This document shows, in pieces, positions 1 to 64,000 of a stretch of 64,000 nt of DNA. The stretch is from Micromonospora sp. WMMD1082 (GTDB taxonomy: Bacteria; Actinomycetota; Actinomycetes; Mycobacteriales; Micromonosporaceae): contig NZ_JARUBM010000002.1 in assembly GCF_029626175.1 (NCBI RefSeq), forward strand, positions 6,862,501-6,926,500. Reading direction: 5' to 3'. Numbering within the stretch: position 1 is the stretch's first letter; each line of letters opens with the position of its first letter. The notes under the pieces are model-generated. The model made no database searches. It was not told the DNA's origin and saw nothing but the letters and a program-made list of their open reading frames with translations. The translations under genes and the position numbers were made by a program.

Positions 1-37
1 CGCGCCCGGCCGACTGATCGCAAATCGGCCGGGCGCG
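1..37. terminator. Rho-independent-type hairpin after tyrS
   Basis: A perfect 13-bp inverted repeat (1-13 pairs with 25-37) with an 11-nt loop lies 28 bases past the tyrS stop codon. It is GC-rich and has no clear U-run, as is usual for high-GC actinomycete terminators. It probably ends tyrS transcription and may serve a gene left of the window. Confidence 0.7.
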
Positions 38-65
38 TCCCGCGTCACACCGTGCGGGCGGCCGG

Positions 66-1358
66 TCAGCCGTCCAGCTCCACGCCGGCAAAGGAGCGCT
101 TCCCCCGCCGCAGCACGAGGTACCGCCCGTGCAGCAGATCCTCCGAGGTCACCACCGCGTCCGCCGCGGTCACCCGGTTGTTGTTGACGTAGGCACCGCC
201 CTCGGCGATCACCCGCCGGGCCTCCTTCATGCTCGGCACCAGGCCGGACTCCTTGAGCAGGGCGGCCACCTCGGTCAGCCCGGTGAGGCGAGCCAGACCG
301 GCCTCGGTGAGCGCGGCGCGCAGCGTCACCGGGGAGAGGTCATCGAGCGAGCCCCGACCGAACAGCGCCTGGCTGGCGGCAACCACCTGCGCCATCTCCC
401 GCTCGCCGTGCACCAGGGTGGTCAGCTCCTCGGCGAGGGCGCGCTGGGCGGCTCGGGAGGCCGGCCGCTCCGCGGTCTCTTTCTCCAGCACCTCCAACTC
501 CTCCCGGGGGCGGAAGCTGAAGTAGCGCAGGTAACGGCCGACATCCCGGTCGTCGACGTTGATCCAGAACTGGTAGAAGGCGTACGGGCTGGTCATCTCG
601 GGGTCGAGCCAGATCGCGCCGCCCTCGGTCTTGCCGAACTTGGCGCCGTCCGACTTGGTCACCAGCGGCGTGGTGAAGGCCTGCACCGGCCCGAGACCCC
701 GACGCCGGACGTAGTCGACGCCGGCGGTGATGTTGCCCCACTGGTCGGAGCCGCCGAACTGGAGCTGGCAGCCGTACCGTCGGTGCAGCTCGAAGAAGTC
801 GTTGGCCTGTAGTAGCTGGTAGCTGAACTCGGTGAAGCTGATCCCGCTCTCCAGCCGGGCCCGGACCACTTCCCGGGCCAGCATCCGGTTGACCGGGAAG
901 TGCTTGCCCACGTCGCGGAGAAACTCGATCACCGAGAGCTCGCCGGTCCACTCCAGGTTGTTGACCAGCTGGGCCGCGTTCTCCCCGGTGTACGCCACGA
1001 AGGGTGCGAGCTGGTCGCGAATCCGCTGGACCCAGCCCGCGACGACCTCCGGCGGGTTCAGGGTCCGCTCCGCGCTCTCCTTCGGGTCGCCGATCTGCCC
1101 GGTCGCGCCGCCGACGAGCAGCAGCGGGCGGTGCCCGGCGAGTTGCAGGCGGCGGGCGGTGGTGACCTGCATCAGATGGCCGACGTGCAGGCTCGGCGCG
1201 GTCGGATCGAAGCCCACATAGAAGGCGGCCCCGGTGCCGTCGAGCAGCGCGCGCAGCTCGTCGGGGTCGGTGGAGTCCTGGATCAGGCCGCGCCACCGCA
1301 GGTCGTCGATCAGGGAGTCCCGCCCGGTCGGCGGGAGGTTGCTCTCGGTCACGGTCAC
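66..1358 (-). CDS. tyrS: Tyrosyl-tRNA synthetase
   Basis: Cytoplasmic class I aminoacyl-tRNA synthetase that charges tRNA-Tyr. The 430-residue product has the Rossmann catalytic core with the HIGH-type motif HVGH at about residues 58-61, the tyrosine-pocket region QFGGSDQWGNITAG, the KMSKS equivalent KFGKT near residue 245, and a C-terminal S4-like RNA-binding domain (EARRVIAEGGAYVNNNRV). The frame is open upstream to 1892, but homology begins just after GTG 1358. That codon has GGGGGAG six bases before it, and a second in-frame GTG at 1352 is possible. Length matches the bacterial TyrS family. It is divergent from the thioesterase gene at 1449. Confidence 0.96.
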   Translation of the reverse strand: MTVTESNLPPTGRDSLIDDLRWRGLIQDSTDPDELRALLDGTGAAFYVGFDPTAPSLHVGHLMQVTTARRLQLAGHRPLLLVGGATGQIGDPKESAERTLNPPEVVAGWVQRIRDQLAPFVAYTGENAAQLVNNLEWTGELSVIEFLRDVGKHFPVNRMLAREVVRARLESGISFTEFSYQLLQANDFFELHRRYGCQLQFGGSDQWGNITAGVDYVRRRGLGPVQAFTTPLVTKSDGAKFGKTEGGAIWLDPEMTSPYAFYQFWINVDDRDVGRYLRYFSFRPREELEVLEKETAERPASRAAQRALAEELTTLVHGEREMAQVVAASQALFGRGSLDDLSPVTLRAALTEAGLARLTGLTEVAALLKESGLVPSMKEARRVIAEGGAYVNNNRVTAADAVVTSEDLLHGRYLVLRRGKRSFAGVELDG

Positions 1359-1448
1359 CGATTCTCCCCCATCACCCCGCTCCGGCCCTACCGGGTTCGT
1401 CACGCCGGTCCGGGCTAGGCTGGCGGCGCCAAGATCGAGGAGGTAGCC

Positions 1449-1844
1449 GTGGAGATGCCGACGACGTCGGGCGGTTTCGTCGCCCTGCTCGGGCTGGAGT
1501 TCGACGAGGTCAGCGGCGACCGGGTGGCGATCCGCTGGCAGGTCCGACCCGAACTGCACCAGCCGTACGGCATCCAGCACGGCGGGGTCTACTGCGCGGT
1601 GGTGGAGACCGCCGCCAGCGTGGGCGGGGCGCTCTGGCTGGGGGACCGTGGCCAGGTGGTCGGGGTGTCCAACCAGACCGACTTCCTGCGCGCGGTCCGT
1701 ACGGGCGAGCTCAGCGCGCTCGGCACACCGGTGCACCGGGGACGCAGCCAGCAGCTGTGGCAGGTGGAGATCAGCGACGCGGACGCCCGACTGGTCGCCC
1801 GCGGCCAGGTCCGTCTGCAGAACCTCTACCCGGACGCCGTCTGA
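1449..1844 (+). CDS. PaaI-type hotdog-fold thioesterase
   Basis: Small 131-residue acyl-CoA thioesterase-like protein of the hotdog superfamily, PaaI/DUF4442-like group. The diagnostic part is the stretch YGIQHGGVYCAVVETAAS (about residues 38-55), where the HGG turn starts the hotdog helix and the acidic residue in the helix corresponds to the catalytic carboxylate of the family. The start is GTG 1449, preceded by a good GAGGAGG. It is divergent from tyrS. The natural acyl-CoA substrate cannot be told from sequence. Confidence 0.85.
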   Translation: MEMPTTSGGFVALLGLEFDEVSGDRVAIRWQVRPELHQPYGIQHGGVYCAVVETAASVGGALWLGDRGQVVGVSNQTDFLRAVRTGELSALGTPVHRGRSQQLWQVEISDADARLVARGQVRLQNLYPDAV

Positions 1845-1950
1845 CGAGGGACGCCCCCCACGGTCCACCCTGCCGGTAAGGCTCGTTTGCACTAGATTGC
1901 GGCTTTAGCGGCGATATCGTCGCGTCGATGACCGAGCCCGCGCCGCCGAC

Positions 1951-3177
1951 GTGAAGAAGCTCCTCGCCGCCACGCTCGGCATCCTGTCCGCGATCGGCGG
2001 CTTCGTCGACATCGGCGACCTCGTCGCCGCCGGGCAGGCCGGCGCCCGGTTCGGCATGGCGCACACCTGGGTGCTGCTGCTCGGGGTGGTGGCGATCTGC
2101 GCGTACGCCGAGATGGCCGGACGGATCGCGGCGGTGACCGGCCGGGCGGTGTTCGACCTGATCCGGGAGCGGCTCGGCGCGCGGATGGCGCTGGTCAACC
2201 TGGTGGCGTCGTACCTGGTCACGGTGATCACCCTGGCCGCCGAGCTGGGTGGGGTGGCGCTGGCGTTGCGGCTGGCCACCGGCGTGCCGTACCTGCTCTG
2301 GGTGCCGGTGGCCGGCGCCGCGGTCTGGCTGGTGCTGTGGCGGATGCGGTTCCCGCTGATGGAGCGGATCTTCGGGCTGGCCGGGCTGGCGTTGGTGATC
2401 TTCGCGGTGGCGCTGTTCTGGCTGCCGACCGACTGGGCGGCACTCGGCCGCAGCGCGGTGGCCCCCGGCGACTCCGGCCAGGGGTGGGGCGCGTACTGGT
2501 TCTTCGCGGTGGCGCTGTTCGCCTCCACCGTCAGCCCGTACGAGGTCTTCTTCTTCTCCTCCGGCGGGGTCGAGGAGCGCTGGAGCCCGGCCGACCTGGC
2601 CGATGCCCGGTTCAGCGTGCTGGTCGGCTTTCCGATCGGCGGGTTCCTCGCCCTGTCGCTGATCGCCACCGCGGCCGTGGTGCTGCGTCCCGCCGGCGTG
2701 TCGGTGGACAGCCTCGACCAGGTGGCGCACCCGGTCGTGCTGGCCTTCGGCGCGGTCGGCCTGGCCGTGGCGGCGCTGGCGTTCTTCGCGGTCACCTTCG
2801 GCGCCGCGCTGGAGACCGGCCTCTCCGCCGCGTACGCCGCCGCGCAGTACTTCGGCTGGCAGTGGGGCAAGCGGGTCAGCCCCCGGGAGGCGGCACGATT
2901 CCACACGGTGCTGCTGGTCAGCGTGCTGCTCGGGGTGCTCCTGCTGCTCACCACGGTCGACCCGGTGACGCTCACCGAGTACATGCTGATCATCAGCGCG
3001 GTGGCGCTGCCGCTGACCTACCTGCCGATCCTGGTGGTCGCCAACGACCGCACCTACCTGGGCGACCGGGTCAACGGCCGGGCGCTCAACCTGCTGGGAG
3101 CGGTGCTGCTGCTGGTCATCCTGGCGGCGTCGATCGCCGCCGTACCCCTGGCCATCGGTACGAGAATGGGACAGTGA
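1951..3177 (+). CDS. Divergent Nramp-family divalent metal transporter
   Basis: Polytopic membrane protein of 408 residues, with about 11 hydrophobic segments and no cytosolic domain, related to Nramp/MntH proton-coupled metal carriers. The first helix carries GGFVDIGDLVAAGQAG where canonical Nramp proteins have a DPGN metal motif, and the sixth-helix region reads STVSPYEVFFFSSG where the MPH motif is expected. Both metal-binding signatures are therefore altered, so the substrate may not be manganese or iron; a magnesium-type or other role is possible. GTG 1951 is the only start after the in-frame stop at 1906-1908, and no Shine-Dalgarno sequence is visible, so the message may be leaderless. 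It overlaps the next gene by GTGA. Confidence 0.8.
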   Translation: MKKLLAATLGILSAIGGFVDIGDLVAAGQAGARFGMAHTWVLLLGVVAICAYAEMAGRIAAVTGRAVFDLIRERLGARMALVNLVASYLVTVITLAAELGGVALALRLATGVPYLLWVPVAGAAVWLVLWRMRFPLMERIFGLAGLALVIFAVALFWLPTDWAALGRSAVAPGDSGQGWGAYWFFAVALFASTVSPYEVFFFSSGGVEERWSPADLADARFSVLVGFPIGGFLALSLIATAAVVLRPAGVSVDSLDQVAHPVVLAFGAVGLAVAALAFFAVTFGAALETGLSAAYAAAQYFGWQWGKRVSPREAARFHTVLLVSVLLGVLLLLTTVDPVTLTEYMLIISAVALPLTYLPILVVANDRTYLGDRVNGRALNLLGAVLLLVILAASIAAVPLAIGTRMGQ

Positions 3178-3554
3178 GGATCCAGATCAGCCGGCAGTTG
3201 CTCGACCGCCAACTCGTCGACGTCGACGGCCGGCTGGTCGGCAAGGTCGACGACGTGGAGTTCGGGCTCGACGCGGACGGGGTGCCGTACCTGCGGACGC
3301 TGCTCAGCGGGCCGGGCGCGCTCGGGCTGCGGGTCGGCGGTCGGCTCGGCCGGATGCTGGTGCTGACCGCCGAGCGGTTCGTCACGGACCGGCCGTTGAC
3401 CCCCCTGCGCATCCCGTACGCGCTGGTCGCGCGGGTCGACAGCGCGGTGCGGCTGCGGGTGCGGGCCGAGGAACTGGCCGACCCGCCGGTGGAGGCGTGG
3501 CTGCGCCGCAACCTGATCGGCCGGATCCCGGGGGCCGACCGTGCGAGCGGGTGA
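3174..3554 (+). CDS. PRC-barrel domain protein
   Basis: A 126-residue soluble protein starting at GTG 3174, overlapping the stop of the Nramp-like gene (GTGA), so the two are translationally coupled. The opening pattern (RQLLDRQLVDVDGRLVGKVDD, shortened here to its first 20 residues RQLLDRQLVDVDGRLVGKVD) is the PRC-barrel signature: a small beta-barrel found in ribosome maturation factors, photosynthetic reaction centres and regulatory parts of MgtE-type transporters. Coupling to a transporter suggests a regulatory or accessory subunit; that is inference. Confidence 0.75.
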   Translation: MRIQISRQLLDRQLVDVDGRLVGKVDDVEFGLDADGVPYLRTLLSGPGALGLRVGGRLGRMLVLTAERFVTDRPLTPLRIPYALVARVDSAVRLRVRAEELADPPVEAWLRRNLIGRIPGADRASG

Positions 3555-3855
3555 ACTGCTGGGTCGGACCGCGTACGACGAGCGGGGCCGGCGGTTGGGT
3601 CGGGTGGTGGACCTGGTGGTGCGCGGCTCCCCCGACGGCCCGCTGCGGCTGACCGACCTGGTCGTCACCCGGCACTGGTACGGCCGGTTGAGCGGACGGC
3701 TGATCGGCCCGGAGCGGCACCCGTCGGGGCCGTGGGCCATCCGGGCGACGGCCCGGCTGCTCGGCCGCAGCACCGTGCAGGTGCCGCTGCACCGGGTACG
3801 GCTGGACCCACCGCTGCCGGCCGGAGCCGGGTGGGGCCGGGCGCCCGAGTGCTGA
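3541..3855 (+). CDS. Second PRC-barrel-like protein
   Basis: A 104-residue protein starting at GTG 3541 and overlapping the first PRC-barrel gene by 14 bases. It repeats the same barrel pattern (GELLGRTAYDERGRRLGRVV) and ends within two bases of the convergent CorC-type gene. The pair could arise from duplication. No catalytic motif is seen. It is likely the third member of the Nramp-PRC-PRC operon. Confidence 0.7.
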   Translation: MRAGELLGRTAYDERGRRLGRVVDLVVRGSPDGPLRLTDLVVTRHWYGRLSGRLIGPERHPSGPWAIRATARLLGRSTVQVPLHRVRLDPPLPAGAGWGRAPEC

Positions 3856-3856
3856 G

Positions 3857-5230
3857 TCAGCGGCGGCGTTCCAGCACCGACCGGGCGTCGACCGGCGCTG
3901 CCTGCGGGTCGTCCCGCCGCGCCTCGTGCGTCGGCGGGGCCGGGTGCGACGGTGGCGCCTCGGCGGCCCGGCGCAGCCGGACGGCGGAGACTGCCCGGTC
4001 GTCGGCGAGGGTCACCTCCAGCCGCCAGCCGTCGACGGTGAGGTGCTCGCCGGCCGTGGGGATCCGGCCGAGGCCGGCCAGGACCAGGCCGGCGACGGTG
4101 GTGTAGTCGCCGTCCGGGCGGCCGGGCAGGTCGACGCCGATGTCGGGCAGGTCGTGGACGGGGAAGGTGCCCGGCAGCAGCAGCGCGCCGTCGGCCTCGG
4201 TACGCACCTCGCCGACGTCCCGGTCGGTCTCGTCGTAGATCTCCCCGACGATCTCCTCCAGGATGTCCTCCAGCGTGACGATGCCGTCGACGGCGCCGCG
4301 TTCGTCCACGACCAGGGCCATGTGCTGGCGTTCGGCCTTGAACCGGCGTAGCGCGTCGACCACCGGCACCGAGTCCGGCAGCAGCATCGGCGCCCGGGCG
4401 TACTCGTCGACCTGCCGGTCGCCCGGCACGCCGACCAGGTCCCGCAGGTGGATGACGCCGACCGTCTCGTCCAGCCCGCCGTGGCGTACCACCGGCGCGC
4501 GGGAGTGCCCGGAGGCGGCCAGCACGAGTCGGGCGGCCTCGGCGGTGGTGCCGCTGTCCAGGTGGAAGACCTGCAGCCGGGGCACCAGCACCGCCCGCAG
4601 CCGCCGCTCGGCGATCTCCACGGCGCCGGCGATGATGGTCTGCTGCTCCTTGGTGAAGCCGTGGTTGCCGGCGACGATGTCCCGCAGCTCGTCCGGGCTG
4701 ATCTCGTCCCGTTCGAGCTTCGGGTCCAGGCCGAACAGCCGTACCACCAGGTCGCTGGTGGCGCTGAGCACCCAGACCGCCGGCCGGGTGAGGATGGCGA
4801 GCAGGTCCAGCGGTCGGGCGACGAGCAGCGCCCACCGTTCCGGAACCTGCATGGCGACCCGCTTCGGGGCCAGCTCGCCGAAGACCAGGGTGACGAAGGT
4901 CAGCGCCAGCGTGACCAGCACGACGGCCACCGGCTCGGCGGCCCGGCCGAGCAGGTCGTCGAGGAGCGGGACCAGCGGCCGGGCCAGGGACACCGCGGCG
5001 GCCGCCGAGGCGAGGAAGCCGGCCAGGGTGATGCCGATCTGGATGGTGGCCAGGAAGCGGTTGGGATCCCGGGCCAGCCGGGCCAGCACCCGGCCCGCCC
5101 GGCCGGTCCGTTCCAGCCGCTGGACCTGGCTGTCCCGCAGCGACACCAGCGCCAGTTCGCTGCCCGCCAGGATCGCGTTCACCACGATCAGGACTGCGAC
5201 CAGGGCCAGCTGGCTCCAGTAGCTCTGCAC
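3857..5230 (-). CDS. CNNM/CorC-type (DUF21-CBS) membrane protein
   Basis: A 457-residue protein of the HlyC/CorC/CNNM family, implicated in magnesium or cobalt handling. It has an N-terminal DUF21 domain of about four hydrophobic helices (residues 5-190), a CBS-domain pair (about 205-330, including HMALVVDERGAVDGIVTLED) and a C-terminal CorC_HlyC domain (about 345-430, DGDYTTVAGLVLAGLGRIPT). Start GTG 5230 has AGGGAGAG at proper spacing. It converges with the Nramp-PRC-PRC operon, with one base between stops, so both units may concern divalent cations. Confidence 0.9.
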   Translation of the reverse strand: MQSYWSQLALVAVLIVVNAILAGSELALVSLRDSQVQRLERTGRAGRVLARLARDPNRFLATIQIGITLAGFLASAAAAVSLARPLVPLLDDLLGRAAEPVAVVLVTLALTFVTLVFGELAPKRVAMQVPERWALLVARPLDLLAILTRPAVWVLSATSDLVVRLFGLDPKLERDEISPDELRDIVAGNHGFTKEQQTIIAGAVEIAERRLRAVLVPRLQVFHLDSGTTAEAARLVLAASGHSRAPVVRHGGLDETVGVIHLRDLVGVPGDRQVDEYARAPMLLPDSVPVVDALRRFKAERQHMALVVDERGAVDGIVTLEDILEEIVGEIYDETDRDVGEVRTEADGALLLPGTFPVHDLPDIGVDLPGRPDGDYTTVAGLVLAGLGRIPTAGEHLTVDGWRLEVTLADDRAVSAVRLRRAAEAPPSHPAPPTHEARRDDPQAAPVDARSVLERRR

Positions 5231-5391
5231 GCCAGGCTCTCCCTCGCTGGACAGCGCCCCGGTGGCGCCGCCGGCGGAGGCCCCGCCGGCGTAGCGGTGC
5301 CTATGCCCACTCCCCCCGGCCGCAAATCATCGCCCAGCCCCCGCCCCGGCCATGGCCGCCGCCGCGACCACGACGGGACGGTTCCGGGCGG

Positions 5392-6027
5392 TTACCCGCG
5401 CGGGACCGAGGGGGCGGGCAGGTCCAGCACGAACGAGTCCCCCTCGCGGCGGAACCCGAGGCGGTGGTAGTAGGGGGCGATCATGCCGGGCGGGCTCACC
5501 ACCCGGCGGAACCCCCGGTCGGTGAACAGGCTGCTGCGCCGGTAGACGAACTCGCCGGGGGTGAAGTCACGAAACGGCGGGGTGACGTAGTCGAGGTCGA
5601 CCTGGGCCACCCCGTCCCCGGTGTCCCGCACCAGCACCACACCGACGACCTCGTCGGCGCGTACGACGAGGAAGGCCGAGCGGCCGGCCGGGCGCCCCGG
5701 GTCGAAGCGGGGGTTGAACCGGGCGATGTCGGCGCCGTGCACCCGCAGCGTGTGGGCCAGGAACGCGTCGTCGGCACCCACCTCGACCACCTGGTAGGTC
5801 TGCTCGTCGTGGCGGGTGGTGAGCAGCCGCCGCAGGTACCACACGTTGATCACGGCCAGCACGACGTTCAGCCCCACCATCGGCCAGACCTGTATGGCGA
5901 GGTTGTAGCCGATCAGGATGAGGCAGCCGACGAGGTTGAGGGCGCGCAGCCGCAGGATGCGCGTCTGCAGCAGCGACCACACCAGCAGCGCCGAGCCGGC
6001 CCAGCCGACGAGTTCCAGCCAGTTCAC
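5392..6027 (-). CDS. Membrane protein with C-terminal GNAT-like domain
   Basis: A 211-residue protein with three hydrophobic helices in residues 5-70 (LVGWAGSALLVWSLLQTRIL and following), resembling the YgjV-type small membrane module, then a cytosolic domain. That domain ends with APYYHRLGFRREGDSFVLDL, which looks like the last strand-helix of a GNAT acetyltransferase. The acetyl-CoA loop is not obvious, so catalytic activity is uncertain. The chosen GTG 6027 has no strong ribosome-binding site. Function unknown. Confidence 0.7.
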   Translation of the reverse strand: MNWLELVGWAGSALLVWSLLQTRILRLRALNLVGCLILIGYNLAIQVWPMVGLNVVLAVINVWYLRRLLTTRHDEQTYQVVEVGADDAFLAHTLRVHGADIARFNPRFDPGRPAGRSAFLVVRADEVVGVVLVRDTGDGVAQVDLDYVTPPFRDFTPGEFVYRRSSLFTDRGFRRVVSPPGMIAPYYHRLGFRREGDSFVLDLPAPSVPRG

Positions 6028-6076
6028 CCCGCGAGGGTAGTCGCCGCGCTGGTCAGCGCGGGTGTCAGGGCCTCGT

Positions 6077-6556
6077 TCAGCCCGGCAGCTCCAGGACGTA
6101 CTCGTCGACGACGTGGCCTCGGCCCGGGGCGTACCCCCGGTCGGTGCCCCGCACGACGAACCCGCACCGGCGCAGCACGGCCAGCGAGGCGACGTTGTCG
6201 GTCGCCGCCCGCGCGTACAGCGGTCGGCGCGGGACCTCGCGCAGCAGCGCGGCCAGGGCGCGGGTGGCGTACCCGCGACCCCAGCGCGCCCGGTCGATCC
6301 AGTAGCTGACCTCGGTGCGGTCGCCGACGGGGAAGGCCAGCACGTGGCCGACCACCGTGCCGTCGACGGTCACCGTGCGGGCCACGATCTGCGGGTCGGT
6401 CAGGATGCGCACCCAGTGCGCGGCGAAGGCCCGACGGTCGGTCGGGTCCGGGGCACCGAAGGCGGCGATCCGGTTGGCCTCCGGGTCGAGTTGGTGGGCG
6501 AAGAACTCCAACAGGTCGTCCTCGCCGACCGGGCGCAGCCGCAGATCGTCGGTCAC
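6077..6556 (-). CDS. GNAT family N-acetyltransferase (RimJ/RimL-like)
   Basis: A 159-residue acetyltransferase of the RimJ/RimL-like GNAT group, which acetylates amines on proteins or small molecules from acetyl-CoA. The acetyl-CoA binding loop region is RARWGRGYATRALAALLREV (about 88-107), where the usual R/Q-G-x-G-x-A/G appears as RGYATRA, followed by ARAATDNVASLAVLRRCGF, the Asn-containing helix and final strand. Start GTG 6556 lacks a clear Shine-Dalgarno. It is divergent from ppdK, with a DosR-like box between them. Confidence 0.88.
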   Translation of the reverse strand: MTDDLRLRPVGEDDLLEFFAHQLDPEANRIAAFGAPDPTDRRAFAAHWVRILTDPQIVARTVTVDGTVVGHVLAFPVGDRTEVSYWIDRARWGRGYATRALAALLREVPRRPLYARAATDNVASLAVLRRCGFVVRGTDRGYAPGRGHVVDEYVLELPG

Positions 6557-6578
6557 CGGCCGACCATACGTGCCCGAA

Positions 6579-6592
6579 GGGACCTGTGGCCC
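6579..6592. promoter_or_regulatory. DosR/DevR-like box between GNAT gene and ppdK
   Basis: GGGACCTGTGGCCC matches the mycobacterial DosR core GGGACTWWAGTCCC at about 10 of 14 positions and is a near-dyad. It lies 92 bases before the ppdK start and 23 bases upstream of the divergent GNAT gene. A similar box precedes the P-type ATPase. Operator role is inferred. Confidence 0.4.
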
Positions 6593-6683
6593 CCTGCCGG
6601 GTCGGCTTTCGGCCCTGCCCCGAGCGCCGGTGGCGCTGGTACCAACAGGTCAGAGGCATCGACGACGAGGTGGAGGCCCGGCC

Positions 6684-9344
6684 ATGACCAGGTACGTGTA
6701 CGACTTCATCGACGGCGGCCGGGACATGGCCGACCTGCTCGGGGGCAAGGGCGCCAACCTGGCCGAGATGACCCGGCTCGGGTTGCCGGTGCCGCCCGGG
6801 TTCACCGTGAGCACGCAGGCGTGCCGGGCGTACCTCGCCGACGCGGCGGTGCCGCCGGGGCTCTTCGACGAGGTCAACGCCCATCTGCGGGAGATCGAGG
6901 TACGGCTGGACCGACGGCTGGGCGACCCGGCCGAGCCGCTGCTGCTGGCCGTCCGCTCCGGCGGGCGGTACTCGATGCCGGGGATGATGGAGACGATCCT
7001 GGACATCGGCCTCAACGACACGACGGTGGTGGGTCTGGCCCGGATCAGCGGCGACGAGCGCTTCGCCTGGGACTCGTACCGGCGGTTGATCCAGATGTTC
7101 GGCCGGACGGTGCACGGCGTACCGGCCGAGGAGTTCGACCGGGAACTGGACGCGCTGCGGGCCACCGCCGGGGCGGACGGTCCGACGGCGGAGCAGCTGC
7201 GCGGGCTGGTCGAGACGTACAAGAAGGTGTTCGCCGACCGGGTCGGCCACGACTTCCCGCAGGCCCCGCACGAGCAGCTGTATCTGGCGATCAAAGCGGT
7301 CTTCGAGTCGTGGAACGCGTCCCGGGCGGTGCTCTACCGGCACCGCGAGCACATCCCCGACGATCTGGGCACCGCGGTCAACGTGATGGCGATGGTCTTC
7401 GGCAACCGGGGACCGGACTCGGGCACCGGCGTGGCGTTCACCCGCGACCCGGCCACCGGCGCGCCCGGCGTCTACGGCGACTACCTGTCCGACGCCCAGG
7501 GTGAGGACGTGGTGGCCGGCGTCCGTAACACGGTGGGGCTGGACGAGTTGGCCCGGATCGACCCGGCCAGCTACCGCCGGCTGACCGGGATCATGGCGAC
7601 GCTGGAGCGGCACTACCGGGACCTGTGCGACGTGGAGTTCACCATCGAGCGGGGCCGGTTGTGGATGCTGCAGACCCGGGTCGGCAAGCGTACGCCGGCA
7701 GCGGCGTTCGTGATCGCCGCGCAGCTGGCCGACGAGGGCCTGATCAGCTGGGACGAGGCGCTGACCCGGGTCAGCGGGGCGCATCTGGCCCACCTGATGT
7801 TCCCCGCCTTCGACCCGGACGCCACCCCGGAGCCGCTGGCCACCGGCGTCGGCGCCTCACCCGGAGCCGCCGTCGGCCGGGTGGTCTTCGACAGTGCCGC
7901 CGCGACGGCGGCCGACGGACCGGTGATCCTGGTGCGCCGGGAGACCAATCCGGACGACCTGCCGGGCATGATCGCCGCCGCCGGCATCCTCACCGCCCGG
8001 GGCGGCAAGACCTCGCACGCCGCGGTGGTCGCCCGGGGCATGGGACGGACCTGCGTGTGCGGGGCGGAGGAACTGGAGATCGACCCGGAGCGCGGCGAGT
8101 TCCGGGCCGGCGACCGGACGGTCCGGGCCGGCGACGTGATCTCCATCGACGGCACCACGGGCCGGGTCTACCTCGGCGAGGTGCCGGTGCGGCCCTCCCC
8201 GGTGAGCCGCTACCTCGCCGGTGAGCTGGCCCCGGAGTCCGACCGGCTGGTCGCCGCCGTCGACCGGCTGCTGCGCCACGCCGACGCGGCCCGGCGACTC
8301 GGCGTACGCGCCAACGCCGACACCCCCGCCGACGCGGCGCGGGCCCGGGCGCTCGGCGCCGCCGGTGTCGGGTTGTGCCGCACCGAACACATGTTTCTCG
8401 GTGCGCGCCGCGCCCTGGTGGAGCGGCTGATCCTGGCCGACGGGCCGGACGAGGTGGCCGCCGCGCTGGCGGACCTGCTGCCGTTGCAGCGGGAGGACTT
8501 CGTCGCGATCCTCGCCGCGATGGACGGCCTCCCGGTCACCATCCGGCTGCTCGACCCGCCGCTGCACGAGTTCCTGCCCCCGCTGCCCGAGCTGGCCGCG
8601 CGGGTGGCCCGGGCGGAGGCGCTCGGGCAGGACCCGGGCCGCGACGCGGTGCTGCTGGCCGCCGTACGCCGGATGCAGGAGAGCAACCCGATGCTCGGCC
8701 TGCGCGGGGTCCGGTTGGGCCTGGTGGTCCCGGGCCTACTCGCGATGCAGGTCCGGGCCGTGGCGGAGGCGGCGGCGCGCCGGGTGGCCGCGGGCGGCGA
8801 CCCCCACCCGGAGATCATGGTGCCGCTGGTCGTCGACGTACGGGAGGTGGCCGCCGTGCGGGCCGAGGTGGCCGCCGTACTGGCCGCGGTGCCCGGTGCG
8901 CCGCCGATCCCGGTCGGCACGATGATCGAGACGCCGCGTGCGGCGCTGACCGCCGGCCCGATCGCGCGCGAGGCGGAGTTCTTCTCCCTCGGCACCAACG
9001 ACCTGACCCAGACCACCTGGGCGTTCTCCCGCGACGACGGGGAGGGCTCGTTCCTCGGCGACTACCTGGAGCGGGGCATCGTGGCGGCGTCCCCGTTCGA
9101 GACCGTCGACGCCGACGGGGTGGGTCGGCTGGTCCGGCTGGCCGTGGCCGAGGGCCGGGCCGCGCGACCGGAGCTGACCGTGGGCGTCTGCGGCGAACAC
9201 GGCGGCGATCCGGAGTCGGTGGAGTTCTTCGCCGAGGCCGGGCTCGACTACGTCTCCTGCTCGCCGTACCGGGTGCCGATCGCCCGGCTGGCCGCCGGCC
9301 GGGTCGCCGTGGCCGGCGCCTGCGCCGTCTCCGACGCCCGATAG
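6684..9344 (+). CDS. ppdK: Pyruvate, phosphate dikinase
   Basis: Cytosolic enzyme that interconverts pyruvate, ATP and phosphate with phosphoenolpyruvate, AMP and pyrophosphate. The 886-residue length fits the family. The N-terminal ATP-grasp domain begins LLGGKGANLAEMTRLGLPVP; the swivelling phosphohistidine domain has GGKTSHAAVVARGMGRTC with the catalytic His near residue 446; the C-terminal PEP-binding barrel ends with GVCGEHGGDPESVEFFAEAG. ATG 6684 is preceded by GAGGTGGAGG and is the first start matching the family, although the frame is open further upstream. It is followed after 12 bases by a small membrane protein gene. PPDK is often co-regulated with universal stress proteins in actinobacterial hypoxia regulons. 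Confidence 0.96.
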   Translation: MTRYVYDFIDGGRDMADLLGGKGANLAEMTRLGLPVPPGFTVSTQACRAYLADAAVPPGLFDEVNAHLREIEVRLDRRLGDPAEPLLLAVRSGGRYSMPGMMETILDIGLNDTTVVGLARISGDERFAWDSYRRLIQMFGRTVHGVPAEEFDRELDALRATAGADGPTAEQLRGLVETYKKVFADRVGHDFPQAPHEQLYLAIKAVFESWNASRAVLYRHREHIPDDLGTAVNVMAMVFGNRGPDSGTGVAFTRDPATGAPGVYGDYLSDAQGEDVVAGVRNTVGLDELARIDPASYRRLTGIMATLERHYRDLCDVEFTIERGRLWMLQTRVGKRTPAAAFVIAAQLADEGLISWDEALTRVSGAHLAHLMFPAFDPDATPEPLATGVGASPGAAVGRVVFDSAAATAADGPVILVRRETNPDDLPGMIAAAGILTARGGKTSHAAVVARGMGRTCVCGAEELEIDPERGEFRAGDRTVRAGDVISIDGTTGRVYLGEVPVRPSPVSRYLAGELAPESDRLVAAVDRLLRHADAARRLGVRANADTPADAARARALGAAGVGLCRTEHMFLGARRALVERLILADGPDEVAAALADLLPLQREDFVAILAAMDGLPVTIRLLDPPLHEFLPPLPELAARVARAEALGQDPGRDAVLLAAVRRMQESNPMLGLRGVRLGLVVPGLLAMQVRAVAEAAARRVAAGGDPHPEIMVPLVVDVREVAAVRAEVAAVLAAVPGAPPIPVGTMIETPRAALTAGPIAREAEFFSLGTNDLTQTTWAFSRDDGEGSFLGDYLERGIVAASPFETVDADGVGRLVRLAVAEGRAARPELTVGVCGEHGGDPESVEFFAEAGLDYVSCSPYRVPIARLAAGRVAVAGACAVSDAR

Positions 9345-9356
9345 GAGGTACCCGAG

Positions 9357-9797
9357 ATGACCGCGATCTTCAACGCCACCGGGCCGGTGCCGTTCGTACC
9401 GCCCCGCCCGGTCACCGAGGCGACGCCCCGGCCGGCACCGGCGGCACCGGTCGGACCGGTGCTGGAGCTGCCCGGCACACCGCCGGCCGCACTGGTGCCG
9501 GTGACCCGCGACGGGCGCCCGGTCGGGGTGTTCGTGGCCACCGGCTCGGGCGTGCGGTACCGGCCGCTGCCCGATCCGGACCGGCTGCTCGTCGCCACGG
9601 CCGGGGTGCTGGCCGTCGGTCTGCTCAGCGCCGGGGTCGCGGTGCTCGCCCGGCGCCGGCCGCCCGCGGTGGGCGCGCTGACGATGGGCCCCGGCGGGTG
9701 GGTCAGCTTCCGTGGGGTACGCGCACCGGCACCCCGCGCGGCGCGGCCCCGGTGGGCCCGCCTCCTGGGCGCCCGCCGACTGCTGGTGCAGCGCTGA
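9357..9797 (+). CDS. Small proline-rich membrane protein, unknown function
   Basis: A 146-residue protein not recognised. The first 50 residues are rich in Pro and Ala. Residues 60-75 (VTRDGRPVGVFVATGS) resemble a short strand pair, followed by one hydrophobic helix (LLVATAGVLAVGLLSAGVAVL) and a basic tail. AGGAGGT overlaps the ppdK stop region and lies close before ATG 9357, so it is probably co-transcribed with ppdK. A hairpin follows at 9805. Confidence 0.65.
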   Translation: MTAIFNATGPVPFVPPRPVTEATPRPAPAAPVGPVLELPGTPPAALVPVTRDGRPVGVFVATGSGVRYRPLPDPDRLLVATAGVLAVGLLSAGVAVLARRRPPAVGALTMGPGGWVSFRGVRAPAPRAARPRWARLLGARRLLVQR

Positions 9798-9804
9798 CGG
9801 CCCC

Positions 9805-9840
9805 GGCCGGCGGCCGACGCGCTGGGCGCGGCCGCCGGCC
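9805..9840 (+). terminator. GC-rich hairpin ending the ppdK unit
   Basis: A perfect 12-bp inverted repeat (9805-9816 with 9829-9840) with a 12-nt loop starts eight bases after the stop of the small membrane protein gene. No U-run. Confidence 0.6.
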
Positions 9841-9904
9841 CCGGGACGGATAGCGGACAGTGCCCGGTCTGGTCCGGGATGCGGCCGCCCGCTACCAATG
9901 AGGC

Positions 9905-10381
9905 ATGTCGCCGAGCGCCGCCGAGACTGCGCACACGACCGCCCTGGCCCGGGCGGTCGTGGCCCAGCTGGCCCCCGAGGAACTGCCCGCCTTCGAGCTG
10001 TTGGCCGGCCCCTACCTCACCGGTACGGACGCCTCTGCCGACGGTGACCGGTTGCAGTTCGGCGTGATGGACGCGATCGTCACCGCCACGCCCGCGATCA
10101 CCCTGGTGTGCGCGACGGTCGTCGCCGCCCTGGCGCGGGGCGCCGAGGGAGAGTTGGAACAGCTCGGCGGCCGGGCCACCCGGCGGCTGCTCGGCGCGCT
10201 GCGTCGCCGGCCGGCTGCCCCCGAGGCTCCGGCGGCGTACTCCCGCCAGCAGCTGAGGGCGATCCGCGCCGTGGCCGCCCGTCGGGCCACCGCGCTGGGG
10301 GTCGAACCGGCACTGGCCGCCGCGATCGCCGACGCGGTGGTCGGCGCGCTGCTCACCGACGAACCAGAGCCGGGGCAGTGA
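9905..10381 (+). CDS. Hypothetical protein upstream of M48 protease
   Basis: A 158-residue protein of unknown function. It has an Ala-rich helical N-terminus, one hydrophobic stretch (about residues 58-80, IVTATPAITLVCATVVAALA) and a basic, Arg-rich linker followed by a second Ala-rich helical region (about 115-150). The ATG follows a TACCAAT sequence by only a few bases, which could be a -10 element of a leaderless message. It overlaps the M48 protease gene by GTGA, so the two are translationally coupled and probably act together. Confidence 0.6.
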   Translation: MSPSAAETAHTTALARAVVAQLAPEELPAFELLAGPYLTGTDASADGDRLQFGVMDAIVTATPAITLVCATVVAALARGAEGELEQLGGRATRRLLGALRRRPAAPEAPAAYSRQQLRAIRAVAARRATALGVEPALAAAIADAVVGALLTDEPEPGQ

Positions 10382-12462
10382 CCGCGCCGTGGCGCGCCGG
10401 CCGGCCCGCCGACACCGGCTTCCTGCTGCTGCCCCTGGTCGCGCTGATGTTCAGCACGGCGGTGCTGCTCGCGACGTTGTTCTCGGCGAGCCTGCTGGTG
10501 CGCCCGGGCTGCGACCTCGGCCGCGTGTTCCAGCACCCGTGCACCAACATGGTCAACACCTTCCAGTTCACCTTCAACCTGGTGATCGTGCCGGGTGCCG
10601 TGCTGTTTCTCTGGCTGTCCCGGTGGCACCGGCGCCGCACCAGGCCGCTGGACCGGGCGGTGTTCCCCGCCGCCGCCGAGGTGATCGACGAGGTGCTGGC
10701 CTCGGTGCGTCTGCCCCGCGAGGTGCCGGTGGTGCTGGGCCCGCGCCTGGGCCGGCGGGCGTTCACCGGCGGCACCGGGGCGAAGCCGTACGTGGCGCTG
10801 GGGCCGGAGCTGCTGACCCTGCCGGCGAAGGGTGCCGCCGGCCGGGAGGTCTTCGCGGCGGTGCTCCGGCACGAGCTGGCCCACGTGCAGAACAACGACC
10901 TGCTGCGGCTGCAACTGGCCAGCTCGGTGCGGATCAGCACCCGCGCGGCGGCGCTGCTCACCGCGCTGTTGCTGCTGGCGCAGCTGCGCTGGGCCGAGCA
11001 ACCACCGGCGGTCGGCGTCGTGGCCGGCGTGGTGCTCCGCACGGTGGTGATCGTGGTGGTGGCCGAACTGGTCGTCCGGGCCTTCCTGCGGGCCCGGGAA
11101 CACGAGGCCGACCTGCGGGCCGCCGGCGACGACCCGAGCGGCCTGCGCTCCGCGCTGCACCGCGCCCGGCAGCACACCTCCGGGCTGCGGGAACGGCTGC
11201 TCGCCCGGCATCCGGCCACCGCCCGCCGACTGGCCAACCTCGACGACAGCAGCCTGGTGCTGGCCCTGCCCGCCGGGCAGGTGCTCGCCGCCGGACTGTT
11301 CGCCGCGGTGACGCTCAGCAACGCCCAACTGCTGGTGCACGTGCTGCTCGCCGCCGAGGTGCTGGAACCACCCGAGGCGGCGACGCAGCCGTGGGTGGCG
11401 GTGCTGATCCTCGCGGTGGCGGTGAGCCCGGTGGCGGTCTTCCTGGCGGTGGGCAGCTGGCGGGACGCCCGGGGCCGGTCGCTGGCGGGGCACCCGGCAC
11501 GACCGTGGCTGGCCGGGTCGCTGTTCGGCGTCGGGCTGATCGCCGGGGAGCAGCTCGCCCCGTACCCGGGGCTGCTTTACGAGGTCATCCCGCCGACCAC
11601 CCCGCTGCTCTCCGGCCTGCTCGCCTACGCCGCTGCGGCGGTGCTGCTCTGCTGGTGGCTGACGGCGCTGGTGGACCCGTCCCGGCCACCGGGCCGGTGG
11701 GAGCGGGTCGCGCTGCTGCCGGCCGCCACGGCGGTCGGCGTCGGTGCGCTGCTGATCGTCTGGGAGTTCTGCGGCTGGCTGATCGCCCAGCGCCTCAACT
11801 GCGTCGAGCAGCTGCTCGACTGCGGCCCGCTGGACGTGCCCGGGATCCTGATCGAGGTGCTGGTCCAGCCCTGGGCACCGGTGCCCCTGGCACTGGCCAC
11901 GATCGCTTCGCTGGCGGCCGCCGTACGCCGGTACGCCACCGAGGCCGGCGCCCGGCGGACGGTGGTGGTGCCCACGACGGTGGTGGTCGTGACCGGGGTG
12001 GCGTTGGTGACCCTGCTCCCCCGGCTGCCGGTGTCCGACGCGCTCACCGCCGGGCACTGGCCCGGTCCCGATCAGCAGCTGGCCGGGACCGGCCTGGCCC
12101 TGGCGCTGCGGATCGCCCTGCTCGTGGCGGTGACGCTGGCCGCCCTGCTGCCCCGGCGGGTGGCCGGTGCGGTGGCCGCCGCCGGTGCCCTCGTGGTGCT
12201 CGCCGCCGGTCTCGTCCTGCTGCTGGCCGGGTTGACCGACGCCCGGCCGGTGGACGGGGAACGGATCGGCGTCGAGGCCGGCCGGTACCTGGGTGCCGCG
12301 TTCGGCCTCGTCCTGCCGGCGATACTCGCGGTGCTGGGGGTGCGGCGGCTCGGCCGGCTCCGGCGCGGCATCGCGGCCCCGCCACCAGGGCCACTGCCGC
12401 AGCGGGTCGGCGATGCCATGGACGGCGGGCCTGGCCGGGTGAGCCGGGCCGAGCCTGCGTGA
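10378..12462 (+). CDS. Polytopic M48-family metalloprotease
   Basis: A 694-residue integral membrane protein related to HtpX/Ste24 zinc peptidases. Two hydrophobic segments (about residues 13-38 and 60-82) precede the protease domain. The zinc motif HELAH is at about residues 165-169 within LRHELAHVQNNDLLRLQ, and AREHEADLRAAGDDP (about 240) supplies the third ligand region. The last 390 residues form about ten further hydrophobic helices, which is unusual: classical HtpX is only about 290 residues. The substrate is unknown; membrane protein quality control is the family role. The GTG start overlaps the stop of the preceding gene. Confidence 0.85.
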   Translation: MTAPWRAGRPADTGFLLLPLVALMFSTAVLLATLFSASLLVRPGCDLGRVFQHPCTNMVNTFQFTFNLVIVPGAVLFLWLSRWHRRRTRPLDRAVFPAAAEVIDEVLASVRLPREVPVVLGPRLGRRAFTGGTGAKPYVALGPELLTLPAKGAAGREVFAAVLRHELAHVQNNDLLRLQLASSVRISTRAAALLTALLLLAQLRWAEQPPAVGVVAGVVLRTVVIVVVAELVVRAFLRAREHEADLRAAGDDPSGLRSALHRARQHTSGLRERLLARHPATARRLANLDDSSLVLALPAGQVLAAGLFAAVTLSNAQLLVHVLLAAEVLEPPEAATQPWVAVLILAVAVSPVAVFLAVGSWRDARGRSLAGHPARPWLAGSLFGVGLIAGEQLAPYPGLLYEVIPPTTPLLSGLLAYAAAAVLLCWWLTALVDPSRPPGRWERVALLPAATAVGVGALLIVWEFCGWLIAQRLNCVEQLLDCGPLDVPGILIEVLVQPWAPVPLALATIASLAAAVRRYATEAGARRTVVVPTTVVVVTGVALVTLLPRLPVSDALTAGHWPGPDQQLAGTGLALALRIALLVAVTLAALLPRRVAGAVAAAGALVVLAAGLVLLLAGLTDARPVDGERIGVEAGRYLGAAFGLVLPAILAVLGVRRLGRLRRGIAAPPPGPLPQRVGDAMDGGPGRVSRAEPA

Positions 12463-12476
12463 TCATCCCGGCGGCA

Positions 12477-12490
12477 GGGCCGTTGGTCCC
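12477..12490. promoter_or_regulatory. DosR/DevR-like box before the P-type ATPase
   Basis: GGGCCGTTGGTCCC is a near-perfect dyad and fits the DosR core GGGACTWWAGTCCC at 11 of 14 positions. It lies in the 175-base gap between the M48 protease and the ATPase gene, about 150 bases before the ATPase start. Operator role is inferred. Confidence 0.45.
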
Positions 12491-12637
12491 GGACGGTGCG
12501 GGCCGTCGACCCTGCCGCTGCCCGGCAGGCCCGCGCCACGCTGGTGGCGTGGGGCGGCCAGCGGGGACCGTTCCGTCGGCCAGGGCTGGAGCAGGCGGTG
12601 GCGAGGTCAGCGCGACGGCACGAGCGGGGGCGCACCG

Positions 12638-15319
12638 ATGCCCACTGACACCATCACCTCGACGGTGACCACCGCCGGCCTCAGTCGCGCCGAGGCGCAG
12701 GCCCGGTTGCTCGCCGATGGACCGAACGCCGCCGCCGCGCCACCCCGCCGGCACCTGGCCACCCGGATCCTGCACCAGCTCACCGACCCGCTGGTCGCCC
12801 TGCTGCTGGCCGCGGCCGTGGTCACCACGGCGTTGCGCGACTACCCCGACACGGCGGTGATCCTGCTCGTCGTCGTGGTCAACACGGCGATCGGGGTGGT
12901 GCAGGAGGTACGCGCCGACCGGGCCATCGCCGCGCTCGACCGGCTCGCCGCGCCGACCGCGCGGGTGGTCCGCGACGGCCGGGACGTGGTGCTGCCCGCC
13001 GCCGAGCTGGTCCGTGGTGATCTGGTGCGGGTCGAGGCCGGTGACGTGGTCCCGGCCGACCTGCTGCTGCACGACGCGAGCCGGCTGCACCTGGACGAGT
13101 CGGCGCTGACCGGCGAGTCGGTGCCGGTGGTCCGCGCGGCGGGCGAGGAGGCCAGCGCCGGCACGGTGGTGGCCACCGGTCGGGCCGCCGGCACGGTGGT
13201 CCGCACCGGAGCGGCGAGCGCGCTGGGCCGGATCGCCACCCTGGCCGCCACCACCCGACCGGCGGCCACCCCGTTGCAGCGCCGCCTCGCCTCGCTCGGC
13301 CGGATTCTCGGTCTCGCCGCCGTGCTCCTGTCCGGGCTGGTCTTCGTCCTGGGCGTGCTCGGCGGCCGGCCGCTGGTGGAGATGGCGGTCACCGCGGTGA
13401 GCCTGGTGGTGGCCGCGGTGCCGGAGTCGCTGCCCGCGGTGGTGACGCTGGCCCTGGCGCTGGGCGCGCGCCGGATGGCCGCGGCGCGGGCCATCCCGCG
13501 CCGGCTGCACGCGGTGGAGACGCTCGGCTCGGTCACCGTGATCGCCTCGGACAAGACCGGCACCCTCACCGAGGGGCGGATGGCCGTGCAACAGGCGGTC
13601 ACCGGCGACGGCACCCGGTTCGGTGTCACCGGCACCGGTTACGCACCGCACGGCACGGTGCACCGCGAGGGCCGGCCGGTCGCCGTACCGGACGAGTTGC
13701 GCCGGTTGGCCCGGGCCGGGCTGCTGTGCAACGACGCGGCCCTGGCACCGCCGACCGAGCAGCGGCCCCACTGGGGCGCGGTCGGTGATCCGCTGGAGGC
13801 GGCGCTGGTGGCCTTCGGCGCCCGGTGCGGCCTGGATCCGCAGGCCACCCGCCACGCCTGGCCCCGGGTGGCGGAGCACCCCTTCGACCAGCAGCTGCGC
13901 CGGATGACCACGGTGCACCGCTCCTGCGACCGCCGCTATCTGGTGGTGTGCAAGGGCGCGCCGGAGAGCGTACTCACCGCGCCGCTGCTCGACGCCGACG
14001 CCGACGAACTGGCCGCCCTGAGCGCCGCCGCGCACCGGCTGGCCGGCGACGGGCTGCGGGTGCTGGCACTGGCGGCGGCCCTGGTCGACGCCCCGCCGGC
14101 CGACCCCGCCCGCCCCGAGGGGTTGCGCCCGGTGGGCCTGGTCGCCGTGGGTGACCCGCTGCGCGCCGGTGCGCCGGACATCGCCGACGGCTTCGCCGAC
14201 GCCGGCGTCCGGCTCGTGCTGGTCACCGGGGACCATCCGGCGACCGCGGCGGCCATCGCCGGTCAGCTGGGCCTGTGGACCGACGGCGACCCGGTGGTAC
14301 GCGGCGACGACGGCGATCCCGCCGACGCGCCCGAGGCGGCGCGGGTGTACGCGCGAACCCAGCCGGAGCAGAAGCTCGACATCATCGCCGGGTTGCAGTC
14401 CCGGGGGCACGTGGTGGCGATGACCGGCGACGGCGTCAACGACGCCCCGGCGCTGCGCCGGGCCGACATCGGGGTGGCGATGGGCGGCGGCACCGAGGTG
14501 GCCCGGCAGGCGGCCGACCTGGTGCTGGTCGACGACGACCTGTCCACCGTGGCCACCGCGATCGGCGAGGGCCGCCGGATCTACGACAACATCCGCCGGT
14601 TCCTGCGCTACGCCCTCTCCGGCGGGGTGGCCGAGATCGCGGTGATGCTGCTCGGGCCGCTGTTCGGGATGGCGGTACCGCTGTTGCCGGCGCAGATTCT
14701 CTGGATCAACCTGATCACCCACGGCGTGCCCGGGGTCGCCCTGGGCGCCGAGCCGGCCGAGCCGGGCATGCTGCGTCGGGCGCCCCGCTCGCCGCAGGAG
14801 TCGGTGCTCGGGGCGGGACTGGGCCGGCAGATCCTGATCGGCGGCGCGCTGATCGCGGCGGTGACGCTCGGCGCGGGCGTGCTCGCCGCCCGCGCGGACC
14901 GGCCCTGGCAGTCGGTGATCTTCGTCGTGCTCGGCCTGGCCCAGCTCGGGGTGGCCCTGGCGGTCCGCGCGCCACGGCCGCCCGGTCGGCACCGGGGCAA
15001 CCTGGCGCTGCCGCTCGCGGTGGCCGCCTCGGCGCTGCTGCAGGTCGCCGGGGTGCTGCTGGCACCGCTGCGGGACCTGCTCGGCACCGAGGCGCTCGGC
15101 GTCGGGGAACTGCTCGCCTGCGCCGCGGTGAGCGTCCTGCCCGGCCTGGTCCTGCGGCTGACCCGCGCAACGCCGACGACCGGCGCCGGGTCGGCGAGCG
15201 GTACCGGCGGCGGGCCGGCGAGCGAGGACGGGCCGGCGAGCGGCGGCGGGTCGGTCACCGGCGGCGGGTCGGTGACCGGCGTGGCGGCGTGGCGCGCGAG
15301 GGGCGGTGGCGGTACATGA
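12638..15319 (+). CDS. P-type cation-transporting ATPase (P2-like)
   Basis: An 893-residue membrane pump of the P2 (SERCA/PMR1-like) class. Visible elements: N-terminal cation-ATPase domain, actuator motif LTGESVPV (TGES) near residue 163, fourth-helix PESLP replacing the usual PEGLP, phosphorylation site DKTGTLT near residue 305, hinge motif [20 protein letters not shown], and C-terminal membrane helices with [14 protein letters not shown]. Ion specificity (calcium, magnesium or manganese) is not clear from sequence. The last 60 residues are a Gly/Ser/Ala-rich low-complexity tail with short internal repeats that pumps of this class normally lack. It leads into the universal stress gene pair. 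Confidence 0.93.
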
Positions 15320-15408
15320 AGGTGACCAGCGATGGCCGGGAACCGCGATCCGACGACCGTGGCGCCGCCGGGTGGGCCAGGCTGGTAGCGGAACTGAGGA
15401 GGAATGTG

Positions 15409-16305
15409 ATGACCAGCAACACCGGCGCCCCCATCGTGGTGGGTGTGGACGGTTCCGAGATTGCCCTGCACGCGGTGCGTGCCGCCGCCCGCGAGGCGGC
15501 GTACCGGCACCGCCCGCTGCGGGTCGTGCACGCGTTCATCTGGCCGCTGATGCGGGTGCCGCTGGGGCCCGCGCCGGGCGCGCCCGCCGAGGGCGGGCTA
15601 CGCAACCAGGCCGAGCGGTGCGTCGCCGAGGCCGTCGCCGAGGCCGGCAAGGTGGCCCCGGAGGTGGCGGTCACAGGTGCGGTGGTCGACGGGGCGGGCA
15701 GCGCCGTACTGCTCGACGAGGCCCGCGACGCCGCGCTGATCGTGCTCGGCAACCGTGGCCTGGGCGGCTTCGCCGGCCTGCTGCTCGGCTCGGTGGCCGT
15801 GCAGGTCAGCGCCCACGCCGACTGCCCGGTACTGGTGGTTCGCGGCGAAGCGCGGGCGGACGGGCCGGTGGTGGTCGGCGTCGACGGCTCGGAGTCGTCC
15901 CAGGAGGCCGTCCGGTTCGCCTTCGAGGAGGCGGCCTGGCGGGGCGCCGACCTGGTGGCGGTGCACGCCTGGCTCTATCCGACCCCGGCCGGTCCCGGCG
16001 ACATCCTGCCCCTGGTCTACGACCTGGACGCCTTCCGCGACGAGGAGGAGCGCACGCTCGCCGAGGCGGTGGCCGGCTGGTCCGAGCGCTATCCGGAGGT
16101 CACGGTGCGGCGGCGGCTGGTCCGGGGTTCCCCGGCGCGGGCGCTGGTGGAGGAGTCCCGTACCGCTCAACTGGTGGTGGTCGGCGCGCGGGGGCGCGGC
16201 GCGCTGGGTGCGCTGCTGCTCGGCTCGGTCAGCCACGCGGTGCTGCACCACGCCCACTCCCCGCTGGCGATCGTCCGGAAGCTGCGTACGGTCAAGAGGA
16301 CCTGA
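15409..16305 (+). CDS. Tandem-domain universal stress protein
   Basis: A 298-residue cytosolic protein with two UspA domains (about 5-145 and 155-295). Each starts with the strand VVVGVDGSE and ends with the ATP-binding loop G-2x-G-9x-G(S/T), seen as GNRGLGGFAGLLLGSV and GARGRGALGALLLGSV. ATG 15409 has GAGGAGG at good spacing. Such two-domain proteins of actinobacteria bind ATP and are induced on hypoxia or in stationary phase. Next to a second copy, the ATPase and ppdK, it fits a dormancy regulon. Confidence 0.93.
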   Translation: MTSNTGAPIVVGVDGSEIALHAVRAAAREAAYRHRPLRVVHAFIWPLMRVPLGPAPGAPAEGGLRNQAERCVAEAVAEAGKVAPEVAVTGAVVDGAGSAVLLDEARDAALIVLGNRGLGGFAGLLLGSVAVQVSAHADCPVLVVRGEARADGPVVVGVDGSESSQEAVRFAFEEAAWRGADLVAVHAWLYPTPAGPGDILPLVYDLDAFRDEEERTLAEAVAGWSERYPEVTVRRRLVRGSPARALVEESRTAQLVVVGARGRGALGALLLGSVSHAVLHHAHSPLAIVRKLRTVKRT

Positions 16306-16325
16306 CCGACTCCTGGAAGGCTGTT

Positions 16326-17177
16326 GTGCTGATGAACCGACCTGTCGTGGTGGGGGTGGACGGATCACCGCCGAGCCTGGTCGCCGCGGAGCACGCGGCA
16401 CAGGCGGCGGTGTGGCGTTCCCGACCGCTGCACCTGGTGCACGGCTACCTGCACCCTCTCGGTTACGGCGTACCGATCAACCCGTACGACGTGGGCCTGC
16501 CGGCGCCGACGGAGGACGGCCGGAAGATGCTCGAACAGGCCGCCGCCGAGCTGGTCGACCGGTGGCCCGGGCTGGCGGTCGAGGTGCGTCAGGTCGCCGG
16601 TGGGCCGGGCGCGACCCTGGTCGAGGAGTCCCGGCGGGCGGAGCTGGTCGTGGTGGGCAGCCGAGGGCTGGGCGGCTTCGCCGGGCTGCTGCTCGGTTCG
16701 GTCGGCACCCAGGTCGCCGCGCACGGCCACTGCCCGGTGCTGGTGATCCGCCCGCCGGACCGCCCGATCCCGACCGAGGGCGCGGTGCTGGTCGGCGTGG
16801 ACGGCTCCGAGTCGGCGGAACTCGCCGTCGGCTACGGCGCCGAGGAGGCCGCCCGGCGCGGCGGCCCGCTGGTGCTGGTGCACGTCGCCGACGAGCGGGA
16901 CGCCGGCGCGGGCGGCGAGGCGGCGGCACTGCTGGCCACGGCGGGCGCGGCGGCACGGGGCAGCCATCCCGGCCTGACCGTCGAGGAACGGGTGATCACC
17001 GCGCCAAAGCCCGACCAGGCGCTGATCGAGGCGACCGGGGAGGCCGCGCTCGTGGTGGCCGGATCACGCGGCCGGGGCGGCTTCGCCGGCCTGCTGCTCG
17101 GCTCGGTCAGCCAGGCTCTGGTGCACCACGCCCGCTGCCCGGTGCTCATCGCCCACCCGCACCAGCCCGAGCAGTAG
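16326..17177 (+). CDS. Second tandem-domain universal stress protein
   Basis: A 283-residue paralogue of the preceding gene, 20 bases downstream and probably in the same transcript. Two UspA domains carry the ATP loops GSRGLGGFAGLLLGSV and GSRGRGGFAGLLLGSV. GGAAGG lies five bases before GTG 16326; ATG 16332 in the same frame is an alternative start. A strong hairpin follows nine bases after the stop codon. Confidence 0.92.
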   Translation: MLMNRPVVVGVDGSPPSLVAAEHAAQAAVWRSRPLHLVHGYLHPLGYGVPINPYDVGLPAPTEDGRKMLEQAAAELVDRWPGLAVEVRQVAGGPGATLVEESRRAELVVVGSRGLGGFAGLLLGSVGTQVAAHGHCPVLVIRPPDRPIPTEGAVLVGVDGSESAELAVGYGAEEAARRGGPLVLVHVADERDAGAGGEAAALLATAGAAARGSHPGLTVEERVITAPKPDQALIEATGEAALVVAGSRGRGGFAGLLLGSVSQALVHHARCPVLIAHPHQPEQ

Positions 17178-17185
17178 CTCCGACG

Positions 17186-17217
17186 ACCGGCGCCGCCCGC
17201 AGTCGGGCGGCGCCGGT
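17186..17217 (+). terminator. Terminator of the universal stress protein operon
   Basis: A perfect 14-bp inverted repeat (17186-17199 with 17204-17217) closes on a 4-nt loop and is followed by TTGT. It begins nine bases after the stop codon of the second stress protein. The convergent FMN reductase gene ends at 17272. Confidence 0.85.
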
Positions 17218-17271
17218 TTGTCGGCGACGCTGGTCGCAGTCCGGGCGGCGCTGGTCGCAGTTCGGCTTGGG

Positions 17272-17895
17272 TCAGCCGTCCCGGCCGTGCAGCAGCTGCT
17301 CGAAGCTGGTGGTGAGCGCGAACGGGTCCGCCGGACCGGTCGACGGCGCGCGGCGGTGGACCTGCTCGGCCAGCTCCCGGCCGGCGCGGCCGATCCGCGC
17401 GCGCAGCGCACCGTCCGCGGTGCCGGCGGACCAGTCCTCCGGCGCGGCGAAGACCGCCGTCGGCACCGTCACCGCGCGCAGGTAGGTGAACATCGGACGG
17501 ACGGCGTGCTCCAGGGCCAGGGAGTGCCGGGCGGTGCCCCCGGTCGCCCCGATCAGCACCGGCCGGCCGCCCAGCGCGTCGGCGTCGATGAGGTCGAAGA
17601 ACGACTTGAACAACCCGTTGTACGAGGCGTTGAAGACCGGGGTGACCGCGATCAGCCCGTCGGCGCCGGTGACCTGGTCCAGCACCTGCCGCAGCGGCTC
17701 CGAGGGGAAACCGGTGAGCAGGTGGTTGACGATGTCGTGGGCGTGTTCGCGCAGTTCGACCGGGCGCAGCTCGACCTGCTCGCCGCGCCCGACCAGCGCG
17801 TCGCGGGTGGCCGCGGCGAGCTGGTCGGCGAGCAGCCGGGTCGACGAGGGCTGGCTGAGACCGGCCGAGACCACGGCGAGGGTACGGGAGGTCAT
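17272..17895 (-). CDS. NADPH-dependent FMN reductase partner of LLM oxidoreductase
   Basis: A 207-residue flavodoxin-like reductase that supplies reduced FMN. The N-terminus RTLAVVSAGLSQPSSTRLLA is the FMN phosphate loop, and TPVFNASYNGLFKSFFDLI (about 84-102) is the conserved strand-helix of the SsuE/MsuE group. It overlaps the upstream luciferase-like gene by ATGA, so the two-component pair is made together. From memory, this pairing corresponds to the actinobacterial CE1758/CE1759 duo; the physiological substrate is not known. Confidence 0.88.
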   Translation of the reverse strand: MTSRTLAVVSAGLSQPSSTRLLADQLAAATRDALVGRGEQVELRPVELREHAHDIVNHLLTGFPSEPLRQVLDQVTGADGLIAVTPVFNASYNGLFKSFFDLIDADALGGRPVLIGATGGTARHSLALEHAVRPMFTYLRAVTVPTAVFAAPEDWSAGTADGALRARIGRAGRELAEQVHRRAPSTGPADPFALTTSFEQLLHGRDG

Positions 17896-19031
17896 CGGGC
17901 GCCCTCCGGAGCCCGGCCGGTGACGTCGTCGACGGCGTGCACGGTGCTGTCCTTACTGCCGCCCGCCGAGGCCAGCAGGGTGGCGTGGGTCGGCGCGAGC
18001 GGCACGTGCGTCGGCCGCAGCGAGTCGAACTCCTTGCGCAGCACCGGCACGACCTCCTCGCCGAGAATGTCGAGCTGCTCCAGGACGGTCTTCAACGGAA
18101 GCCCCGCGTGGTCCATCAGGAACAGTTGCCGCTGGTAGTCACCGACGTAGTCGCGGAAGCCGAGCGTACGGTCGATGACCTGCTGCGGGCTGCCCACGGT
18201 CAGCGGGGTCTGCGCGGTGAACTCCTCCAGCGACGGGCCGTGCCCGTAGACCGGCGCGTTGTCGAAGTACGGGCGGAACTCGCGTACCGCGTCCTGGGAG
18301 TTCTTGCGCATGAACACCTGGCCGCCGAGGCCGACGATGGCCTGGTCGGCGGAGCCGTGGCCGTAGTGCGCGAAGCGCTGCCGGTAGAGCCCGACCATCC
18401 GCTTGGTGTGCTCGGCCGGCCAGAAGATGTGGTTGGCGAAGAACCCGTCGCCGTAGTACGCGGCCTGCTCGGCGATCTCCGGGCTGCGGATCGAGCCGTG
18501 CCAGACGAACGGCGGTACGCCGTCGAGCGGCCGGGGCGTCGAGGTGAACGACTGCAACGGGGTGCGGAACTTGCCCTGCCAGTCGACCACGTCCTCGCGC
18601 CAGAGCCGGCGCAGCAGGTCGTAGTTCTCGATGGCGAGCGGGATCCCGTTGCGGATGTCCTGGCCGAACCAGGGGTAGACCGGGCCGGTGTTGCCGCGGC
18701 CCATCATCAGGTCGACCCGGCCGTCGGCCAGGTGTTGCAGCATCGCGTAGTCCTCGGCGATCTTCACCGGGTCGTTGGTGGTGATCAGCGTGGTCGCGGT
18801 GGAGAGCAGCAGCCGCTCGGTGCGGGCCGCGATGTAGCCCATCATGGTGGTGGGCGAGGAGGGCACGAACGGCGGGTTGTGGTGCTCGCCGGTGGCGAAG
18901 ACGTCGAGGCCCATCTCCTCGGCCTTGAGCGCGATGGTCACCATCGCCTTGATCCGCTCGGCCTCGGTCGGCTCACGACCGTTGGTCGGGTCGACCGTCA
19001 CGTCGCCGACGGTGAAGACTCCGAACTGCAT
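17892..19031 (-). CDS. LLM-class flavin-dependent monooxygenase
   Basis: A 379-residue luciferase-like TIM-barrel flavoenzyme. Typical family features are AEEMGLDVFATGEHHNPPF (about 37-55), RVDLMMGRGNTGPVYPWFGQ and PPFVWHGSIRSPEIAEQAAY. It uses reduced FMN, supplied by the reductase encoded directly downstream. A palindrome at 19096 lies 65 bases upstream of the start and could be its operator. The oxidised substrate is unknown; length and C-terminus agree with the CE1758-type subgroup as I recall it. Confidence 0.9.
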   Translation of the reverse strand: MQFGVFTVGDVTVDPTNGREPTEAERIKAMVTIALKAEEMGLDVFATGEHHNPPFVPSSPTTMMGYIAARTERLLLSTATTLITTNDPVKIAEDYAMLQHLADGRVDLMMGRGNTGPVYPWFGQDIRNGIPLAIENYDLLRRLWREDVVDWQGKFRTPLQSFTSTPRPLDGVPPFVWHGSIRSPEIAEQAAYYGDGFFANHIFWPAEHTKRMVGLYRQRFAHYGHGSADQAIVGLGGQVFMRKNSQDAVREFRPYFDNAPVYGHGPSLEEFTAQTPLTVGSPQQVIDRTLGFRDYVGDYQRQLFLMDHAGLPLKTVLEQLDILGEEVVPVLRKEFDSLRPTHVPLAPTHATLLASAGGSKDSTVHAVDDVTGRAPEGAR

Positions 19032-19095
19032 GACCGCTCCTCATGTCGTCGTCCAGCCGGGGCGGAGGCGCCCGGTGCTGCTGCGGACAACATAT

Positions 19096-19107
19096 TTGAC
19101 GAGTCAA
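19096..19107. promoter_or_regulatory. Palindrome/operator upstream of LLM oxidoreductase gene
   Basis: TTGACGAGTCAA is a perfect dyad (5-bp arms, 2-bp centre) in a locally AT-rich stretch that contrasts with the GC-rich surroundings. It lies between the LLM gene start and the end of the glycosylase gene. Read on the minus strand, TTGACT could also serve as a -35 element. Confidence 0.5.
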
Positions 19108-19143
19108 CTATTCCGCGCGCCGGGCTCCCCCGCCACGCCCCCG

Positions 19144-19791
19144 CTATCCCTCTCCCGCGCCGCCCACCCGGCCGGGTGCGGCGGGTGCCGGGCGCCGTCG
19201 CGGCACGTGCCGGCGGTACGGGCTGACGGTCGGATCGCCGGTGAGCCAGAAGCGCCAGGGCACGTCGTGCGCGGCGGCCACGCCGACCCGCGGGCCGGCG
19301 GAGACGGCCGACGGCACGACCGGCCGGGTCGGCGGCGTCACCAGCAACGGCCCGCTGCCGTCGATCACGCTGGTGCCGTTCGCCGCCGCGGTGACACCCA
19401 GGGCCACCACCAGCCGGGCCGGCCCGCGCGCCAGGTCCCGGTCGGGCACCTCGCCGCGCCGCTGGCGGGCGAGATCCCACCCGTCCACCACCTCACCCGC
19501 GCGCAGCAGGACCGCCGCCGCCTCGCCCGCGCGGCCGCAGACGAGATTCAGACACCAGTGCACACCGAAGACGAAGTACGTGTACGCATGCCCCGCAGGC
19601 CCGAACATGACCTTCGTCCGGGGCGTCGGGCCGCGATGGGCGTGCGAGGCGGGATCCTCGCCGGTGCCGGCGTACGCCTCGACCTCGGTCAGCCGGATCC
19701 GGACCCCGTTGGCCGCCACCTCCCAGCCGAGCAGCGTCCGGGCGGTCTCGGCGACGTGTGCGGCGGGAGCGCGCAGCCAGGCATGGTCCAC
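19144..19791 (-). CDS. 3-methyladenine DNA glycosylase (AAG/MPG family)
   Basis: A 215-residue base-excision repair enzyme that removes alkylated purines. Family signatures are LLGWEVAANGVRIRLTEVEA with the catalytic Glu of the ETEAY-like motif (here TEVEAYAG), the following DPASHAHRGPTPR, and MFGPAGHAYTYFVFGVHWCL. GTG 19791 is preferred because the open frame upstream offers only a TTG at 19827. In Mycobacterium this gene also sits next to tyrS in the arginine-tyrS neighbourhood, so it is a backbone anchor. Confidence 0.9.
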   Translation of the reverse strand: MDHAWLRAPAAHVAETARTLLGWEVAANGVRIRLTEVEAYAGTGEDPASHAHRGPTPRTKVMFGPAGHAYTYFVFGVHWCLNLVCGRAGEAAAVLLRAGEVVDGWDLARQRRGEVPDRDLARGPARLVVALGVTAAANGTSVIDGSGPLLVTPPTRPVVPSAVSAGPRVGVAAAHDVPWRFWLTGDPTVSPYRRHVPRRRPAPAAPGRVGGAGEG

Positions 19792-20156
19792 GCGTCCAGG
19801 TAACCCGGCCCGGAGCCCGCCCGCCAACCCGCTCCCCCCGCTGACCCGACCGGGCTAGACCGGACGGGCTAGACCGAGCCGGACGGGCTGGGCCGAGCCG
19901 GACGGGCTGGGCTGGGGCCGCGACATGCGGCAAGTCGGGCCTTCCCGTCGGCGTGATGGCCCCGAGTTGCGGCAAGCCGTGACCGGCGTCCATGTGGATC
20001 AGCGGGTGGGCGTGGCGGAGTCTGCGGGTGGTTGCCAGAGCCAGCGAAGGGCGTCGGGCAGCAGGACACCGCCGTGTTGAACAGGTCAGCTACGTCTCGT
20101 CCGGCTTCCGTCACTGTCACCACGGCCGTAACTTGTTCCGGGTGACCTCGTTAAAG
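19792..20156 (+). other. Intergenic region with degenerate short repeats, no gene seen
   Basis: No convincing gene. Bases about 19840-19915 hold imperfect tandem copies of a roughly 19-bp unit containing CCGGACGGGCT. A TTA triplet at 20151 directly precedes the heptanucleotide array; read from GTG 20142 it is in frame with the array and with the downstream gene. Confidence 0.5.
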
Positions 20157-20492
20157 AGCCCGGAGCCCGGAGCCCGGAGCCCGGAGCCCGGAGCCCGGAG
20201 CCCGGAGCCCGGAGCCCGGAGCCCGGAGCCCGGAGCCCGGAGCCCGGAGCCCGGAGCCCGGAGCCCGGAGCCCGGAGCCCGGAGCCCGGAGCCCGGAGCC
20301 CGGAGCCCGGAGCCCGGAGCCCGGAGCCCGGAGCCCGGAGCCCGGAGCCCGGAGCCCGGAGCCCGGAGCCCGGAGCCCGGAGCCCGGAGCCCGGAGCCCG
20401 GAGCCCGGAGCCCGGAGCCCGGAGCCCGGAGCCCGGAGCCCGGAGCCCGGAGCCCGGAGCCCGGAGCCCGGAGCCCGGAGCCCGGAGCCCGG
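20157..20492 (+). repeat. 48 perfect tandem copies of a 7-bp unit
   Basis: The unit AGCCCGG is repeated 48 times without a mismatch (336 bp). No frame on either strand contains a stop. Plus-strand reading gives the heptapeptide SPEPGAR in every frame, because 7 is not a multiple of 3. The minus strand has GGG every seven bases, so G-quadruplex formation is possible. The array ends 12 bases before the best start codon of the glycosyltransferase-like gene. The perfect identity points to recent slippage or selection for copy number. Confidence 0.98.
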
Positions 20493-20504
20493 CTGACGGT
20501 TGTT

Positions 20505-22103
20505 GTGCGTCGTCGGTTGTTGGTGGTCGTTCGGACCGTGACGACGTTGGGTCGCTTGCGGGATGTGTTGTCGCTGACGGCCGGCGATCGGCGTATTCAG
20601 ACGTACTTCACCTGTGATGTTCGGTCCCGGTCGGTGCTGGCGGCCGGGGTGGACGAGGCGTTGGCGGAGTTGGGTGCGCCGGTCCTGCCATGGCGTGATG
20701 CGGTGGGTTCGAGGTTTGATCTGGCGCTTGCGGCGAGTGAGAACGATCGGCTGGCGGATCTCGATGCGCCGGTGCTGCTGGTGCCGCACGGTGCGGGGCA
20801 TCAGAAGTTCTACCCGGGCACGGCGGTGGTGTCGGGCCTGAACCCGGAGCGGCTGGTAGTGGGTGGTCGGGTGGTGCCGGCCGCGATCGGCCTGCCGCAT
20901 GCTGCGCACCTGGATCGTCTGGCGCAGGCGTGTCCACCAGCGGCGTCGCGTGGGGTGGTGGTGGGTGATCCGGCGCTCGCGCGGATGCGCGGCTCACGGT
21001 TTCGGGCCGGGCAGCTACGGGCGGCGTTTGGCGCGCGGGACAAGCGGCTGGTCGTGGTCGCGTCGACATTCGGACCGGAATCGGCGTTGGGTCGGGTGCC
21101 GGACCTGCCGGAGCGTCTGGTGGGCGGGTTGCCGGTGGATGAGTACCAGGTGGTCGTGGTGCTGCATCCCGGTGTGTGGGCAGCGCACGGCACGTGGCAG
21201 GTGAGGTCCTGGTTGGGGCAGGCCACGGCGTACGGCGTGCAGGTGGTCACGCCGTACGAGGGGTGGCAGGCCGCGTTGTTGGCGGCGTCGATAGTGGTTT
21301 CTGACCATGGTTCTCTGGCGTTGTACGCGGCGGCGTTGGACACGCCGGTGGTGCTGGTGGGTCGGGGCAGCGCGGTGACGGTTCCGGGGTCCGCGGCGGC
21401 GCTGCTCGCCAAAACCGCGCCGGTCTGGGATGTCGATCAACAACCACGGGACCAGATCGATACGGTGCTCGATCAGCATCGGTCGGGCGTACACGGCCAG
21501 GTCATGGACCTGCTGGCGGAGCCGGATCCGCACGGTGAGGACTGCGCGCGTCGGCTGCGGCGAGTCGTGTACGGGCTGCTGCGGCTGGAGCAACCAACGA
21601 CCGGGGCAACGTTCGGCCCGGTCGTCCCGCCTGCCGTGTCGATGCCGGCGATACCGGCAACGGTGGTCGGCGCGGCTGTTCAGCGCGATGGGGTGCGGAT
21701 CGAGCGGTATGCCGACCTTGGTCACGGTGAACCACGCGGCGGGCTGGAGCATCGACATCTGGTCGCCGACCTGCGTACCGCCAGCCTGGCGCAGCTCTGC
21801 GCGGCCAGTGTCGTGGTCGTCGACGAGCGTGCGGCGTGGTCGACGAAGGGCTGGCCGACACGGGCCGCCGATGAGGTGGCGCGGTGGCCGCAGGCGCGCG
21901 TCCTGGCCACTGTCGTGGACGAGATGTCATGCGCCATCTGGGCCGGCGGACAGGTGACTCTCCTGCGCGCCGACGAGCCGCTTGATCCGATCGTGCTCGC
22001 GTCGCTGGCGTACGTCCGTCTCACCACACTCGACCGGATCCCGGCCGAGGACAGAGTTCATCTCGGCCGGCGCGTTATCCGGGTGGCGGCGGTAGCACGT
22101 TGA
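20505..22103 (+). CDS. Glycosyltransferase (GT-B)-like protein of unknown role
   Basis: A protein of about 532 residues with a fold pattern reminiscent of CDP-glycerol glycerophosphotransferases. It starts with a strand-helix (LLVVVRTVTTLGRLRDVL), has LLVPHGAGHQKF near residue 95, and a C-terminal nucleotide-site-like region VVSDHGSLALYAAALDTPVV near residue 264. Relatives are, as I recall, sometimes misnamed translation initiation factor 2 in actinobacteria. The start is uncertain: GTG 20505, 20523 or 20538 after the repeat, or GTG 20142 before it, which would make the 7-bp array encode 16 heptapeptides. No good ribosome-binding site is visible. GC content is slightly lower than in neighbouring genes. 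The 3-prime end overlaps the convergent STAND gene by 29 bases. Confidence 0.6.
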   Translation: MRRRLLVVVRTVTTLGRLRDVLSLTAGDRRIQTYFTCDVRSRSVLAAGVDEALAELGAPVLPWRDAVGSRFDLALAASENDRLADLDAPVLLVPHGAGHQKFYPGTAVVSGLNPERLVVGGRVVPAAIGLPHAAHLDRLAQACPPAASRGVVVGDPALARMRGSRFRAGQLRAAFGARDKRLVVVASTFGPESALGRVPDLPERLVGGLPVDEYQVVVVLHPGVWAAHGTWQVRSWLGQATAYGVQVVTPYEGWQAALLAASIVVSDHGSLALYAAALDTPVVLVGRGSAVTVPGSAAALLAKTAPVWDVDQQPRDQIDTVLDQHRSGVHGQVMDLLAEPDPHGEDCARRLRRVVYGLLRLEQPTTGATFGPVVPPAVSMPAIPATVVGAAVQRDGVRIERYADLGHGEPRGGLEHRHLVADLRTASLAQLCAASVVVVDERAAWSTKGWPTRAADEVARWPQARVLATVVDEMSCAIWAGGQVTLLRADEPLDPIVLASLAYVRLTTLDRIPAEDRVHLGRRVIRVAAVAR

Positions 22104-24231
22104 GTTTGCCCAGGTAGCGGTCGAAGCGTGGATCGCCGGCGTTCCAGTAGCCCTGGGCAATCCAGCCCCAGCGGGCGCGGGCCGCCTCGGGATCACCGCT
22201 GCGCCAGGCCAGCTCGGCTTCGATGTCGGCCAACTCGACCTCGTACTGCGTCGCCGTGGCCTCGGCCACCCTCTGGCGGGCCAGTCCGATCTCGGCGTGC
22301 GCTCGCGCCAGATCGCCGAGCGCGAGGTGGGCACGGGCGGCCACGGTGTGCGTACGACCGGCATTGCGCACGTCGTCGGTCAACGTGAACGCCACGGTCA
22401 GCAGCGGCAGGGCCTCCTGCGGCCGGCCGAGGTGCACGAGCACGTTGGCGAGCATCCGATGGTGGATACCGGCGGACCTGTGCAGTTGGTGCCGCTCATC
22501 GATGGCGAGGCAGAGACGGAACGCCTGCTCCGCGGCACCGTAGTCACCCCGGGCCTCGGCCAGCCGGCCCCGGAACTCGGTGACCGACGAACGCAGGTGC
22601 GCGTCGTCGGAGGCAGCCAGCAGGCGCTCCGCGTCGGTCAGGGCGTTCTCCGCCCGGTCGAGCAGATGCAGTTGGGTGAACAGGCGTGCCTGTGCCGCGT
22701 GAATGCGCGCCTCCAGCACTTGGTTACCGAGCGCCTGTGCGGCCCGTACGCCCCACTCGTTCGCACCGGCGATGCGCCAGTGGTGGCCTCGGCTGGTGAG
22801 CAGCGGCTCCAGGGCTCCGCACAACTGCGTCACCTCCACGAACCGGCCGGCGTGGACGGCACGCGGGATGACCGCGACGATCGCCGGCAGCTCGGTCTCC
22901 AACCAGTCCAGCGGCGCCGGCCACGACGGGTTCCACACCAGGCCGGACGGAACCTGGTAGCGGCGCAGCCGCTGACCCCCCGCCTTCAGGTCCGCCGCGA
23001 CGGCGCGGTCCCGGTAGAACGTGAGCAGTCGGTCGAACGGCGTATCAGCGTCGACCGGGCGGCCGGAGCGCATCCGCAACGCGTGGTCACGGATCAGCCC
23101 CGGCAGCCGTAGCCGGCCCCTCGCATCGGCCGCTACCAACCCGGCGTCGATCAGACGGTCGACACCGTGCCCGACCGTCGAGGCCGCCGCCTCGTGGCTG
23201 AAGTCCCGCACCGGCTGCGCGGCCAGGACGATCAGGTCGTCGACGGTGGCGTCGGGCAGTTCCCGCATCGTCTGCGTCAGGCACCGCAGGATCAACTCAC
23301 CCGGGTCGTCGCTGGTGGCCAGCTCGTCCCGAACCGCCGCGACCGCCCCCGGCGCCCCGCGCCGCCGGGACAACCGCACCGCGACCTGCTCGATGGCGAA
23401 CGGGATCCGATCGCACAACTCCAGCAGTTCCCGCGCGGCCGTCGGCTCGGCCGCCAGCATCCCCGGGCAGCGGTGCTCCAGCATCGCCCACGCGCCCTGC
23501 TCATCCAACCCGTGCAGGATCACCGGCGCAGCCGGCCCCCGAGCGCCCGGCGCAGCCGGCCCCCAGGCGCGCAGGTCATCGGTCAACTGTCGCGCGGTCA
23601 CCAACACCAGGCTCGCCGGCCACGGCTGCACCAGCGCCGACAGCTCCGCCGCACCAAGCACATTGTCCAGTACGAGGATGCACCGCCGGCGCCACAGCGC
23701 GCGGAGGTACTGCTCCGCCATCATTGCCGGCGACACCTCAGCGACCGGCACGCCGAACTGGCGCAGCACCGCTGCCTGCACCTCGCCGACCTGCAACGCC
23801 TCGCCCACCCGGAAAACATCCAGGTCGACATACGCCCGCCCGCCTGGAAACCCCTCCGCTGCCTCCTGGCTGACCTGGAGCACCAGCGCGGTCTTCCCCG
23901 CCCCGTGCACCCCCGCCACCAGATGTGCACCCGGCTCCGCCAGCTCCGCCCGCGCCGTATCCCGATCGTGGAACACCGTCGGCGGTAGTACGCCGCTCTC
24001 GGTCACGGCGCCCGCCACCGCCGCCAGCGCCACGCTGACCTCGGCAGCGAACTGGGGATCCCGCTCACCCGCCGCCAGAATCGCGTCCCGCAACTTCTTC
24101 GGATCGTCCGGCAACGCGCCGAGCCGACGCAGCAGGGCCCGCATCACCTCGCCCGCACCGGCCACCACGACACCACCGACGCCTGCCGTGACGGTCTTCG
24201 CCGCCTCCGCCGCCACGACATCCCAGCTCAC
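22075..24231 (-). CDS. STAND NTPase with NB-ARC-like and TPR domains
   Basis: A 718-residue signal-transduction ATPase. The N-terminal 75 residues form a small module with a Gly/Val-rich hydrophobic stretch (TAGVGGVVVAGAGEVM) and no DNA-binding motif. The NTPase core has Walker A GVHGAGKTA (about 107-115), Walker B CILVLDNV (about 190) and a winged-helix-like region; residues from about 420 onward are helical TPR-type repeats (DRAENALTDAERLLAASDD, GDYGAAEQAFRLCLAIDERH). GTG 24231 has AAGGGGG at good spacing. STAND proteins oligomerise on sensing a ligand and act in regulation, cell death or phage defence. Pairing with the convergent gene is suggestive only. Confidence 0.85.
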   Translation of the reverse strand: MSWDVVAAEAAKTVTAGVGGVVVAGAGEVMRALLRRLGALPDDPKKLRDAILAAGERDPQFAAEVSVALAAVAGAVTESGVLPPTVFHDRDTARAELAEPGAHLVAGVHGAGKTALVLQVSQEAAEGFPGGRAYVDLDVFRVGEALQVGEVQAAVLRQFGVPVAEVSPAMMAEQYLRALWRRRCILVLDNVLGAAELSALVQPWPASLVLVTARQLTDDLRAWGPAAPGARGPAAPVILHGLDEQGAWAMLEHRCPGMLAAEPTAARELLELCDRIPFAIEQVAVRLSRRRGAPGAVAAVRDELATSDDPGELILRCLTQTMRELPDATVDDLIVLAAQPVRDFSHEAAASTVGHGVDRLIDAGLVAADARGRLRLPGLIRDHALRMRSGRPVDADTPFDRLLTFYRDRAVAADLKAGGQRLRRYQVPSGLVWNPSWPAPLDWLETELPAIVAVIPRAVHAGRFVEVTQLCGALEPLLTSRGHHWRIAGANEWGVRAAQALGNQVLEARIHAAQARLFTQLHLLDRAENALTDAERLLAASDDAHLRSSVTEFRGRLAEARGDYGAAEQAFRLCLAIDERHQLHRSAGIHHRMLANVLVHLGRPQEALPLLTVAFTLTDDVRNAGRTHTVAARAHLALGDLARAHAEIGLARQRVAEATATQYEVELADIEAELAWRSGDPEAARARWGWIAQGYWNAGDPRFDRYLGKLNVLPPPPG

Positions 24232-24646
24232 CGCCAGACCCCCTTGCGCTGTCAGTCACCCCAACCTGACACACCGCAAGGACTATAGCGATCACCAACG
24301 ATGCAATTCCAGAAGCGCACAGCCCTCCATCTCGTTGCCCGACGATCCAGGCGCCCGACGCATCGTCAACCTCCCCTGTGGTCCACCGGACCGCAGGGCG
24401 GAGACGATCGCCCGAGAGTAGATTCAAGATCGTGCTCGCTCCCGGATGGAGCACGATCATGGAGGTGCGTCACGGGCCAGCGCTTCTGCTGTGATCCGTC
24501 CACGCTCTCAGCTCGACAGCGCCGGCACCCCACCGGATCGTCCCCGCGCCGCACCGGCTTGGAGCCGGCCACGAGGCGATGCGGGACCTGTACCACCTCA
24601 ACAATCCGCACGGTAGGCGGCGTTTACTCCTGCCGAGGGGGTGGCG
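24232..24646. other. Intergenic stretch without a recognised gene
   Basis: About 415 bases upstream of the STAND gene. I found no tRNA, no coding frame with believable residues and no strong hairpin. It should hold the STAND promoter. Base composition is less GC-rich than the neighbourhood. Confidence 0.4.
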
Positions 24647-24829
24647 ATGGCCGAGACGTTCCACGAGTTCGTGGTGCACCGTTCGCCGGCGCTGTCCCGG
24701 ACCGCCTATCTGCTCACCGGTGACCACCAGTTGGCGTTGGCCGCACCCGGGTGGCCGACCCACCGCGCGTCTTCGGCGGCCGGTTCTGGATGTGGAGCGT
24801 CCTCATCGTGGTGGCCCTGGGCGCGGTGA
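24647..24829 (+). pseudogene. Remnant of a SigE-type sigma factor N-terminus
   Basis: ATG 24647 follows GAGGGG at good spacing. The first 27 residues (FHEFVVHRSPALSRTAYLLT within them) match the start of actinobacterial SigE-like ECF sigma factors, region 2.1. Homology stops after about residue 30; the rest is unrelated and there is no region 2.4 or 4. It is probably a truncated gene. The deletion joins directly to a short membrane frame. Confidence 0.5.
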
Positions 24830-24900
24830 CCGCGTACCGGTGCCGGGAGCAACTCGCGCTCTGGTGGGAAAGGCGCCGGAACTTGACCTTGTCACTGTGA
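24751..24900 (+). CDS. Possible 49-residue single-pass membrane peptide
   Basis: From GTG 24751 the frame encodes one hydrophobic helix (MWSVLIVVALGAVTAYRCRE from the internal ATG 24790) followed by a basic tail, ending at 24900 inside the MerR-type operator. It has no ribosome-binding site and overlaps the sigma-factor remnant, so it may be the surviving end of another gene. Confidence 0.3.
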   Translation: MADPPRVFGGRFWMWSVLIVVALGAVTAYRCREQLALWWERRRNLTLSL

Positions 24901-24913
24901 CAAGGTCTTCACT
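24883..24913 (+). promoter_or_regulatory. MerR-type promoter with a 23-bp perfect operator
   Basis: GACCTTGTCAC (24885-24895) and GTGACAAGGTC (24897-24907) form a perfect dyad around one T. TTGACC (24883-24888) and TTCACT (24908-24913) flank it as -35 and -10 with a 19-bp spacer, the extended spacing typical of MerR-controlled promoters. Predicted transcription start is near 24920, only about five bases before the GTG of the HEAT protein. The regulator is probably the MerR-HEAT protein encoded two genes down. Confidence 0.75.
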
Positions 24914-24924
24914 GGCTGTCGGAG

Positions 24925-25617
24925 GTGGTTCCCATCAACTCGGCAGGCAGGCACCCACCGGACGCGCGGCTGGTCGACGCGTTGGCCGCGGGGAGCGCGT
25001 CGACGCGGCTGCACGCGGCCCTGGCCATCGGCACGCACCCGGATCCCGGTGTGGTCGATGTGCTCGTGGCGCGGTGCGCGGTCGAGCCGGACTTCTTCGT
25101 GCGCGACATGCTCACCTGGGCGCTGACCCGCCTCCCGGCGGAGATCACGGTTCCGAGGCTGCGGGCGGAGCTTCGTTCCGGGCGTGCCCAGGCGCGTAGC
25201 CAGGCGCTGCATACCCTGTCCAAGATCGGGGACAGGAGCGCGTGGCCCGCGATCACGCGATCGTTGCTGCACGACGCCGACGACGAGGTCGCGCGGAGCG
25301 CGTGGCGCGCCGCCGTCGTCCTCGTACCCGATGGGGAGGAGGAAGCCCTGGCCACGGCGCTGGCCGCGCAGCTCGGCCGCGGTGACCGGGAGGTACGGCT
25401 CAGCCTGAGCCGCGCCCTCGTCGCGCTCGGCGACGTGGTCGAGCCGGTCCTGCAAGCGGCGATGGCAGGTCAGGACCCGGCGGTACGGGCGCACGCGCGC
25501 GCCACGGAGCGGCTGCTGCGCGACCCGGATGCCAGCTTCGACCTCGCCGTCGACGAGGCGAGGCGGGTCGTCGCGCTCGGTCCGGACGGGAGGGGACAGC
25601 TGGATGCTGATCGGTGA
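24925..25617 (+). CDS. HEAT-repeat protein
   Basis: A 230-residue soluble all-helical protein built of about five HEAT-like repeats, e.g. ASTRLHAALAIGTHPDPGVV, ARSQALHTLSKIGDRSAWPA and VRLSLSRALVALGDVVEPVL. No catalytic motif is seen. GTG 24925 overlaps GGAGG at 24921-24925 and is only a few bases from the predicted transcription start, so it is probably translated as a near-leaderless message. It overlaps the MerR-HEAT gene by 14 bases, and both share repeat style, so they may interact or have arisen by duplication. Confidence 0.75.
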   Translation: MVPINSAGRHPPDARLVDALAAGSASTRLHAALAIGTHPDPGVVDVLVARCAVEPDFFVRDMLTWALTRLPAEITVPRLRAELRSGRAQARSQALHTLSKIGDRSAWPAITRSLLHDADDEVARSAWRAAVVLVPDGEEEALATALAAQLGRGDREVRLSLSRALVALGDVVEPVLQAAMAGQDPAVRAHARATERLLRDPDASFDLAVDEARRVVALGPDGRGQLDADR

Positions 25618-26611
25618 GGTGGCGCGCCGCTCGGGGGTCAGTGCGCGGATGCTCCGGCACTACGACTCCCTCGGGCTGGTCCAACCGACCGGCCGGACCG
25701 TGGGCGGCTACCGGGAGTACACCCCCGACGACGTCCGGCGGATCTTCCACGTGGAGGGGCTGCGCTCGCTGGGACTGTCGCTGCGCCAGATCGCGCGTAC
25801 CCTCGACGATCCCGGATTCACCCCGTCCGCGCTGGTCGGCGACCTCATCCGAGGGACCGAGGAACGACTCCACCGGGAGCGCGAACTCCTCGATCGGCTG
25901 CGCAAGGTCGAGGCGGCCGAGCCCGCCGGATGGCAGGACGTCGCCCGCATCGTCGAGCTGCTGCACGGACTGGCGTCGCGCAGTGCCGCGCGGCGGCAGC
26001 AGGCCGTCCTGGCCCCGGTCGAGCACGAGTCGGTACCCGCCGAGCTGCTGGCCGAGGCGGTCCTCACCGAATCCGACCCGAACGTCGCCGGGGCCCTGCG
26101 GTGGGCCCTGGCGCGGGCCGGCGGTGACGGTGTGGCGAGCCTGGCGTACGGCATGGCCTCCGACGACGTCGACGTCCGACGGCGGGCGGTCGTGGCGCTC
26201 GCGGAGCTGCCCGGTGACGAGACGACCGCGATGCTCACGGATGCGCTCGCCGACCCGGACGCGGCGATCCGCCGGCGTGCCGCCCTTGCCCTGGGGACGC
26301 GCGGCGAGACCCGGGCCGTGCCGGCGCTCGTCGGCATCGTGGTCGAGGGCCCGAACGACGTCGAGGCGGCCGAGCTGCTGGGCGCGTTGGCCCGGGACGC
26401 GACGTGGGCAGACCGGATCATGAGCGCGCTGGTCGACGAACTCGCCGCCCCGACCGCGGACTCGGCGGTACGGATGCGACTGACCCAGGCACTCGCCGAG
26501 ATGCCGGGGACCATCGCGCTGGACACGCTGCGCCACCTGGCCCGGGACGACGATCGGCCGGTGGCGCTCCTCGCCTCGGCTCTCGTGACGATGCGCGAAG
26601 CACGGCCATGA
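25604..26611 (+). CDS. MerR-family regulator with C-terminal HEAT repeats
   Basis: A 335-residue transcription regulator. Residues 1-70 are a MerR winged helix (LIGEVARRSGVSARMLRHYD, GLVQPTGRTVGGYREYTPDD), followed by the dimerisation helix to about 115. Instead of a small ligand domain, the C-terminal 200 residues form HEAT-type repeats (DDVDVRRRAVVALAELPGDE, DAAIRRRAALALGTRGETRA). ATG 25604 has GGAGGGGA eight bases upstream. It probably binds the dyad at 24885-24907 and activates the operon. The inducer is unknown; a protein or peptide signal is plausible given the HEAT sensor. Confidence 0.88.
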   Translation: MLIGEVARRSGVSARMLRHYDSLGLVQPTGRTVGGYREYTPDDVRRIFHVEGLRSLGLSLRQIARTLDDPGFTPSALVGDLIRGTEERLHRERELLDRLRKVEAAEPAGWQDVARIVELLHGLASRSAARRQQAVLAPVEHESVPAELLAEAVLTESDPNVAGALRWALARAGGDGVASLAYGMASDDVDVRRRAVVALAELPGDETTAMLTDALADPDAAIRRRAALALGTRGETRAVPALVGIVVEGPNDVEAAELLGALARDATWADRIMSALVDELAAPTADSAVRMRLTQALAEMPGTIALDTLRHLARDDDRPVALLASALVTMREARP

Positions 26612-26692
26612 CCATCGGCACTGTTCCGGCCGGCGACCGCGCGGTGTACTGAGACCGCCGGAGAGTCCGGCCGCAGCCGGAAGTGGGGTCAC

Positions 26693-27295
26693 GTGGTCCT
26701 GTGGGCGGGCGCCGCCGGTGCGGCGCTGTTCGTGCTGGTGTTCCTCGTCGACGGCGGGAGCCGGCCGCACTACTCGGCGGTACGTCACCCGATCAGCGCC
26801 CTGGCGCTCGGCCGGCGAGGCTGGGTCCAGACGGCGAACTTCGTCGTCTCCGGCTCCGCGATCACGGCAGGGGCGCTCGGAGTGGTCGTCGAGGGACCGA
26901 GCGTCCTGGTCGGTGTGGTCCTGACCGTGTTCGGGCTCGGTCTCGTCGCATCCGGGGTGTTCCGGATGGATCCGATGCTCGGATATCCGCCGGGCGCTCC
27001 GGCCGGGATACCGGAGCAGCACAGCACACCGCACCGGATCCACGATATCGCCGGTGCCGTCGTCTTCCTGTCCCTGCCGCTCGCCGCGGCTGTCGGCACG
27101 TTCACGCTGCCGGGTACGCCCTGGAAGATCATCTCGGGCGTTGTCGCTGTCGCCCTGTTCCTCGGGTTCGGCCGGTTCGGCACGGCGTGGGAGGAGGTGT
27201 CGCCGCGCATCGGCCTCGTCCAGCGCGCCGTCGTCATTCCGGGATGGGGCTGGCTCGCTGCGCTCTTCACCGCGCTGGCGCTCGGGCTGAGCTAG
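26693..27295 (+). CDS. DUF998-type membrane protein
   Basis: A 200-residue protein with six hydrophobic helices and a short motif RPHYSAVRHPISALALGRRG between the first two, typical of the DUF998 family. No enzymatic function is established for the family. The GTG start has a weak purine-rich upstream stretch. Its stop overlaps that of the convergent marR-type gene by three bases. Confidence 0.8.
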   Translation: MVLWAGAAGAALFVLVFLVDGGSRPHYSAVRHPISALALGRRGWVQTANFVVSGSAITAGALGVVVEGPSVLVGVVLTVFGLGLVASGVFRMDPMLGYPPGAPAGIPEQHSTPHRIHDIAGAVVFLSLPLAAAVGTFTLPGTPWKIISGVVAVALFLGFGRFGTAWEEVSPRIGLVQRAVVIPGWGWLAALFTALALGLS

Positions 27296-27750
27296 TGACC
27301 CCGTACCGGGTCACTCCGGTTCGTGGTGGGGAGAACCTGCTGGAGCAGGCGGGTCAGCGTCTGCCGCTCCTCGGCCGACAGGGACTTGAGCAGCTCGTCC
27401 TGCACCTGATCGAGCACCCCGTCCATGTACCGCAACTGCCGGACACCGTCCCTGGTGAGGGTCACCCTGTTGCGCCGACCGTGCTCCGGGTCCGGCGTCC
27501 GGTCGACGTGACCCTGCTCGACCAGTTCGTTGACCGCCGCCACGATGTCGCTGCGGTCGATCCGGCACCGGCGGCCGAGCTGGGCCTGGCTCGCGGGCCC
27601 GAACTCGTGCAGCGCGGCCAGGATGCGGTAGTGGTACCCGCGCGCCCCCGCTGCGGTGAAGCCGTCGGACACCAGCCGGCGGACGTGCACGGCAAGCTGG
27701 GTGATCAGCCAACTCGGCTTCACCGCCAGGCGCTGGGGGATCTCGTCCAT
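27292..27750 (-). CDS. MarR-family transcriptional regulator
   Basis: A 152-residue winged-helix repressor with the MarR core: AQLGRRCRIDRSDIVAAVNE recognition region, then the wing VDRTPDPEHGRRNRVTLT, and a C-terminal dimerisation helix. ATG 27750 with GGGTGG upstream is preferred although the frame is open to 27939. It is divergent from the NTF2-like gene; three GTTGG/CCAAC dyads between them are its likely operators, giving autorepression and control of that neighbour. Confidence 0.9.
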   Translation of the reverse strand: MDEIPQRLAVKPSWLITQLAVHVRRLVSDGFTAAGARGYHYRILAALHEFGPASQAQLGRRCRIDRSDIVAAVNELVEQGHVDRTPDPEHGRRNRVTLTRDGVRQLRYMDGVLDQVQDELLKSLSAEERQTLTRLLQQVLPTTNRSDPVRGH

Positions 27751-27767
27751 GGTGGCCACCCTATCGA

Positions 27768-27821
27768 GTTGGCGGGACCAACATCCTGGGTTAGTGTTGG
27801 TCAGACCAATGTTGGAGCAAC
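27768..27821. promoter_or_regulatory. MarR operator cluster in divergent promoter
   Basis: Three inverted repeats share a GTTGG/CCAAC-like core: GTTGG-5-CCAAC at 27768-27782, the perfect TTGGTCAGACCAA at 27797-27809, and GTTG-3-CAAC at 27811-27821. They lie between the MarR and NTF2-like genes. Confidence 0.65.
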
Positions 27822-27838
27822 CATCAAAGGAGGGCGTC

Positions 27839-28252
27839 GTGTCCGATGCCACCAGGACCGCCGACCGCGTCGAGATCGCCGAACTGTTCGGCAGGCTGGC
27901 CAACCTGCTCGACGACGGCCGCCACGACGACAGCCACACCGTCTACCACCCCGACGTCGTGGCGCACTCACCGCGCGGCCACGAGCTGCACGGCCTCGAC
28001 GAGGTGACCGACTTCCTGAAGCGGACCCACGTCGCGGACGAGCACACCCAACACGTGCACGGCGACGTGCTGGTGCAGGCCGACGGCGACCGCGCGGAAG
28101 CCACCGCTAACCAGCTCGTGTACTTCTACCGCGACGGCGCGCCGCCGCACCGGACGAGCGGCCTGCGATCGGCCTGCACCGCCATACGCACCCCGGCGGG
28201 CTGGCGAATCAGCGACATGCGCATCACCCTCGCCTGGACCCAGGAGCACTGA
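27839..28252 (+). CDS. NTF2/SnoaL-like protein
   Basis: A 137-residue protein of the NTF2-like alpha-beta barrel group (SnoaL-type), recognised from its layout: VEIAELFGRLANLLDDGRHD helix, VYHPDVVAHSPRG strand, and the final TPAGWRISDMRITLAW strand pair. AAAGGAGGG sits five bases before GTG 27839. Members include small cyclases, isomerases and binding proteins; catalytic residues cannot be assigned. It is probably under the divergent MarR regulator. Confidence 0.82.
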   Translation: MSDATRTADRVEIAELFGRLANLLDDGRHDDSHTVYHPDVVAHSPRGHELHGLDEVTDFLKRTHVADEHTQHVHGDVLVQADGDRAEATANQLVYFYRDGAPPHRTSGLRSACTAIRTPAGWRISDMRITLAWTQEH

Positions 28253-28273
28253 CGCGACCTGGCCATCGCGCAT

Positions 28274-28312
28274 CAACATTCCGTTGACAACGTTTCGTTG
28301 AAGTGCTGGACT
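28274..28312 (+). promoter_or_regulatory. Promoter and paired dyads before HTH gene
   Basis: TTGACA (28284-28289), a 17-bp spacer and TGGACT (28307-28312) predict transcription starting at about the ATG (28319), a leaderless message. Two dyads overlap the promoter: CAAC-5-GTTG at 28274-28286 and CAACGTTTCGTTG at 28288-28300, between -35 and -10, a repressor-like arrangement. Confidence 0.55.
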
Positions 28313-28318
28313 GGGCGC

Positions 28319-28741
28319 ATGACCGCCGAGTCCTTCGTCGCGCCCGAGGCTGCCCAGGCTCGGGCGCACCGCACCTACACCGCCCTACAGCGGCTCACCG
28401 AGCGGCACGCCGCCACCGGGGAGCAGCGTCACCGGCACACCAACCCGTACGCTGCCGAGCCGTACGAGGCGATCGCCGTGGTGCTGGCGCTGGCCGCCGG
28501 GGCCGCCGAGGCGGTGCCGGGCGAGGAGCCGGTCGACGAGGCCGATCTGCTGGCCGCCCTCACCCTCTTCCCGCACCTGCGGGCCGAGATCGACACCATG
28601 GAGGCCGGTCTGCTGGACCTAGCCCGCAGCCGCGGGCTGACCTGGCAAACGATCGGGCACGGGCTCGGCCTGGGCAGCGCCCAAGCCGCCCGCCAACGCT
28701 ACGACCGCCTAACCACCCGCACCACCCCCGCGAGCCCCTGA
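28319..28741 (+). CDS. Putative HTH DNA-binding protein
   Basis: A 140-residue protein with an Ala/Glu-rich helical N-terminus and a C-terminal helix-turn-helix-like segment (LARSRGLTWQTIGHGLGLGS followed by AQAARQRYDRL). The pattern recurs in small actinobacterial regulators of unknown target. The CAAC/GTTG dyads over its own promoter suggest autoregulation. No enzymatic motif. A strong bidirectional hairpin follows 20 bases after the stop. Confidence 0.65.
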   Translation: MTAESFVAPEAAQARAHRTYTALQRLTERHAATGEQRHRHTNPYAAEPYEAIAVVLALAAGAAEAVPGEEPVDEADLLAALTLFPHLRAEIDTMEAGLLDLARSRGLTWQTIGHGLGLGSAQAARQRYDRLTTRTTPASP

Positions 28742-28760
28742 CCCCGACCCTCCCGGCCAG

Positions 28761-28818
28761 CAACTTCAGGGATACTGCTGCCTCCCGGCTCGCTGAGGCA
28801 GCAGTATCCCTGAAGTTG
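28761..28818. terminator. 24-bp perfect hairpin between convergent genes
   Basis: A perfect 24-bp inverted repeat (28761-28784 with 28795-28818) closes on a 10-nt loop between the stop codons of the HTH gene and argH. The stem is only about half GC, far below the neighbourhood, and lacks U-runs. It could be a bidirectional terminator or a dispersed palindromic element. Confidence 0.75.
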
Positions 28819-28871
28819 TGCGGATCTTGCGGCGGGCGGCGGGCGGCGGGCGACGGGGGGCGGGAGAGGGC

Positions 28872-30326
28872 TCAGCGGGGGACGACCTGGTCGGCGGCCC
28901 ATTCTCGCCAGCCGACCAGGCGGTCGGCGGCGGTGGAGAGCTGGTCGGCGACCGGGCCGGGGCCGGTCGAGCCGGGGGTGATCCGGGCGGCGAGGGCCGA
29001 ACGGACCGACAGCACGTCGCGTACGGTCGGGTCGAGGTGCTCGCTGACCGTGGCCAGGTCGTCGTCGGAAACCTCGTCGAGGGCGCAGTCCCGGGCCGCG
29101 CAGAGCGCCACCAGCCGACCGGTGATCTCGTGCGCGTCGCGGAACGGCACGCCCCGGCGGACCAGCCAGTCGGCCACCTCGGTGGCCAGGGAGAAGCCCA
29201 CCGGGGCGGCGGCGACCAGGCGGTCGACGCGTACCGTCATCGTGGAGATCATCCCGGCGAGGGCCGGCAGCAGCAGTTCCAGGGTGTCGACCGCGTCGAA
29301 GGCCGGCTCCTTGTCCTCCTGCATGTCCCGGTCGTACGTCATGGGCAGGCCCTTGAGCATGGTCAGCACGCTGACCAGCCCGCCGACGAGCCGACCGGAC
29401 TTGCCCCGGGCCAGCTCGGCGATGTCCGCGTTCTTCTTCTGCGGCATGATCGACGACCCGGTGGCGAAGGCGTCATCCAGCTCGACCCAGCCGAACTCCT
29501 GCGACGTCCAGAGCACCACCTCCTCGCCGAGGCGGGACAGGTGCACCCCGATCAGCGCGGTGGCGAAGAGGAACTCGGCGACGAAGTCCCGGTCGGCCAC
29601 CGCGTCCATCGAGTTGGCGAAGGACGTCCGGAAGCCCAACTCCTTCGAGACCGCCACCGGATCCAGCGGCAGCCCCGAGCCGGCCAGCGCCCCCGCGCCG
29701 AGCGGGCTGACCGCAGCCCGATGGTCCCAGTCCCGCAGCCGCTCCAGGTCCCGCAGCAGCGGCTGCACGTGGGCGAGCAGCCAGTGACCGAAGGTGACCG
29801 GCTGGGCGTGCTGGAGGTGGGTCATGCCGGGCGCGGCGGTCTCCACGTGCCGCCCGGCCTGCTCGACCAGCGCCTCCGCCAGCTCCACCAGCCGGGCGGC
29901 CACCCCCCGCGCGTGGTCGCGCAGATAGAGGCGCAGGTCGGTGGCGACCTGGTCGTTGCGGGACCGGCCGGCGCGCAGCTTGCCGCCGAGACTGCCGAGC
30001 CGCTCCAGCAGGCCCCGCTCCAGCGCGGTGTGCACGTCCTCGTCGTCCACCGTGGGGCGGAACGCCCCGGAGGCGCAGGCGGCCTCCAGGTCGTCGAGGG
30101 CGGCGAGGATGCGACCCAGTTCCTCCGGGTCGAGCAGCCCGGCGCCGGCCAGCACCCGGGCGTGCGCCCGGGAACCCGCGATGTCGTACGGGGCCAGCCG
30201 CCAGTCGAACTGCACGCTCACCGACAGCCGGGCGAGCGCCTCCGACGGCCCGCCCGCGAAGCGACCTCCCCACAGGCTCGTCCGGTTGGCCGCTGCGCTG
30301 TTCTCGGTCAGGCTCTTGTCGTCCAC
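28872..30326 (-). CDS. argH: Argininosuccinate lyase
   Basis: Last enzyme of arginine synthesis, splitting argininosuccinate into arginine and fumarate. The 484-residue product has the fumarase/aspartase-superfamily signature GSSIMPQKKNAD with the catalytic Ser loop, plus TSLWGGRFAGGPSEAL at the N-terminus and MTHLQHAQPVTFGHWLLAHV in the core. GTG 30326 is chosen because conserved sequence begins shortly after it; ATG 30335 and 30347 are in frame and possible. It is separated from argR by 67 bases, and argG is absent between them. Confidence 0.95.
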   Translation of the reverse strand: MDDKSLTENSAAANRTSLWGGRFAGGPSEALARLSVSVQFDWRLAPYDIAGSRAHARVLAGAGLLDPEELGRILAALDDLEAACASGAFRPTVDDEDVHTALERGLLERLGSLGGKLRAGRSRNDQVATDLRLYLRDHARGVAARLVELAEALVEQAGRHVETAAPGMTHLQHAQPVTFGHWLLAHVQPLLRDLERLRDWDHRAAVSPLGAGALAGSGLPLDPVAVSKELGFRTSFANSMDAVADRDFVAEFLFATALIGVHLSRLGEEVVLWTSQEFGWVELDDAFATGSSIMPQKKNADIAELARGKSGRLVGGLVSVLTMLKGLPMTYDRDMQEDKEPAFDAVDTLELLLPALAGMISTMTVRVDRLVAAAPVGFSLATEVADWLVRRGVPFRDAHEITGRLVALCAARDCALDEVSDDDLATVSEHLDPTVRDVLSVRSALAARITPGSTGPGPVADQLSTAADRLVGWREWAADQVVPR

Positions 30327-30393
30327 CCCGCCCATTCTGACGGTCATGGCCTCGGCCCACCCCACCGGGCATCCCGCCCACCGTCGAGCGTGG

Positions 30394-33075
<2,682 letters not shown>

Positions 33076-33082
<7 letters not shown>

Positions 33083-33173
33083 GCCGGCACTCCGCTTCGC
33101 TGCGTGCCGCCACGAGGCACCACCACGCTCAGCCTGACGATTCGCTCGCTCCGCTCACTCATGCCGGCACTCC
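33076..33173. repeat. Short inserted element at the argB/argD junction
   Basis: An identical 18-bp sequence containing TCATGCCGGCACTCC occurs at 33076-33093 and 33156-33173, 80 bp apart. Each copy holds a TCAT, i.e. an ATGA stop/start overlap on the coding strand; argD now starts in one and argB ends in the other. The 62 bases between contain CGCTCGCTCCGCTCAC, of the GTGAGCGGAGCGAGCG type that I recall as a dispersed actinomycete repeat. It looks like an insertion at an ancestral ATGA overlap. Confidence 0.75.
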
Positions 33174-34067
33174 ATCCCGGGACGAGGGGACCACCATTGT
33201 TCCGAAGCCTTCCGACGTGAACACTTCCAGCAGCGTGGAGTGGGCCACCCGGCCGTCGACGACGTGCGCGGCGGGCACTCCCCCGCTGACGGCCCGCAGA
33301 CAGGCCTCCATCTTCGGCACCATGCCCGATTCGAGCGACGGCAGCAGCTTCGTCAGCTCCTCGGTGGTGATCTCGCTGACCAGGCTGGACGTGTCGGGCC
33401 AGTTGGCGTAGAGGCCGGGCACATCGGTGAGCACCACCAGCTTGCGCGCCCGCAGGGCGACGGCGAGCGCGGCGGCGGCGGTGTCGGCGTTGAGGTTGTG
33501 CAGCACCCCGTCCGCGTCCGGCGCCACGGTGGAGATGACCGGGATCCGGCCGGCCGCGATCAGGTCGGCCACCGCCGAGGTGTCCACCGACTCGACGTCG
33601 CCGACCTGGCCGACGTCGACCGGTTGCCCGTCCACGTACGCGGGCCGCCGCACGGCGGTGAACAGGCCGGCGTCCTCGCCGGAGAGACCGACCGCGAGCG
33701 GGCCGTGCGTGTTGATCAGCCCGACCAGTTCCCGGCCGACCTGGCCGACCAGCACCATCCGGACCACGTCCATCGCCTCCGGGGTGGTCACCCGCAGGCC
33801 GCCCCGGAACTCGCTGTCGATGCCCAGCCGACCGAGCATGGCCGAGATCTGCGGTCCGCCGCCGTGCACCACGACGGGCCGGAGACCGACGTAGCGCAGG
33901 AACACCATGTCGGCGGCGAAGGCCCGCCGCAGCTCCGGGTCGACCATGGCGTTGCCGCCGTACTTGATCACGACGGTGGAGCCGGCGAAGCGGATCAGCC
34001 AGGGCAGCGCCTCGATCAGGGTGGCCGCCTTGGCCTGCGCCCGGCTGAGATCCGAGGTCAGGCTCAC
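33159..34067 (-). CDS. argB: Acetylglutamate kinase
   Basis: A 302-residue amino-acid kinase-fold enzyme phosphorylating N-acetylglutamate, usually the arginine-feedback step. Signatures: [11 protein letters not shown] with the phosphate-contacting Lys, [20 protein letters not shown], and the C-terminal [15 protein letters not shown]. The start GTG 34067 (GTG AGC) lies at the edge of a tandem repeat in which GTGAGC is present three times; its stop lies in the 18-bp repeat shared with argD. Confidence 0.95.
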
Positions 34068-34182
34068 CAGGCCAACCTTTCGTTCGCGGCTGCGGGACTC
34101 CGCGCTGCGTTCCTCGCGCTCACCGGGCCAGCCTCTCGCTCGCGACTGCGGGACTCCGCTGCGCTGCGTTCCTCGCGCTCAC
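34062..34182. repeat. Two tandem 56-59 bp repeats at the argJ/argB junction
   Basis: Units 34062-34117 and 34118-34176 are near-identical, each starting with GCTCACC and containing CTGCGGGACTCCGC and TTCCTCGC; a third GCTCAC at 34177-34182 contains the argJ stop. On the coding strand each unit boundary is GTGAGC, the argB start codon context. The ancestral argJ/argB GTGA overlap has thus been split by short repeated elements. Confidence 0.8.
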
Positions 34183-35351
34183 GTGGAATACGCCGAGTTC
34201 TCGTGCACGTAGGCGTGCGACAGGTCGTTGGTCCACACCGTCGCCTCGGCGGCGCCGGCGTGCAGGTCGATCCGGATGGTGACGTCCCGACCGGTGAGGT
34301 CCACCTTCGACCGGTCCTCGGCGGCCGCGCCGGACCGGCAGACCCAGATCCCGTTGACCGCCACGTCGACGGCGTCCGGCGCGAACGCCGCGGCGGTGGT
34401 GCCGACGGCGGCCAGAATCCGGCCCCAGTTCGGGTCGTTGCCGAACAGCGCGGTCTTCACCAGGTTGTTGCGGGCTACCGCGCGGCCCACCTCGACCGCG
34501 TCGTCCTCGCCGGCCGCGCCGACGACGACGATAGCGACCTGCTTGGTGGCGCCCTCGGCGTCGGCGAGCAGTTGCTGGGCCAGGTCGTGGCAGGCGGTAG
34601 TGACCACCCCGGTCAGCTCGGCCGCGCTCGGCGCGATGCCGGAGGCGCCGCTGGCCAGCAGCAGCACCGTGTCGTTGGTCGACATGCAGCCGTCGGAGTC
34701 GACCCGGTCGAAGGTGACCCGGGTGGCGGCCCGCAGCGCGGCGTCGAGCAGCTCCGGGCCGGCCACCGCGTCGGTGGTGAGCACGCAGAGCATGGTGGCC
34801 ATGGCCGGGGCCAGCATGCCGGCGCCCTTCGCCATGCCGCCGACGGTCCAGCCGTCGCCGTACGCCACGGTGTTCTTCGCCCGGGTGTCCGTGGTCATGA
34901 TCGCCTCGGCCGCGGCAAGCCCGCCGGTGCCGCCCAGACCCGCGACGGCGGCGTCCACCCCCGGCAGGAGCCGGTCCATGGGCAGCCGCTCGCCGATCAG
35001 GCCGGTGGAGCAGACCGCCACCTCCCCCGCGCCCAGCATCCGGCGCGGGCTGGCCAAGGTCAGCGCGGCGGCGGTGTGCTCGGCGGTGGCGTGGGTGTCC
35101 TGGAAGCCGGCCGGGCCGGTGCAGGCGTTCGCCCCGCCGGAGTTGAGCACCACCGCGCGGACGACGCCACCCCGGACGACCTGCTGGGACCAGAGCACCG
35201 GCGCGGCCTTGACCCGGTTGGCGGTGAAGACCCCGGCCACGCCGGCGTCGGGGCCGTCGTTGACGACGAGAGCCACGTCGGGTGCCCCGCCGGTCTTGAG
35301 GCCCGCAGCGACCCCGGCCGCCCGGAATCCTCGGGGAGTGGTGACGGTCAT
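34179..35351 (-). CDS. argJ: Bifunctional ornithine acetyltransferase / N-acetylglutamate synthase
   Basis: A 390-residue Ntn-fold enzyme that recycles acetyl groups between acetylornithine and glutamate. The precursor self-cleaves before the catalytic Thr in MLCVLTTDA (near residue 190), giving two chains. Other signatures are NRVKAAPVLWSQ and VAVCSTGLIGERLPM. It is coupled to argC by ATGA and originally to argB by GTGA. Confidence 0.95.
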   Translation of the reverse strand: MTVTTPRGFRAAGVAAGLKTGGAPDVALVVNDGPDAGVAGVFTANRVKAAPVLWSQQVVRGGVVRAVVLNSGGANACTGPAGFQDTHATAEHTAAALTLASPRRMLGAGEVAVCSTGLIGERLPMDRLLPGVDAAVAGLGGTGGLAAAEAIMTTDTRAKNTVAYGDGWTVGGMAKGAGMLAPAMATMLCVLTTDAVAGPELLDAALRAATRVTFDRVDSDGCMSTNDTVLLLASGASGIAPSAAELTGVVTTACHDLAQQLLADAEGATKQVAIVVVGAAGEDDAVEVGRAVARNNLVKTALFGNDPNWGRILAAVGTTAAAFAPDAVDVAVNGIWVCRSGAAAEDRSKVDLTGRDVTIRIDLHAGAAEATVWTNDLSHAYVHENSAYST

Positions 35352-36349
35352 GGACTCACGCCCCAGCTGGACAGGCCCGTGGTCTCGGGCAGACCGAACA
35401 TCAGGTTGGCGTTCTGCACCGCCTGACCGGCGGCGCCCTTGCCGAGGTTGTCCAGGGCGGCGACCACGATCAGCCGGCCGGAGTCGACGTCGACGGTGGC
35501 CTGCAGGTGGCAGGAGTTGCCGCCCAGCGTGGCGGCGGTGTGCGGCCAGCGGCCCTCGGGCAGCAGGTGGACGAACGGGGCGTCCGCGTACGCCTCGGCC
35601 AGCACCGCCCGTGGGTCGGCCGCACCGGCCGGCAGCGCGGTCACCGTGGCCAGGATGCCGCGCGGCATCGGCGCGAGCACCGGGGTGAAGGAGAGCCCGG
35701 TCGCGCCGGTGGCCTGCTTGATCTCGGGCACGTGCTGGTGCGCGCCGACCTTGTAGGGCGACAGGTCACCCATCACCTCGCTGGCGAGCAGGTGCGCCTT
35801 GGCGGCCCGGCCGGCGCCGGAGGTGCCGGAGGCGGCGACCACCACCACGTCGGCGGGCCGGGCGGCGCCGGCGGCGATCAGCGGGGCCAGCGCCAGGGTG
35901 ATCGTCGCGGCGTAGCAGCCGGTGTTGGCCACCCGGGCCGCGCCCGCGATCAGCTCCCGCTGACCGGGCAGTTCGGGCAGGCCGTAGGTCCACGCGCCGG
36001 CGTGCGGGCCGCCGTAGTAGCGGGCCCAGGCGTCGCCGTCGACGAGCCGGTGATCCGCGCCGAGGTCGACGATCCGGACACCGTCGGGCAGCCGGGCCGC
36101 GATGGCGGCGGACTCGCCGTGCGGCAGGGCGAGGAAGACCAGGTCGGCCTCGGCCAGCACGTCCGGTACGGTCTCGGTGAGGGTCAGCTCCAGCCCGGTG
36201 AGCTGGGGATGGACCGCGTCCAGGCGCTGCCCGGCCTGGCGGTGCGCGGTGGCGGTGACCAGGTCGAACTCGGGGTGCCCGGCGATCAGGCGCAGCAGCT
36301 CGCCACCGGCGTAGCCACTCGCCCCGGCAACCCCGACCCGAATTCCCAT
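35348..36349 (-). CDS. argC: N-acetyl-gamma-glutamyl-phosphate reductase
   Basis: A 333-residue NADPH-dependent reductase, first gene of the operon. The N-terminus GIRVGVAGASGYAGGELLRL is the Rossmann loop; the active-site Cys is in ANTGCYAATITLALAPLI near residue 148, followed by ASGTSGAGRAAK. ATG 36349 is preceded by GGAGGTGG, so the longer open frame to 36460 is not used. Putative ARG boxes lie 11-34 bases upstream. Confidence 0.96.
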   Translation of the reverse strand: MGIRVGVAGASGYAGGELLRLIAGHPEFDLVTATAHRQAGQRLDAVHPQLTGLELTLTETVPDVLAEADLVFLALPHGESAAIAARLPDGVRIVDLGADHRLVDGDAWARYYGGPHAGAWTYGLPELPGQRELIAGAARVANTGCYAATITLALAPLIAAGAARPADVVVVAASGTSGAGRAAKAHLLASEVMGDLSPYKVGAHQHVPEIKQATGATGLSFTPVLAPMPRGILATVTALPAGAADPRAVLAEAYADAPFVHLLPEGRWPHTAATLGGNSCHLQATVDVDSGRLIVVAALDNLGKGAAGQAVQNANLMFGLPETTGLSSWGVSP

Positions 36350-36359
36350 ACCCACCTCC

Positions 36360-36382
36360 GCATGAATATGCAGTGAGCATAG
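36360..36382 (-). promoter_or_regulatory. ArgR operator (ARG box) before argC
   Basis: GCATGAATATGC is a dyad in an AT-rich patch directly upstream of the argC ribosome-binding site, followed by GTGAGCAT, which repeats the half-site spacing. This resembles ARG boxes (CATGAATA-type) bound by ArgR, and argR is in the same operon. Confidence 0.65.
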
Positions 36383-36494
36383 CTGCGCTAGGCACCTAAG
36401 GCAACGCCATACAGGTCGTCGCATGACGTGCCGTTCCACGGCACCTGCCCGCACAACCACCCACGCTGAAACCGACGCGCCTCCCGTGTTGTCG

Positions 36495-37175
36495 CTACTC
36501 AGCGGCGGCGAAACGTTCGACGTTGTCGACGGGGCCGACGACGAGGATGAGGTCGCCGTAGCTGAGGACGGTGTCGGGGGTGGCGTGGGTGAAGCCCGGC
36601 CTGTGGCCGCCGATGCCCGCCTGGGGCTTGACCGCCACCACGGTCACGCCCCATCTGCTGCGCAGCCGGGAGTCGCGCAGCGGCATGCCGACGACGTCGC
36701 GGGGTGGTTTGGTCTTGATCACGGCGAAGTCGGCGTCGATCTCGACGTAGTCGAGGATGCGGCCAGTGAGTAGGTGGGCGGTGCGTTCGCCCATGTCGTG
36801 CTCGGGAGCGATGACGTGGTGGGCGCCGACGCGGGTGAGGATGTTGCGGTGTTGCCCGCTGATGGCCTTGGCCCAGATGTCGGGGATGCCGAGTTCGGCT
36901 AGCAGGGATGTGGTGAGGATGCTGGCCTGGATGTCGGTGCCGATCGCGACCACGGCGCGGTGGAAGTCCCCGACGCCGAGTTGGCGCAGTGCCTCGATGT
37001 CGGTCGCGTCGGCGGTGATCACGTGGGGGATCTGCCCGACCAGGCTCTGCACCACCTTTGGGCGGTGGTCGATGCCGAGGACTTCGGTGCCTCGCTTGAC
37101 CAGTTCCAGGGCCAGTGCGGTGCCGAAACGGCCCAGGCCGATCACGACCACCGGCTCGTTGCGGATGTCAGCCAA
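36495..37175 (-). CDS. ktrA: RCK regulatory subunit of potassium uptake (KtrA/TrkA-like)
   Basis: A 226-residue cytosolic gating ring subunit. The RCK_N Rossmann motif VVVIGLGRFGTALALELVKR binds nucleotide, with the strand-end acid in LGIDHRP; residues about 145-220 form an RCK_C domain. The start is an unusual TTG at 37175, supported by GAGGAAAGGA seven bases upstream and by overlap with the channel subunit gene. One RCK per subunit and the adjacent 455-residue channel indicate a Ktr-type system. Confidence 0.88.
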   Translation of the reverse strand: MADIRNEPVVVIGLGRFGTALALELVKRGTEVLGIDHRPKVVQSLVGQIPHVITADATDIEALRQLGVGDFHRAVVAIGTDIQASILTTSLLAELGIPDIWAKAISGQHRNILTRVGAHHVIAPEHDMGERTAHLLTGRILDYVEIDADFAVIKTKPPRDVVGMPLRDSRLRSRWGVTVVAVKPQAGIGGHRPGFTHATPDTVLSYGDLILVVGPVDNVERFAAAE

Positions 37176-38535
37176 CGATCGTCCTTTCCTCGGGTAGTTC
37201 GAAGCGCCGGTTGCGGTCGCGCAGCGCCAGTGCGGAGGCCAGGGTGAGAGGTCCGATACGGCCCGCGAACATCAGCATCACGAGCAGGATGTCGGCCTGC
37301 GGCGGAAGGTTACCGGTGATGCCGGTGGACAGGCCGACGGTGCCGAAGGCGGACACGACCTCGAATAACACCACGTCGAGGCGGTACGGGGTGATGGCCA
37401 GCAGGATGAACGTGGCGACGACCACGGCGCCGGCGCTGAGCAGCACGACGGCGAGGGCCTGACGCTGGTTGCTGGTGGGGATCCGGCGGTGCCCGACGTT
37501 GACGTGGGTCTCGCCGCGCATCTCTGACCACAGGACGAAGGCGAGTAGTCCGAAGGTGGTGACCTTGATGCCGCCGGCGGTGCCGGCGCTGCCGCCGCCG
37601 ATGAACATCAGCACGTCGCTGGCGAGCAGGCTCTCCGGGCGCATCGCGCCGATGTCGACGCTGTTGAACCCGGCGGTCCGGGTCATCGTCGAGGCGAAGA
37701 ACCCGGCCAGCAGCTTCTGCGGCCCGTCCAGCGGCCCGAACGTGGCCGGGTTCGAGTATTCGGCGATGGTGAACACGAGGGTGCCGGCGGTCAGCAGGAC
37801 GACGGTGAGCACGAGGGTGATCCGGGTTGTCACCGACCAGAACGCCGGACGGCGCCAGGTCCGGGTGAGTTCGAAGACGACCGGGAAGCCCAGGCCGCCG
37901 AGGATGACCGCGGTCGCGACGGTGAGGGTGATCCACGGGTCGGCCACGTATCCCATCAGGCTGTCGGCCCGGGTGGAGAAGCCCGCGTTGTTGAACGCGG
38001 AGATCGCATGGAACACACCGTCGTAGAGTGCGGACACGAACGGCTGCTCGTATGTGGTGGCGAGCCGGACTGTGAGCAGCACGGCGACGACGGCCTCGCT
38101 GATCAGGCTGAACACCACGATGCGGCGTACCACACCCCGTACATCGCTGAGATTCAGACTCTTGGTCTCCGCCTGGGCCAGGAAGCGGGCCCGTAACCCG
38201 AGTCGCCGCGACACCAGCACGGTGAACAGGGTGGCCAGTGTCATGATCCCCAGGCCGCCGACCTGGATGAGCAGGAGAATGACCGCCTGACCGAAGCCGG
38301 ACCAGTAACTGCCGGTGTCGACGGTGATCAGACCGGTGACGCAGACCGCCGAGGTGGCTGTGAACAGCGCGTCCACGACCTCGGCCCGTTGACCGGATCG
38401 GGTCGCCACCGGCAGCGACAGCAGGCCCGTACCGACCGCGACGGCCGCGGCGAATCCGGCGGCGATGACCTGTGCCGGATGCCGGAACCCGTCGCCACCT
38501 CGCTGCCACGCCGGCCGGCGAGTCAGCAACCGCAT
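37168..38535 (-). CDS. ktrB: Potassium-transporting membrane subunit (KtrB/TrkH-like)
   Basis: A 455-residue membrane protein of the Trk/Ktr/HKT superfamily with four M1-P-M2 units. Selectivity-filter loops are visible: TATSAVCVTGLITVDTG, HAISAFNNAGFSTRAD, TMTRTAGFNSVDIG and VSAFGTVGLSTGITGN, each with its central Gly. It probably moves K+ coupled to Na+ or H+ and is regulated by the downstream RCK subunit. ATG 38535. Confidence 0.92.
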   Translation of the reverse strand: MRLLTRRPAWQRGGDGFRHPAQVIAAGFAAAVAVGTGLLSLPVATRSGQRAEVVDALFTATSAVCVTGLITVDTGSYWSGFGQAVILLLIQVGGLGIMTLATLFTVLVSRRLGLRARFLAQAETKSLNLSDVRGVVRRIVVFSLISEAVVAVLLTVRLATTYEQPFVSALYDGVFHAISAFNNAGFSTRADSLMGYVADPWITLTVATAVILGGLGFPVVFELTRTWRRPAFWSVTTRITLVLTVVLLTAGTLVFTIAEYSNPATFGPLDGPQKLLAGFFASTMTRTAGFNSVDIGAMRPESLLASDVLMFIGGGSAGTAGGIKVTTFGLLAFVLWSEMRGETHVNVGHRRIPTSNQRQALAVVLLSAGAVVVATFILLAITPYRLDVVLFEVVSAFGTVGLSTGITGNLPPQADILLVMLMFAGRIGPLTLASALALRDRNRRFELPEERTIVG

Positions 38536-38770
38536 GATCCGGCACCAGAATCACCCGCGTGGTACTGCCAGTCGCAGGCCAAACGGGCCACGGCAGCCGG
38601 TCGGGCACGAGCCCGCCCGGCCGCTCGGAGGTCGATGCCCCGCGAGCCGGTGGTGGTCAACACGGTGCGCATCCTTCCACGTCCACCACCGAAACACGGA
38701 CCGGACCTCGGTGCTCACCGCTGATCGGCATGCCGTGACGAGGGTGTGGCGCGACGGGCACGGTCGGGTG

Positions 38771-38806
38771 TTGCGGACCGATTGAACAAGCGTTTAATCT
38801 GAGGCT
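38771..38806 (+). promoter_or_regulatory. Leaderless promoter with TetR-type operator
   Basis: TTGCGG (38771-38776) and TAATCT (38795-38800), 18 bp apart, predict transcription from the GTG start at 38807. GATTGAAC (38780-38787) and GTTTAATC (38792-38799) form a near-perfect dyad over the promoter, a likely autoregulatory TetR site. The rest of 38536-38770 shows no gene. Confidence 0.6.
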
Positions 38807-39499
38807 GTGGCGTCGGAGGACGTGGGGTTTGATGATCGGGTCGGCGAGTTCGCCACCGCGATTCGCATCCGTGACGCCGCCATCGCCCGATTCGGCCGCG
38901 ACGGTTTCCAGGTCGGACTGCGTGCCATCGCCGCCGACGCCGGGGTCACCGCCGGCCTGGTGATCCATCATTTCGGTTCCAAGGACGGGCTGCGCCGCGC
39001 CTGCGACGAGCATGTCCTCGCGGTGATGCGCGAGGAGAAGGCGAAGGCGTTGACCGACGGCAGCGGGGCGATGCTGTTGGCGCAGATGGCCGAGGTGGAG
39101 CGGTTCGCGCCGCTGGTGCAGTACCTGCTGCGCAGCATGCAGGCCGGCGGGGAGTTGGCGCTCAGGCTGGTGGAGCACATGATCGCCGACGCCGAGGCGT
39201 ACCTGGCGACGGGCGAGGCGGCCGGGGTTGTCCGGCCCAGCCGGGACCGGGCTGCCCGTACGCGGTACCTGGCTTATCAGGCGACCGGCAGCATGCTGCT
39301 CTGGTTCACCCTGCATGGTGCTGACGCCGAGCCCGAGGACTTTCCCGCACTGTTCCGCCGGTACGTCGAGGAACTCGTGCTGCCCGCGTTGGAGTTGTTC
39401 ACGCAGGGGCTGCTCGTCGACCGGTCGATGCTCGACGAGTACCTGATGTACGTCCCGGATCCGCCGCGGGCAGGCGACGCAGACAACGCTGCACGCTAG
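38807..39499 (+). CDS. TetR-family regulator of the downstream ABC exporter
   Basis: A 230-residue repressor. Residues about 15-62 form the HTH ([20 protein letters not shown], then [20 protein letters not shown]); the C-terminal ligand domain ends with an all-helical region. It lies 100 bases before an ABC transporter pair and is probably its local repressor, inactivated by an exported drug-like compound. The start GTG coincides with the predicted transcription start. Confidence 0.88.
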
Positions 39500-39602
39500 C
39501 CACCACGTTCCGGCGTGGCCCCTTCTCTCGCGAGATCCACCGCGATCGACGACATCAGATCCCAGGCTGCTCCTGGGCCTTCCTCGAACGAGGTCTACAA
39601 CG

Positions 39603-40520
39603 ATGACCGCTGCCATCGACATCCAACACATCGACAAGTCTTTCGGCCGGGTGCGGGCGCTGGACGGGCTCGACCTGCGGGTCGCCACCGGCACCGTGCA
39701 CGGCTTCCTCGGCCCCAACGGTGCCGGCAAGTCCACCACGATCCGGATCCTGCTCGGGCTGCTGCGCGCGGACGCCGGCCAAGCCCGGCTGCTCGGCGGT
39801 GACCCCTGGGCGGACGCCGTGCGCCTGCATCGCCGGCTCGCGTACGTCCCCGGCGATGTGGAGCTGTGGCCCAACCTGACCGGCGGCGAGGCGATCGACC
39901 TGTTCGCCCGTCTGCGCGGCGGCTCCGATCCGGTCCGCCGCGACGAGCTGTGCCAGCGTTTCGACCTCGATCCGAGTAAGAAGGGTCGTACCTACTCCAA
40001 GGGCAACCGGCAGAAGGTGGCCCTGATCGCGGCGCTGGCCAGCGACGTCGAACTGCTGCTGCTCGATGAGCCCACCGCCGGGCTGGACCCGCTGATGGAG
40101 GCGGTGTTTCAGGAGTGCATCCGCGAGGCCAAGGACGCCGGGCGCACGGTGCTGCTGTCCAGCCACATCCTCGCCCAGGTCGAGGTGCTCGCCGACCAGA
40201 TCTCGATCATCCGGCAGGGAAGGATCGTCGAGACCGGCTCCCTGACCGACCTGCGCCATCTGACCCGCACCTCGGTCGAGGCGATCACCGACCGCCCTGC
40301 CGACGCCCTCGCCGTCCTGCCCGGCGTGCACGGCCTGCACTCCGAGGACGGCCATGTCCGCTTCGAGGTCGACGGCGACCACCTCGCCGCCGTGGTGCGC
40401 CAGCTCGGCGACTTGGGCGTGCAGGGACTCACCGTCCGTCCGCCAACGCTGGAGCAACTGCTGCTGCGTCACTACGGCGAGCAGCTCGGACACAACGGCG
40501 CCGCGGAGGTGGCGCGATGA
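39603..40520 (+). CDS. ABC transporter ATP-binding protein
   Basis: A 305-residue exporter ATPase. Walker [19 protein letters not shown], signature [15 protein letters not shown] (a variant of LSGGQ), Walker [14 protein letters not shown] and switch His in LLSSHIL. The C-terminal 90 residues form the extra domain typical of drug-export DrrA-like ATPases. It overlaps the permease gene by ATGA. Confidence 0.92.
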
Positions 40521-42178
40521 ACACGACGACGCTGGGACGTTCGGCACCGGTCGGCGTCGTCGTGCACGGCGGTAACCTCGCCGGGGTCGGCACCCTCCTG
40601 CGGTTCATGCTGCGTCGGGACCGGATCCGCTTCCCTGCCTGGACCCTCGGGCTGACGCTGCTGATGACCTACTTCGCCACCGCGCTGGACAGCATCGTGC
40701 AAAGCCCGGAGGACCTGGAGGGGCTGACCGCGTTCTCCGGCAGCCCGGCCGGCGCGCTGTTCGGCGGACCCGGCTTCGGCTTCGACCAGCTGACCATCGA
40801 ACGCTTCCTCGCCGGCCAGTACGGCCTCTACGTGGCGGTCGGGGCCGGCCTGATGGGCCTGCTCACCGTCGTGCGACACACCCGTGCCGAGGAGCGCACC
40901 GGGCGGGCCGAACTTATCCGGGCCAACGTGGTCGGCCGGCACGCCCAACTCACCGCCGCGCTGACGCTGACCGCCGCGATGGCGGTGCTGGTCGCCCTGC
41001 TGATCGGCGCCACGATGGCCAGCCGTGGGTTCGACGTCGGTGGGTCGCTGCTGTTCGGCGCATCGATCGGCGCGGTGGCGCTGGCCTTCGCCGGCATCGC
41101 CACGGTCACCGTCCAACTGTCGGAGTATCCGAGGGCCGCCTCCGGCATGGCCGGCGCCGCGCTCGGTGCCGCGTTCGTCCTGCGGGGGCTCGGCGACATG
41201 GCCGCGGTGCAGGGCAGCGGGCCGTCCTGGCTGTCCTGGCTGTCGCCGATCGGCTGGTCCCAGCAGACCGCACCCTACGTCCACGACCGTTGGTGGCCGC
41301 TGGCTGTCTCACTCACGTTCGCGGCGGCCACCGCCGCCGTGGGCTTCGGCCTGTCGGCCCGCCGGGACTTCGGCGCCGGCCTGGTGCCGCCCCGGCCGGG
41401 CTCACCGCGGGCCGCCGCCTGGCTCGCCGGTCCGCTCACGCTCGCGTTCCGGCTGCACCGGGCCGCGCTGATCGGATGGACTGCGGCGTTGTTCGTCGCC
41501 GGGCTCGCGTACGGCTCGTTCACCCAGCCGCTGATCGACGGCTTCGCCGACGCACCCGCGGACCTGGTGGCCATCATGGGCGGCGCGGAGAACCTCCTGG
41601 ACGGCTACCTCGGCATGATGGGCCTGACCATGGCACTCACCGTGGGGGTCTACGCGGTCCTCGCCGTGCAGTCCCTGCGCGCCGAGGAGATCGAGGGCCG
41701 AGCCGAGCCGGTCCTCGCCACGTCGGTGAGCCGGGCGGCCTGGCTTGGCAGCCACGTCGCCGTCGCCGCTGCCGGCGTGCTCTGGCTACTGCTGGCCGCG
41801 GGCCTCGGTATGGGGGTCGGCGCGGCAGTGAGTACCGGCGACGCCGGACTGGTCGGCGAACTGCTGCTCGGCCACGTCGCCCACACCCCGGCGACCTGGC
41901 TCGTCCTTGCCGTTGCCAGCCTGCTCTACGCGGCAGCGCCAAGGGTACTGCCGCTGATCTGGGTGGTGCTCGGCTACGGGCTGATCGTCGGCTACTTCGC
42001 CCCGATCCTCGACATCCCCACCGCCGCGCTGCGTCTGTCACCGTTCGAGCACATCGGCGAATACCCTCTGGAGGACGTCAACGTGGCCGCGGTCATCGTG
42101 CTGACCCTGCTCGCCAGCATGCTGGTGCAGGTCGCCGTCGCCGTGTTCCGCCGTCGCAACCTGACCGGCAACGCCTGA
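40517..42178 (+). CDS. ABC exporter permease (12-helix, TnrB-like)
   Basis: A 553-residue permease with two similar halves of about six hydrophobic helices, a layout known from actinobacterial exporters of polyketide antibiotics such as tetronasin. Typical segments: [20 protein letters not shown] and [20 protein letters not shown], with the conserved [20 protein letters not shown] after helix 2. It pairs with the ATPase upstream. A hairpin ends the unit. Confidence 0.88.
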
Positions 42179-42191
42179 CACCCGGGAACAC

Positions 42192-42228
42192 CCTGGGCCC
42201 GAGGCGATGCAGGTGCTTCGGGCCCAGG
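42192..42228. terminator. Bidirectional hairpin between ABC permease and nhaA
   Basis: A perfect 11-bp inverted repeat (CCTGGGCCCGA at 42192-42202 with 42218-42228) and a 15-nt loop lie between two convergent stop codons. Confidence 0.7.
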
Positions 42229-42238
42229 TCCACTGGCA

Positions 42239-43513
42239 CTATTCGTCGGCGGGGTCGCGGATGGGTCGGGTGTCGGTGTCGACCATTCCGTCTTCGTTCA
42301 TGTCCCGGTGTCGTGCCTTGCGGGCGTCCCACCGCAGGGTGGCTGCGGCGAGGATCGCGGCGAGCAGCGTGCCCGCGAGCACGCCGATCGTGGCGCCGTC
42401 GGTGTGCGTGGCGTCGGGGAAGGAGAGTTCGGCGATGAGCAGCGAGACGGTGAAGCCGATGCCGGTGAGGAATCCGATCGGCAGTAGGTCGCGCAGGCCG
42501 ATCGCGTCCGGCAGGCGCAGTGTGGTGAATCGGGTGACCAGTGCCGTGACGCCGAGCACCCCGATGAGCTTGCCTCCCACCAGGGCGAGGACGATCGCGA
42601 GGACCACCGGCTGCGTGAGCACGGCCTCTCCGCCGTCGCCGCCGACAACGGTGACACCGGCGGCGAAGAACGCGAACACCGGCAACGCGAACCCGGACGA
42701 GATCGGACGCACCGCGTGCTCGAACCGGTGGGTGCGGGCAGTGGGTTCGCCGTGTACGGGACGGGCGGTCACGCAGAACCCGAGTAGGACGCCGGCGATG
42801 GTCGCGTGCACCCCGGAGGCGTGCATGAACCCCCACCCGATCACCGCGACGGGCAGCAGCAGCCACCATGTGGGGTGGGCCGACCGGGCGATGACCCGGA
42901 ACACCGCGATCGCGGCGAAGGCGATCACGAGGGCCACCCCGTCGAGGCTGCCGGTGTAGAACACGGCGATCACGATGATGGCGAGGAGGTCGTCGACCAC
43001 CGCCAGGGTCAGCAGGAACGTCCGCAGTGCGACCGGCAGACCTCGGCCGAAGATCGCCAGTACCGCCAGCGCGAACGCGATGTCCGTGGCGGTGGGGATC
43101 GCCCACCCGCGCAACGCGGACGCATCCCCCAGCGCCGTGACCACCGCCACGAACACGATCGCGGGCAGCAGCATCCCACCGACGGCCGCGAGTACCGGGA
43201 CTGCCGCCTCGCCGACCCGGCGCAAGCTACCGGCGACGATTTCCTGCTTGAGTTCGACGCCGACGACGAAGAAGAAGATCGCCAGCAGGCCATCAGCGGC
43301 CCACGCCGATACGGACAGGTCCAGGTGTAGGGCGGCGGGGCCGATGACGGTATCGGAGACGGTCGTGTAGTAGTCGCGCCAGGGCGAGTTCGCGACGGCC
43401 AGCGCCGCGACCGCCGCGGCGAGGAGCAGGGCGCCACTCGTGGTTTCCAGCGACACCCACCGGCGGAACCGGCCGTGCCGGGATGAACGGGCCACAGCGT
43501 GTGGGTCAGACAT
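42239..43513 (-). CDS. nhaA: Na+/H+ antiporter NhaA
   Basis: A 424-residue antiporter that expels sodium in exchange for protons. The essential Asp pair of helix V is in LTLAVVDDLLAIIVIAVFYT; other family stretches are FFFVVGVELKQEIVAGSLRR and LPIGFLTGIGFTVSLLIAEL. ATG 43513 has GGAGAG seven bases upstream, so the frame beyond it is not used. The N- and C-terminal tails are longer than in E. coli NhaA (388 residues). Confidence 0.93.
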   Translation of the reverse strand: MSDPHAVARSSRHGRFRRWVSLETTSGALLLAAAVAALAVANSPWRDYYTTVSDTVIGPAALHLDLSVSAWAADGLLAIFFFVVGVELKQEIVAGSLRRVGEAAVPVLAAVGGMLLPAIVFVAVVTALGDASALRGWAIPTATDIAFALAVLAIFGRGLPVALRTFLLTLAVVDDLLAIIVIAVFYTGSLDGVALVIAFAAIAVFRVIARSAHPTWWLLLPVAVIGWGFMHASGVHATIAGVLLGFCVTARPVHGEPTARTHRFEHAVRPISSGFALPVFAFFAAGVTVVGGDGGEAVLTQPVVLAIVLALVGGKLIGVLGVTALVTRFTTLRLPDAIGLRDLLPIGFLTGIGFTVSLLIAELSFPDATHTDGATIGVLAGTLLAAILAAATLRWDARKARHRDMNEDGMVDTDTRPIRDPADE

Positions 43514-43650
43514 CAAGCGCTCTCCGTCGACGTCGATGCCCGTCGGCTGGGTCGCCGGCGGGCATGCCGACCAGGCTTCCCGGCGCACCGATGATCACTC
43601 TAGCCGGCGCCGGTCATCGCGGCACGTGAGGCAACCGAGAACCGCCTCAT

Positions 43651-43672
43651 GCTAGTGGCTAACATTCGGGGC
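43651..43672 (+). promoter_or_regulatory. Probable leaderless promoter of the second TetR gene
   Basis: TAACAT (43660-43665) lies seven bases before ATG 43673, matching a -10 element for a leaderless message. GCTAGTGGCTAAC at 43651-43663 is an imperfect dyad overlapping it, a possible TetR site. No good -35 is seen. Confidence 0.45.
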
Positions 43673-44248
43673 ATGACGTCGAGGGAACTTCACGGCAAAC
43701 GTGCCCGCACGCGGGAGCGCCTGGTGGGTCATGCGCTGGACCTGTTCGAGCAGCAGGGCTTCGAGCAGACCACCGTGAGCCAGATCGCCGCCCGCGCGGG
43801 AGTGTCGGAGATGACGTTCTTCCGCTACTTCGCGAGCAAGGACAGGGTCGTGCTCGATGACCCGTACGATCCGGTCATCGCCGAGGCGGTCGCCGGTCAG
43901 CCGGCGACGCTGCCACCGCTGGTCCGGGTTACCCGCGGCCTACGGTCGGCGCTCGCCGGGATGGACGACCTGGAGAACCAGGTGGCTCGGCGCCGGGTCC
44001 GGATCGTGGCGACCACTCCGGCGCTGCGCGCTGGCATCGTCGCGGCCAACGCGGCGACCGAGGCGGCCATCGCCGACCGGCTGATCGCCGACGGTGTCCC
44101 GGCCCTGCCGGCCCGGGTCGCCGCCACGGCCACCCTCGCGGCGCTGACCTGCGCCCTGCTGGAGTGGGCGACAGCCGAGGAACGGATCAGCCTCACCGCC
44201 GCGGTCACCGCCGCACTGGACACCATGGAGGCGGGCCGGCATGACTGA
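43673..44248 (+). CDS. TetR-family regulator of ABC module
   Basis: A 191-residue regulator with the HTH EQTTVSQIAARAGVSEMTFF followed by RYFASKDRVV, the typical TetR core. ATG 43673 is preferred over the in-frame upstream ATG 43649 because of the promoter position. It overlaps the ATPase gene by eight bases, so the three-gene module is co-transcribed and probably self-regulated. Confidence 0.88.
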   Translation: MTSRELHGKRARTRERLVGHALDLFEQQGFEQTTVSQIAARAGVSEMTFFRYFASKDRVVLDDPYDPVIAEAVAGQPATLPPLVRVTRGLRSALAGMDDLENQVARRRVRIVATTPALRAGIVAANAATEAAIADRLIADGVPALPARVAATATLAALTCALLEWATAEERISLTAAVTAALDTMEAGRHD

Positions 44249-44966
44249 CCGGCTGACGGTTCATGGCCTGGTCCGGGACTTCGGCGCCGGTGCCGGTGTG
44301 TTCGGCATCGACCTCACCGTGCACCCTGGCGAGATCCACGCCCTCGTCGGCCTCAACGGCGCGGGCAAGACCACCCTGATGCGGCTGATCCTCGGCATGC
44401 TGCGCCCCACCACCGGGACCTGCCGGATCAACGGCCAGCACCTCGCCCACCTCGACGCCAGAGACTGGGCCCGGATCGGCCACCTGGTCGAGCACCCCTT
44501 CGCCTACCCCGAACTCGACGTACGGACCAACCTGCTGCTCGCCGCGCGACTGCGCCGGATCCCGACCGCCGAGGCCGCCGACCTCGCCGACACGGCGATC
44601 ACCGACCTCGACCTGACCCGGTACGCCCGCGTCCCCGCTCGCCGACTCTCCCAGGGCAACCGGCAACGCCTCGGCCTCGCCGCCGCGCTCCAGCACCACC
44701 CCGACCTGATCGTGCTCGACGAACCGACCAACGCCCTCGACCCCGCCGGCGTGATCCTGCTGCGCACCACGCTGTCCCGCCGAGCTGAAGCCGGTGCCGG
44801 CATCCTGGTCTCCAGCCACCACCTCGACGAGGTCGCCCGCATCGCCCACCGCATCTCCGTCGTCAACCGAGGCCGGCTCATCGGCACCCTCGACCCCGAC
44901 GCCCCCGACCTCGAACGCGCCTTCTTCACCCTGGTCTACGACGACGAACGGGAGCACCCGCGATGA
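44241..44966 (+). CDS. ABC transporter ATP-binding protein
   Basis: A 241-residue ATPase: Walker A LVGLNGAGKTTLMRLILG, signature LSQGNRQRLGLAAAL, Walker B LIVLDEPTNALDP, switch His in LVSSHHLDEV. Short, without a C-terminal extension, in contrast to the ATPase at 39603. It is coupled on both sides by overlaps. Confidence 0.92.
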   Translation: MTDRLTVHGLVRDFGAGAGVFGIDLTVHPGEIHALVGLNGAGKTTLMRLILGMLRPTTGTCRINGQHLAHLDARDWARIGHLVEHPFAYPELDVRTNLLLAARLRRIPTAEAADLADTAITDLDLTRYARVPARRLSQGNRQRLGLAAALQHHPDLIVLDEPTNALDPAGVILLRTTLSRRAEAGAGILVSSHHLDEVARIAHRISVVNRGRLIGTLDPDAPDLERAFFTLVYDDEREHPR

Positions 44967-45718
44967 CACCCGCCCTGACCGCAGCACTACACGTCGAACT
45001 CCGGAAACTGGCGGCGTCCCGGGTCATCCGCACGACCACCGTCCTGGTCGTGGCCGGCATCACCATTCTGTCGACCGCTCTCACTTCCGCAGCGCGACGC
45101 GGCAACGAACAGGTCATCGCCCAACTCGGTCCACTGGCCGACGCCACCGGATGGACCCTGCTGACCGGCGTGGCAGCCCAGATCACCGCGGCCGGCGGAC
45201 TGCTCGCCTTCGGCGTCGCCCTGAGCTGGCTCGTCGGCCGCGAGTTCAGCGACGCCACGATCACCGGCCTGTTCGCCCAGCCGGTCTCCCGACGTGCCAT
45301 CGTCGTCGCGAAACTCCTGTCCCACCTGTTGTGGGCCGTCCTGGTCGCCACCGCCCTGACCACCCTCATCGCTCTTGTCGGCACGCTCCTCGGGCTGGGC
45401 GCCTGGCACAGCGACGCCCTCGGGCGGCAGCTCGTCCTGACCATCCTGTCCGCACTCGTCGCCACCCCGGCCGCCTGGGCGGCAACCCTCGGACGAGGAC
45501 CACTACCCGGCATCGCCACCACCATCGGCCTGATCGTCGTCGCACAGGTCGCGGTCGTCGCGGGCGCCGGCGCATGGCTGCCCATCGCCGCGCCCGCCCT
45601 GTGGGCACTACAACCCCACACCGTCACCCCAACCCAACTCGCCCTCGCCGCCGCCATACCCGCCAGCTTCACCGCGCTGACCGTCACCGCATGGAACCGG
45701 CTGCAACTCAACCGCTAG
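44963..45718 (+). CDS. ABC-2-type permease
   Basis: A 251-residue permease with six hydrophobic helices, starting ATG 44963 in an ATGA overlap. The segment LVGREFSDATITGLFAQPVS after the second helix is typical of ABC-2/BcrB-like permeases. The exported substrate is unknown; bacitracin-type resistance modules have this size and arrangement. Confidence 0.85.
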   Translation: MTPALTAALHVELRKLAASRVIRTTTVLVVAGITILSTALTSAARRGNEQVIAQLGPLADATGWTLLTGVAAQITAAGGLLAFGVALSWLVGREFSDATITGLFAQPVSRRAIVVAKLLSHLLWAVLVATALTTLIALVGTLLGLGAWHSDALGRQLVLTILSALVATPAAWAATLGRGPLPGIATTIGLIVVAQVAVVAGAGAWLPIAAPALWALQPHTVTPTQLALAAAIPASFTALTVTAWNRLQLNR

Positions 45719-45775
45719 CCATGGTTCCTTAGTCGAAGGCGTGGACGGGAGAGCAGTGATCGCTCGCCGGTACGG

Positions 45776-45818
45776 CCGGTCGCCGGCCCCAACGTCAGTG
45801 GTGTGGGCCGGCGACCGG
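45776..45818. terminator. Bidirectional 14-bp hairpin
   Basis: A perfect 14-bp inverted repeat (45776-45789 with 45805-45818) with a 15-nt loop sits between the convergent ABC permease and sodium:solute symporter genes. Confidence 0.75.
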
Positions 45819-45844
45819 TGGTATTCCGATATGGATGGTTGAGG

Positions 45845-47530
45845 TCAGGCCGCGTCGGCGGTGCTGCCGGCAGCGACGGCGCGACGCTCGGACGGGTAGC
45901 GGATGCTCTCCACCATCTCGACGATCTCGTCCCGTGGCGGCGCGGTCATCTTCGATACCACGATCGTCACGACGAAGTTGACGATCGCGCCGATGGTGCC
46001 GATGCCCTCCGGGCTGATGTCGAGAATGTGCGGGTTGGCCTCGGTGCCGAACACCGGCAATGTGTAGATCATATAGATGGCGGTGAACACCATGCCGGTG
46101 ATCATGCCGGCCGCCGCGCCCGCCGAGTTGCATCTCTTCCAGAAGATGCCGAGCACGATGACCGGGAAGAAGCTCGCCGCCGCCAGTCCGAAGGCGAACG
46201 CCACCACCTGGGCCACGAACGCCGGCGGGTTGATGCCGGCGTAGATCGAGATCAGCACCGCCAGACCCATCGCGACCCGGCCGGCCAGCAGCCGCTGCTG
46301 GTCGGTCGAGTCCCGCTTGACCCGGCGGAAGTACAGGTCGTGCGAGAAGGACGAGGAGATGACCAGCAGAAGTCCGGCTGCGGTGGACATCGCGGCGGCC
46401 AGGCCACCGGCAGCGACCAGGCCCACGATCGGCGCCGGCAGGCCGGCGATCTCAGGACTGGCCAGCACCAGGATGTCGTTGTTGACGACCAGGTCCGCGC
46501 CGGAGGCCGGGTTGTTGCTGACCGAACCGATGGTTGTCACACCCTCGCCGACCGTGACCAGGCCGGTAGCCGCCCAGTTGTCGACCCAGGCGGGCAGCGC
46601 GTCGGTCGATGCGCCGTTGACGCCCTGCAGCAGGTTCAGCTTGGTGAACGCGCCCACCGCCGGAGCCGTCGTGTAGAGCAGGGCGATGAACAACAGCGCC
46701 CAGAACGCCGAGTAGCGGGCACCACGCACGCTCTTCGTCGTGTAGAACCGGACGATCACGTGCGGCAGACCGGCGGTGCCGATCATCAGCGACATGGTCA
46801 CCAGAAAGACGTCGATCTGCGGCCGGGCCGCGAACGCGTCGGTGAACTGGGCCATCCCCAGTTCGAGGCTGATCGCGTTGAGTTCGTCGAGGATCTGCCC
46901 GAAGGACACCTGCGGGATCGGGATGCCGGTCATCTGCTGGGCCACCGCCACCGCGGGGATCAGGTAGGCGACGATCAGCACCGTGTACTGGGCCACCTGG
47001 GTCCAGGTGATGCCCTTCATACCGCCCAGCACCGCGTACAGGCCGATGATCACCGCGGCGACGATGACGCCACCGGTGACGTCAAGACCCAGGAAGCGGC
47101 TGAACACGATGCCGCCACCACGCATCTGCCCGACCACATAGGTGAAGGAAATGATGATGGCGGCGACGGCGGCGACGGTGCGGACCAACTCCGAATACCG
47201 GTCACCGACGAACTCGGGGACCGTGAACTTGCCCCACTTACGCAGGTACGGCGCGATCAGCAGGGCCAGCAGCACGTAACCGCCGGTCCAGCCCATCAGG
47301 TAGATAGAGCCGTCCGAACCGAGGAAGGCGATCAGACCGGCCATCGAGATGAACGAGGCCGCGGACATCCAGTCGGCGGCGACTGCGGCACCGTTGGCGA
47401 TGGTGGGAATGCCCTGGCCGGCCACGTAGAAGCCGGCGGTCTCCCTCACCCGGCTGCGCCAGGCGATGGTGATGTAGACGGCGAACGAGGCGCCGATGAA
47501 GATGAGGGTCCAGAGCTGGATCTGGCTCAC
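45845..47530 (-). CDS. Sodium:solute symporter, large subunit (ActP-like)
   Basis: A 561-residue SSS-family carrier with about 13 hydrophobic helices. Family features: FYVAGQGIPTIANGAAVAAD near the N-terminus and GLAAAMSTAAGLLLVISSSF, the conserved helix with Na2-site Ser/Thr residues. It is preceded by, and overlaps, a small DUF4212 gene. This two-gene arrangement is that of the VC_2705-type symporters related to acetate permease; a small carboxylate substrate is likely but unproven. Confidence 0.92.
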   Translation of the reverse strand: MSQIQLWTLIFIGASFAVYITIAWRSRVRETAGFYVAGQGIPTIANGAAVAADWMSAASFISMAGLIAFLGSDGSIYLMGWTGGYVLLALLIAPYLRKWGKFTVPEFVGDRYSELVRTVAAVAAIIISFTYVVGQMRGGGIVFSRFLGLDVTGGVIVAAVIIGLYAVLGGMKGITWTQVAQYTVLIVAYLIPAVAVAQQMTGIPIPQVSFGQILDELNAISLELGMAQFTDAFAARPQIDVFLVTMSLMIGTAGLPHVIVRFYTTKSVRGARYSAFWALLFIALLYTTAPAVGAFTKLNLLQGVNGASTDALPAWVDNWAATGLVTVGEGVTTIGSVSNNPASGADLVVNNDILVLASPEIAGLPAPIVGLVAAGGLAAAMSTAAGLLLVISSSFSHDLYFRRVKRDSTDQQRLLAGRVAMGLAVLISIYAGINPPAFVAQVVAFAFGLAAASFFPVIVLGIFWKRCNSAGAAAGMITGMVFTAIYMIYTLPVFGTEANPHILDISPEGIGTIGAIVNFVVTIVVSKMTAPPRDEIVEMVESIRYPSERRAVAAGSTADAA

Positions 47531-47880
47531 CTAACCGCCCCCTCGGTCTCCTGCTCCTCGACACCGAACTGGCTGTCGAGGCGGTCCATCATCTTCGCGT
47601 ACACCAGAATCAAGATCACGAAGACGTAGATCGACCCCTGCTGGGCGAACCAGAAGCCGAGTGGGAAGCCGGCGATGACGATCTCGTTCAGTGGTTCGAC
47701 CAGCAGAACGCCGAAGCCGAACGAGACGATGAACCAGATGGCCAGCAGAATCACCATGAGCCGCAGGTTCCGGCTCCAATACTCCTTGCGCCAGCCGTTG
47801 TCTGGCGGCGACGCCGGGGGTGGTGGCGACGGTGGCGGCTCACCGCCACGGCTTGTCTTATCGGGGGTTACCTCGGTCAT
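47527..47880 (-). CDS. Sodium:solute symporter small subunit (DUF4212)
   Basis: A 117-residue protein with a Pro-rich N-terminal 30 residues, the motif KEYWSRNLRLMVILLAIWFI opening helix 1, and a second helix FVILILVYAKMMDRLD. These are hallmarks of the DUF4212 subunit found with VC_2705-type symporters. ATG 47880 has AGGAGG ten bases upstream. It overlaps the large-subunit gene by GTGA. Confidence 0.92.
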   Translation of the reverse strand: MTEVTPDKTSRGGEPPPSPPPPASPPDNGWRKEYWSRNLRLMVILLAIWFIVSFGFGVLLVEPLNEIVIAGFPLGFWFAQQGSIYVFVILILVYAKMMDRLDSQFGVEEQETEGAVR

Positions 47881-48266
47881 GTGTGGTGCCCTCCTAGTCG
47901 GTACGGAACCGCCTCCGGCGAGGGGCTGCGACACGGCGACCGGAAGGTCGTGGTGGTGGCGCCGCGGCCCGATCCGCACCCCGGCGGCAAGTCCCCCGCC
48001 CGACGGGATGTGCGGTCGATCACACCCTGAGGTTTGAAAGAGCGAACGTGACCTGCCCGAATCGGGCAAGAGCTGATCTGCGGGGTGGGCCTACGGGTCG
48101 GTGAACGGTCCCCAACAGTCCACGAGCGGTTGAACGGTCCCATGAGCGGCCAATGTCATCCGATTTGCCATCATTCGTGCTGCCGAATCGACCGTCCACC
48201 GACGCAGCCTGACCGCTCACCGATTGCCCACTCCGCCAGCGGCTACCCAGCACCTATCATCCGCAG
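47881..48266. other. Divergent regulatory region with repeats
   Basis: No gene in 386 bases between divergent genes. It holds a perfect dyad TGCCCGAATCGGGCA (48054-48068) and a direct repeat TGAACGGTCCC at 48102-48112 and 48131-48141, 29 bp apart. These are candidate regulator sites for the symporter operon or for the small membrane protein. TATCAT just before ATG 48267 may be a -10 of a leaderless message. Confidence 0.45.
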
Positions 48267-48680
48267 ATGGCAGACACCGCATCCACCGCCACTCCGGTCC
48301 GCCGCCGCATCCTCCACGCCGGCAGCCTCGGCATGGCCGTCGGCGGATTGCTGGTACTGGTCGGCTCGGTACTGCCCTGGGTCATCACGCCGTTCGGCTC
48401 GATCAACGGTGCCGCTGGGCCCGGCCTGTGGACGCTGAGCGTGGCCTTCCTCGCCATCGCCGGTGCCCTGCTGCCGTACCGCAGGGTGGCCATCGCGCAC
48501 AGCCTGATTCCAGGAACGACCGTGGCCCTCATCGTCGGCTGGCAGGCCGCCCGCATCATCAGCCTCAGCGCCAACACCGGCGCCTGGGGCCAACTGATGC
48601 CCGGCATCGGCATGGTCATGGCCACCGGCGGCGCGGTGGTCCTGATCCGCACCGGAATGCGCCTGCTCGCGCTGCGCTGA
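48267..48680 (+). CDS. Four-helix membrane protein of unknown function
   Basis: A 137-residue protein with four hydrophobic helices and short loops (e.g. LGMAVGGLLVLVGSVLPWVI and LMPGIGMVMATGGAVVLIRT). No family recognised with confidence; small proteins of this layout are common in actinomycetes. ATG 48267, no Shine-Dalgarno, probably leaderless. Confidence 0.65.
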   Translation: MADTASTATPVRRRILHAGSLGMAVGGLLVLVGSVLPWVITPFGSINGAAGPGLWTLSVAFLAIAGALLPYRRVAIAHSLIPGTTVALIVGWQAARIISLSANTGAWGQLMPGIGMVMATGGAVVLIRTGMRLLALR

Positions 48681-48728
48681 ATCCGTGACTCGACACTCCG
48701 TCCGGCCGGCCCGTGACGCACCGCGGTA

Positions 48729-50039
48729 TCACCGTCGTTCAAGGGCGCTCGCGGCCGGTGCGAGCGCGGTCAGGGCTGCGACGACCAGCGCCGTCACGCC
48801 GGCCGGGAGGGCCAGCTCGACGCTCGGCGCGAAGGCGGCGCTGTGGTTCGTCGGCAGGATGCCGAGTTTCTCGGCCGCGTTCGCGCCGGGCGCCGCCCGC
48901 CACTGGCGCGGCCCGACGGTGCCGAGCATCCAGTAGCTGCTCGGGATCCCGCCGGCGGCCAGGAGCGGGAAGTCCTCGGAGGCCAGCGACGGTGGCCACT
49001 GCGCGACCCGCTCGGATCCGAACGCCCGTTCGTGGGCGGCGCGCACCCGGGCGGTCGCCGCCGGGTCGCCCAGCAGGGCGGGGGTACGCGACACCACGCG
49101 TACCACCGGCTCACCCGGGCTGCCGGCGGCCTCGCAGGCGGCCCGGACGGTGCGGGTCACGCCCTGGAACACGTGGTCCAGCGTCCGGTCGGACAGCGCG
49201 CGGATCGTGACACCGAGGGTGGCGTGGTCGGCGATGACCCCCGGGTGCCGGCCGGCCCGCAGCGTGCCCACGGTGAGCGCCACCTGGTCGGCCGGGCTCA
49301 CCTGCCGGGCCACGACCGCCTGCAACTGCATCACGATGCCCGCGGCCACCACCACCGGATCCACGCACCGGTGCGGCATGGCGGCGTGGCCGCCCCGGCC
49401 CGGCACGGTGACGTCCAGGGTGACGCAGCCCGCCGTCATCGGGCCGGCGCCGTGGGCGACCATCCCCGCGGGCAACGGCGCGGCGTGCTGGGCGAGGAGC
49501 AGATCGGGGCGGCCGAACCGCTCGTAGAGGCCGTCGTCGAGCATGGCCGCCGCACCCTGCATCGTCTCCTCGGCCGGCTGCCCCAGCACCAGCAGCCGGC
49601 CCCGCCAACGGTGCCGGTCGCGGGCGAGGTGGGCGGCGGCCCCGACGGCCGCGGCCAGGTGCAGGTCGTGCCCGCAGGCGTGCATGACGGGAACGGCACG
49701 GCCGTCGACGTCGAGGCCGGTGGCGGTGCTCGCGTACGGCAGCCCGGTCTGCTCCGCGACGGGGAGCGCGTCGAGTTCGGCCCGGATCAACGCGGTCGGG
49801 CCGGTGCCGTTGGCGAGGATGCCGACGACGCCGTGCCCGCCGATCCCGGTGGTGACCTCGCAGCCGATCTCCCGCAACGCGGTGGCGAAGCGGGCGGCCG
49901 TACGTTCCTCCATCCCGGACAGCTCCGGATGCGCGTGCAGGTCGCGGTAGAGCCGGCCGGCGCTGGCGAGCATGCCCGGATCGACCGTCAGGCCGGCGGG
50001 TTGGGCCTGGAGCGGGGGCCCGGGTGGTGCTGGTGCCAT
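48729..50039 (-). CDS. M20-family metal-dependent amidohydrolase
   Basis: A 436-residue enzyme of the IAA-amino acid hydrolase/hippurate hydrolase group of M20 peptidases, which remove acyl groups from N-acyl amino acids. Metal-site motifs are MHACGHDLHLAAAVGAAAH (near residue 115) and QPAEETMQGAAAMLDDGL, with AQHAAPLPAGM further on. The N-terminus LYRDLHAHPELSGMEERTA is typical. ATG 50039 has GGGG upstream. It borders the RiPP precursor gene divergently, but nothing ties it to that cluster. Confidence 0.9.
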   Translation of the reverse strand: MAPAPPGPPLQAQPAGLTVDPGMLASAGRLYRDLHAHPELSGMEERTAARFATALREIGCEVTTGIGGHGVVGILANGTGPTALIRAELDALPVAEQTGLPYASTATGLDVDGRAVPVMHACGHDLHLAAAVGAAAHLARDRHRWRGRLLVLGQPAEETMQGAAAMLDDGLYERFGRPDLLLAQHAAPLPAGMVAHGAGPMTAGCVTLDVTVPGRGGHAAMPHRCVDPVVVAAGIVMQLQAVVARQVSPADQVALTVGTLRAGRHPGVIADHATLGVTIRALSDRTLDHVFQGVTRTVRAACEAAGSPGEPVVRVVSRTPALLGDPAATARVRAAHERAFGSERVAQWPPSLASEDFPLLAAGGIPSSYWMLGTVGPRQWRAAPGANAAEKLGILPTNHSAAFAPSVELALPAGVTALVVAALTALAPAASALERR

Positions 50040-50186
50040 GGCCCCAGCCAAGTACAGGTCGCTGTCATCCCGCTCACAGCGGTTGACACCGCGCTGGCAG
50101 TCGGACGTGGGGCGATCGGTGAGCGGCCTGCGGTTTGCTGGCCTCGGACCGGACACGATGGCCGGTCACGACCGACTGGAGGCGTC

Positions 50187-50369
50187 ATGACCCCCGACAC
50201 CGAGCACGACCTCAACGCCCTCGCCGACGAGATCCTGGAGCTGGAGTCGGAGACCTTCGCGATCTCCGACTACGCCGACGCGTCCGAGGCGATCCTCGCC
50301 TCCTGCTCGTCGTCGGGTACCACCTCGACGTGCAGCAGCACCACCTCCACCACCAGCTGTTCGGCCTGA
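50187..50369 (+). CDS. Thiazolylpeptide/goadsporin-type RiPP precursor peptide
   Basis: A 60-residue precursor. The acidic leader (DLNALADEILELESETFAIS, then DYADASEAI) closely resembles thiopeptide leaders. The tail after about residue 37 (LASCSSSGTTST, then CSSTTSTTSCSA) holds three Cys and otherwise almost only Ser and Thr: substrates for YcaO heterocyclisation and LanB-type dehydration. Cleavage near LA/SC is plausible. ATG 50187 follows TGGAGG. It is encoded opposite and convergent to the modification operon, separated from it by a strong hairpin. A TTGACA element lies at 50083-50088, but no -10 is obvious. Confidence 0.85.
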   Translation: MTPDTEHDLNALADEILELESETFAISDYADASEAILASCSSSGTTSTCSSTTSTTSCSA

Positions 50370-50385
50370 GCGACCATGGCTGCGC

Positions 50386-50413
50386 GTCGGGCCGCCCGCA
50401 CGGGCGGCCCGAC
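50386..50413. terminator. Strong hairpin between precursor and operon end
   Basis: GTCGGGCCGCCC (50386-50397) pairs perfectly with 50402-50413 around a 4-nt GCAC loop. It lies 16 bases after the precursor stop and ends transcripts from both sides. Confidence 0.85.
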
Positions 50414-50465
50414 GTCCGCCCCCGCCGGCAGACACCGGTCAGCAGGCACCGGTCAGCAGGCGCTG

Positions 50466-52400
50466 CTAGGGGAACGGGTGGGGCACGAGACGCAGGTCGG
50501 CGTCGGTGAGGTCACCGCCGGCCAGGCCCGCCGCCCGCGGCGCCGTCCGTAGCCGGGGCAGGTGCGGGGCCCGCTGCCGGGTCCAGCCGAAGTCGATCGG
50601 CAGCAGTCCGGGCACGATCACGCACACCGACCGGAGCCCGATGGTCTCCTGCTCCGGTGTGGTCTGGTCGACCATGATGGCCTCGAATCCCCGCTCGCGC
50701 AGGGTGTCGAGCACCCGGTGGAGGTCGTCGAGCAGGTTCCAGGTGCGCGCGGGCCGGTAGTCGCCGAAGACCCGCTCCGCCGGAAGCGGATCGGCACCGT
50801 CCAGGTACGTGCCGGCGTGCACCGCCATCCGGGGCAGGCCGAAGAGCGCCGAGTGGTCCGGCAGCCGGCGGACGAGCGTGTAGTCGTCGGCCATCAGCTC
50901 CAGTTCGGCCCGGCGGCGATGCACCGTGCCGGGCTGGTGCGGGATGTAGGTGAGCGCCTCGGCGAGCGCCCCGGCCACGGCGCGGTGCGGGTCGACGTGT
51001 GCCGCCGCCGCGAACGACAGCATTCCGGGACCGCCGTCGTGGCGGACGGCGAGGCTGGTGACCACCGGGACGTCGAGGTCGACCCGGTTGTCGAAGGCGA
51101 GCAGGCGGTAGCCCTGCAACTCGGCGCGGTCGGCCATCGCCCGCACCACCGGTGAACAGCTGCCCAGGTCGATCCGGGGCAGGGCGAGGTTGCCGTACCA
51201 GGCGAGCAGGAACGCGTCGCGTTCGATCAGCTCCAGCAGCCCGAACAGCGCCGCCTCCTCCACGCAGCTTCCGGTGGCGCAGCCGCTGGAGGACGACAGC
51301 ACGAAGGTGTCGTCCGAGGCCGGGGAGCTGTAGAAGCAGAGCCGGCGGGGCACCAGGACCGGCCGGTCGGTGTGCAGATTGTGACCCCACACCCACGGTA
51401 TGGGCCGCTCGGGAGCGAACCGACGCAGGATGGGATCGGCGTCGTACACCGCGTCGGGATAGCTGCCGCAGCTGTCCGGATGCAGCGCGTGCGCGCTGAC
51501 GTCCGCGTAGGCCGCGACGACGGGGGTGACGTTGCGCCGGCGATGGGTGCCCGCGTAACGCTCCAGGCCCTCCAGGTAGGCCAACGACCGGCTGGCGGCG
51601 TAGCCGGTCGCCTGGCCGCTCCACGAGACGTCGAGCAGCCCGCCGTAGCCACGGATGAAGACGCTGCCGGTGACCGGCGCGGTGGTGGGTGAGGTGATGG
51701 TGAGCTGGGTGCCCGCGCCCAGGGCTCCGCAGACCGGGTTGACCAGCGCGGCCTGCGGCATCGGATAGGCGTCGGCGGCACGCAGGCGGTACACGTCCGG
51801 GTCCGGTTTGGTCCGGGTCTGCCGTGCGCCCACGGTGGCCGTGGGCCCGTCGGGCTGCGGCACGCCGCAGGTGGGGCAGCGTGGCTCGGCCAGCACCGGA
51901 TAGCTGCGCACCCGCAGGCTGCCCAGGTCCAGCCGGCTGACCCGGGCAAGCGTGCCGCTGTGCCGGTCCCAGGTGTGCGGTGGTGGCGGTGGTGGGCCGG
52001 CGTACACGGCCCGGTAGAGATCCCAGACGGCGTCGAGTTGGTAGGCGGTCAGGTGCGGCCACGGGCCGACCGCCGTCGGCCGATCGCCGACCTCCAGGGC
52101 GTCGCGTTCGCTGCGGGTACGCAGTCGTTGCCAGCGGATGGCCAGGCAGTGCCCGCACGCCGGGTGCGGCACCGCACCGCCGCGCGGACCGATCAGGACG
52201 GCGTCCGCGCTGAGGTGCACGGTGGCGTGGCGGCGGTCGGGCTGGGCAGCGCCGAGCGCGTCGGCGCCGCCCAGCGTCACGACGCGCGGCGCGCCGCCCA
52301 CGGGCCGCGCCTCCCACCGGCGGCGCAGGTGCTCCCCGAGCCGGGCCGCGGCGGCGGACAGCGGGGCAGGGCGCGCTGCCGCCGTCGCGGTAGTGGTCAT
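50466..52400 (-). CDS. YcaO azoline cyclodehydratase fused to leader-binding domain (copy 1)
   Basis: A 644-residue fusion. Residues about 1-220 are a partner-protein-like domain with two zinc Cys pairs (ACGHC and CPTCG); the remaining about 420 residues are YcaO, recognised by SSSSGCATGSCVEEAALFGL with LLELIERDAFLLAWYG and the C-terminal PHPFP. It converts Cys/Ser/Thr to azolines with ATP. It overlaps the ABC permease gene by ATGA and is the last gene of the operon. It is a paralogue of the enzyme at 62093. Confidence 0.93.
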   Translation of the reverse strand: MTTTATAAARPAPLSAAAARLGEHLRRRWEARPVGGAPRVVTLGGADALGAAQPDRRHATVHLSADAVLIGPRGGAVPHPACGHCLAIRWQRLRTRSERDALEVGDRPTAVGPWPHLTAYQLDAVWDLYRAVYAGPPPPPPHTWDRHSGTLARVSRLDLGSLRVRSYPVLAEPRCPTCGVPQPDGPTATVGARQTRTKPDPDVYRLRAADAYPMPQAALVNPVCGALGAGTQLTITSPTTAPVTGSVFIRGYGGLLDVSWSGQATGYAASRSLAYLEGLERYAGTHRRRNVTPVVAAYADVSAHALHPDSCGSYPDAVYDADPILRRFAPERPIPWVWGHNLHTDRPVLVPRRLCFYSSPASDDTFVLSSSSGCATGSCVEEAALFGLLELIERDAFLLAWYGNLALPRIDLGSCSPVVRAMADRAELQGYRLLAFDNRVDLDVPVVTSLAVRHDGGPGMLSFAAAAHVDPHRAVAGALAEALTYIPHQPGTVHRRRAELELMADDYTLVRRLPDHSALFGLPRMAVHAGTYLDGADPLPAERVFGDYRPARTWNLLDDLHRVLDTLRERGFEAIMVDQTTPEQETIGLRSVCVIVPGLLPIDFGWTRQRAPHLPRLRTAPRAAGLAGGDLTDADLRLVPHPFP

Positions 52401-53152
52401 GAGTTGTTGCTCCACCGGAAGGTACGCACACCGACGGCCACGAACACGGCGGCGAAGGCGACCAGCGCGACGCAGGACAGCAGGTAGTCGTTCATGGTGC
52501 CGAACCCGGTGAAGGCGTACGCCATGCCGTCGTTGACGTACCGCAGCGGCAGGGCCCGCGAGATCCCCTGGAGCCAGCCCGGCATCAGCTCCAGCGGGTA
52601 GAACGAGCCGGAGAGGAAGGCCATCGGTACGACGATGCAGTTGGCGATCGCGGCGACCGCCTCGGGGGTGTCCGCCCGGGAGCCGACGATCAGGCCGAGG
52701 GCGAGGAAGGTCGTCACCGCGAGCAGCATCACCGGCACCGACAGCGGCCACGTCGGGTCCGGGCGCATGCCGAAGACCGGCAGCATGGCCACGCCGACGA
52801 AGAGCAGGCTCTGCGCCACGCCGATGCCGAGCGCCACCAGGTAGCGGGAGCCGATCACCGACCAGATGCTGATCGGTGAGAGCCGGATGATGCGCAGCAG
52901 GTCGTCGTTGCGCCACTGCATCAGGGTGAACGACACCCCGAACAGGGCGGCGCTGGCCAGACCCCAGGACAGCACGCCCGGGGCGATGTAGTCGACGTAC
53001 CCACGGCCCGTGTCGGCGACCTCCTGGTTGCGGAAGATCAGGCCGAAGATGACCAGGAAGACGAGCGGGAACGCGAAGGTGAAGAACAGCGTCGTGGCGT
53101 CGCGGACGTTCGCCTTGTACGTCGCCCGGGACAGTGCGGCAAAAGCGCTCAT
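52397..53152 (-). CDS. ABC-2 permease of the RiPP exporter
   Basis: A 251-residue permease with six hydrophobic helices and the ABC-2 pattern TTLFFTFAFPLVFLVIFGLI at helix 1 and MAFLSGSFYPLELMPGWLQG near helix 5. ATG 53152 overlaps the ATPase stop, so it pairs with that gene. It probably exports, or gives immunity to, the peptide product. Confidence 0.9.
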   Translation of the reverse strand: MSAFAALSRATYKANVRDATTLFFTFAFPLVFLVIFGLIFRNQEVADTGRGYVDYIAPGVLSWGLASAALFGVSFTLMQWRNDDLLRIIRLSPISIWSVIGSRYLVALGIGVAQSLLFVGVAMLPVFGMRPDPTWPLSVPVMLLAVTTFLALGLIVGSRADTPEAVAAIANCIVVPMAFLSGSFYPLELMPGWLQGISRALPLRYVNDGMAYAFTGFGTMNDYLLSCVALVAFAAVFVAVGVRTFRWSNNS

Positions 53153-54075
53153 GCCTGCGGCGCTCCCATCATCTCCAGGTAGACGTCTTCCAGGGTGGCG
53201 GGCCGGGTCTCCACGTCGTCCAGGCTGGCCTCGGCGCCGAGCGCGGCCAGCACCCGGGCGGCCTGCGTGGTACGCAGGACGATCGCGCCGTCCTCGACGT
53301 CCACACCGGACACACCGTCGAGGTTGCCGGCCTGCTCCGGCGTCAGCCGGCCGGGCGGCACGACCAGGCGGGTGCCGACACCGGAGCGGGCGATCAGCTC
53401 CCGGGGGCTGTCCAGGGCGAGGAGACGGCCGGCGGAGAGGATGGCGACCCGGTCGCACAGCCCCTGCGCCTCGTCGAGGTGGTGGGTGGTGTAGACGATG
53501 GTCTTGCCGACGGCCTTGAGGTCCCGCAGCATCTGCCCGAGGACGCGGCGGGCCTGCGGGTCGAGTGCGGCGGTGGGCTCGTCCAGGAAGATCACCTGCG
53601 GGTCGTGCACGACGGCCGAGGCGATCGCGAGGCGCTGGCGCTGGCCACCCGAGACGTTGGTGACCCGCACGTCGGCCGAGTCGGTCAGCCCGACCAGACC
53701 GAGCGCCCGGTCCGCGGCGGCCTCGGGCAGGCCGTACAGCGCCGCGACCGTCACCAGGTGCTCGCGGGCGGTCAGCCGGGTGAAGAACGCCGAGCGCTGG
53801 GTCTGCACCCCGATGAGGGGCAGCAGGGCGAGGTTGCGCGGGGCGGGCGAGTGGCCCAGCACGGTGACGGTGCCGCTGTCCGGCGTACGCAGGCCCTCGA
53901 TCATCTCGATGAGCGTGGTCTTGCCCGCGCCGTTGGGCCCGACCAGACCGAAGAACTCACCACGGCGGATCGAGATCGAGATGTCGTCGACCGCCCTCAC
54001 CTCGCCATACGATTTGCTCACTGCGTCCAGCACGATGGCTGGACCGCCGGTAGGGGGCATGGGCTCGCCTTTCAC
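53149..54075 (-). CDS. ABC ATPase of the RiPP exporter
   Basis: A 308-residue ATPase: Walker A LVGPNGAGKTTLIEMIEG, signature VSGGQRQRLAIASAV, Walker B VIFLDEPTAALDP, switch His in VYTTHHLDEA. The C-terminal extension resembles drug-export ATPases. GTG 54075 forms a GTGA overlap with the protease gene and has AGGA upstream; ATG 54060 is an alternative. Confidence 0.92.
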   Translation of the reverse strand: MKGEPMPPTGGPAIVLDAVSKSYGEVRAVDDISISIRRGEFFGLVGPNGAGKTTLIEMIEGLRTPDSGTVTVLGHSPAPRNLALLPLIGVQTQRSAFFTRLTAREHLVTVAALYGLPEAAADRALGLVGLTDSADVRVTNVSGGQRQRLAIASAVVHDPQVIFLDEPTAALDPQARRVLGQMLRDLKAVGKTIVYTTHHLDEAQGLCDRVAILSAGRLLALDSPRELIARSGVGTRLVVPPGRLTPEQAGNLDGVSGVDVEDGAIVLRTTQAARVLAALGAEASLDDVETRPATLEDVYLEMMGAPQA

Positions 54076-55277
54076 TTGGTGTCCTGTTCAGCAGGGGGAG
54101 ACAGGGTTCGATCCATGGGGCGTCCGCGTCGGGAGCGGGCCAGCCAGCCGGCGATCGTCAGGGCGACGACCGCGGCGGGCAGGACGTAGCCGGGCGTACC
54201 GAGGGCGGGCCGGAGCAGCGCGCCCCCGAGATAGCTCACGGCGGCGGCGACGGCGGTGACCGCCAGCAGCCACCACGCGCCGTAGAGGGCGAGGCCGATC
54301 GCGGCCCGCCGCGGATAGCGTGGGCCGGTTCGCCGAAGCGGGCGACGGAGGGCCGCGTACAGGTAGCGGCGGCTCTCCGGGGCCAGGTTGAGCGCGCCCA
54401 TCAGGTGACTGACGATCTTGTAACCGTCCAGCGGCGGCAGGGGGATGACGTTGACCAGCGTCTGGGCGCTGCCGAGCAGGACGTACGCGCCGAACAGCCG
54501 GTCGGCGAAGGCGCCCGGGATGACCGCGAGTGTCGCGCCGACGACCACCAGGACCAGCCCGTTGGCCACCCCACCGGCGGCGGCGATCGCCACCTGCTGC
54601 GACCGCCGCGGCAGATACAGGTAGTCGTCGACCCGGCAGGTGAGGGTGACCAGGTTGACCCGGTTGACGGTGGCGCCCTGGGCGACGGCGGTGAGCGCGT
54701 GGGCGAACTCGTGCAACGCGGCGCCGATCCAGGCGAGCAGCACCAGCGCGAGCAGGCTGGCGGGGTCGGTGAACGCCGGGCGCGCGGCCTGCCAGAGCGG
54801 GCCGATCCGCGCCCCGACGGCCACCAGCGTCACCACGACGGGCACGCACAGCAGCGCGAACCCGACCGGGTGCAGGAGCCAGCTCAGGCGCCGCGCCCAC
54901 CGCTCGGTCGCGCCCCGCCGCCGCACCCCGGCGGCCGCCACCGGTCCGGCCGTCGCCACCGGCTCGGCGGCCGTTACCGGTGCGGCCTCCCGGTCGAGCA
55001 GGTCCCGCTCGTGCAGCAGCCACAACAGCCGGGTCCAGTGCGCGTCGCCGAGGCGGCGACCGAACTCGGCGGCGTACTCGGCGTTGATCTCGGACAGGGA
55101 CCGCACGCCGTCCAGGCGGCGGACGAGGAACCGCTCCTTCGCCGAGATCTCGAACTCCCTGCCGTTCCGGCGGTCCTTGACCAGGCAGACGGTGGCGGGG
55201 CCGCGCCACATCGGGCGCGAGAAGACGAGATCCTCCCGCAGTCGGGGGCGCTTGGCCAGCAGACCCGCCCCGGTCAT
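54072..55277 (-). CDS. RRE-M50 fusion: leader-binding domain plus membrane metalloprotease
   Basis: A 401-residue protein. Residues about 10-100 look like a PqqD-type RiPP recognition element (RLREDLVFSRPMW, then REFEISAKERFLVRRLDGVR). The rest is a membrane domain with the site-2-protease motif HEFAH (about residue 207, in GAALHEFAHALTAVAQGA) and the second metal motif NVIPLPPLDGYKIV. Such proteins occur in thiopeptide-like and other RiPP operons; leader removal or processing during export is a reasonable inference. It is coupled on both sides by ATGA/GTGA overlaps. Confidence 0.85.
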   Translation of the reverse strand: MTGAGLLAKRPRLREDLVFSRPMWRGPATVCLVKDRRNGREFEISAKERFLVRRLDGVRSLSEINAEYAAEFGRRLGDAHWTRLLWLLHERDLLDREAAPVTAAEPVATAGPVAAAGVRRRGATERWARRLSWLLHPVGFALLCVPVVVTLVAVGARIGPLWQAARPAFTDPASLLALVLLAWIGAALHEFAHALTAVAQGATVNRVNLVTLTCRVDDYLYLPRRSQQVAIAAAGGVANGLVLVVVGATLAVIPGAFADRLFGAYVLLGSAQTLVNVIPLPPLDGYKIVSHLMGALNLAPESRRYLYAALRRPLRRTGPRYPRRAAIGLALYGAWWLLAVTAVAAAVSYLGGALLRPALGTPGYVLPAAVVALTIAGWLARSRRGRPMDRTLSPPAEQDTK

Positions 55278-56347
55278 TCCGGCACCGCCGGGTCACGCAG
55301 CACCCGCGCGAGCAGATAGGACAGGTACGCCTCGTCGCGGATGGTGGCGTGCAGCCGGTTGTTGGTCATGTGCAGGTACGGCGAGAGCAGCGCCGCGAGG
55401 GCCTCCCCCGGATCGGTGACCACCCGGTCGGCACCGCCGCCCCACGCGGTGACGGTCAGCCGGCCGGACGCGGCCAGCCCCAGCACCTTCTCCCGGAGTT
55501 GGGCGGCGTGCTCGGCCCAGTCGCGCAGGACGTTCGGCAGCCGCTGGGTCTCGCCCCGCGCGACGAGGGCGAGGATCCGCTTCACCCGGCCGCCCAACTC
55601 GACCGCCACGCCGTCGTACATCCGGGTGTACTCGTCGATGCCGATGAGGCTGGTGCCGGCGAACGCGCGGTGCCAGAAGTGGTGGTACCGGTCGAGGAAG
55701 TCGACCAGTTCCTCCCGGTCGGTCAGGAACGTGCCCGCCATCACCGTCATCAGCTGCGCGGCGGTGCCCAGCAGCACCGGGCGCAGGTGCAGGTTCATCG
55801 AGGAGAGGGCGCGCAGCACCATCTCGCTGGAGTGCTGGAAGTGCCACTCGGCGATCTCGATGCCCTCGGGTCCGCCGTACTTGCCGTACTCGGGCTCGTA
55901 GCGCCGGTAGCTGAACGAGTTGTTGGCCTGCAACACCATCTGCCCGTTCGGGTCGATCAGCTCCGCCGGCCTCCCGTCGGGAAACTCCAGGTCGAAGAGG
56001 ATGTCGTAGAGCTCCCGCAGGTAGCCGGCGCCCATCGCGTACAGGGCGGGGCGGGTGGTCAGGAACCGGTCGATCGCCGCCTCGGCCTGCGCCCGTACCG
56101 CCGGCTCGTCCTCGGGGGTCCTCGGGCGCAGCCGCAGCCGCACGTGCGGCCCCTCCAGCCAGTAGTTGATGAAGAAGTGGCCGGCGAGCAGGTTCTGCTC
56201 GGTCAGGTCGCGCACCAGCGGTGCGACGCAGTCGACCAGCAGGGGCTGCGGGTTGGCCGCGTAGAAGACGTGCAGGGCCAGCCACCGGCCGCGCGGGTCG
56301 GCGGCCGGGTCGGCGTTGCGTGGCGCGGCGGCGGCTGACGGGGTCAT
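55274..56347 (-). CDS. SpaB_C-type (thiopeptide-type) elimination enzyme
   Basis: A 357-residue stand-alone domain like the C-terminal part of LanB dehydratases. Starts DPRGRWLALHVFYAANPQPL; ends PYLHMTNNRLHATIRDEAYL, where the HMxxNR pattern is typical. In goadsporin and thiopeptide systems one such protein removes glutamate from glutamylated Ser/Thr to give dehydroamino acids, and a second, when present, makes the pyridine core. Only this one is seen, so elimination is favoured. Its ATG sits at the IS110 junction; the element now supplies an upstream AAGGTAGGA that can act as ribosome-binding site. Confidence 0.85.
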   Translation of the reverse strand: MTPSAAAAPRNADPAADPRGRWLALHVFYAANPQPLLVDCVAPLVRDLTEQNLLAGHFFINYWLEGPHVRLRLRPRTPEDEPAVRAQAEAAIDRFLTTRPALYAMGAGYLRELYDILFDLEFPDGRPAELIDPNGQMVLQANNSFSYRRYEPEYGKYGGPEGIEIAEWHFQHSSEMVLRALSSMNLHLRPVLLGTAAQLMTVMAGTFLTDREELVDFLDRYHHFWHRAFAGTSLIGIDEYTRMYDGVAVELGGRVKRILALVARGETQRLPNVLRDWAEHAAQLREKVLGLAASGRLTVTAWGGGADRVVTDPGEALAALLSPYLHMTNNRLHATIRDEAYLSYLLARVLRDPAVPE

Positions 56348-56577
56348 CGGGTCCTACCTTCTTGATCGTGATGACCGCCCTGTTCGTAGGGTTGGCTCAT
56401 CCGGGGGTGCTGGGTGTGGCTTTCATCGGGTTGCCGTTGATGGCTCAGGAGACCTGGCCGCCCAGCACCCCGCGACGACTCGGCCGCCGATTGGGAGTTG
56501 CGAGTAGATCGCTGTGTAGGACCATGCCGGCGAGGTCGTCTGCGGACCGACTCACCAACGAACTTGTGGAGGTGACC
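56348..56577 (+). ncRNA. Candidate bridge RNA region of the IS110 element
   Basis: Non-coding left end. CATCGGGT at 56424-56431 is identical to the left junction (56345-56352), and ATTGGGAG at 56490-56497 is identical to the right target flank (57776-57783); ATGACC at 56371-56376 is complementary to the left target end GGTCAT. IS110 bridge RNAs carry donor- and target-recognising guides in this position. GGTCCTAC (56350-56357) and GTAGGACC (56516-56523) can pair to close the region. The exact RNA ends are unknown. Confidence 0.5.
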
Positions 56578-57768
56578 GTGCCCAAGGTGTGGGCCGGCGT
56601 AGATATCGGCAAGGCGCATCACCACTGTGTGGTGGTCGACCAGAACGGCGACCGGCTGCTGTCGCGGCGAGTGGCCAACGAGGAAGCGGAGTTGCTGACG
56701 CTGCTGGCCGATGTGCTGGCACTGAGCGACGAGGTCACGTGGGCGGTCGACGTGGCCGACGGCGGCGCGGCTCTGCTGATCGCCTTGCTGATCAACCATG
56801 AGCAGCGGCTGGTCTATATCTCTGGTCTCGCGGTGAACCGGGCCGCCGCCGGTTACCGCGGAACCGGCAAGACCGATGCCCGCGACGCCGCAGTGATCGC
56901 CGACCAGGCACGTATGCGCCGTGACCTCAGCCCGGTGCGCCCGGGAGACGAGGCGGCCGTCGAGTTGAAGATCCTCACCGCCCGCCGGAGCGACCTGGTC
57001 GCCGACCGGACCCGCACCATCAACCGACTGCGCGAGCAGTTGCTGAACATCTTCCCCGCGCTGGAACGTGCCCTCGACCTGACCAACCACGGCCCGCTGG
57101 TGCTGCTGACCGGCTATCAGACCCCCGCAGCTCTTCGCCGTGTCGGCGTCGCGCGGTTGCAGACCTGGCTGCGTAACCGCAAAGTCCGCTCGGCCGGCAC
57201 CATCGCCGCCGCCGCTGTCGAGGCCGCCGACCGGCAACGCACCACGCTGCCCGGCGAGAAGCTCACCGCCCAGATGGTTCACACCCTCGCCAAGGAGGTG
57301 ATCGCCCTCAACGAGAAGGTCAGCGAGATCGACAAGCTCATCGAGGGCCGGTTTCATGAGCACGAACTCGCCGAAGTGATCTCCAGCATGCCCGGCATCG
57401 GCGCGCTGCTCGGCGCTGAGTTCCTGGCCGCCACCGGCGGCGACCTCGACGCCTTCGGCACCCCGGACCGGCTGGCCGGCTTCGCCGGCCTGGCTCCCTC
57501 GCCCCGCGATTCCGGACGCGTCAGCGGCAACCTGCACCGCCCACGCCGCTACCACCGGGGCCTCCAGCGCGTCTTCTACACCTCCGCGCTGATCAGCATC
57601 CAACGATGCACCGAGTCGCGGCGCTTCTACGACCGCAAACGCGGCGAGGGCAAACGGCACACTCAGGCCGTACTCGCACTCGCCCGCCGCCGAATCAACG
57701 TCCTGTGGGCACTCCTGCGTGACAGACGGTGCTACCAACCCGTACCGCCTGCCGCTATCGCGGCTTGA
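56578..57768 (+). CDS. IS110-family transposase (bridge-RNA-guided recombinase)
   Basis: A 396-residue DEDD/Ser recombinase. The N-terminal RuvC-like domain starts VWAGVDIGKAHHHCVVVDQN and includes GYRGTGKTDARDAAVIADQA; the C-terminal Transposase_20 domain has ISSMPGIGALLGAEFLAATG and FAGLAPSPRDSG with the likely catalytic Ser. GGAGG lies five bases before GTG 56578; GTG 56572 is an alternative. Full length and apparently intact, on the strand opposite to the RiPP operon. Confidence 0.95.
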   Translation: MPKVWAGVDIGKAHHHCVVVDQNGDRLLSRRVANEEAELLTLLADVLALSDEVTWAVDVADGGAALLIALLINHEQRLVYISGLAVNRAAAGYRGTGKTDARDAAVIADQARMRRDLSPVRPGDEAAVELKILTARRSDLVADRTRTINRLREQLLNIFPALERALDLTNHGPLVLLTGYQTPAALRRVGVARLQTWLRNRKVRSAGTIAAAAVEAADRQRTTLPGEKLTAQMVHTLAKEVIALNEKVSEIDKLIEGRFHEHELAEVISSMPGIGALLGAEFLAATGGDLDAFGTPDRLAGFAGLAPSPRDSGRVSGNLHRPRRYHRGLQRVFYTSALISIQRCTESRRFYDRKRGEGKRHTQAVLALARRRINVLWALLRDRRCYQPVPPAAIAA

Positions 57769-57773
57769 CAACG

Positions 57774-60506
57774 TCATTGGGAGGTCTCCCTGAGGTCCGT
57801 ACGGAAGGTCTCGACGGCCAGCTCGCAGACGTGGTCACCGCGCTCGCCCCGGGCCGCCAGCTCGTCCGCGGCGGGCAGCATCTCCCGCAGCACGATCCGG
57901 TCGTCCGGCCCGTCGAGGGCGGCCCGCAGCGCCTGCAACGACAGCGGGCTGTCGAAGTCGACGTACTGCGGCTTCGGGTTGGCCGCCGGCCGGCCGGGTG
58001 CGGCCGGGTGGACGGTGGCGAACACCTGCCGCGGCACGCCGTGCCGGGCCCGCCACCGGCGCCAGTCGAGGAAGGCCGCCGGGTCGACCGCGGGATCGCC
58101 CGGTGCCGGCAGGTCGCCCACCCGCGCCGACCAGCTGCGGCGGCTGAGCACGACGCTGCCGGCGCGCACCCGGGGCCGTACCGCGACGCCGCCGGGGCCG
58201 GCCACGGCGGGCACACCGCGCCACACGTCGAGCCGCACCATCGACGCCGGGGACAGCAGCAGCAGGGTGCGGGGGATCTGCGGCAGCGCCATCGGCACCA
58301 GGTAGCCGAGGTAGACGGCGATCACCTCCCGGTCGAGACGGGTGGAGCGGAGCACGACCCGGTCGGTGGCCGGGTCGTGCACGAGATAGAGGTCGTCGAG
58401 GGTGAGCTGCCGCTCGGCCGGGACACTGCTCGTCTCGCCCGGGCAGACGATGACGTAGTCGGTGAGCCGGGCGTGCAGGTTCAGATTGGTGGTGGCGGAT
58501 CCACCGGTCAGCTCCGCGAACACCGCACCGGCCGGCGTGATCTCGCTCGCCTGAGCGCGCAGCCGTTCGGCGAGCGGCGGGGTGTCGCCGTCGAAGCAGT
58601 GGGTGAAGCGGCTGAACGGGAACGACAGCCCGCCGAACGACTGGTTGAGGACCACCAGCGGGTCGGGCTCCCGCATCGCCAGCTGCACGAAGTGCCCCTG
58701 CGGGTGGAAGCCGGGGCTGACGTCGCCGAGCGTGGCGGCCAGTTCGTCGAGCAGATCCGCCGGCAGCAGCAGCTCGGGCCGGCCCGGGTCGGCGTCGGCG
58801 AGCCCGCGCAGCCGCGCGGCGAAGGTCTGCCGGGCCTCATCCAGCGCGGTCATCTCGGGTCGGCCCAGCCAGTTCTCCTCCGGGGTGTACGTGCCGTCGT
58901 CGGCGAACGGACGGCGGCCCGCGGTGTAGGAGGAGTACTGGTCGTAGAGGTCGTCGTGGAAGTCCTCGACCAGGCGCAGCAGGTCGTCGCAGCGACCGCC
59001 CACGCCGAACCGGGCCAGGAAGAAGCCGTGGAACATGATCCGGTGCGGCAGGTTCTGGTCGAAGGCGGGCAGGATCCGTTCCACCGCGGCGAGGTCGGGG
59101 CCGACCAGCCGCCGCCAGGCTCCGGCGGACACGGCGAGGGGTTCGCCGTCGACCCGGCTGTCCTCGTACAGCAGCGTCTGCGGCAGGACCACGGACTGCT
59201 CGCCCAGGGCCGCCATCGTCGCCCGCAGCGCGGCCCGCAACCGGTGCAGCAGCTCCCGGCGCCGCCCGAGGTCGCCGTGTGGGAAGGCGTCGACCAGCCC
59301 GGTGATCTCGTCGAGCTGGCCGGCGAGCCGCCGGGCCCAGGGCCGGTCGAGCCGGCCCACCGTGGCGGCGAGCGCCCGCATCGGGTCCGGGGTGTGCACG
59401 TCGGTGTCCAGGCCGACCAGCCGGAGCATGCCCAGCCGCAGCAGGGTCGACAGGTACGCCTCGCCGTCGGCTCGGGCGGCGCCGGTCCCCGCGCAGAGCC
59501 GGTCCACCAGGTCGGCGCACCGGATCGTGCCGCGTTCCCGCAACAGGGCGGTGAGGTCGTCCAGGACACCGCTGCGGCGCAGGAAGAACAGCCCGTCCCG
59601 GACCGCGTCGAAGCTGACCGCGGCGCTGTCGTCGCCGGCGGTGACCCAGTGACGCACGTAGCGGACCCGGTCGGCGTCCTGGCGCCAGCCGGGGCTCAAC
59701 GCGACCGACAGGTCACCGCGCCGCCCGGGGTCGGCGCTGATCAGGTCGGCCAGCCGGGCCACCAGCACGACGTTGAGCCGGACGTGACGCTGCCAGTGCT
59801 CGCCCACGGCGAGGCCCAGCCCCGGCGCGGCCTCGTCGAAGCGACCCAGGGCCACCGCCGTGAAGGTGCTGAACGGGCTGGTCTTGCACGCGGTGCGGTA
59901 GAGATAGGACAGCAGCGAGCGCTCGACGCGCCGGGTCCGCTTGTTCGCCGGTCGGGTCAGCTCCGGCCGGGCACTCGTGGCGAGTTGCTCGTCGAGGGTC
60001 GGCGAGGCGAGCTGGAGCCCACCGCGCAGGCGTGGTTCGTCGGCCAGTTGCCACAGGTGCGCGCGGGCCCGGGCGACGTCGGCGGCGAACACCGCGGCGC
60101 CGTCGTCCTGCAGCTGCGCGAGCCGCGCCCGCAGCCGCAGCCAGCGCTGCACGGCGGGCCGGGCCGACGGCCGGGCCCGTTCGACCGCGGCGAGCGCGGC
60201 CTCGGGGGACGCGGGCAGGGTGTTGTTGAAGACCTGCCGCCGCAGCGCCAGCAACCGCCGTCGCGCGGCGTCGTCCTCGTTGTCGTTGACCAGGTCGTAG
60301 AGGAGCTGGCTCAGCTCCGCCCCCTCGGCTTCGAGCTGGCGGTGCAGCGCGAGGACGGAGTCGGCCCACGCGGCTGCCTGCGGGCAGCGCAGCGCGTCGA
60401 CCGTCGACAGGGGCAGCCCGGCGACCCGGGCGGTGAGGTAGGACCCCGACCGCCAGCCGGCCGGAGCCGCGTGCGGCGCGCCCTGCGCCAGCACTGCCGG
60501 CGTCAC
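57774..60506 (-). CDS. LanB-type tRNA-dependent glutamyltransferase (dehydratase N-terminal part)
   Basis: A 910-residue enzyme of the lantibiotic dehydratase N-terminal family that transfers glutamate from Glu-tRNA to Ser/Thr side chains. Recognisable segments: YLYRTACKTSPFSTFTAVAL (about 200-220), the family's K-x-S-P-F-S/T region, and FGGLSFPFSRFTHCF late in the protein. The elimination domain is encoded separately, the split form known from thiopeptides and goadsporin. GTG 60506 forms a GTGA overlap with the dehydrogenase gene; the longer open frame to 61706 is a shadow. The stop codon is preserved at the IS110 junction. Confidence 0.9.
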   Translation of the reverse strand: MTPAVLAQGAPHAAPAGWRSGSYLTARVAGLPLSTVDALRCPQAAAWADSVLALHRQLEAEGAELSQLLYDLVNDNEDDAARRRLLALRRQVFNNTLPASPEAALAAVERARPSARPAVQRWLRLRARLAQLQDDGAAVFAADVARARAHLWQLADEPRLRGGLQLASPTLDEQLATSARPELTRPANKRTRRVERSLLSYLYRTACKTSPFSTFTAVALGRFDEAAPGLGLAVGEHWQRHVRLNVVLVARLADLISADPGRRGDLSVALSPGWRQDADRVRYVRHWVTAGDDSAAVSFDAVRDGLFFLRRSGVLDDLTALLRERGTIRCADLVDRLCAGTGAARADGEAYLSTLLRLGMLRLVGLDTDVHTPDPMRALAATVGRLDRPWARRLAGQLDEITGLVDAFPHGDLGRRRELLHRLRAALRATMAALGEQSVVLPQTLLYEDSRVDGEPLAVSAGAWRRLVGPDLAAVERILPAFDQNLPHRIMFHGFFLARFGVGGRCDDLLRLVEDFHDDLYDQYSSYTAGRRPFADDGTYTPEENWLGRPEMTALDEARQTFAARLRGLADADPGRPELLLPADLLDELAATLGDVSPGFHPQGHFVQLAMREPDPLVVLNQSFGGLSFPFSRFTHCFDGDTPPLAERLRAQASEITPAGAVFAELTGGSATTNLNLHARLTDYVIVCPGETSSVPAERQLTLDDLYLVHDPATDRVVLRSTRLDREVIAVYLGYLVPMALPQIPRTLLLLSPASMVRLDVWRGVPAVAGPGGVAVRPRVRAGSVVLSRRSWSARVGDLPAPGDPAVDPAAFLDWRRWRARHGVPRQVFATVHPAAPGRPAANPKPQYVDFDSPLSLQALRAALDGPDDRIVLREMLPAADELAARGERGDHVCELAVETFRTDLRETSQ

Positions 60507-62083
60507 CGCAGCTCGTAACGGTAGTCGCCGAGCTGGCCGCGCTCGTCGCCGGCGAGCATGATGAGCAGCGGGAACTCGCCGGTGTCGGCGAGCTTCAGCT
60601 CCTCGACGTACGAGACGCTGTCGAAGCCCAGCGCCACCCCGGCGCCGAGCCGCAGCGCGGCGGCGGCGGTGTAGAAGGTCTGGGCGATCGCCCCCACGGT
60701 GGCGTTGACCAGGTTGTAGCCCCGGTCGCCGGTGGCGTCCAGCACGGCGTGGGTGCGTACGGTCGGGACGAGCACCGCCGCGGCCTGCTCCAGGTTGTAG
60801 TTGGCCAGGAAGTAGGTGCGTTGCAGGAACTCCCCCGGTGGGTCGCCGGTGACGCGGATCAGCGCGTGGCCCTCGGGGTCGTACTCGTAGCCCCCGGCCG
60901 GCACCCCGGCGACGTGGTTGACGAAGGCGTAGACCTTCGCCAGCGGACGGTCGTCGCCGCCGTCGATCTCGCAGGGCACCGTGGTGGCGGCGGTGGCGCG
61001 CAGCAGCGCCGCGAGCTGCTCCGCCGGGATCGGCCGGCCGGCCAGGAACCGGCCGAAGCTGCTGCGGCGCCCGGCGAGGGCGTCGCTGACGGGCATCTCC
61101 ATCGCCCTCGCGGCCGGCAGCGGCACGCGGAACCCGCCCGACGGCGGATGCGCGGCGGCCCCCGCCAGCGCACCGACGGGCGGCCGGTCGACGGCGGCGG
61201 CGGTGCTGCGGTGGATGCGCCGCAGGGTGTCGAAGCCGAGCACCGTGCGGGACCGTTCCCGGTCGGCGTGGCGGACCCGCACGGTCGCCGGCACCGGCGG
61301 GCCGTCGGGGGTGGCCACGGCCGAGGTCAGGGGTACGACGGCGAACAGCGCCTCGTCGTCCGGGGCGAGCCCGAGCAGGTCGGCGACCGCGGCCTGGTCG
61401 AACCAGAGGATCGGCCGGATCTGCCGGCCCTGGGCGCCGGCCCACAGCCGCCAGGTCTGCACCAGCGTGCCCACGTCCATCGACACGGCGTGGTAGGAGA
61501 AGTTGTTGTACTTGAAGGCGTTCTGCCAGTACTTGACCCCGACGACCAGGAACTGGGTGGCCGGGTGCCGCGCACCGACCGCCGCGTTCACCCGGGCGGT
61601 GACGTCGCCGGCCAACAGCCGCTGCATGGCGTGCCGGGCGTGGGCGTAGTAGTAGACGCCGGGGCTGACCCCGGCACCGGGGCCCGTGATCCAGTAGACG
61701 CTGCACGGGTAGAGGCCGCCACCCGACGCGGTGCCGCGGTACCAGTTGGCGTGGGCGTACGAGGGCAGGGCGGCCAGGTCGGTGTTGGCCTGGATGCCGA
61801 GTCGGCGGCCGAGCAGCCCGTACGAGTGGTGCAGCATGCCGGCCAGCAGCTCCGGCGTGAACGGCTCGTCGGCGTCGCCGGGGCCGCGCAGCGCGGTGTC
61901 CAGGTCGGCGGTGACCGCCGCCGGGGCCGGCAGCGGGAAGGCGGTCGCCTCGGGGTAGTACTTGCCGCGCCGGGGCGCGTCGGCCCAGTCCGGGGTGAAG
62001 TCGACCGGCGGCATGGGCTCCCGGCCACGACGCAGGATCGCGGTCGCGTAGCGGTGGGCGAAGCCGGAAATGTCAGGCGTCAT
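60503..62083 (-). CDS. SagB-type azoline dehydrogenase (two nitroreductase domains)
   Basis: A 526-residue FMN-dependent oxidase that turns azolines into azoles. Two nitroreductase-fold halves are visible: residues about 75-260 (ANWYRGTASGGGLYPCSVYW) and about 325-520 (ALAGRRSSFGRFLAGRPIPA, then RGYNLVNATVGAIAQTFYTA). The bimodular size is typical of thiopeptide-type clusters. GAGGTG overlaps the upstream yca0-type gene end and precedes ATG 62083 at good spacing. Confidence 0.92.
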   Translation of the reverse strand: MTPDISGFAHRYATAILRRGREPMPPVDFTPDWADAPRRGKYYPEATAFPLPAPAAVTADLDTALRGPGDADEPFTPELLAGMLHHSYGLLGRRLGIQANTDLAALPSYAHANWYRGTASGGGLYPCSVYWITGPGAGVSPGVYYYAHARHAMQRLLAGDVTARVNAAVGARHPATQFLVVGVKYWQNAFKYNNFSYHAVSMDVGTLVQTWRLWAGAQGRQIRPILWFDQAAVADLLGLAPDDEALFAVVPLTSAVATPDGPPVPATVRVRHADRERSRTVLGFDTLRRIHRSTAAAVDRPPVGALAGAAAHPPSGGFRVPLPAARAMEMPVSDALAGRRSSFGRFLAGRPIPAEQLAALLRATAATTVPCEIDGGDDRPLAKVYAFVNHVAGVPAGGYEYDPEGHALIRVTGDPPGEFLQRTYFLANYNLEQAAAVLVPTVRTHAVLDATGDRGYNLVNATVGAIAQTFYTAAAALRLGAGVALGFDSVSYVEELKLADTGEFPLLIMLAGDERGQLGDYRYELR

Positions 62084-62092
62084 GGCGGCACC

Positions 62093-63976
62093 TCACGGGA
62101 ACGGGTGGGGAACGGAGTGGATCTCGTCGTCGTGCAGGTCGCGGTCGAGCAGGCCGGCGGCGCGGAACGCCGTCCGGAGCCGCCGCGAGTGTGGGGCGCG
62201 CTGGCGCATCCACCCGAAGTCGATCGGCAGCAGCCCCGGCACGACGACGCTGGCCGTCGCCAGGCCCAGGTCCCGCTGTTCGGGTGTGGTCTGGTCGACG
62301 ACGATCACGTCGAAGCCCTCCCCGGTCACCGCCTTGAGGCAGTACTCAAGGTCGTCGCGGAGATCGCCGGAGACGGGCGGGGCGGGACGGGGCGGCCCGT
62401 ACAGCCGCGCCATCGGCGCCGGTGCGGGGCCGCGCTCCAGCAGGAACGCGGCGTGGTGGGCCATCTCGGGCAGGCCGTACAGCAGCGGGTGGTCGTGTAG
62501 GCCCTGCACCTGGTGGAAGTCGGTCACCATGCGGCGCAGGCGGGCCTCGTCGGCGCCCGCGCGCACCCGGACCATGACCGAGTCGGTGGCGATCTCGCAC
62601 AGCGCCGCGGTGATGGCGGCCTGCGGGTCGAGGCTGGCGCCGCCGCCGAACGCCAGCGTGCCGAGGCCGCCGTCCTCGCGGGTGGCCACCGCGGTGACCA
62701 CCGGGATGTCGAAGGTCGTCCGGGCGTCGAAGAACCTGGCCCGGTAGCCGTACATCGCCAGCCGGTCGATCATCATGCGGGTCCGGGGCCGTTCGATGCT
62801 GGCCGGGTCGATCTCCGGCAGGGACCGGGCGCCGTACCAGGCGAGCAGGAACGCGTCCCGCTCGATCGCCTCCATCAGGCCGTGGTAGACCGCCTCCACC
62901 AGCGATCCGCCCGAGGCGCACCCGTTGGACGTCTCCTGGACGAAGCGCTCCTCGACGCTCGCCGCGTGGTAGAAGACGAGGATCTCGGGCACCAGCAGCG
63001 GTCGCTGGTCGCGCAGCGACCAGCCCCAGACCCAGGTGATCGGCCGGTCCGGATCGAACCGGTGCACGTACGGGTTGGCCCGATAGAACTCGTCGGGGTA
63101 GAGCCCGCACTCGCGCGGGTCGAGGGCGTCGTCGCCCAGCTCGCGCAGGGTCGCGGTGACCGCGGTGCGCCGGCCCCTCGGGCGCAGGCCGGCGGCGCGT
63201 TCGAGCCCTTCCAGCACGGCGATGCGGGCGCTGCGCCGGTAGCCGTCGGCGTGCCCGCCGTACAGGGTCTCGCGCAGGTACCGGCCGCTGCGCAGGGTGA
63301 ACGAGCCGACCGCCGGTGAGGTCGACAGCGAGGTGATGTCCTGCCAGAGGGTGCCGCCGAGGGCACCGCAGACCGGGTTGGCGAAGGCCTCGACGTCCAA
63401 CGGGTAGTCGTCCAGGTCCTTCTCCCGGAACGTGCCCGGCGCGCGCGTGGGCACGGCACGCAGCTCGATCGGGGCGAGTTCGGGCGCGTCGGTGACGGCC
63501 TGGCCGCACCCCGGGCACTCCGGGTCCGGCACCAGCGGAACCCGGTGCACCCGCAACGTGTGCAGGTCGACCTGGAAGACCGTGCTCGTGGTGGCGTCGT
63601 CCGGCGCGACGGTCGTGCGGTGCGCCTCGATCAGCGCGTGCAGGAAGTCCGCGACGAACGCGGTCGCGTACGGCCATGGCCCCGTCGCGGTGGTCGGGCC
63701 GCCGAGTTCGACCGCGTCCCGCAGGTCACGGTGGCGCACCGCCTGCCACCGCCGGGCCAGGCAGGTCACGCACGCCGCGGCCGGCGGCACCGGTCCGAGC
63801 AGCGCCAGCTGCCCGTACAGCAGCACCCGGGGCGGACCGGCCGGGCGGGCGGGGGCGGTCAGCTCGTCGCGTACCCCCAGGGCGATCACCTCGGCGTCGC
63901 AGCCCCGCCGCGCGAGCAGGTCCGCCAGGCCGGCACCGACCAGCCGGTCGGTGGCCGTCGGCGCGGTGGTGTTCAC
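62093..63976 (-). CDS. YcaO azoline cyclodehydratase fused to leader-binding domain (copy 2)
   Basis: A 627-residue paralogue of the 50466 gene with the same architecture: N-terminal zinc Cys pairs (ACVTC and CPGCG) and a YcaO domain with TSNGCASGGSLVEAVYHGLM, EAIERDAFLLAWYG and terminal PHPFP. It is likely the first or second gene of the operon. GTG 63976 overlaps the stop of a gene entering from the right edge. Two such enzymes suggest division of labour, e.g. Cys versus Ser/Thr or different positions. Confidence 0.93.
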   Translation of the reverse strand: MNTTAPTATDRLVGAGLADLLARRGCDAEVIALGVRDELTAPARPAGPPRVLLYGQLALLGPVPPAAACVTCLARRWQAVRHRDLRDAVELGGPTTATGPWPYATAFVADFLHALIEAHRTTVAPDDATTSTVFQVDLHTLRVHRVPLVPDPECPGCGQAVTDAPELAPIELRAVPTRAPGTFREKDLDDYPLDVEAFANPVCGALGGTLWQDITSLSTSPAVGSFTLRSGRYLRETLYGGHADGYRRSARIAVLEGLERAAGLRPRGRRTAVTATLRELGDDALDPRECGLYPDEFYRANPYVHRFDPDRPITWVWGWSLRDQRPLLVPEILVFYHAASVEERFVQETSNGCASGGSLVEAVYHGLMEAIERDAFLLAWYGARSLPEIDPASIERPRTRMMIDRLAMYGYRARFFDARTTFDIPVVTAVATREDGGLGTLAFGGGASLDPQAAITAALCEIATDSVMVRVRAGADEARLRRMVTDFHQVQGLHDHPLLYGLPEMAHHAAFLLERGPAPAPMARLYGPPRPAPPVSGDLRDDLEYCLKAVTGEGFDVIVVDQTTPEQRDLGLATASVVVPGLLPIDFGWMRQRAPHSRRLRTAFRAAGLLDRDLHDDEIHSVPHPFP

Positions 63977-64000
63977 CGGTCGTCCCCGCCGGCCAGCAGC
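63973..64000 (-). CDS. C-terminal end of an unidentified upstream operon gene
   Basis: A frame entering from the right edge encodes LLAGGDDR and stops with TGA at 63973-63975, overlapping the GTG of the YcaO gene (GTGA) exactly as elsewhere in the operon. Too short to identify. Confidence 0.5.

Follow-up and report, generated by a model that had tools for sequence, protein, structure and literature searches.

A conserved actinomycete RiPP operon in Micromonospora sp. WMMD1082 with a predicted linear azole- and dehydroamino acid-containing product

The window analyzed here, a stretch of 64,000 nucleotides from Micromonospora sp. WMMD1082, carries a RiPP operon at 50187-64000. All the genes named in the original prediction were found in place, namely two YcaO fusions, a bimodular dehydrogenase, a split LanB, an RRE-M50 protease, an ABC exporter and a precursor with a Ser/Thr/Cys-rich tail (Table 1). 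The precursor gene lies on the plus strand, tail-to-tail with the minus-strand operon, and a scan for promoters and terminators around it found nothing. The sequence was extended by 35.5 kb to the right, of which approximately 10.5 kb (8 ORFs) was annotated and the remainder was available as lists of ORFs and tRNAs. The cluster ends at approximately 67928, where a ThiF-type protein (F protein) and a BTAD regulator, the latter matched in 62 of 80 related loci, are followed by pheT, pheS, a SpoU methylase gene and rplT. The ThiF-type protein and the regulator lay outside the view of the original prediction, which also contained neither the IS110 element and the M20 hydrolase nor the family-wide conservation described below.

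Table 1. Features of the RiPP cluster and its immediate surroundings (positions are those of the window, continued to the right beyond 64000).
Feature	Position	Strand	Basis
M20-family amidohydrolase ORF	48729-50156 (true start uncertain)	-	PF01546/PF07687
Precursor peptide, 60 aa	50187-50369	+	TIGR03892 35.1 bits (cut-off 25)
YcaO2, TIGR03882-YcaO fusion cyclodehydratase	50466-52400	-	PF02624, TIGR03604, TIGR03882
ABC-2 permease	52397-53152	-	PF01061
ABC ATPase	53149-54075	-	DrrA-like, below that model's cut-off
RRE-M50 intramembrane metalloprotease	54072-55277	-	PF02163
SpaB_C protein, predicted glutamate-elimination type	55274-56347	-	PF14028 147 bits; HMTNNR motif
IS110-family element	56346-57789 (ends uncertain by about 5 nt)	+	PF01548/PF02371
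LanB_N glutamylation protein (TbtB type)	57774-60515 (start approximate)	-	PF04738; PDB 6ec7 E=1.9e-29
Two-domain SagB-type azoline dehydrogenase	60503-62083	-	PF00881 and TIGR03605, two stretches each
YcaO1, TIGR03882-YcaO fusion cyclodehydratase	62093-63976	-	PF02624, TIGR03604, TIGR03882
Ocin-ThiF-like F protein	63973-66153 (only the 3' end, 63973-64000, inside the window)	-	
BTAD (AfsR/SARP-like) regulator	66150-67928		PF03704/PF00486

The precursor exceeded the cut-off of the thiopeptide-type model TIGR03892 and fell just below that of NF033400 (28.7 against 30 bits). Its predicted core is about SCSSSGTTSTCSSTTSTTSCSA, the C-terminal end, with three Cys and many Ser and Thr residues, for which a monoisotopic mass of 2032.75 was calculated in the unmodified state. 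Among 1117 stop-to-stop ORFs of at least 40 aa in the 99.5 kb extended sequence, only the precursor had at least 19 Ser, Thr or Cys in its last 22 residues. Since its position is also conserved in relatives, it is more than a chance ORF. It was found in 51 of the 80 related loci, and many of the 29 loci in which it was not found are incomplete.

In 59 distinct DNA sequences, 14 of the 15 positions of the tail TSTCSSTTSTTSCSA were invariant (60 precursor copies were collected by a leader pattern, which favors similar precursors), and its serine codons switched between TCN and AGY while the amino acids stayed the same. The pS and pN values were 0.20 and 0.15 for the core tail and 0.25 and 0.06 for the leader. 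Because serine steps between TCN and AGY are counted as non-synonymous, pN/pS alone is no proof of purifying selection on the core, and its conservation is argued from identical amino acids encoded by differing codons. Three copies (L019) missed by the leader pattern have Thr in place of the first conserved Cys, and three two-YcaO loci (L186, L187 and L189) carry other Ser/Thr/Cys-rich cores, one of them with Asp. Secreted RiPPs do not usually show such constancy of the core from one genus to the next, which suggests a fixed target or role. The core had been called unusual, which holds in comparison with characterized peptides but not among the relatives, where it is almost invariant wherever found.

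Both YcaO proteins retain their catalytic motifs and scored 350.7 bits (50466-52400) and 321 bits (62093-63976) with TIGR03604; in YcaO2 the ExxER/ExxERD motifs and the C-terminal PHPFP are intact. The F protein gave 71.1 bits with TIGR03693, well below the cut-off of 561.9, and 51.4 bits with TIGR03882, above the cut-off of 36.9. Its C-terminal YcaO part is degenerate and has lost the ExxER/ExxERD motifs.

The HExxH and LDGY motifs of the M50 protease were invariant in all 21 aligned sequences. Its predicted structure resembles SpoIVFB and site-2 protease, and the modeled N-terminus the RRE protein TbiB1 (weak E-values). The protein is related to the daptide intramembrane protease (NF041824, where its 74.5 bits fall far short of the cut-off of 300) and is likely the leader peptidase. 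The M20 amidohydrolase beyond the precursor scored 237.1 bits with TIGR01891 (cut-off 153.75) and had matches in 57 of the 80 related loci; each of the 51 loci with a precursor has such a match. Judged by this co-occurrence it is a member of the cluster family, perhaps for trimming or self-protection.

The type of the SpaB_C protein was examined by motif, alignment and profile. An H[MLV]xxNR motif was present in 81/81 family rows and 16/16 TbtC-type rows and in none of the 15 TbtD-type rows, six of which (L121-L126), with 117-161 bits, did not reach the TbtD cut-off and were assigned by judgement. In the catalytic column His occupied all 16 aligned family rows and all 16 C-type rows, whereas the D-type rows had Tyr (14/15) or Phe (1/15). 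In NisB, H961 is described as essential and as part of the elimination site (PMC4341554). The SpaB_C profile matched the C type with a score of 295 versus 159 for the D type, and in all 113 rows the C model outscored the D model. By these comparisons the protein is predicted to be of the glutamate-elimination type (TbtC/GodG type), with the His of HMxxNR as predicted catalytic residue.

The cluster could still encode a true thiopeptide if the lone SpaB_C carried out both glutamate elimination and [4+2] cycloaddition, with a macrocycle formed from Ser1 and a distal Ser. Consistent with this, the precursor and SpaB_C match TIGR03892 and TIGR03891, respectively, above the cut-offs, and the modeled SpaB_C fold is nearest to TbtD, pyridine synthases ranking first. 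However, the fold comparison was not used for function, as elimination domains were represented among its targets only within large LanB proteins and not by a stand-alone elimination protein. In a tree that took in 16 of the 81 family rows, the family formed a clade of its own inside neither the C nor the D rows, and weakly beside the D clade. Against a thiopeptide stand the His in the column where nearly all pyridine-synthase rows have Tyr, the fully conserved motif and the closer profile match to the C type. Furthermore, a search of the whole genome for pyridine synthases (NF045556, E<=1e-3) returned only SpaB_C itself, with 78.8 bits against a cut-off of 325 and within the range of TbtC-type partners (about 24-106 bits). 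Each of the 80 related loci has one SpaB_C gene, whereas 15 of 16 thiopeptide-like loci have two, the sixteenth being a short contig. We therefore regard a thiopeptide as very unlikely. A pyridine synthase gene just outside the window was ruled out by the right flank up to pheT, pheS, the SpoU methylase gene and rplT together with the genome search. Formation of lanthionine rings from Dha/Dhb and the three Cys, through chance chemistry or a distant LanC, is also very unlikely: the core offers Cys and many Ser and Thr, and the genome has two LANC_like matches, but these lie megabases away (C2:1.575 and 3.236 Mb), each flanked by SpaB_C-containing genes of its own cluster, none being in the operon, and the two YcaO proteins with intact motifs are expected to use up the Cys. 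The original prediction was partly supported: neither LanC nor a pyridine synthase was found in or near the cluster, also to the right of 64000.

A separate question is whether the cluster works in this strain. The IS110 element, with its transposase frame within 56221-57768 on the strand opposite to the operon, sits between the LanB_N and SpaB_C genes, at a site that is empty in relatives; Streptomyces lavendulae and S. griseus are examples with an intact cluster that lacks the element. A single LanB cut in two by this element was ruled out, as relatives likewise have two separate genes, at whose junction the element sits. Its insertion may change the expression of the five downstream genes, and the ribosome-binding site seen ahead of SpaB_C in relatives is now stranded on its far side. 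The cluster might accordingly be dead or mis-expressed here and the product obtainable only from relatives, which would be compatible with the pathway proposed below. We consider this a real but not the favored possibility: the cluster genes have kept open reading frames, the IS end places AAGGTAGG before the SpaB_C ATG, and the genome holds five more near-identical copies, all six preceding a start codon.

With no pyridine synthase found, an elimination-type SpaB_C and no LanC nearby, the best reading is a goadsporin-like route, and the operon probably serves to make a linear, heavily modified peptide with azoles and dehydroamino acids and no [4+2] cyclization. The gene set, the intact motifs, the nearly fixed core and the negative search for a pyridine synthase are observations; we infer the reactions, their order, the residue-by-residue modification, export and cleavage as follows. 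The F protein would bind the leader and present the precursor to the two CD-fused YcaO cyclodehydratases, which would convert part of the Cys, Ser and Thr to azolines, and the two-domain SagB protein would oxidize these to thiazoles and (methyl)oxazoles. Remaining Ser and Thr would be glutamylated by LanB_N using Glu-tRNA, and SpaB_C would eliminate the glutamate to give Dha and Dhb, with no [4+2] step. The RRE-M50 protease would then cut the leader at the membrane and the ABC-2 pump export the product, while the M20 hydrolase would probably trim the product or protect the cell.

Goadsporin is acetylated at its N-terminus by an acetyltransferase, and its core, ATVSTILCSGGTLSSAGCV, is less rich in Ser, Thr and Cys than the core here; the genes annotated in the present cluster include no acetyltransferase. 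With the goadsporin cluster GodA-H, as outlined in PMC5303826 and PMC4603692, it shares a fused YcaO, a dehydrogenase, a split LanB and, by prediction, a linear azole/Dha peptide, and a pyridine synthase is lacking, as in goadsporin-type LAPs. In the account of PMC5303826, however, goadsporin has a single YcaO cyclodehydratase (GodD) and removes its leader with the peptidase-ABC transporter GodB, whereas here two YcaO fusions and an F protein occur, and a separate ATPase and ABC-2 permease with an RRE-M50 protease stand in place of a peptidase-domain transporter. The expected likeness to goadsporin holds for the predicted route but not for the cluster, which differs in YcaO number, F protein, protease and core. 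The closest described architecture, as far as the text of PMC4603692 goes, is the uncharacterized coryneazolisin group (Cox et al. 2015), whose types 1/2 share two YcaO proteins, LanB-like dehydratases, the lack of a [4+2] enzyme and a core almost wholly of Cys, Ser and Thr. In that description a discrete YcaO accompanies a fused one, while both carry TIGR03882 here, and the core has a mid-core Ile that is absent here (compared by description). Thiopeptides such as thiomuracin, GE2270 and berninamycin share the ThiF-type F protein, YcaO, dehydrogenase, TbtB/TbtC-type pair and TIGR03892 precursor, but have the TbtD-type pyridine synthase not found here. Dehydrazoles (carnazolamide) also combine azoles and dehydrated Ser on one core, but are described with a LanM-type DUF4135 dehydration enzyme and a nitrile-hydratase-like leader (PMC10676384).

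Many Streptomyces and Micromonosporaceae carry the operon in syntenic form, and of 295 Streptomyces genomes sampled, 48 had SpaB_C genes of the family; by this sequence comparison the cluster is a member of a widespread, strongly conserved family. In open-licence PMC literature, text searches with core and leader fragments gave no paper, searches by subject listed none recognized as describing the family, and no product was found for it. Public family models label the precursor and SpaB_C as thiopeptide, although the cluster lacks the defining thiopeptide enzyme, the [4+2] pyridine synthase that forms a six-membered nitrogen ring. One-YcaO relatives of the locus often have several precursors, which are Cys-rich but in other respects similar. 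The branch with two YcaO proteins and a Ser/Thr-rich core and the branch with one YcaO and Cys-rich cores amount to a natural experiment, through which the division between azole and dehydration sites becomes testable. As the core consists almost only of Ser, Thr and Cys, conversion to azoles or dehydroamino acids could reach almost all of its residues. We tentatively suggest, as a speculative extension, an actinomycete superfamily that makes a near-continuous conjugated peptide ribbon, of which the one-YcaO sisters might make up to four. If so, the ribbon would be kept almost letter for letter across genera, a pattern to be expected for signal or structural molecules and not for a fast-changing antibiotic. 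A 'thiopeptide' cluster with very similar prepropeptides, described in PMC7093587 from four sponge Streptomyces, possibly belongs to the same family.

The cluster belongs to a real, well-conserved branch of RiPPs, and its interest lies at the family level, in cores made up almost entirely of Ser, Thr and Cys and kept almost letter for letter. A scan for relatives using one genome per species gave 172 candidates and 166 encoding stretches, of which the best 80 were analysed. Precursors were located in 51 of these 80 loci (54 copies). When 60 precursor copies were collected by a leader pattern (59 loci, 59 distinct DNA sequences), 14 of the last 15 residues, TSTCSSTTSTTSCSA, were invariant, the exception being position -2 with S, T or C. 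Serine codons alternated between TCN and AGY at all six positions, and threonine codons also varied. Since a change from TCN to AGY takes at least two base changes, the core residues were held while the DNA moved. In three precursor copies of the related locus L019 Thr replaces the first conserved Cys, and three more distant loci with two YcaO genes carry other cores.

All the genes named in the original prediction were found in place, and further features are listed in the table. The genes beyond the BTAD regulator, in the order pheT, pheS, SpoU methylase and ribosomal protein L20, mark the right cluster boundary. On the left, the M20-family amidohydrolase was counted into the cluster because it was matched in 57 of the best 80 of 166 loci, including all 51 in which a precursor was found.

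Features of the cluster and its borders (window positions; above 64000, right flank)
Feature	Position	Strand	Remark
Operon	~67928 to 50466	-	adjacent genes overlap or lie within about ten bases, with one exception
Precursor gene	50187-50369	+	immediately past operon end
Ocin-ThiF-like protein with degenerate YcaO end	63973-66153		right of window
BTAD regulator	66150-67928		right of window
M20-family amidohydrolase	48729-50156		left side, adjoins precursor
IS110-family element	~56346-57789	+ (transposase)	the operon break, between LanB_N and SpaB_C

YcaO1 and YcaO2 fell into two distinct groups (ten loci each). The motifs ExxER and ExxERD, which bind metal and ATP, were retained by both, and rows reaching the C-terminus ended in PHPFP or PHPYP. 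These motifs are no longer present in the equivalent region of the ThiF-type protein. HExxH and LDGY were present in all 21 rows of the M50 protein, whose structure model is similar to SpoIVFB and a site-2 protease (best E 0.015, probability 1.00); its first 90 modelled residues resemble the leader-binding protein TbiB1 (best E 0.5, probability 0.99).

In its mode of working the cluster resembles those stages of thiopeptide synthesis that install azoles and dehydrate residues. Searching the whole genome of 7,443,785 bases with the TbtD/PbtD pyridine synthase model NF045556 (E<=1e-3) gave a single match, the cluster's own SpaB_C, which scored 78.8 bits where the cut-off is 325. With the defining enzyme not found, the cluster is not classed as a thiopeptide. 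PF14028 had six matches in the genome; the five besides the cluster's SpaB_C lie with LanB-type genes in three distant places, two of which also contain LanC-like genes. The LanB-type loci elsewhere in the genome are L128, L129 and L130 (C2:1.57, 3.24 and 4.52 Mb): two have a LanC-like gene flanked by SpaB_C-containing genes, one of them with a PCMT-type methyltransferase domain in frame with SpaB_C, and the remaining one has a LanB-like gene. The predicted label "goadsporin-like" held for the mode of working, but in its details the cluster differs from a goadsporin-type cluster. Products of the branch are presumably linear azole/dehydroamino-acid RiPPs; no described product was found in open-licence PMC literature, nor did core and leader fragments match the text of such papers. 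Among described architectures, that of the uncharacterised coryneazolisin group (PMC4603692) comes nearest, and a 2020 genome paper (PMC7093587) possibly records family members under the name thiopeptide.

The scan retrieved mainly Streptomyces, together with Salinispora, Micromonospora, Actinoplanes, Catellatospora, Dactylosporangium, Cellulomonas and others. Among the best 80 of 166 loci, LanB_N was matched in all 80, two separate YcaO genes were present in 58, and 61 gave a match to each of the eight queries for enzymes and transport proteins, where a single YcaO gene may satisfy both YcaO queries. SpaB_C of this family occurred in 39 of 160 sampled genomes of the window's genus, 48 of 295 of Streptomyces and 19 of 394 of the class, counts that include a one-YcaO sister branch. 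The assignment of the second set to Streptomyces was confirmed by two of its loci being identical to the Streptomyces loci L026 and L045. SpaB_C identity was just 42-46% in 21 of the 39 matches within the genus of the window. A single YcaO within 20 kb was found in all seven low-identity loci examined (L174-L180), and likewise in six loci of other genomes (L181, L183-L185, L188, L190). Ten of these 13 loci had two to four precursors and two had one; none was found in L188. Precursors within a locus were distinct, up to four per locus, with cores of nearly all Ser, Thr and Cys such as SSSCSCSSCCSCSTSSCCSTSTSTSSCG, or WCSSSTSTSSCSSCSTSSCCGCSSCSCSSTS with an inner Gly, and cores from the window's family closely resembled those from another family within the class. 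A third family contributes L186 and L187, each with two YcaO genes and three precursors; L189 also has two YcaO genes and a core of nearly all Ser/Thr/Cys. In locus L191 (G615) the pathway may be decaying, since the SpaB_C gene is split into two overlapping frames.

The cluster is an ordinary family member except for the IS110 insertion. Five near-identical copies lie elsewhere in the genome (C2:487712, 837428, 1093946, 3033151 and 3604390), making six (L131-L136). The close relatives L161, L162 and L164 have an empty site, which in L161 reads ...GGAGAGGGAGACCCGATG... between the LanB_N and SpaB_C genes. In the window a ribosome-binding-like part remains on the LanB_N side, the element's end places AAGGTAGGACCCG ahead of the SpaB_C start codon, and the LanB_N frame, open elsewhere, stops a few residues into the junction. 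Judged by the sequences around the six copies, the element appears to target a Shine-Dalgarno/start-codon junction, the empty site being seen for the window's copy only, and its end would provide a new ribosome-binding-like AAGGTAGG. This may reflect a guide-RNA specificity for translation starts. All six copies directly precede an ATG or GTG opening a frame directed away from the element (357, 265, 335, 46, 157 and 165 aa). On the other side stands (A/G/T)GGAGACC or AGAAGACC, part of which may be the element's own end.
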